From a virus: DNA of 20,056 nucleotides. Every line of letters starts with the position of its first letter. The first letter of the stretch is position 1. The stretch lies in IMG/VR virus record IMGVR_UViG_3300036766_000113, positions 1-20,056 of that record; one strand, 5' to 3'. Of the stretch, positions 1-20,056 are shown in pieces. The translations under genes and the position numbers were made by a program. Under the pieces are notes generated by a model. The model was given only the letters and a program-made list of their open reading frames with translations. It made no database searches and was not told the origin of the DNA.

Positions 1-497
1 CCGAACTGGTCATCAAGCCAGCCCTGCAGGCGGCGAGCACTGCCCTCGGGATGGCCAGTTGGTTCGGGGGCGGGGCCAGTGCCTCGATGGCGGGCGGTCA
101 GTCTGCGGCCATGGGCGGTATGTATTGGGAGAAGGGTGGCGTGTCGTCGGGGCGCGTCAAGAGGCTCGCGCAGGGCGGCCTCATCGACAAGCCCACCATA
201 TTCTTCGCGGACAAGGGGCTGGCCGTCGGGGCCGAGCACGGGCAGACCGAGGCGGTGATGCCCCTCACCCGCGACTCGGCTGGGAACCTAGCGGTCCACG
301 CCTCGGGTGCCGGTGGCGGCAACGTCAACAACTTCAAGGCCGACATCACGATCAACACCGGGCCGAACAGCAGCGTGGATGAGAGGTTCGCGGCGCAGGT
401 GTCGTCGCAACTGAAGGACATGTTCGAATCGATGATGGCCGACTTCCTACGCAAGAACACGCGCACCGGCGGCCTGCTGGCGCAGAAGTCGTTCTGA
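1..497 (+). CDS. H: Tail tape measure protein, C-terminal part (lambda gpH-like), 5' end outside window
   Basis: The reading frame is open from base 3, so the gene starts upstream of the window and only the last ~164 residues are visible. The C-terminus shows the glycine/alanine-rich stretch followed by a segment of the form 'GGLIDKPTIFFADKGLAVGAEHGQTEAVMPL', ending in 'GNLAVHASG'. This is the conserved C-terminal signature of lambda-type tape measure proteins (a G-E/H-x-G-x-E-A-(I/V)-M-P-L core). In the family, the tape measure sets tail length, sits inside the tail tube, and is ejected at infection. The stop TGA overlaps the ATG of the next gene by one base (TGATG), consistent with one tail operon. 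The identification rests on the C-terminal motif and on position directly before M, L, K, I and J. Confidence 0.85.
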   Translation, partial: ELVIKPALQAASTALGMASWFGGGASASMAGGQSAAMGGMYWEKGGVSSGRVKRLAQGGLIDKPTIFFADKGLAVGAEHGQTEAVMPLTRDSAGNLAVHASGAGGGNVNNFKADITINTGPNSSVDERFAAQVSSQLKDMFESMMADFLRKNTRTGGLLAQKSF

Positions 498-844
498 TGA
501 CCGACACCCTCCCAGCCTTTGGTTTCGGCCCCGACTCCGGTGTGATGATGGAGGAGCAGCCCAAGGTGCTGCACGCGCAATTCGGGGACGGTTGGACCGG
601 GCGCGCACCCGACGGGCTGAACACGCACCCGCTCACCACCAAGCCGACGTGGACGAACCTGACCGTCGCGGAGTCCGACCTCCTCATCAACTTTTTCCGC
701 GCCAAGGGTGGCAGCGAGTCGTTCTACTGGACACCTCCTGGTGAGGTGTCCCCGCGACTGTTCATTGCCACGCGGTGGGGCCGCGCCATAATCCCAGGCT
801 CGCTGCGCAGCGTGCAGGTCGACTTCCAGGAGGTGTTCGATTGA
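497..844 (+). CDS. M: Minor tail protein M (lambda gpM-like)
   Basis: This 115-residue protein is close in length to lambda gpM. It contains the features expected of the phage minor-tail family: an N-terminal beta-rich segment with 'FGDGWTGRAPDGLN', a central 'TWTNLTVAESDLLINFFRAKGG', and a C-terminal 'FYWTPPGE...F' followed by a final 'VDFQEVF'. In lambda, gpM is part of the tail-tip complex at the distal end of the tube. The ATG overlaps the tape-measure stop by one base. Its own stop overlaps the TTG start of the next gene by four bases. Order between H and L supports the assignment independently of the motifs. Confidence 0.88.
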   Translation: MTDTLPAFGFGPDSGVMMEEQPKVLHAQFGDGWTGRAPDGLNTHPLTTKPTWTNLTVAESDLLINFFRAKGGSESFYWTPPGEVSPRLFIATRWGRAIIPGSLRSVQVDFQEVFD

Positions 845-2130
845 GCGACATACTGGAGACCGCGCAGAAGCTCGACCCCGGCGCGTACATCGAACTGTTC
901 GAGTTGGACCTCAACGCGTTCGACGTGCCGACCATCCTTAGGGCCACGACCACCGGGCACCCCACGTCCAATCTGGCGAAGCACAGCGAGGCGCTCGACC
1001 AGTGGTCGACGGCCGGGGCCACGGTGCAGCTTGGTGCCGTCGCCGCGCCGTCGCCGTCGTTCACGGCGGCCAAGGTGAAGGAGGCCGCCACCACCGACGT
1101 GCATGCCGCGTACGGGGTGGGCACGGCGAAGCCCGCGAAGTACACGGCATACACCGCGTCGGTCTACGCCAAGGCGGCGGAGCGCGCGCACCTCTGGTTG
1201 GTGGTGGTGGGCGACGACCTCACCCACCGGGCGCACGCCCTGTTCAACCTCAACAACGGGGATGCGGTGCTGTCCGCCGGGTTGAACGGGTTCACCGTGT
1301 CGTCGGTGCGGAGCACGCGCCTGCGCAACGGCTGGTACAGGCTCATCATGTCGTTCGCGTCGGACGCGTCGCAGACGGTGGCCGTCCGCGCGCACCTCAG
1401 CACCGGGGCGGAGACCGCCTCGACCGACGCCTACGCCGGGACGCTCAACAGCGGGGCGTACGTGTGGGGGGCGCAGATCAACCTCGGGGCCGACGCGATG
1501 GCCTACCTCGCAACGTCGGACCAGCCGATCCAGCGCGGCATGGCGCTGCTGTCGTTCGGCGGCAACATCTACCCGTACATCGCGGTGGAGGCCACCGGGT
1601 TCGAGTGGAGCGGCAAGGGTCCCCTGCCGACGCCGCGCATCCGCGTGGGCAACGCGAACCGAGTGCTCCAGGGGTACGCCGTCGACTACAAGGATTTGGT
1701 CGGGGCCAAGGTCACGCGCACGCGCACGTTCGCCCGCTACCTCGACCTTGAGCCGTACGCCGACGCGACGCAGACGTTCCCGCTCGACGTCTACTTCGTG
1801 GAGCGCAAGGTCACGCAGACCAAGCTGTTCATCGAGTGGGAGCTTGCATCGGCGATGGACCAGGAGGGCAAGATGCTGCCCGGCCGTCAGGTGCTCCGCC
1901 AGTGCCGCTACCGCTACCGCCGCTGGGACGGCGCGGCGTTCGACTATGCGAAGGCCACGTGCCCGTACGTCGGGGTACCCACGTTCAACGCGCGTGGTCA
2001 GGTGGTGGCGTCCGCGCAGGACGTGTGCGGCAAGAAGCTGTCAGACTGCATACTGAGGTTCGGCAATGTGGACCTGCCGTTCGGCGGGTTCCCCGGCGTC
2101 GGCATGTTCCGCACGGCGGGGGGCGGCTGA
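841..2130 (+). CDS. L: Minor tail protein L (lambda gpL-like) with a large internal insertion
   Basis: The start is taken as TTG 841, because AGGAGG lies at 828-833 (7-base spacer) and the codon overlaps the M stop (TTGA). An upstream ATG in the same frame at 775 would lie inside M. The product is 429 residues. The N-terminus (LDPGAYIELFELDL) and the C-terminal half (from about residue 240, 'YPYIAVEATGFEWSGKG', through 'PLDVYFVERK' and 'PGRQVLRQCRYRYR') match gpL of lambda. Four Cys (355, 374, 396, 403) fit the ligands of the iron-sulfur cluster known in lambda gpL, including the seven-residue step between the last two. Lambda gpL is about 232 residues. The excess of about 197 is accounted for by residues ~44-230, which look like a beta-sandwich or carbohydrate-binding-type domain (GWYRLIMSF, YVWGAQINLG, AYLATSDQP). 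The role is tail-tip hub assembly. The insert may add surface binding, which is inference. Confidence 0.88.
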   Translation: MSDILETAQKLDPGAYIELFELDLNAFDVPTILRATTTGHPTSNLAKHSEALDQWSTAGATVQLGAVAAPSPSFTAAKVKEAATTDVHAAYGVGTAKPAKYTAYTASVYAKAAERAHLWLVVVGDDLTHRAHALFNLNNGDAVLSAGLNGFTVSSVRSTRLRNGWYRLIMSFASDASQTVAVRAHLSTGAETASTDAYAGTLNSGAYVWGAQINLGADAMAYLATSDQPIQRGMALLSFGGNIYPYIAVEATGFEWSGKGPLPTPRIRVGNANRVLQGYAVDYKDLVGAKVTRTRTFARYLDLEPYADATQTFPLDVYFVERKVTQTKLFIEWELASAMDQEGKMLPGRQVLRQCRYRYRRWDGAAFDYAKATCPYVGVPTFNARGQVVASAQDVCGKKLSDCILRFGNVDLPFGGFPGVGMFRTAGGG

Positions 2131-2924
2131 TGTTTGGACCCTACGTCGACGACGCGATCATGGTGCATGCGCGGGAGGCCCACCCGAAGGAGGCGTGCGG
2201 CATCGTGCTGCTCACCGTGCTGGGCAACGCGTACGTGCCGTGTGAGAACGTGGCGGAGGAGCCGGAGCGGGCCTTCAAGATAGAACCCGAGGAGTACGCC
2301 CGCCACCTCGTCTCCGGCAAGATGCTGGCCGTGGTCCACTCGCACACCGACAAGCCGGAGGACGAACGCAGGCGGCGTCCCGGCCTGTCCCCCGACTGCC
2401 CGACCAAGGAGGACATGGTGGGCCAGATCGCGCTGGGCCTGCCGTGGGGCGTGTGCCTGACGAATGGCGCGTCCGCGCAGCGCCCGTGGTGGTGGGGCGA
2501 CCACCTGCTCGACGTGCCGCTGGAGCGGCGCGAGTTCCGCCATGGGGTGATGGATTGCTTCGCGCTCGCGCGGGCCTACTACTGGCAGAAGCTCAAGGTG
2601 CGGATGAAGGACTTCCCGCGCGAGGACGCGTGGTGGATCAAGGAGGACGGTAAGATCGAGCCCGAGGACAACCTCTACGCCACGTACTTCCGCGACTACG
2701 GCTTTCGACGCCTGCCGGACTCCGAGGTGATGGACGGGCGCGGCCTTATGGAGCACGACTGCTTCCTCGGTGAGGTGCTGTCGACGCACGGCGTTCCGAA
2801 CCACGGTGGGATGTATCTCGGGCGCGGCGAGATCATCCACCACATCTACGGTCAGGTGTCCCGCCGCACCCCGGTGTCCCCGTATATGTCAAAGATCACG
2901 CATTGGCTGAGGTACGAACCGTGA
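2130..2924 (+). CDS. K: Tail tip assembly protein K: JAMM/Mov34-like plus NlpC/P60 domains (lambda gpK-like)
   Basis: The ATG overlaps the L stop by one base (TGATG), giving 264 residues; the frame is open farther upstream but that part is shadow. The N-terminal domain (about 1-125) is a JAB/JAMM-type metalloprotease fold with 'KEACGIVLL', H70-S71-H72, and an acidic ligand candidate D95 in 'CPTKEDM'. The C-terminal domain (about 135-264) is NlpC/P60, with catalytic Cys143 in 'VMDCFALARAYYW' and His225 in 'PNHGGMYLGRGEIIHH'. This two-domain layout is that of lambda gpK, a tail-tip protein that may cut peptidoglycan or process tail proteins during assembly. Two oddities stand out: the usual Ser two residues before the JAMM Asp appears as Thr92, and an arginine-rich insertion (ERRRRP) lengthens the loop after HSH. 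The stop overlaps the GTG of gene I. Confidence 0.9.
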   Translation: MFGPYVDDAIMVHAREAHPKEACGIVLLTVLGNAYVPCENVAEEPERAFKIEPEEYARHLVSGKMLAVVHSHTDKPEDERRRRPGLSPDCPTKEDMVGQIALGLPWGVCLTNGASAQRPWWWGDHLLDVPLERREFRHGVMDCFALARAYYWQKLKVRMKDFPREDAWWIKEDGKIEPEDNLYATYFRDYGFRRLPDSEVMDGRGLMEHDCFLGEVLSTHGVPNHGGMYLGRGEIIHHIYGQVSRRTPVSPYMSKITHWLRYEP

Positions 2925-3553
2925 GCACCATCCACCTGTACGGGGCCATGGCCGACGTCGTGGGGCAGACCATCGAGTTGAACGTGGTGTCCCCGCGCGA
3001 GGCGTTCCGCGCCCTCATCATCCAGTTCCCCAAGCTCCGGTGGGTGCTCCGGGACGGGGCGTTCCACGTGGTCACCCGGAACCGGGACGAGGAGCGCGAC
3101 CTCGACGTGGGGCAGATGGACATGTCGCTGGGCGACCGGGACCTGTTCGTCATACCCGCCGTGCAGGGTGGGGGCAAGGGCACGATGAAGGTGATCCTCG
3201 GGGTCATCATCATGGCCATCGCCATCATCGCGGCGATCCCGACCGGCGGCGGCAGCTTGGTGCTCGGCACCGAGCTTGTGGTTGGAGAGATGGCGCTGGG
3301 GGTGACGGCCGGGTCCCTACTGGTGTTCGGCGCGATGATGACACTCTCGGGCGTGGCGATGATGCTCGCGCCGTCCCCGAACACAAACAACGAGACCGTG
3401 GAGCCGGCCGCAGCGCGCCCGAGCTTCGTGTTCGACGGGGCCGTCAACCTCGGTGAGCCGGGCAACGCCATCCCGCTGGTTTACGGCGGGCCTATACGCG
3501 TGGGGTCGGTGGTCATATCGGCGGGCATCACCACCGAGGAGTTGGCGGTGTGA
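2921..3553 (+). CDS. I: Tail assembly protein I (lambda gpI-like)
   Basis: The start is GTG 2921, overlapping the K stop (GTGA); a TTG at 2903 in the same frame is possible. The 210-residue product has a ubiquitin-like N-terminal part ('IHLYGAMADVVGQTIELNV', then 'REAFRALIIQFPKLR'). A hydrophobic segment follows from about M89 (VILGVIIMAIAIIAAI), then a second apolar glycine-rich stretch, 'MMLAPSPN', and a C-terminal 'IPLVYGGPIRVGSVVISAGI'. The same succession, including 'LAP' followed by 'VLYGEMRVGSRVVSQEI', is found in lambda gpI. The family is needed for tail-tip assembly and is not always found in the mature virion. Position between K and J confirms it. Its stop is overlapped by the GTG start of J. 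Confidence 0.88.
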   Translation: MSTIHLYGAMADVVGQTIELNVVSPREAFRALIIQFPKLRWVLRDGAFHVVTRNRDEERDLDVGQMDMSLGDRDLFVIPAVQGGGKGTMKVILGVIIMAIAIIAAIPTGGGSLVLGTELVVGEMALGVTAGSLLVFGAMMTLSGVAMMLAPSPNTNNETVEPAAARPSFVFDGAVNLGEPGNAIPLVYGGPIRVGSVVISAGITTEELAV

Positions 3554-6500
3554 GCGACACGGTGTTCATACGCGGTGCGGGCGGCGGGGGGTGCTTCCCC
3601 GCCGGGTCCCCCATCATGCTCGCTGGCGGCAAGTTCGCGCCCATCGAGTCGCTCAAGCCGGGCGACGAGGTGCTGTCGTTCATCGAGTCAGGTGCCGTCG
3701 TGGCCTCCAAGGTGTCCGCGCTGCACCGGCACCCCGACCCGCAGGCTCTCATCAAGGTTCGGTTCTGGCACGGCAGCGTGGTGGTCACGCCGAACCACTG
3801 GGTGCTGAACCAGTACGGCACGTTCGCCGAGGCCGGGACCATGCGCACCGACGACGCGCTGGTCGACGCGCTGGGCCACCTCCGTCCGATCATCGGCGTC
3901 GAGGAGCTTCCGCCGGAGCCGGTCTACAACATCACTGTCGACCCGCACCACACGTTCATCTGCTACGGAGTGCGCGTACACAACGGCGGGCTGGGCCTGC
4001 GCTACCCCGTCATCGAGGGCGGGGGCGGTGGTGGCGGCAAGGGTGGCGGTGGCGGGCACACCCCCGTCGAGGAGCCGAACACGCTCCGGTCCAAGGCGAC
4101 CGCCAAGCTCATCGACCTCATCAGCGAGGGTGAGATCGTGGGCCTGCTCAACGGGGCGAAGTCGATATTCTACGACGGGACCCCGCTCCAGAACCCGGAC
4201 GACTCGTACAACTTCAAGGGCGTCGTGTGGGAGGAGCGCAAGGGCCTCCACGATCAGACCGTGATCGCGGGCATGTCGGACGTCGAGTCCGAGATCGTGG
4301 TGGGCGTCGAGGTCAAGAACGCCACCCCGGCGGTGCGCACCATATCGGACAACGACGTCGACGCCGTGCGGGTGACGCTCCGCATACCGGCCCTGTTCTT
4401 TCAGGACCCGTCAAACGGCGACATGCGCGGCACCTCGGTGCAGGTGGCGATAGACGTGCAGGCGTCCGGCGGTGGGTACGTCGAGGTGGTGAATGAGACC
4501 ATCACAGGCAAGACCACGTCTACGTACGAGCGCGCGTGGCGCATAGAGTTGACCGGCAGCGCGCCGTGGAACGTCAGGATGAGGCGCGTGTCTGCGGACT
4601 TCGTGGGGGCCAACCACCAGGGCCAGACGTGGTTCACGCGCTACACGGCGATAATAGACCATCACCTGACGTACCCCGACTGCGCCATGGTGGGGCAGGC
4701 GGTGGACTCGCAGCTATTCGGGGGCACCATCCCGAGGCGCGGGTACGAGGTGAACGGCCTAAAGATCAAGGTCCCCACCAACTACAACCCGGTGACCAGG
4801 GTGTACGACCCGCCGATATGGGACGGGACGTTCAAGGTGGCGTGGACCAACAACCCCGCGTGGGTGCTGTACGACATCATCACCAACTCGCGTTACGGCC
4901 TCGGGGACTACGTGTCCACGTCGATGGCCGACAAGTGGTCGCTGTACGTCATCGGCCAATACTGCGACGTGCTGGTGGACGACGGTTTCGGTGGGACCGA
5001 GCCGCGCTTCACGTTCAACGGCGTACTCATGTCCGCCGAGGATGCGGTGCGCGTGCTCCAGTCCATCGCGGCGGCGTTCCGTGGGATGGTCTATTGGTCG
5101 TCGGGGTCGATCACGGCGGTGCAGGACTCGCCCTCGACCCCGCTCAAGGTGGTGAACAACACCAACGTGCTCGACGGGATGTTCGCCTATGCGGGGACGG
5201 CCCGCAAGGCGCGGCACACCGTGGCGGCCGTGACGTGGAACAACCCGCTCCTGGGGTACAAGCGAGACATCGAGGTGGTGGAGGACCAGGACGGGCTGGC
5301 CCGCTACGGCGACCGGCTGGTGCAGGTGGTGCTCCTCGGATGCACGTCGCGCAGCATGGCGCGGCGGTACGGCCGGTGGCTCCTGCTCACCGAGCAGCTT
5401 GAGACCGAGACGGTGAGCTACAAGGTCCAGTTCGACCACCTCGATGTGATGCCCGGCGCGGTCATCGAGGTGTACGACCAGCACTACGCCGGGGTGCGCA
5501 ACGGCGGACGCCTGCTCGACTACCTCGCAAACCTCCTCCTCTACTCGGAGCAGTTCCAGCAGGCCACCTGGACGAAGTCCAACCTCACGGTGTCCCCCGA
5601 TGCGCTCAACGCGCCGACCGGGGCGGCCACGGCCGACCGCCTCGTGGAGGCGGCGACCACAACCGTACACCGCACCGAGCAGCAGACGGCGAAGGCGGCG
5701 CTGGCGCAGCGGTTCACGTTCTCCGTCCACCTCCGGTCGGCAGAGCGCACCAGGGCGTACGTGGTGCTCTACGGGACCAGCGACGCGAACCGCGCGGAGG
5801 CCCGCGTCGACCTGTCGACCGGCGCGCTCGACCACGTGCGCACATTCGGCACGTTCGACGAGCCGATGGCGTTTGCGTCCGACGCGGGCGGCGGGTGGTG
5901 GCGTGTGCAGTTAACTGCAAAGACCACCGCCGACGCCGTACTGAACTGCCGCGTGGCGCTCACCGACGGGGTGGGGGCCGACTCGTCGGCGACGTACGCG
6001 GGCGACGCGGCGAAGGGGCTGTCCGTGTGGGGCGCGCACCTCCTGGAGGGGTCGGACCTCAGGACCTACACCGCGTCGGCCGGGGTGCTCCCCGAGTCCG
6101 CCGTGCTGGTGGACGACCCCGTGGTGGTGTCAGGCGGGCAGACCTACACCATGTCGTGCGAGCTTGTGGACGGCACGGTGTCGGACCTGCCGATCAATGA
6201 GCCGCCCGGTTCCTACACCACCGTGCAGATGCTGGGGCGGTTTCCGCTGACCCCGCGCATACACGGGCTGTGGGGCGTCACCTCGACCAGCGTCAACCCG
6301 CGCACGTTCCGTGTGGTGGCGATCCGCGAGTCCGAGCGCGGCGTGTACGAGGTCACGGCGCTCCTGCACAACCCGAACAAGTTCTCCGAGTCCGAGGCCG
6401 ACGTGGTGTTCGACACGCCGTCGTTCACCGTGGTCAGCGGTCCACTCAGCAAGCCGTCGGACCTGACCACGGTCGAGACGCTGTACCGCGAGGGTCCGGC

Positions 6501-7809
6501 CGTCCTGTCCGCCGTGACCCTGTCGTGGACGGCATCGTCTGACCCGCGCGTGTTCCGCTATGAGGTGGAGTACATGCGCCCGAACGAGGACACTTGGTAC
6601 CCGGCCGGCATCACCGAGCGCGTGTCGATGAACATCGTGGGCACCTTCGCGGGCACATGGGGCTTCCGCGTACGCGCCCTCGACCGCACGTCGATGCCGT
6701 CCGCGTGGGAGACCAGGGCGTCGGTGGGCCTCCTGGGCATGTCCGCCCCCCCGGCCGACGTGCAGGACTTCAATGTGTCCGCCGTGGGCACCGTGGCGCA
6801 TCTAGGTTGGTCCCCAGTCGGCGACCTCGACCTGTCGCACTACCAGATCAGGCACGACCCGTCGGTCACCGGGGCATCGTGGTCGACCTCAATACTCATG
6901 ATCGACCGCGTGAGCCGATCCGCCACCGGCATGGCCGTCCCCGCATACAGGGGCACATACCTCATCAAGGCGGTGGACCTATCGGGGTCTGAGAGCGTCA
7001 ACGCCGCTTTGACCGTATCGAACACGAGTTCTCTGGACAGCTTCAACGCCGTGGAGGCGGTGGTGGAGGAGCCTGCCTGGGCCGGGGTAAAGACCAACAC
7101 CATCAAGGTGGGTGCGGAGTTGACGCTGGCGGCGGACAACTTCATGTCGGACTGGGTGGCCCTGTCCGACGTGGTGAACTTGGTCATCGGTGTGGGTGGG
7201 TTGGAGCCGGAGGGTGGGTACGAGTTCGACAACGTGATTGACCTGGGTGCGCCGTACACGACGGCGAGGTTAATACCGCGCGTCGACGCGTACGGCGAAA
7301 ACGTGTTGAATGTGATGAGCGGTTGGTTGGCCCTGTCCGATGTGCGAACGCTGGACGGCCTCGACCCAGGTGACTGGGACGTCGAGTTCTATGTGTCGAC
7401 GACCGACGACGACACGACCGGTTCGCCGACGTGGACGCCGTTCAGCATCGCGTCCATCTCCGACTACGCCGGACGCGGGTTCCGCTTCAAACTGCTGCTG
7501 TTCAGCGAGAAGCCGTACGTCAACATCCACGTGACCATCGCCGAGGCCACGGTGGACATGGACGACCGCGTGGCGTCGGGCCTCAACCTCGTCGCGACGG
7601 TGGCTGGCCTGAGGGTGGACTTTGCCCCGTCATTCCATTCGCTCCAGGCGCTTGCGTTCAACGATGAGAACATGGCGACCGGTGACTATCGCGTGGTCAC
7701 AAATAAAAGCAAGACGGGGTTCGATGTCTTGTATAAGAATGCGGCGGGGTCCCCCGTGCAGCGACAGTTCGACTACGTGGCCAAGGGCTACGGCTACGAG
7801 GCGGTATAG
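3550..7809 (+). CDS. J: Tail tip host-specificity protein J (lambda gpJ-like) with N-terminal Hint domain and lectin-like insert
   Basis: GTG 3550 overlaps the I stop and follows GAGGAG, giving 1419 residues (lambda gpJ is 1132). Domains in order: short N-terminus (1-14) ending in four Gly; Hint/intein-like domain C15-N145; Gly-rich linker (157-169) leading to 'HTPVEEPNTLRSKATAKLIDLISEGEIVG', the true N-terminal signature of gpJ; tail-tip core with 'YDIITNSRYGLGDYV' and 'SAEDAVRVLQSIAAAFRGMVYW'; a jelly-roll/carbohydrate-binding-like insert (about 661-845, 'NLLLYSEQF' to 'TYTASAG'); fibronectin-III-like repeats (about 968-1060 and 1066-1155); a duplicated motif region (1198-1208 and 1255-1265); and a C-terminus 'GFDVLYKNAAGSPV...FDYVAKGYG' typical of phage host-specificity proteins. 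gpJ forms the tail tip that contacts the host receptor. The Hint domain may be excised or cleaved (inference). The TAG stop is followed by an SD for the next gene. Confidence 0.92.
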   Translation: MSDTVFIRGAGGGGCFPAGSPIMLAGGKFAPIESLKPGDEVLSFIESGAVVASKVSALHRHPDPQALIKVRFWHGSVVVTPNHWVLNQYGTFAEAGTMRTDDALVDALGHLRPIIGVEELPPEPVYNITVDPHHTFICYGVRVHNGGLGLRYPVIEGGGGGGGKGGGGGHTPVEEPNTLRSKATAKLIDLISEGEIVGLLNGAKSIFYDGTPLQNPDDSYNFKGVVWEERKGLHDQTVIAGMSDVESEIVVGVEVKNATPAVRTISDNDVDAVRVTLRIPALFFQDPSNGDMRGTSVQVAIDVQASGGGYVEVVNETITGKTTSTYERAWRIELTGSAPWNVRMRRVSADFVGANHQGQTWFTRYTAIIDHHLTYPDCAMVGQAVDSQLFGGTIPRRGYEVNGLKIKVPTNYNPVTRVYDPPIWDGTFKVAWTNNPAWVLYDIITNSRYGLGDYVSTSMADKWSLYVIGQYCDVLVDDGFGGTEPRFTFNGVLMSAEDAVRVLQSIAAAFRGMVYWSSGSITAVQDSPSTPLKVVNNTNVLDGMFAYAGTARKARHTVAAVTWNNPLLGYKRDIEVVEDQDGLARYGDRLVQVVLLGCTSRSMARRYGRWLLLTEQLETETVSYKVQFDHLDVMPGAVIEVYDQHYAGVRNGGRLLDYLANLLLYSEQFQQATWTKSNLTVSPDALNAPTGAATADRLVEAATTTVHRTEQQTAKAALAQRFTFSVHLRSAERTRAYVVLYGTSDANRAEARVDLSTGALDHVRTFGTFDEPMAFASDAGGGWWRVQLTAKTTADAVLNCRVALTDGVGADSSATYAGDAAKGLSVWGAHLLEGSDLRTYTASAGVLPESAVLVDDPVVVSGGQTYTMSCELVDGTVSDLPINEPPGSYTTVQMLGRFPLTPRIHGLWGVTSTSVNPRTFRVVAIRESERGVYEVTALLHNPNKFSESEADVVFDTPSFTVVSGPLSKPSDLTTVETLYREGPAVLSAVTLSWTASSDPRVFRYEVEYMRPNEDTWYPAGITERVSMNIVGTFAGTWGFRVRALDRTSMPSAWETRASVGLLGMSAPPADVQDFNVSAVGTVAHLGWSPVGDLDLSHYQIRHDPSVTGASWSTSILMIDRVSRSATGMAVPAYRGTYLIKAVDLSGSESVNAALTVSNTSSLDSFNAVEAVVEEPAWAGVKTNTIKVGAELTLAADNFMSDWVALSDVVNLVIGVGGLEPEGGYEFDNVIDLGAPYTTARLIPRVDAYGENVLNVMSGWLALSDVRTLDGLDPGDWDVEFYVSTTDDDTTGSPTWTPFSIASISDYAGRGFRFKLLLFSEKPYVNIHVTIAEATVDMDDRVASGLNLVATVAGLRVDFAPSFHSLQALAFNDENMATGDYRVVTNKSKTGFDVLYKNAAGSPVQRQFDYVAKGYGYEAV
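3592..3984 (+). other. Hint domain (bacterial-intein-like, type-A-like) inside gpJ
   Basis: This domain covers residues 15-145 of gpJ (131 residues, too short for an embedded homing endonuclease). Intein/Hint blocks are visible: block A begins with Cys15 (CFPAGSPIMLAGG) followed by 'IESLKPGDEVLSF'; block B has Thr80-x-Asn82-His83 (VVTPNHWVLNQYG); block F is 'VYNITVDPHHTFIC'; block G ends 'VRVHN', with His144-Asn145. The following residue is Gly146, not the Cys/Ser/Thr needed for canonical splicing. This matches the class of bacterial intein-like domains known to cleave rather than splice efficiently. Cys15 is preceded by four Gly, and the segment after Asn145 returns to a Gly-rich linker, so the domain sits in the flexible N-terminal linker of gpJ. 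Confidence 0.85.
5905..5920. repeat. Palindrome family copy 1 inside gpJ (GTGCAGTTAACTGCAA)
   Basis: This copy contains a perfect 14-base palindrome, TGCAGTTAACTGCA (5906-5919), and matches GTGCAGTTAACTGCAC at 15 of 16 positions. It lies in the lectin-like insert of gpJ and is read GTG CAG TTA ACT GCA (Val-Gln-Leu-Thr-Ala), using TTA, a scarce codon in this GC-rich window. Confidence 0.7.
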
Positions 7810-7818
7810 GAGCACGAG

Positions 7819-9468
7819 ATGACGCAATCCGACTTCGGCACCATCAACCCCTCAAGCACGTCAGGCATCGATCTGGCCGGAGAGTTGGGCGGTTTCCGCG
7901 ATGCGCAGAACAGCAACCACCGTGGGGCGTCGCGTCCGTCGTACGTGGTGGCCGGGATGTTCTGGATCAAGAACGTCAGCGGCACGGCGGAGGAGCTTTA
8001 TTGGTACGACGGCACCGACGACATCCTGGTTGTCACGATCAACCCGACGACGAACGCGATCACATTCTCGCTGATCGACCAGACGCTCCTGACGAGCACC
8101 GACGCCGGGGCGACGCCGGGTCCGGTGTTTCGCGGGCTCCGCAACAGCGCCTCCCCGGCCATCGACGATTACGGCCCCAGCTTCGAGGCGCAGGGTAAGG
8201 ACAACGGCGGCGGCACCGACGTGTGGGGCGACATTGTCACGCGCATCAAGGCTGTCGCGGCGGGGGCCGAGTACACGGAGTGGCACTTCCGCACCCTCGT
8301 CAACGCGGTGCTGGCCGCGCGCATGGTGGTCGGGCAGGGTGTGCAGGTGGGCTCGCCCACGGGTGGCGACAAGGGGGCAGGCTCGCTCAACGCCCAGGCG
8401 CTGTACGTCAACGGCGTGGCAGCGCTCGGTGTCGGTGGGTTCAAGAACAAGGTCCACGGCGGCGACTTCTCGACCAACCCGTGGCAGTACGGCACCAGCT
8501 TCCCGGCGGCGGTAAACGGTCTGACGACGGCCGACCGCTTCCTCTACATCTTCACGGGCGCGATGTTGGCCACGGTGTCCAAGTCGGCCGACGCGCCGAC
8601 CGTGGCGCAGGCAGGCGTGTTCACCGACTCGTGCCTGCTGTGGGACTGCACGACCGTCGATGTGTCCATCGCCGCAGGCGATTTCGCCATAATTCAGCAG
8701 TGCCTGGAGGGTTACGACTTCCAGGCCATCGCGCAGCGGGCGTTCACGCTGTCGTTCTGGCACAAGCACACCAAGACCGGCACCTACTGCGTCTGCTTCC
8801 GTAACACCGGCGAGGACCGCTGCTACGTCGCCGAGTACACACAAGCCGTCTCCGACACGTGGGAGTTCACGACGGTCACGGTGTCAGCGTCGCCTGCGGC
8901 CGGCACGTGGGACTACACCACCGGGCGCGGTCTGCAGGTGGCCTTTGTCATCACCGCAGGTTCGACGTTTCAGACGACGCCGAACGCGTGGCAGACCGGG
9001 CAGTTCTTCTCGACGTCCAATCAGGTCAACGGCTGCGACAACACGGCCAACAACTTCAGGCTGGCGCTGGTGCAGGTGGAGATCGGCAGCGCGGCCACGG
9101 AGTTCGAGAAGCGCGGCGTGGGGCAGGAGCTAGCTCTGTGTCGGCGTTACCTGCCGGCGTGCGCCGGGGTGGGTGGTCCAATCGGAGTCGGGTGGAACGA
9201 CTCGACCACCCTGTCGCGCCAGAACATCATGTTCGATGTCCCGACCCGCATCCCGCCGACCGGGATCACGGTCAGCAACGGGGCTCACTTCGCCGTGTCG
9301 GAGAGCGGGGGCGACACCGCCACCACGGCGGTCGCGTTCGTCTCCGCCAACGTCCACGGCGGCGCGGTGACGGCGACGGTCGCAGCCGGTCTGACCGACG
9401 GCCGGGGTGCGTCCCTGCTGCTCGCCAACGCGTCGGCAAAAATCCTGTTCACGGGGGCCGAGCTATGA
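7819..9468 (+). CDS. Tail fibre-like protein with lectin-like domain
   Basis: ATG 7819 follows AGGAG at 7808-7812 (6-base spacer), giving 549 residues. The N-terminal ~90 residues ('DFGTINPSSTSGIDLAGEL...', then 'RPSYVVAGMFWIKN' and 'LYWYDGTDDI') are the common N-terminal module of fibre proteins that follow gpJ in many siphophages. A glycine/alanine-rich middle (about 95-205) resembles trimeric fibre shaft. Residues ~207-426 look like a beta-sandwich or carbohydrate-binding-like domain ('GGDFSTNPWQYG', 'FTLSFWHKHTKTG', 'RLALVQVEIGSAATEFE'). After it comes the tail-associated 'RRYLPA' motif and a beta-rich C-terminal tip. Expected role: receptor binding next to gpJ. The sequence does not show the ligand. 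Its stop is overlapped by the ATG of the next small gene. Confidence 0.75.
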   Translation: MTQSDFGTINPSSTSGIDLAGELGGFRDAQNSNHRGASRPSYVVAGMFWIKNVSGTAEELYWYDGTDDILVVTINPTTNAITFSLIDQTLLTSTDAGATPGPVFRGLRNSASPAIDDYGPSFEAQGKDNGGGTDVWGDIVTRIKAVAAGAEYTEWHFRTLVNAVLAARMVVGQGVQVGSPTGGDKGAGSLNAQALYVNGVAALGVGGFKNKVHGGDFSTNPWQYGTSFPAAVNGLTTADRFLYIFTGAMLATVSKSADAPTVAQAGVFTDSCLLWDCTTVDVSIAAGDFAIIQQCLEGYDFQAIAQRAFTLSFWHKHTKTGTYCVCFRNTGEDRCYVAEYTQAVSDTWEFTTVTVSASPAAGTWDYTTGRGLQVAFVITAGSTFQTTPNAWQTGQFFSTSNQVNGCDNTANNFRLALVQVEIGSAATEFEKRGVGQELALCRRYLPACAGVGGPIGVGWNDSTTLSRQNIMFDVPTRIPPTGITVSNGAHFAVSESGGDTATTAVAFVSANVHGGAVTATVAAGLTDGRGASLLLANASAKILFTGAEL

Positions 9469-9743
9469 GTTGGAAGTTCACGGATCAGACCGGGTTGGTG
9501 GTCACGCGCACCAACCCAGACGGGTCGTCGGACAGCCGGCTGGCAGCGGCCTCGACGCCGGCCGAGCGGGCCGCCGTCGAGGCGGCCGAACCGGAGGCTG
9601 TGGTCGATGTTGCGGATGAGATCGATGCCAGGGTGGCCAGTGACCCGGTCATCATGGCGTTGGTGGGTAAGATCGCCGACATCACCGGGGAGACCCCGGA
9701 GGACGTGGTGTCCGGCATGAAGCAGAGGGTGCGTTCGAAATGA
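9465..9743 (+). CDS. Small phage protein of unknown function (92 aa)
   Basis: The reading frame runs far upstream as shadow of the fibre gene, so the start is placed at ATG 9465, which overlaps the fibre stop (ATGA). The product begins MSWKFTDQTGLVVTRTNPDG, carries an Ala/Glu-rich middle, and ends in a helical segment 'DPVIMALVGKIADITGETPEDVVSGMKQRVR'. It is soluble and acidic, with no membrane segment or signal peptide. Small proteins of this layout often follow fibre genes in siphophages and may act as fibre chaperones or adaptors, but nothing in the sequence proves this. Its stop overlaps the next ATG (ATGATG), so it sits in the same transcription unit. Confidence 0.7.
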   Translation: MSWKFTDQTGLVVTRTNPDGSSDSRLAAASTPAERAAVEAAEPEAVVDVADEIDARVASDPVIMALVGKIADITGETPEDVVSGMKQRVRSK

Positions 9744-10360
9744 TGCAGTTAACTTCACCGTGGTGGGCCGTGGTTGCACTGGCCGCGACCGGCGGGCTGC
9801 TGAACCGCGCGAGGGGCGGTGGGTTCGTGAGCCTAGGGAGCACCACGCTGGCGCGTATCGTGTTTTGGGCCGTGCCCACGGCCGGGTCGCTGATGGCCAT
9901 GTTGGACCCAACGGCGACACCTAGGGCCACGCTCGGCATCGGCATGGTGCTGTTCGTGGGGTGCTACCTGTCGCTCGCGCTGGGGTGGGCCGACCACATG
10001 GACCTCGGGCGTGTGCCGCACAGGGACGACGGGTGGTTGGCGGGGGCGCTCGACGTGCTGTTCGGCGAGGACAGCGGCCATGACTTCTGGCGCGAGTTCT
10101 TCGGGCTGATGGTGCGCGGCCTGCTGTTCACCACGGCCATCGGTGCGGCGGTGGTGCTCGCCGACCTCATCTCCGGTGTGCCGTTGTGGCGCGGTTGGTG
10201 GTTTGCCGTGACTGGGGCCGGCATGCCGCTGATGTACGAACTGGGCTGGCGCACGCCGCGCCTGTCGGACACCTTCGACAGGGGGCCGTGCTGGGGTGAG
10301 TTCTGGTTCGGCGCGTGGGTGTGGGGTTGGATGACCGTGGCCTACGGGGGGCACCTGTGA
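9740..10360 (+). CDS. Multi-pass membrane protein of unknown function at head of lysis region
   Basis: ATG 9740 overlaps the preceding stop; a second ATG follows immediately at 9743. The 206-residue product has several apolar stretches, approximately residues 8-20, 32-48, 66-80 and 127-147, plus a Trp/aromatic-rich C-terminus (GEFWFGAWVWGWMTVAYGG). Between them lie charged loops such as 'GWADHMDLGRVPHRDDGW'. Membrane proteins of this kind are common between tail and lysis genes of siphophages. A role in lysis control or superinfection exclusion is possible but unproven. A copy of the TTAA-centred palindrome lies over codons 2-7. The stop overlaps the GTG of the next gene (GTGA). Confidence 0.75.
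   Translation: MMQLTSPWWAVVALAATGGLLNRARGGGFVSLGSTTLARIVFWAVPTAGSLMAMLDPTATPRATLGIGMVLFVGCYLSLALGWADHMDLGRVPHRDDGWLAGALDVLFGEDSGHDFWREFFGLMVRGLLFTTAIGAAVVLADLISGVPLWRGWWFAVTGAGMPLMYELGWRTPRLSDTFDRGPCWGEFWFGAWVWGWMTVAYGGHL
9743..9758. repeat. Palindrome family copy 2 at start of membrane-protein gene (ATGCAGTTAACTTCAC)
   Basis: It matches the 16-base consensus at 14 positions and keeps the central CAGTTAACT. It covers codons 2-7 of the gene at 9740, read ATG CAG TTA ACT TCA. The same codon register (CAG TTA ACT) is used in copies 1 and 4, in unrelated proteins. Confidence 0.5.
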
Positions 10361-10743
10361 CCGAGGAGGACCCTGTTTTGATGGCCAAGCTGGCCATCGA
10401 GCGCGCCGACGCGGTGAAGGCGTGGGGGGAGAAGGCCCATGAGAGCATCATGGTGCAGGTTTCGGCGAACCGCGACCTCAACGCGGAGCAGCACCGCAAC
10501 CTGTCGGGGCAGGTGGCCGGGTTGGACAGGAAGGTCGTGCAGCACGACATCGACACGCGGGCGGCCATCGGCACCGTCAAGACGGACCTTGAGAGGAAGA
10601 TCGGTGGTGTCGGTACGTCCGTCGGGAGGTTGAAGGGCAGGTTGCTCGCGGTGGCGGCCTTCGTGATGGTGTCCATGTTCGGCATCATAGGCTACCTGCT
10701 GGACATGCTCGTGACGGCGTTCAAAACGATACGTTGGCCGTGA
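10357..10743 (+). CDS. Small protein with coiled coil and C-terminal transmembrane segment
   Basis: The start is either GTG 10357, which overlaps the previous stop, or ATG 10381, which is preceded by GAGGAGGA at 10363-10370; the first gives 128 residues, the second 120. The N-terminal ~95 residues are charged and helical with heptad-like spacing ('HRNLSGQVAGLDRKVVQHDIDTR' into 'VKTDLERKIGG'). One membrane span follows (about LLAVAAFVMVSMFGIIGYLL) with a short basic tail. This resembles haemolysin-XhlA-like or holin-associated phage proteins that lie next to endolysins. The similarity is by layout, not by a diagnostic motif. It ends just before the endolysin gene. Confidence 0.7.
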   Translation: MTEEDPVLMAKLAIERADAVKAWGEKAHESIMVQVSANRDLNAEQHRNLSGQVAGLDRKVVQHDIDTRAAIGTVKTDLERKIGGVGTSVGRLKGRLLAVAAFVMVSMFGIIGYLLDMLVTAFKTIRWP

Positions 10744-10751
10744 GGGGTGAC

Positions 10752-11279
10752 ATGGCAGCCGACCTCAAGGCCCTGGACGACTCATTCCGCCTGAAGGTGG
10801 AGGCGCTGCTGCGCAACCTCGTGGAGCGCGGCGTGGAGATGCGCCCATTCTTTACGGTGCGCACCCCAATCGAGCAGGCCAAGCTGTGGCGGCAGTCGCG
10901 GTCGCGCGAGGACATCGAGGCGGCGTCGCTGCGCCTCAGGCAGGCCGGGGCGAACTACCTGTCGCACTGCTTGGACTCCGCAGGGCCGTGCAGCGGCATC
11001 GAGGTGACGAAGGCGCTCCCCGGACTGTCGTGGCACCAGTGGGGGCTGGCGGTGGACTGCTTCTGGTTGGTCGACGGGAAATCTGAATGGTCAAGCAAAA
11101 AGCTGGTGGACGGGATAAACGGGTACGCGGAGTACCGCGTGGAGGCGCAGCTGTTCGGACTGCACCGGGGGCCGGAGAGCGATTGGCCGCACGTGCAGAT
11201 GCCGAGGGAGGGCGGGCCGGAGGGGGCCGGGTACACGCTGGCCCAGGTGGACGAGCGCATGCGCGTTCGATTCGGGTAG
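10752..11279 (+). CDS. Endolysin, peptidase M15 family (L-Ala-D-Glu / D-Ala-D-Ala peptidase type)
   Basis: ATG 10752 follows GAGGGG at 10742-10747 (short 4-base spacer). GTG 10740 and TTG 10734 in the same frame are alternatives that overlap the previous gene. The 175-residue product carries the M15 zinc-peptidase signature: an N-terminal 'VRTPIEQAKLWRQSRS', then 'LSWHQWGLAVD' giving the SxHxxGxAxD motif with zinc ligands His95 and Asp102, and a third ligand His147 in 'DWPHVQMP'. Family members cut peptide bonds in peptidoglycan and serve as phage endolysins. There is no signal peptide, so release from the cytoplasm would need a holin. Neighbouring membrane proteins and spanin genes fit a lysis cassette. 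Confidence 0.92.
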   Translation: MAADLKALDDSFRLKVEALLRNLVERGVEMRPFFTVRTPIEQAKLWRQSRSREDIEAASLRLRQAGANYLSHCLDSAGPCSGIEVTKALPGLSWHQWGLAVDCFWLVDGKSEWSSKKLVDGINGYAEYRVEAQLFGLHRGPESDWPHVQMPREGGPEGAGYTLAQVDERMRVRFG

Positions 11280-11290
11280 GGGGCCAGGAG

Positions 11291-11605
11291 GTGAGCATCA
11301 CCGCGCTCTCCGCCGTGCTGGGCCTGTTGGGCACCATCGTGGGTGGTGCGTGGGCCGTGGACGAGCACTACGCCAAGGTGCGCGACGTCGACCACCTGGA
11401 GGTGCAGACGGCCGGGGCGATCAACACGCTCCAGCAGCGCCTCGACGCCAAGATCGTCGAGGACGACATCCGCACCAAGTACAATCAGATCAACGAGGCC
11501 AAGGTGCGCACCGGGCGAAATGACTGCGGTGCGCTGCGCCCCGCGTGCCTCCAGTGGGAGTCCGAGGCCGAGGCGCTCAAGATGAAGCTCAAACAGACGA
11601 GGTGA
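11291..11605 (+). CDS. Small membrane-anchored coiled-coil protein in lysis cassette
   Basis: The start is placed at GTG 11291, with AGGGGG at 11278-11283 (7-base spacer) and AGGAG abutting the codon. The frame extends upstream only as shadow of the endolysin gene. The 104-residue product has one N-terminal membrane span (ITALSAVLGLLGTIVGGAWAV). A helical, charged region follows ('HLEVQTAGAINTLQQRLDAKIVED', then 'ESEAEALKMKLKQT') with a Cys pair (CGALRPAC). The layout could suit an antiholin, an XhlA-type protein or a second spanin-like helper. No family motif decides between them. Its stop overlaps the next gene's possible start. Confidence 0.65.
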   Translation: MSITALSAVLGLLGTIVGGAWAVDEHYAKVRDVDHLEVQTAGAINTLQQRLDAKIVEDDIRTKYNQINEAKVRTGRNDCGALRPACLQWESEAEALKMKLKQTR

Positions 11606-11607
11606 CC

Positions 11608-11874
11608 GTGGCCGAGAACACCAACTACACCGCGCCGGACAAGGCGGGCGGACCGCCGCTCCCGACGCGGGCCACCACCAAGCGGATGGTGGTCTGGTCG
11701 CTGGCGTTCTGCGGGCTGATGCTCGCGTACCTCGCGGGGTTCGGCAAGGACACCGAGCTTCAAAAGGCAATCGTGGACGCGTGCCTGTACTACTCGATAG
11801 CGGTGATGACCGGCTACGTGCTGCGGGGCACCGTCGATACGGTGTCCCTGTTCAACGCCATGAGGAAGCGGTGA
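11608..11874 (+). CDS. Probable holin (two transmembrane segments)
   Basis: GTG 11608 has GAGG at 11599-11602 with a 5-base spacer. GTG 11602 in the same frame would overlap the previous stop. The 88-residue product has a polar N-terminus (AENTNYTAPDKAGG), a basic turn (TTKR), and then two apolar segments: 'MVVWSLAFCGLMLAYLAGFG' and 'YYSIAVMTGYVLRGTVDTVSLF'. They are separated by a charged loop with 'GKDTELQKAIVDA', and the C-terminus is basic (AMRKR). Small size, two spans, a basic tail and position between endolysin and spanin genes fit a class II holin. Several neighbours also have spans, so which one sets lysis timing cannot be decided from sequence. Confidence 0.65.
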   Translation: MAENTNYTAPDKAGGPPLPTRATTKRMVVWSLAFCGLMLAYLAGFGKDTELQKAIVDACLYYSIAVMTGYVLRGTVDTVSLFNAMRKR

Positions 11875-11875
11875 C

Positions 11876-12406
11876 ATGTTCGCCCAACTCAAAGCGTACG
11901 TCATGGGGGCGCTCGCGCTGGCACTGGTGGCGGCTGGACTCGCGGCGTGGTGGCAATACGAGCGCGCGAACGGGCTGGTGTCCGCCCTGTCGGAGCAGAA
12001 GGGCGAGACCGCGAAGGCGCTCGACGCGGCCGTTGAGTTGAACAAGAGCGTGGGCGTGTTGAAACAGCAGCGGGCCGCCGACCAACTGGCGATGGACGCG
12101 CTGTCCCGTCAGGCGAACGCCTTGACCGTTGAAAAGGATTTGGCCCATGCAAAACTCGATTCGTACCGCACCCGCCTCAAGCATCTGGCGGAGGTTAAGC
12201 CGGGCCTCGTGGGCCGTCTTTCCACTAATGCTACTCGCCACCTCATGTCAGAGTTCTGTCGAGAGACTGGAGGTGCAGCGTGTGACGGAGCCGGTGAAGC
12301 GGTTCCACCCCGCCCCCCCGCCCCCGGTGTCGCCGAACCCCCCCAGGGTGGAGGTGCTGACGCCGGAGGTGACCGAGGCCAAGAACCGGCTGGTGGCAAA
12401 CGGTGA
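11876..12406 (+). CDS. Rz: Inner-membrane spanin subunit (Rz-like i-spanin)
   Basis: ATG 11876 lies just after the holin stop, with GAGGA at 11862-11866. The 176-residue product has an N-terminal membrane anchor (about residues 10-26, 'MGALALALVAAGLAAWW') and a long periplasmic helical region rich in Ala, Gln, Lys and Glu ('LSEQKGETAKALDAAVELNK', 'VEKDLAHAKLDSYRTRLKHLAE') ending near Cys residues. This is the standard i-spanin layout. A proline/glycine-rich C-terminal tail is encoded by the DNA that also encodes the o-spanin in the next frame. The i-spanin pairs with the outer-membrane lipoprotein to fuse inner and outer membranes in the last step of Gram-negative host lysis. Confidence 0.85.
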   Translation: MFAQLKAYVMGALALALVAAGLAAWWQYERANGLVSALSEQKGETAKALDAAVELNKSVGVLKQQRAADQLAMDALSRQANALTVEKDLAHAKLDSYRTRLKHLAEVKPGLVGRLSTNATRHLMSEFCRETGGAACDGAGEAVPPRPPAPGVAEPPQGGGADAGGDRGQEPAGGKR

Positions 12407-12536
12407 CGCCGAATCGTACGTGTACTTCGCCGTGTCGGAGCAGGACTGGCTGTCCATGGCGCAGTGGCAGCGCGACGTGCTACGCTACGTGCAGCAGGTC
12501 AACGCGATCCTGAAATACTACCGCGAGGAGAATTAG
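12147..12536 (+). CDS. Rz1: Outer-membrane spanin lipoprotein (Rz1-like o-spanin), overlapping Rz in another frame
   Basis: ATG 12147 lies inside the i-spanin gene in another frame and has AAGGA at 12134-12138 (8-base spacer); a TTG at 12129 is a weaker alternative. The 129-residue product starts with a basic region (IWRRLSR) and an apolar stretch (AVFPLMLLATSC) with a lipobox ending at Cys34, so it should be a lipoprotein. A proline-rich section follows (FHPAPPPPVSPNPP), a hallmark of Rz1. Lambda Rz1 is fully nested within Rz. Here the o-spanin overlaps the i-spanin for about 260 bases and continues about 130 bases beyond, with an extra C-terminal region (VYFAVSEQDWLSMAQWQRDV). Confidence 0.87.
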   Translation: MQNSIRTAPASSIWRRLSRASWAVFPLMLLATSCQSSVERLEVQRVTEPVKRFHPAPPPPVSPNPPRVEVLTPEVTEAKNRLVANGDAESYVYFAVSEQDWLSMAQWQRDVLRYVQQVNAILKYYREEN

Positions 12537-12537
12537 G

Positions 12538-13140
12538 ATGCCGAACAACGGACTCAACGGCCAGCGCGTGCCCCCGCCCGAGGTGCTCGCGGCGCTCCCC
12601 GTCGGGTGGGACATCTACACCTACTTCGGCCAGACCGAGACGGTGTATGCGCGGCCTGCGGCCGGGGCGAAGGCGCTGGTGCTTTGGGTGGACGCGAACA
12701 CCGCGCGCTACCGCACCGGGGACTTCAAGGGCAAGGTGTTCACGGCCGCCAACGCCACCGAGATATTCACCTCGGTGGGGCACGGGTTCGCCACCGGGGA
12801 CGGCCCGTTCCCGGTCAGCAATTCGGGCGGTGCGCTTCCGGCCGGGCTGGCGGCGAACACGCCGTACTGGGTCATCCGCCTCGACAACGACACGTTCAAA
12901 CTCGCGACCTCATACGCGGATGCAATTGCCGGCACGTTCCTCCTGATCTCGACCGACGGCTCCGGCACGCAGACCATCGCCGGCCTGCCTGCGGCGGAGG
13001 CACCGGCTGCGGTGTCCAACGGTTTCGGGTCGATATACCTCACCGGGGCCGGGACCATCCGCGTGCTTGCCGCGCCCGAGAAGTTCACCCTGCGCGGATA
13101 TAATGCCGCCACGGCAATATCTTTCTATTGGTTGCCTTAG
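12538..13140 (+). CDS. Beta-rich phage structural-type protein (200 aa), function unknown
   Basis: ATG 12538 follows GAGGAG at 12525-12530 with a 7-base spacer. The centre of the protein contains 'GHGFATGDGPFPVSNSGG', 'LPAGLAANTPYWVIRLDNDT' and 'FKLATSYADAIAGT', a small beta domain that recurs in many phage virion and baseplate/fibre proteins. The C-terminus (GFGSIYLTGAGTIRVLAAPE) also looks beta-rich. No signal peptide or membrane span is seen. Placement after the spanins is unusual for a virion protein, and it could be a decoration, tail or fibre-associated protein. Its TAG stop overlaps the GTG start of the HNH gene (TAGTG). Confidence 0.75.
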   Translation: MPNNGLNGQRVPPPEVLAALPVGWDIYTYFGQTETVYARPAAGAKALVLWVDANTARYRTGDFKGKVFTAANATEIFTSVGHGFATGDGPFPVSNSGGALPAGLAANTPYWVIRLDNDTFKLATSYADAIAGTFLLISTDGSGTQTIAGLPAAEAPAAVSNGFGSIYLTGAGTIRVLAAPEKFTLRGYNAATAISFYWLP

Positions 13141-13565
13141 TGGGGAGGCCCATTATCCATGGGCACAATCGTGCCCACACGGTGGGTCGTTCTCCGACAT
13201 ACCAATCTTGGCGTGGTATGTTGGCAAGGTGTGATGATCTTCAAGATAAAAACTACGGCGGGCGCGGTATCATCGTATGTGAAGCATGGCAGACGTTTGA
13301 AGGCTTCCTGTACGACATGGGCGAGAGGCCAGTTGGTCTAACATTGGACCGCAAGAACAACGATGGTCCGTATGTAAAATGGAATTGTCGGTGGGCCACC
13401 ATGAAAGAGCAGACCCACAATAGACGAGGGACCAAACTAACCGAAAACGTCGTGGCTGAAATACGCACTTGTCTTGCGGTCGGGGAGAGAGGGGTGGTGC
13501 TTGCGGCAAAGTTTGGGGTGTCCCGATCAACCGTGAGCATGGTTAAACACAGCCTTCGTTGGTAG
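13140..13565 (+). CDS. HNH-type homing-like endonuclease with C-terminal helix-turn-helix
   Basis: The start is placed at GTG 13140, overlapping the previous stop; TTG 13128 is an in-frame alternative inside the upstream gene. The 141-residue product carries the well-known phage/bacterial HNH-family pattern: 'RSPTYQSWRGMLARC', 'YGGRGIIVCEAWQTFEGFL', 'DMGERPVGLTLDR' and 'NDGPYVKWNCRWATMKEQTHNRR'. Its last ~40 residues ('LTENVVAEIRTCL', 'LAAKFGVSRSTVSMVKH') form a helix-turn-helix-like tail, probably for DNA binding. Base composition is plainly lower in GC than the surrounding genes, with A/T-ending codons and runs such as 'aaaa', which suggests separate, recent acquisition. Free-standing genes of this kind behave as selfish mobile genes in phages. 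It sits at the junction of late and replication genes. Confidence 0.88.
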   Translation: MGRPIIHGHNRAHTVGRSPTYQSWRGMLARCDDLQDKNYGGRGIIVCEAWQTFEGFLYDMGERPVGLTLDRKNNDGPYVKWNCRWATMKEQTHNRRGTKLTENVVAEIRTCLAVGERGVVLAAKFGVSRSTVSMVKHSLRW

Positions 13566-13651
13566 ATTAACCGGCCGCACCTTCCGCTACCACCCCCGCC
13601 ACCGCCCGTGCTATGGTGGCCCCCTCAGCTACCCAAGGAGGGGGACACGGA
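13566..13651 (+). promoter_or_regulatory. Intergenic leader before the replication module, possible promoter
   Basis: This is one of the few non-overlapping junctions and separates late-type genes from the AAA+ ATPase. It holds an inverted repeat, GCCACC at 13598-13603 and GGTGGC at 13615-13620, whose right arm overlaps TGCTATGGT, a possible extended -10 element. No matching -35 hexamer is seen 16-18 bases upstream, so a sigma-70 promoter is only weakly supported. A strong SD, AAGGAGG at 13635-13641, serves the next gene. There is no T-run, so no intrinsic terminator is evident. Confidence 0.3.
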
Positions 13652-14839
13652 ATGTTCGATCTGGCAATCAAAGGCGGCCTGCCGCTCATCGCGGTGAGGA
13701 CCACCGACCCGTTCAATGTGGGCACCGTGCTCCGGCACATATCGGGGCGGCACCCGCTTTGGGTGGCCGACGTGGCCTACCTGCACACGGTCAAGAACGT
13801 GACCGTGCCGTCCCTCATGTACGCCAAGCACGCCAAGGCCGACGTGGACTGGGACCGGGTGTACGAGACCCTGGTGTCGCGCGAGTCTACGCTGGTGCTG
13901 GTGAACTTCACCGACGTCCCGCCGATGTCCCTGGACGCCGGGGAGATGCCCGTACCGCGCGAGATGGTGCTGGCCGCGCTCAAGGAGGCCGCCCTCGGGG
14001 ACGACGTCGTGGCGGCCGTCGCGGGCTCGCTGGGGGGCCTCACCCTCAAGGAGGTGTCTGAGGTGGTGCGCATCACCGAGGCCCGTGACGGGTCGCTCAC
14101 GGCGGCCGGGGCCATGCGCACGCGCCAGATGCTGCGGACCTCGATAGCGGGGCTGGAGCAGGTGGACACCGACTCCGCGATATACTGGCCGCCGTCCGGG
14201 CTCCAGTCGTGGCTTCAGGAGGAGGACGAGTTCTTCATTCTGCACGACGACCCCCGGCTCCGGCCGCGCGGGCTGATGTTCACGGGCGCACCCGGCAACG
14301 GCAAGACGCAGGGGGCCAAGCACGTGGCCCGGCACATGGGCGTGCCGCTGTACCGCGTGGACGTCGGGGCCGCCATGACCAAGTGGCAGGGCGAGTCGGA
14401 GCGGGCGTTCTCCGCCGTGCTCCACCGCCTCGACCACGAGGAGCCGTGCGTGGTCCTGTTCGATGAGGTGGACAAGTTGTTCGTGCAGGGCAACGACGAC
14501 ACTGGCACGGTGCGCCGAATGCTCTCGTCGTTTCTGTGGTGGCTCCAGGAGCACACGTCGAGGGTGCTGACCGTGATGACGTGCAACGACCTCACGGTGG
14601 TTCCGCCAGAACTCTACCGCGCAGGGCGCATCGACCGGGTGCTGACCTTCGACGGCCTGCCGTACGCCAATGCGGTCACGTTCGTGTCGTCGGTGTGCCT
14701 AAAACTCGGGTGGCAGGTGGGTGCGGCCGAGGCCGCGCTGGCCGTCAACAACACCGTGCCGGGCGGCGTGATGTCCTACGCCGACGCGTATGAGTGCGCC
14801 CGCCGTCTGGTGAAGCGCAAGGTGCGCGGGTCAGGGTGA
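13652..14839 (+). CDS. AAA+ family ATPase (CDC48/FtsH-like core)
   Basis: ATG 13652 is used because AAGGAGG lies ten bases upstream; an in-frame ATG at 13613 lacks this support. The 395-residue product has an N-terminal ~185-residue domain without recognised motifs and a C-terminal AAA+ core. That core has Walker A G212-APGNGK-T219, 'TKWQGESERAFSAVL' (typical of substrate-loop/second-region AAA proteins), Walker B 'CVVLFDEVDKL' with D271-E272, sensor 1 N312 in 'VMTCND', and 'YRAGRIDR' with arginine-finger candidates around 326-329. Such proteins remodel protein or DNA-protein complexes using ATP. Its place at the head of the replication genes suggests a job in replication, recombination or takeover of host proteins, but the substrate is unknown. 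The next gene follows after a short regulatory gap. Confidence 0.85.
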   Translation: MFDLAIKGGLPLIAVRTTDPFNVGTVLRHISGRHPLWVADVAYLHTVKNVTVPSLMYAKHAKADVDWDRVYETLVSRESTLVLVNFTDVPPMSLDAGEMPVPREMVLAALKEAALGDDVVAAVAGSLGGLTLKEVSEVVRITEARDGSLTAAGAMRTRQMLRTSIAGLEQVDTDSAIYWPPSGLQSWLQEEDEFFILHDDPRLRPRGLMFTGAPGNGKTQGAKHVARHMGVPLYRVDVGAAMTKWQGESERAFSAVLHRLDHEEPCVVLFDEVDKLFVQGNDDTGTVRRMLSSFLWWLQEHTSRVLTVMTCNDLTVVPPELYRAGRIDRVLTFDGLPYANAVTFVSSVCLKLGWQVGAAEAALAVNNTVPGGVMSYADAYECARRLVKRKVRGSG

Positions 14840-14851
14840 AGTTAATTGCAC
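14836..14851. promoter_or_regulatory. Palindrome family copy 3: GTGAAGTTAATTGCAC (candidate operator)
   Basis: This 16-base element matches GTGCAGTTAACTGCAC at 14 of 16 positions. It overlaps the AAA+ ATPase stop codon and reaches into the gap before the gene at 14922. A TTGACC hexamer starts at 14852, directly after it, and could be a -35 element, though no good -10 is seen 17 bases later. It is the only copy placed in a spacer and therefore the best candidate for a protein-binding operator. Confidence 0.45.
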
Positions 14852-14921
14852 TTGACCCCGCCCCATTATTGAGCGACACCGTGCTCGCTTCCCCATCAAC
14901 CGCACGGACACGGAGGTCTAT
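14840..14921 (+). promoter_or_regulatory. Short intergenic region with possible -35 (TTGACC) and strong SD
   Basis: The gap holds the palindromic element at its left edge, TTGACC at 14852-14857, a small AT-rich patch (ATTATTGA near 14866), and GGAGG at 14912-14916 for the next gene. A convincing -10 at normal spacing is missing, so promoter activity is a guess based on the cluster of signals. No terminator is seen. Confidence 0.3.
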
Positions 14922-15749
14922 ATGAGCGGCAAGGATGCGATCAAAAACGTCGACATGGTCATGGGGTCCGACAAGCAGTTGGACTACGTGGTCATCGCGC
15001 GCAATTTCAAAATCTCGCTGGCGGCGAAGGCGCTCCTGATGAAGGTGCCCACCGGGCTGGCGGTGGGCGCACGGGTGCGCTCGTTTTGGACGAACGACCC
15101 ATCGGCAAAGTTCTCAGTCGACCTGATGAAGGTGGTGACCATGCCCCAGCAGCAGGGCCTCGTGGAGTCGTGGCCGGGGCTGCCGTTCTACAAGGTCGAC
15201 ACCGTGCGGGCGTCGTTCGAGGTGGTGACCGGTTTTGACCTCACAAGCGGCACCCCGCAGGTGCTCCTGACGGCGATCAAGGGCCTCAAGATGCTGGAGG
15301 TGTTCGCCGAACAGATCACCGGTCAGATCAAGAAGGAGCACCTAGTCATCTCCCCCGACGTGCTCGCCGATTGGATGGGGCACTTCCTGTTCTCGACCGC
15401 GTGGTTCGACGGGTTCAAGGACGAGGAGTTGGAGGCCATGGGCGGGGTGGCCGACACCACCGCCTTCCACAACGTCAACCTCGTCACCAAAAAGCACACC
15501 GAGCACCCCGAGTTCGTCACCATCAAGCAGATGTTAGAGGCCGCCTCTGGCGGTGGCCACCCGCTTGGGCACCCCCACGACAAGAAGCCGAAGGCCACCG
15601 CGGGGGGCACGGCCAAGCTGCTCACCTTCCCCCTGCCCGAGCCGACCGACTCCGAGAAGGCGCTGGCCGCCCTGGGGGCCGAGCCGAAGGTGACGAACGG
15701 GGACCCATACCACACGGACGACGACGACGACGACCCGGACGCCGCGTAG
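14922..15749 (+). CDS. Protein of unknown function with acidic C-terminal tail (275 aa)
   Basis: ATG 14922 follows GGAGG at 14912-14916 (5-base spacer). The fold is not recognised. Residues 1-200 are mixed alpha/beta ('LDYVVIARNFKISLAAKALL', 'FYKVDTVRASFEVVTGFDL', 'VLLTAIKGLKMLEVFAEQI'). A flexible Gly/His/Pro/Lys-rich linker (GGGHPLGHPHDKKPKA) follows. The last residues are a run of Asp (HTDDDDDDPDAA). A disordered linker ending in an acidic tip is the layout of single-stranded DNA-binding proteins such as T7 gp2.5 and bacterial SSB, and the replication context would suit that. No OB-fold signature could be confirmed, so this remains a suggestion only. Confidence 0.72.
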   Translation: MSGKDAIKNVDMVMGSDKQLDYVVIARNFKISLAAKALLMKVPTGLAVGARVRSFWTNDPSAKFSVDLMKVVTMPQQQGLVESWPGLPFYKVDTVRASFEVVTGFDLTSGTPQVLLTAIKGLKMLEVFAEQITGQIKKEHLVISPDVLADWMGHFLFSTAWFDGFKDEELEAMGGVADTTAFHNVNLVTKKHTEHPEFVTIKQMLEAASGGGHPLGHPHDKKPKATAGGTAKLLTFPLPEPTDSEKALAALGAEPKVTNGDPYHTDDDDDDPDAA

Positions 15750-15760
15750 GTAGACCCGCC

Positions 15761-15952
15761 GTGTCGCACGCGTGGACGACTTCACAGGGTCCGGCACCGC
15801 GCGGGCGCGCGACGGATGAAAACCATCAAGTTCATCACAGTAGGTACACGTTAGAGGGTGGACCACACTTTAAGGGTACCTATTTGGGATGCTCTACCGA
15901 GCATCTACGCGCGTGCGCGCGAGGCGGGTCAGACGTGGGGGTCAGACGATGA
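15761..15952 (+). CDS. Possible small ORF (63 aa) overlapping the next gene by ATGA
   Basis: GTG 15761 opens a 63-codon frame whose TGA overlaps ATG 15949 of the next gene, the junction type seen throughout this genome. Against it: there is no clear SD, the start is GTG only, and third codon positions are not GC-biased as in the neighbours (for example GAT GAA AAC CAT CAA GTT). The region may be a non-coding leader or a recently acquired segment. The product (YTLEGGPHFKGTYLGCSTEHLRAC in two parts around Gly) matches no family known to me. Confidence 0.3.
   Translation: MSHAWTTSQGPAPRGRATDENHQVHHSRYTLEGGPHFKGTYLGCSTEHLRACARGGSDVGVRR
15888..15905. promoter_or_regulatory. Hairpin GATGCTC-TACC-GAGCATC
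   Basis: A perfect seven-base-pair stem with a four-base loop lies 44 bases before ATG 15949, in the AT-richer ~200-base stretch between genes. It is followed by an alternating CG run (CGCGCGTGCGCGCG) that can itself pair. There is no T-run after it, so it is not a standard intrinsic terminator. It could be an RNA-processing or translation-control element, or a protein-binding site. Confidence 0.4.
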
Positions 15953-16443
15953 AGGTGGTGGGCAAGAGCGTGAGGGACGTCAGGACCTCCCCGCCAAGGA
16001 ATCACCTTGAGGGGGTGCCGTCCCCCCGCCGCTGTTCGGTGGCGTGGGCCTACGAGCACCAGCGGAGGTACGGCGGGGCCTGCGAGGTGTGGACCGTGGC
16101 CCGCATGGGCCAGTTGAGGTGGGCGCTCAAGCACCTGTCGCCGGACGTGCGGTTCCGGTTCATCGCGTTCGTGGTGGGCCGCTGGGCGGAGTTCGCGGCG
16201 TCGGTGAAGCTCCAGGCGGGCATGACGGCGGTGCCCACCCGCCCGTCGGTGGGGTTCCTGGTCAAGCACGTCTCGGTGGCGGTGAACATGTTCGTGGCGC
16301 ACCTCGACGCCAAGACCGACACCTCGGGGGCGTCGTTCGCCACCAACGCCCCAGCGCCGGGGCCGAAGCACGCCCCCGCGCCGTCGCCCGAGGACGCGGC
16401 GGTGTCGGTGGAGGACCTGAAGGGGATGTTTGGAGATGGCTGA
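15949..16443 (+). CDS. Protein of unknown function in replication module (164 aa)
   Basis: ATG 15949 is chosen for its overlap with the preceding possible small ORF and for a TGGGGG stretch ending 7 bases before it. An in-frame ATG 15889 would add 20 mostly basic residues and would read through the hairpin. The protein has a basic N-terminus (RDVRTSPPRNHLEGV), a helical middle ('WTVARMGQLRWALKHLSPDV', 'FIAFVVGRWAEFAASVKLQAG', 'FLVKHVSVAVNMFVAHLD') and a proline/alanine-rich linker ending in a short acidic helix (EDLKGMFG). The final helix on a linker suggests a protein-docking tail. No family is recognised. It overlaps the next gene by eight bases, two genes before the helicase. Confidence 0.7.
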   Translation: MKVVGKSVRDVRTSPPRNHLEGVPSPRRCSVAWAYEHQRRYGGACEVWTVARMGQLRWALKHLSPDVRFRFIAFVVGRWAEFAASVKLQAGMTAVPTRPSVGFLVKHVSVAVNMFVAHLDAKTDTSGASFATNAPAPGPKHAPAPSPEDAAVSVEDLKGMFGDG

Positions 16444-17011
16444 GGCGAAGGCGGTCGCGGCGAACGCGCACCTGTTCGAGAGCGGGGTGCTGAAGCCCGG
16501 CAAGCACGACCGGTTGGTGGAGGACGCCCCGCGCTGGGCGCGCATCGCCGGCATACCCGTGGCGATGCTGGCCGAGCGCGCCGAGGACCACTGCTCGCCG
16601 GGCGAGGTCAAGTGGGCCAACGCCTACCCCGAGCGGGCGCACCGTGGCGAGGGCGGTGGCATCCTCTACGTCGGCAACATGGACCCCCCCGCCGTCCGGC
16701 GCATGCAGGCGCTCGCGGCGAAGTTCATCCGCAACTACATCGACGCCCGCGTGGTGACGCTCGACGAGTACCTAGCGGCGCAGCGCGACGGCGACGCCCC
16801 GCAGTGCTCGGTGCTGTTCGTGCCCCTGGTGCATGCGGCGGCCTCGACCCGCGTGCCGGACTGGCGGGTGCAGGCGCTCGCGGCGGTGTTGGTGGAGCGG
16901 GCCATGCAGCACACCGGTATCCATGTGGACGACTGGGGGGCGTTCGTGGCGGCGTACGGCCAGGGCGTGGCGTACCTCGTGCGCGACTTCGAGGTGGTGG
17001 GGAAAAAATGA
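16436..17011 (+). CDS. Protein of unknown function next to helicase; possible P-loop-less helicase-loader homologue
   Basis: ATG 16436 lies inside the end of the previous gene; AAGGGG at 16420-16425 and GGAG just before it could serve as SD. The 191-residue product has, after a helical N-terminus, 'GGILYVGNMDPPAVRRMQAL', then 'FIRNYIDARVVTLDEYLAA', then 'CSVLFVPLVHAAAS', then 'VQALAAVLVERAMQHTGIHV'. This spacing (beta strand, turn, helix, beta strand with 'lidely' helix, apolar strand) resembles the AAA+ core of DnaC/IstB helicase loaders, but the Walker A Gly-Lys-Thr and Walker B Asp-Asp are absent. Its stop overlaps the helicase start (ATGA), fitting a helicase-partner role. The fold assignment is inference. 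Confidence 0.72.
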   Translation: MAEAKAVAANAHLFESGVLKPGKHDRLVEDAPRWARIAGIPVAMLAERAEDHCSPGEVKWANAYPERAHRGEGGGILYVGNMDPPAVRRMQALAAKFIRNYIDARVVTLDEYLAAQRDGDAPQCSVLFVPLVHAAASTRVPDWRVQALAAVLVERAMQHTGIHVDDWGAFVAAYGQGVAYLVRDFEVVGKK

Positions 17012-18294
17012 GCTTTGCGTTCAGCAAGGACACGGCCGGGATGCGCTTCTTGGCCGCAGCGGTGGGTGCGTCCCTGAAGGACTACGTGCGGTTCAGGCCG
17101 TCCCCCGAGATGTTTCAGGACGCCGAGGTGGAGGTGTTCGAGTTCGTCGATGCTTTCGTGCGCAAGCACTCCAAGGTTCCGCAGCCGGCGACGGTGCAGC
17201 AGAACCTCAAGGTGCAGTTAACTGCACCACCGGAGCCGCTGTCGTTCTACTACGACCAGCTACACTCGCGGTTCGTCCAGACCTCGCTCCGCAAGATGAA
17301 CGCCGACATCGCCGAGCTTCTGAAGGGCGGGCCGAAGCAGGAGGAGCACGCCAAGCTCGCGCGTCAGCGCGTCGAGGCCGCCGTGGCGTCGCTGCGCAAG
17401 GTGGAGGCCGGGGCGCTCCACGTGGTGGACTTCCGCGAGTCCGGCCTGCTGCTCAAGGGCGACATGCTGGCGAAGCTCACCGGGGAGACGTCGGACCTGC
17501 GCCTCGGGTGGGACTCGGTGGACGTCAAGTACGGCGGGGCCGTGGACGGAGACCTCGTTTCGATGGTGGCGCGGCCGGGCATGGGCAAGACCATGCTGGC
17601 GATCTACTCGGCCCGGCGGGCGTGGGCCGAGGACAAGCGCACCCCGCTCGTGGTGTCGATGGAGATGAAGGTGCTCCCGATACTACAGCGCATGGCCGCC
17701 ACGCACGCGGGCGTCCCGTTCGAGCAGATCAAGGGCGGGCTGCTCACCACCAAATCGAAGCCCAAGTTCGAGGCCGCGATGACCCAGGCCAAGGGGCAGG
17801 CCACCCCGCTGTGGGTGGTGGACGGCAACCTAGCCGCGACCGTGGAGGACGTGGCGTCGCTCGCGACGTCGCTGGGCGTGGACTGCATCTACATCGACGG
17901 GGCCTATCTGCTCAGGCACCCCAACATCCGCAACCGGTACGAGCGCGTGGCGGAGAACTGCGACCTCATCAAGAACGTGCTGTGCGGCGACCTCGGTCTG
18001 CCGGTGTTCGCCACGTGGCAGTTCTCGCGCGACGCGGCGAAGAAGCTCAAGACCAAGAAGGGCGGGGCCGTCGACCTGGAGGACATCGGGTATTCGGACG
18101 CCGTCGGGCAGCACTCGTCCCTCGTCATGGGGCTGTTCGAGTCCGAGACCGTGGAGACTATCCTTCACCGCAAGGTCACCGTGCTGAAGGGGCGCTACGG
18201 CCAGACCGGGGAGTTCCTGGTCAATTGGTCCTGGTCGACCATGGACTTCACCGAGCACACGCCGAAGTCGATCAAGGAGCTTCAGAATGAGTGA
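17008..18294 (+). CDS. dnaB: DnaB-type replicative DNA helicase
   Basis: ATG 17008 overlaps the previous stop (ATGA); the frame extends upstream only as shadow. The 428-residue product is a little shorter than typical bacterial DnaB (about 450-470). The N-terminal domain (about 1-150) is helical, and the linker leads to 'LRLGWDSVDVKYGGAVDGDLVSMVARPG'. The RecA-like motor has Walker A R189-PGMGK-T195, 'TPLVVSMEMK' (the DnaB H1a/E motif), Walker B 'DCIYIDG' with D297, and the arginine-rich 'NIRNRYERVAENCDLIKNV' with 'LPVFATWQFSR' (DnaB motif with Gln). The C-terminal part includes 'RKVTVLKGRYGQTGEF', as in DnaB motif H4. It should unwind the phage replication fork as a hexamer with the primase encoded downstream. 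A full 18-base palindrome lies over codons 68-74. Confidence 0.93.
   Translation: MSFAFSKDTAGMRFLAAAVGASLKDYVRFRPSPEMFQDAEVEVFEFVDAFVRKHSKVPQPATVQQNLKVQLTAPPEPLSFYYDQLHSRFVQTSLRKMNADIAELLKGGPKQEEHAKLARQRVEAAVASLRKVEAGALHVVDFRESGLLLKGDMLAKLTGETSDLRLGWDSVDVKYGGAVDGDLVSMVARPGMGKTMLAIYSARRAWAEDKRTPLVVSMEMKVLPILQRMAATHAGVPFEQIKGGLLTTKSKPKFEAAMTQAKGQATPLWVVDGNLAATVEDVASLATSLGVDCIYIDGAYLLRHPNIRNRYERVAENCDLIKNVLCGDLGLPVFATWQFSRDAAKKLKTKKGGAVDLEDIGYSDAVGQHSSLVMGLFESETVETILHRKVTVLKGRYGQTGEFLVNWSWSTMDFTEHTPKSIKELQNE
17211..17228. repeat. Palindrome family copy 4 inside dnaB: perfect 18-base palindrome
   Basis: GGTGCAGTTAACTGCACC is its own reverse complement over all 18 bases. It is read GTG CAG TTA ACT GCA (Val-Gln-Leu-Thr-Ala) in the N-terminal domain of the helicase, the identical codon sequence to copy 1 in gpJ. 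It is the best-conserved member of the family. Confidence 0.75.
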
Positions 18295-18463
18295 GCGGGT
18301 GTGCGGCGATGTGGCGGTGGTTGAACCGGGGTGTCGCAGCCGGGCCGGTTGGATGCCCAGGGAACCCCATAAATCTGCCCGTACGTGCGTGCCGTGTCGG
18401 GGGCCGCTGGGTGCGCCCCAGGCCGCCCCCCAAGCATCTGGGTGTGGCTCTGGCGGGGGGTGA
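18287..18463 (+). CDS. Small ORF (58 aa) directly after helicase, translationally coupled
   Basis: ATG 18287 overlaps the helicase stop (ATGAGTGA) and has AAGGAG at 18274-18279 with a 7-base spacer, one of the best SDs in the window. The product begins MSERVCGDVAVVEPG and holds four Cys in its first 42 residues, including 'ARTCVPCRGPL'. It then runs into a Gly/Ala/Pro/Ser tail that may be unstructured. The Cys spacing could bind zinc, but no known ribbon is complete. The strong SD and overlap argue it is translated; the low-complexity tail argues for caution. Confidence 0.5.
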   Translation: MSERVCGDVAVVEPGCRSRAGWMPREPHKSARTCVPCRGPLGAPQAAPQASGCGSGGG

Positions 18464-18481
18464 GGAAAGGATTTGTAACGG

Positions 18482-18508
18482 GGTCGGGGGGAAGCTAGGG
18501 TCCCGACC
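18482..18508. promoter_or_regulatory. Inverted repeat GGTCGGG ... CCCGACC before small zinc-ribbon gene
   Basis: Seven-base arms (18482-18488 and 18502-18508) with a 13-base loop lie between the end of the 58-codon ORF and the SD of the next gene. There is no T-run on either strand side, so a standard terminator is not supported. It might be an RNA structure that controls read-through or protects a processed end. Confidence 0.35.
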
Positions 18509-18528
18509 TCAACACCACGGAGGGTGCG

Positions 18529-18720
18529 ATGTTCAACACGCCGATCAGGTTCATGCAGGCGTCCCGCCTGTTCGCGGCCGAGTGCGCCAACTGCGGCGAC
18601 GACACCAACAACTACGACCGCGACCTCGAAGCCTTCGCCTGTTCGTCCCGGTGCGCGTCGCGCCTGGGGGAGGACAAGCGCGACGAGCTTCGGCACGCCG
18701 CGTCGCTCCGCCGCTGTTAA
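18529..18720 (+). CDS. Small putative zinc-binding protein (63 aa)
   Basis: ATG 18529 follows GGAGG at 18519-18523 with a 5-base spacer. The product has Cys19-x2-Cys22 and Cys38-x3-Cys42 ('ECANCGDD' and 'ACSSRCASRLG'), a spacing suited to a small zinc ribbon or treble-clef-like knuckle. The N-terminus (FNTPIRFMQASRLFA) is helical, and the C-terminus is basic (LRHAASLRRC). It is likely a nucleic-acid or protein-binding factor, but the partner is unknown. It sits between helicase and primase genes with its own intergenic leader. Confidence 0.75.
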   Translation: MFNTPIRFMQASRLFAAECANCGDDTNNYDRDLEAFACSSRCASRLGEDKRDELRHAASLRRC

Positions 18721-18761
18721 CCACGGGGGCACCGCGCCCCCAACAACCAGAGGAGGCCACC

Positions 18762-19271
18762 ATGGCCGTAAAGGTGATAACCAAACCAGTCGAGACGAAG
18801 GCCGCGCCGGACGCGACGGCGGGGGCGCTCGCCCTCGGTGTCGTCACCGAGCAGGCGTATGAGGCGGTCAAGGACGCCGTGCGCGATGCGCTCAAGGCGG
18901 CGGCCGAGGTCAAGAAGCTGGAGGCCGACCCGGCGGTGGTCAAGTACGGCAAGGCCGTGAAGGCCGCGTCCGACGCGGCGGCGGTGGCCGTGGCCGTGGC
19001 GACCGAGTACGGCAAGGCCGACGAGGAGTTCAACGTGTCGGTGCTGGGCCGCACCGTTCGGTTCGGCCAGCGCGCCCTCGTCCGGTCGATCAGGGACCTG
19101 GAGGCCGTGCGCAAGCGTCTCACCCACAAGGTGTTCATGGAGGTCGCCAAGGTCAGCATCGGCGACCTGGAGAAGTACATGACCGGCATCGAGGTCGAGG
19201 AGGTGCTCGACTCCGGGCGCACGGGCAGGCGCAAGATGACCGTCGTCGAGGACGTGCGGGCCGCCAAATGA
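18762..19271 (+). CDS. Alanine-rich helical protein of unknown function (169 aa)
   Basis: ATG 18762 follows AGGAGG at 18751-18756 (5-base spacer). The frame is open upstream for almost 500 bases, but that stretch lacks a supported start and covers two other small genes. The N-terminal half is Ala/Lys/Val-rich and helical ('EQAYEAVKDAVRDALKAAAE', 'KAVKAASDAAAVAVAVATEY'). The second half has a more globular look ('FNVSVLGRTVRFGQRALVRS', 'FMEVAKVSIGDLEKYMTGIE') and ends 'VEDVRAAK'. No enzymatic motif is visible. A DNA-coating or structural role in replication is possible but unproven. Its stop overlaps a tiny ORF that leads to the primase. Confidence 0.78.
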   Translation: MAVKVITKPVETKAAPDATAGALALGVVTEQAYEAVKDAVRDALKAAAEVKKLEADPAVVKYGKAVKAASDAAAVAVAVATEYGKADEEFNVSVLGRTVRFGQRALVRSIRDLEAVRKRLTHKVFMEVAKVSIGDLEKYMTGIEVEEVLDSGRTGRRKMTVVEDVRAAK

Positions 19272-19318
19272 TCGGCGGCATGCTGCACAGCGGGTTCCGC
19301 CATTGCGGGCGGTCCTGA
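19268..19318 (+). CDS. Tiny leader ORF (16 aa) between helical protein and primase
   Basis: ATG 19268 overlaps the previous stop (ATGA) and the ORF ends TGA at 19316-19318, one base before GTG 19320 of the primase. Its peptide (MIGGMLHSGFRHCGRS) is meaningless as a protein. It may exist only to carry ribosomes from the upstream gene to the primase start, which lacks its own clear SD. Confidence 0.3.
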   Translation: MIGGMLHSGFRHCGRS

Positions 19319-19319
19319 C

Positions 19320-20056
19320 GTGACGAAGGAGGAGGTGCTCCACTTCCTCGGTGGGCTGGACGTCAAGGCGCAGCCGTCGCCGCGTCGCGGCTGGATCACG
19401 GCGCACTGCCCCCTGACGTGGCGGCACGGCGGCGGGGTCGACCACCACCCGTCGTTCGGCGTGGAGGTGGTGGCGAACAAGCCGTCGCGCACGAACTGCT
19501 TCTCGTGCGGGTTCCACGGCGACGCGGGGGACCTGCTCATCGAGTTGTCCGGCAAGCTCCCCGCTGTGCAGCTTGCAGCAGCGTGGGCCTTCCTGTCCGA
19601 GGTGTCCGACAAGTTCGACACCGCGATCCCGGCCGGCACGCCGGGGTTCGACGACTACCTGTCCGGCGGCGCGGACACCGACCCCGAGGGTTTCCCCGAG
19701 TGGTGGCTGGACAGCTTCCAACTCGCTGCGGCGTCCGTCGTCGCCATAAAGTACCTCGTGGGGCGCGGGGTGGCCCCGCAGGCGTGGGGGGCGTTCGGCG
19801 TGCGGTATGACGCACACCGCATGAGGGTGTGCGTGCCGGTGCGCGACTTCGAGGGCAAGCTCCGGGGCCTGCACGGGCGCACGGTGGTGCCGGGGGCGGA
19901 GCCGAAGTACCTCGTCTACACCTACCAGGGCAGGAGCCACCCCCAGGTGTGGCTCGGCGAGCACGCGGCGAAGCCGGGGGTGCCCCTCGTGGTGGGCGAG
20001 TCGATGTTCGACCTGTTCAGCATCTACCGCGTCTACCGCAACGTGGTGTCCCCGCT
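19320..20056 (+). CDS. dnaG: DnaG-type primase, 3' end outside window
   Basis: GTG 19320 opens a frame that stays open to the window end (245 residues visible). The N-terminus is a CHC2-type zinc finger: Cys30 in 'AHCPLTWRHGGG', His36 (or His42/43), 'HPSFGVEV', then Cys60-x2-Cys63 in 'NCFSCGFHGDAGDLL'. An RNA-polymerase-like region follows with 'YLVGRGVAPQAWGAFGV' and 'HRMRVCVPVRDFEGKLRGLHGRTVV', as in DnaG ('R-x-x-x-P-...-G-x-x-x-G-x-x-G-R'). The visible end enters the TOPRIM fold, with 'PLVVGESMFDLFSIY' and catalytic Glu227. It would make RNA primers on lagging-strand template with the DnaB helicase encoded about 1 kb upstream. No strong SD precedes the GTG; AAGGAG lies just inside, before another in-frame GTG at 19335. 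Confidence 0.88.
   Translation, partial: MTKEEVLHFLGGLDVKAQPSPRRGWITAHCPLTWRHGGGVDHHPSFGVEVVANKPSRTNCFSCGFHGDAGDLLIELSGKLPAVQLAAAWAFLSEVSDKFDTAIPAGTPGFDDYLSGGADTDPEGFPEWWLDSFQLAAASVVAIKYLVGRGVAPQAWGAFGVRYDAHRMRVCVPVRDFEGKLRGLHGRTVVPGAEPKYLVYTYQGRSHPQVWLGEHAAKPGVPLVVGESMFDLFSIYRVYRNVVSP

Follow-up and report, generated by a model that had tools for sequence, protein, structure and literature searches.

The sequence studied is a virus record of 20,056 bases, referred to below as the window. The ORF of interest, named X, lies on the plus strand at positions 16436-17011 and encodes a protein of 191 amino acids, which its translation, predicted model, fold matches and profile matches mark as a candidate pseudo-ATPase helicase loader with a DnaC/IstB fold and no ATP site. 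Downstream on the same strand is a dnaB-like replicative helicase gene (17008-18294) with the full architecture, namely an N-terminal helical domain, a linker helix at residues 142-158 and a RecA domain (Pfam DnaB_C, E 5.1e-27; PHROG 19, E 9.6e-47); its model has a pLDDT of 90.2 and matches DnaB with a Z of 31.3. The TGA stop of X (17009-17011) shares ATGA with the ATG of this gene, which confirms at 17008-17011 the overlap described in an earlier note on this DNA. The start of X overlaps the 3' end of a plus-strand ORF at 15889-16443 (likely start 15949), an initiator-like partner that retains just the C-terminal domain of a winged-helix protein encoded ahead of X in related phages. This ORF covers positions 198 to 304 of the 317 in the profile of its relatives (E 3.2e-13) and matches a protein of phage DLP5 (BLASTP, E 1e-11); the N-terminal winged-helix part is absent from it. 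The same gene block holds, at 13613-14839 on the plus strand, a AAA+ ATPase of the classic AAA kind (PF00004, E 1.8e-24), a possible partner of X.

The earlier note had based its reading on three stretches of X, and all of them were found in the translation: GILYVGN (residues 75-81), RRMQALAAKFIRNYIDARVVTLDEYL (residues 88-113) and CSVLFVPLV (residues 124-132). Both the Walker A motif (GxxxxGK[ST]) and the Asp-Asp of Walker B are absent from the protein. No Pfam family matched X at E values up to 10, and IstB (PF01695) was matched at E<=10 neither by X nor elsewhere in the window. The PHROGs search gave a single match (E 0.1), to a family without function.

Relatives of X were searched with tblastn in 50,697 phage records and detected in eight of them at E <1e-4, with 25-32% identity and a best E value of 1e-19: Stenotrophomonas phages DLP5 (two records), DLP3 and Summit, Rhizobium phages RHph_Y1_11 and TM16, Rhodobacter phage RcZahn and Vibrio phage KarBoss. 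A second query added more Vibrio phages with an X relative. The members are mostly labelled 'hypothetical protein' (Stenotrophomonas, Rhizobium and Vibrio phages), which is also how the DLP3 paper gives its X homologue (PMC7326821); the exceptions are 'DNA helicase' (Rhodobacter RcZahn 52) and 'DNA replication protein DnaC' (Vibrio phage J26). In all twelve annotated regions that we opened, a helicase gene directly follows X. In KarBoss the following gene is annotated only as hypothetical, yet it aligns with the DnaB set. The matches of these two X-based queries are free of any bias from fetching loci through DnaB.

In viral contigs, the window X protein alone retrieved no relative, and queries with the proteins of loci L002, L003, L004 and L070 retrieved 1, 3, 0 and 1 loci, respectively. 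Since single-protein queries found so few relatives, the family was gathered through DnaB. A DnaB-anchored scan of the viral contigs yielded 79 loci, and an iterated profile search of the ORFs from these and the earlier loci gave 72 matches, 59 of them different. The core X set comprises 53 of these 59 sequences, the window X forming a 54th row. Besides the window, 64 fetched loci, including some mutual duplicates, have an X homologue upstream of DnaB. The gap to dnaB was below 100 nt, or the genes overlapped, in 59 of the 64 (some being duplicate contigs), and about 440-505 nt separated the two genes in the remaining five (L029, L038, L041, L049 and L056). This count leaves aside the window and its copy L001, where the mechanical DnaB ORF begins inside X, and scores L026 as adjacent despite a mechanical DnaB ORF overlapping X by 655 nt; as most loci were fetched through DnaB, the nearness is partly built in. 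A six-row X profile run over genomes from 84,980 species of bacteria and archaea detected one place, in Azospirillum sp. RU38E.

For six pairs of X relatives, dN ranged from 0.04 to 0.19 and dS from 0.46 to saturation. Purifying selection thus acts on X in the sampled pairs. The tblastn relatives, the homologous ORFs upstream of DnaB and a dN well below dS confirm that the X ORF did not arise by chance.

An AlphaFold2 model of X, computed with 43 aligned rows, reached a pLDDT of 94.0 and a pTM of 0.90. Its elements are beta1 (74-79), alpha1 (86-99), beta2 (104-106), beta3 (126-130), beta4 (159-164) and beta5 (186-189). In a Foldseek search against the PDB, nine of the ten matches with E<=0.001 were IstB, DnaC or DnaA, the tenth being NSF; IstB (8q4d) came first, and TM-scores were moderate (0.41-0.60 over the best ten PDB matches). 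VIA-align placed the AAA+ domain of DnaC first (3ec2, Z 15.1, 2.7 A over 143 residues), followed by DnaC-ADP (3ecc, 14.8), DnaC in the DnaBC complex (13.9), DnaI (13.7) and IstB (13.4), with a Z of about 10 for other AAA+ proteins such as NSF. Among viral models, the leading matches included unnamed phage proteins, phage entries named 'replicative helicase' and 'DNA replication protein', and Gp225 of Bacillus phage G, which is annotated as a DnaC-like helicase loader. The proposal that the order of strands and helices tracks the DnaC/IstB core is thus borne out by a confident model with DnaC as its best fold match, then DnaI, IstB and DnaA, and the structure prediction and fold search that had been put forward as a test of that proposal returned the DnaC/DnaI/IstB AAA+ fold and no other. 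Identity to DnaC in the structural alignment is 11-13%. Against E. coli DnaC, the aligned part starts only at residue 37 of that protein, leaving most of the DnaC N-terminal helix region unmatched; X has N-terminal helices of its own, which carry an invariant H24.

We next considered the places of the ATP-site motifs in the 54 family rows. Residues 74-90 (16655-16705, plus strand) comprise beta-1, the degenerate Walker A place (GNMDPPAVRR) and the start of alpha-1, as assigned by DSSP; the columns show no conserved Lys and none of the 54 rows has an aligned Walker A. Two regular-expression matches to Walker A, in L044 and L021, have the beta1 glycine as their first residue, which is off the Walker A register. 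The Walker B place is at residues 126-133 (VLFVPLVH; 16811-16834, plus strand), where the family consensus reads LLIPNF and not LLIIDD: Asp-Asp is replaced by P (47/54) at position 130 and by N (41/54) at position 131, the window X having P and L. At the sensor 1 place, residues 159-166 (HTGIHVDD; 16910-16933, plus strand), Asn is not conserved (13/54 at residue 166 and 4/54 at residue 164), and residues 176-186, the arginine-finger stretch as placed by eye, contain no Arg conserved in the 54 rows. The loss of Walker A and of the Walker B aspartates, pointed out in the earlier note for this one protein, therefore holds throughout the alignment.

With the ATP motifs gone, the best conserved stretch is a family signature at residues 99-105 (RNYIDAR; 16730-16750, plus strand), in which R99 is found in 54 of the 54 rows, A104 in 51, N100 in 49 and R105 in 47. 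Elsewhere the most conserved residues are H24 (54), G75 (52), G175 (48), P130 (47), R155 (46) and W143 (45). We discarded a sequencing error or the pseudogenisation of a single gene as the cause of the missing P-loop, the loss being common to the 54 rows and dN/dS being low. The missing ATP site characterises the family as a whole and not one odd gene.

Two proteins may bear on how the site decayed. In the X member L027:3421-3990, the sequence at the Walker A place, GTNGAGKM, comes close to a P-loop. We rejected it as a live P-loop, as Met stands for Ser/Thr and near relatives lack the Gly and the Lys; judged from these sequences, it may at most be a vestige. The protein at L070:3063-3602, in loader position, has no Walker A (GPDSPVKD) and keeps one Walker B Asp (LILDN). 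It matches both the X profile and the DnaC/IstB profile, and it is plausibly a half-way form between an intact and an ATP-less loader.

Profile-profile comparison addressed the homology independently of the model. The 53-row X profile, built without any member having an aligned P-loop, was compared using hhalign with seven DnaC/IstB proteins picked by independent annotation, and gave a probability of 96.7% (E 3.9e-10) over 160 columns. As controls, eight neighbour families from the same loci scored at most 25.6% against the DnaC/IstB set; the ninth, the true AAA+ family, scored 94.5% but over 60 columns only. Twenty column shuffles of the X profile scored no higher than 2.1%, and its reversal gave 0.12%. 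Of 200 random ORFs, one attained an E value of 0.001, over 26 columns only. The window X sequence alone had no match to the DnaC/IstB profile (0.54%), and it is the family profile and the model that match.

Searched over 3885 ORFs, the X profile had as its best non-member L074:612-1229, a P-loop DnaC upstream of dnaB (E 7e-5), followed by proteins of L070, L068 and L087. All of these are encoded upstream of dnaB, at the loader position or close to it, and some have a P-loop while others lack one. Pfam IstB is matched in L074, L087 and L077, and the L074 protein matches Aquifex DnaC in the PDB (3ec2, 7e-10). A scan with P-loop loaders had given 62 loci, 29 of which (some duplicates) hold a DnaB-profile ORF in the fetched stretch. 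For 12 of these 62 loci, the X profile recognises the DnaC-like ORF at E<=1e-3, a count in which L104 repeats the L074 contig, L130-L135 nearly duplicate one another and L136 is a fragment; the intact loader of L084 went unseen by it (0.42%). Among proteins in loader position, that of L068 matches X (93%), that of L070 matches DnaC/IstB (95.5%) and that of L073 matches weakly. We did not retain the view that every protein in loader position is a proven pseudo-loader, as those of L063, L064, L067, L078, L080, L083 and L086 were non-significant with both profiles.

Identity of 11-13% to DnaC and the existence of many similar alpha/beta folds could suggest that X is an unrelated alpha/beta protein that merely resembles DnaC. 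We consider a chance likeness of this kind hardly credible, given that DnaC, DnaI, IstB and DnaA rank above other AAA+ proteins, that the controlled profile homology is independent of the model and that the gene occupies the same position. The model and the family profile together indicate that X is almost certainly a pseudo-ATPase of the DnaC/IstB AAA+ fold.

Intact P-loop DnaC-type loaders are found near dnaB in more distant, sister phages. A DnaB tree was quickly built from 72 rows chosen among 126 with a DnaB match; several of its DnaC rows sit on long branches. On this tree, P-loop-less loaders (34 rows with X, 10 with more divergent proteins and 2 of unknown kind) split from the intact-DnaC rows with an SH-aLRT of 99, the X rows alone having an SH-aLRT of 98. 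One change is enough to account for the ATP-less loader state. As a side observation, DnaB spans 756-1220 amino acids and not about 420 in L057, L061, L087, L107, L109, L115 and L118, which suggests helicase inteins in several related phages.

Taken with the gene position, the DnaC/IstB homology makes it probable that the job of X is to load or deliver DnaB. The missing residues can also be read differently: with these switch residues gone, X lacks what couples DnaC to ATP turnover, and a gene beside dnaB could encode any DnaB partner, so X might regulate or tether the helicase, as an inhibitor or as an adaptor to primase or initiator, and never load it. We hold this to be improbable, for X fills the place held by P-loop loaders in the sister phages, and beside dnaB the annotated X loci showed no further candidate for a loader. 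Some phage proteins are known to bind the loader or the helicase of the host (PMC4887207), and X could in principle take over the host DnaB or block the host loader. Its tie to the phage's own dnaB, by overlap or short gap in the great majority of loci and in phages of very different hosts, renders a host target far less probable still.

Under the loading reading, X would descend from a DnaC/IstB-type AAA+ loader whose ATP-site motifs were lost, and would serve the phage's own DnaB as a loader or an adaptor resembling one. It would bind the DnaB hexamer, probably at its C-terminal face, and several copies would keep the ring open or bring it to single-stranded DNA or to the initiator, with X working as a scaffold rather than a nucleotide switch. 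The RN(F/Y)IDAR stretch and an N-terminal LDPxxHxRL stretch might replace the nucleotide contacts or the N-terminal latch of DnaC. Release of the helicase could then come from DnaB's own ATPase, from primase or from the AAA+ ATPase encoded upstream.

Helicase loading in X-bearing phages may thus need no ATP in the loader itself. Mechanistically, a DnaC fold whose ATP site does not work could still load the helicase: in vitro, E. coli DnaC with a mutated Walker A loads DnaB at an effectively wild-type level, ATP turnover tuning efficiency and helicase activation (PMC8213410). It is also plausible because lambda P and DciA load helicases and are not DnaC-type ATPases (PMC6391071; PMC9912922). 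In E. coli, the N-terminal domain of DnaC is described as a latch on DnaB, and a construct lacking it (53-end) loses DnaB binding (PMC9912922). As the DnaC match of X begins only at residue 37, X would have to grip the helicase in some other way, perhaps through the N-terminal helices of its own. DnaC, DciA and lambda P dock on a module of DnaB that includes the linker helix (PMC9912922), and this helix is present in the partner DnaB, at residues 142-158.

The upstream AAA+ gene was examined using a profile built from the window AAA+ ATPase and ten relatives. A homologue was detected in 37 of 42 X-bearing records; in four of the other five (L025, L035, L037 and L047) the contig breaks off within about 1.3-2.7 kb on the upstream side of the DnaB match, so these say little on absence. 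Where a divergent P-loop-less protein occupies the loader position (ten records), a homologue was also found in eight, the exceptions being L064, where the search covered a 79-kb contig, and L078. No full-length homologue was detected in the 24 records with an intact P-loop loader, several of which are near-duplicates. Seven of these 24 gave weak matches (12-18 bits over 35-41 positions, in frames of 205-291 amino acids), all located inside the loader gene on the loader's own P-loop. In the DLP5 record (L032/L002) the AAA+ ATPase occurs twice in full length, near 30.5 kb and again at 83.7 kb.

This distribution invites a split-loader reading, akin to the earlier note's idea that the upstream AAA+ ATPase supplies the ATP, in which X would hold the helicase and the AAA+ protein (13613-14839) would burn ATP to remodel or release the X-DnaB complex, the ATPase function having moved to a separate gene. 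A Fisher test of 37/42 against 0/24 gives 1.9e-13 with descent ignored, which overstates the association because both traits map to one clade of the DnaB tree and amount to about one event. For this reason, we did not retain the co-occurrence as independent evidence of function. Other genes usually separate the AAA+ gene from X, and neither L064 nor the Azospirillum element (L024/L172) has such an ATPase. The latter is a prophage with the order wHTH-X-dnaB-primase and no AAA+ of the window kind; the 6.1-Mb Azospirillum genome gave three AAA+ matches, the best being a partial domain (94 bits, 645-aa frame). X without the AAA+ gene in this element means that a partnership is possible and not obligatory. 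We therefore regard the split-loader reading as tentative and rather doubtful. Slightly more doubtful is the wider proposal of a two-part machine in one large phage clade, in which the loader would have become a dead scaffold at about the time when the classic AAA+ gene joined the block. If true, ring holding and ATP-driven release would be carried out by two different proteins.

X can be placed among known systems as follows. With DnaC/DnaI loaders it shares the predicted fold, the order of strands and helices, a gene beside the replicative helicase and remote profile homology; unlike them, it lacks Walker A, Walker B and sensor 1, leaves DnaC residues 1-36 unmatched and carries RN(F/Y)IDAR instead. 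It shares the AAA+ fold with IstB, the IS21 helper ATPase (PF01695) and source of the best Foldseek match (8q4d), but has no Pfam match and no ATP site, and it adjoins a helicase rather than a transposase gene. Gp225 of Bacillus phage G and the actinophage 'DnaC-like helicase loaders' are, like X, phage proteins annotated just upstream of helicase genes; unlike X, they keep the P-loop and Walker B. Phage lambda P is a phage-encoded loader whose gene lies beside that of the initiator. It loads the helicase without itself binding ATP and is described as unrelated to DnaC in sequence and structure (PMC6391071), a description that sets it apart from X with its predicted DnaC fold. DciA, a non-ATPase loader of bacterial DnaB, is likewise distinguished from the AAA+ fold of X by its KH-type N-terminal domain, as described in PMC9912922. 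A search of titles and abstract starts in the open-access literature, with subscription papers and preprints outside its scope, found no ATP-site-less DnaC-type phage loader. Judged from sequence and predicted structure, the X family is best taken as a DnaC-type loader turned pseudo-ATPase.

The use of ATP by DnaC-type loaders is described as poorly understood (PMC8213410). In keeping the predicted loader fold and the gene position while dropping the ATP site, the X clade offers a natural separation-of-function set, and comparing it with the P-loop sister phages would show directly whether loading requires ATP in the loader and what replaces it. The reading also supplies a functional hypothesis for a family mostly labelled as hypothetical and draws attention to the uncharacterised AAA+ gene nearby.

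Other ORFs in the window were noted in passing. The one at 14922-15749 (275 amino acids), between the AAA+ and initiator-like genes, has no Pfam or PHROG match. A tail-tip-like ORF of 1419 amino acids (3550-7809) starts, within 3550-4000, with CFPAGSPIMLA...PHHTFICYGVRVHNGG, which by eye alone resembles a Hint/intein-type domain. Finally, a small ORF at 13128-13565 and L041:3505-3951 look alike by eye (TPTYQSWESM and SPTYQSWRGM). The L041 ORF sits between X and dnaB, where L029, L038, L049 and L056 have a stretch of similar length, and small ORFs of this sort are possibly a mobile homing-type gene.
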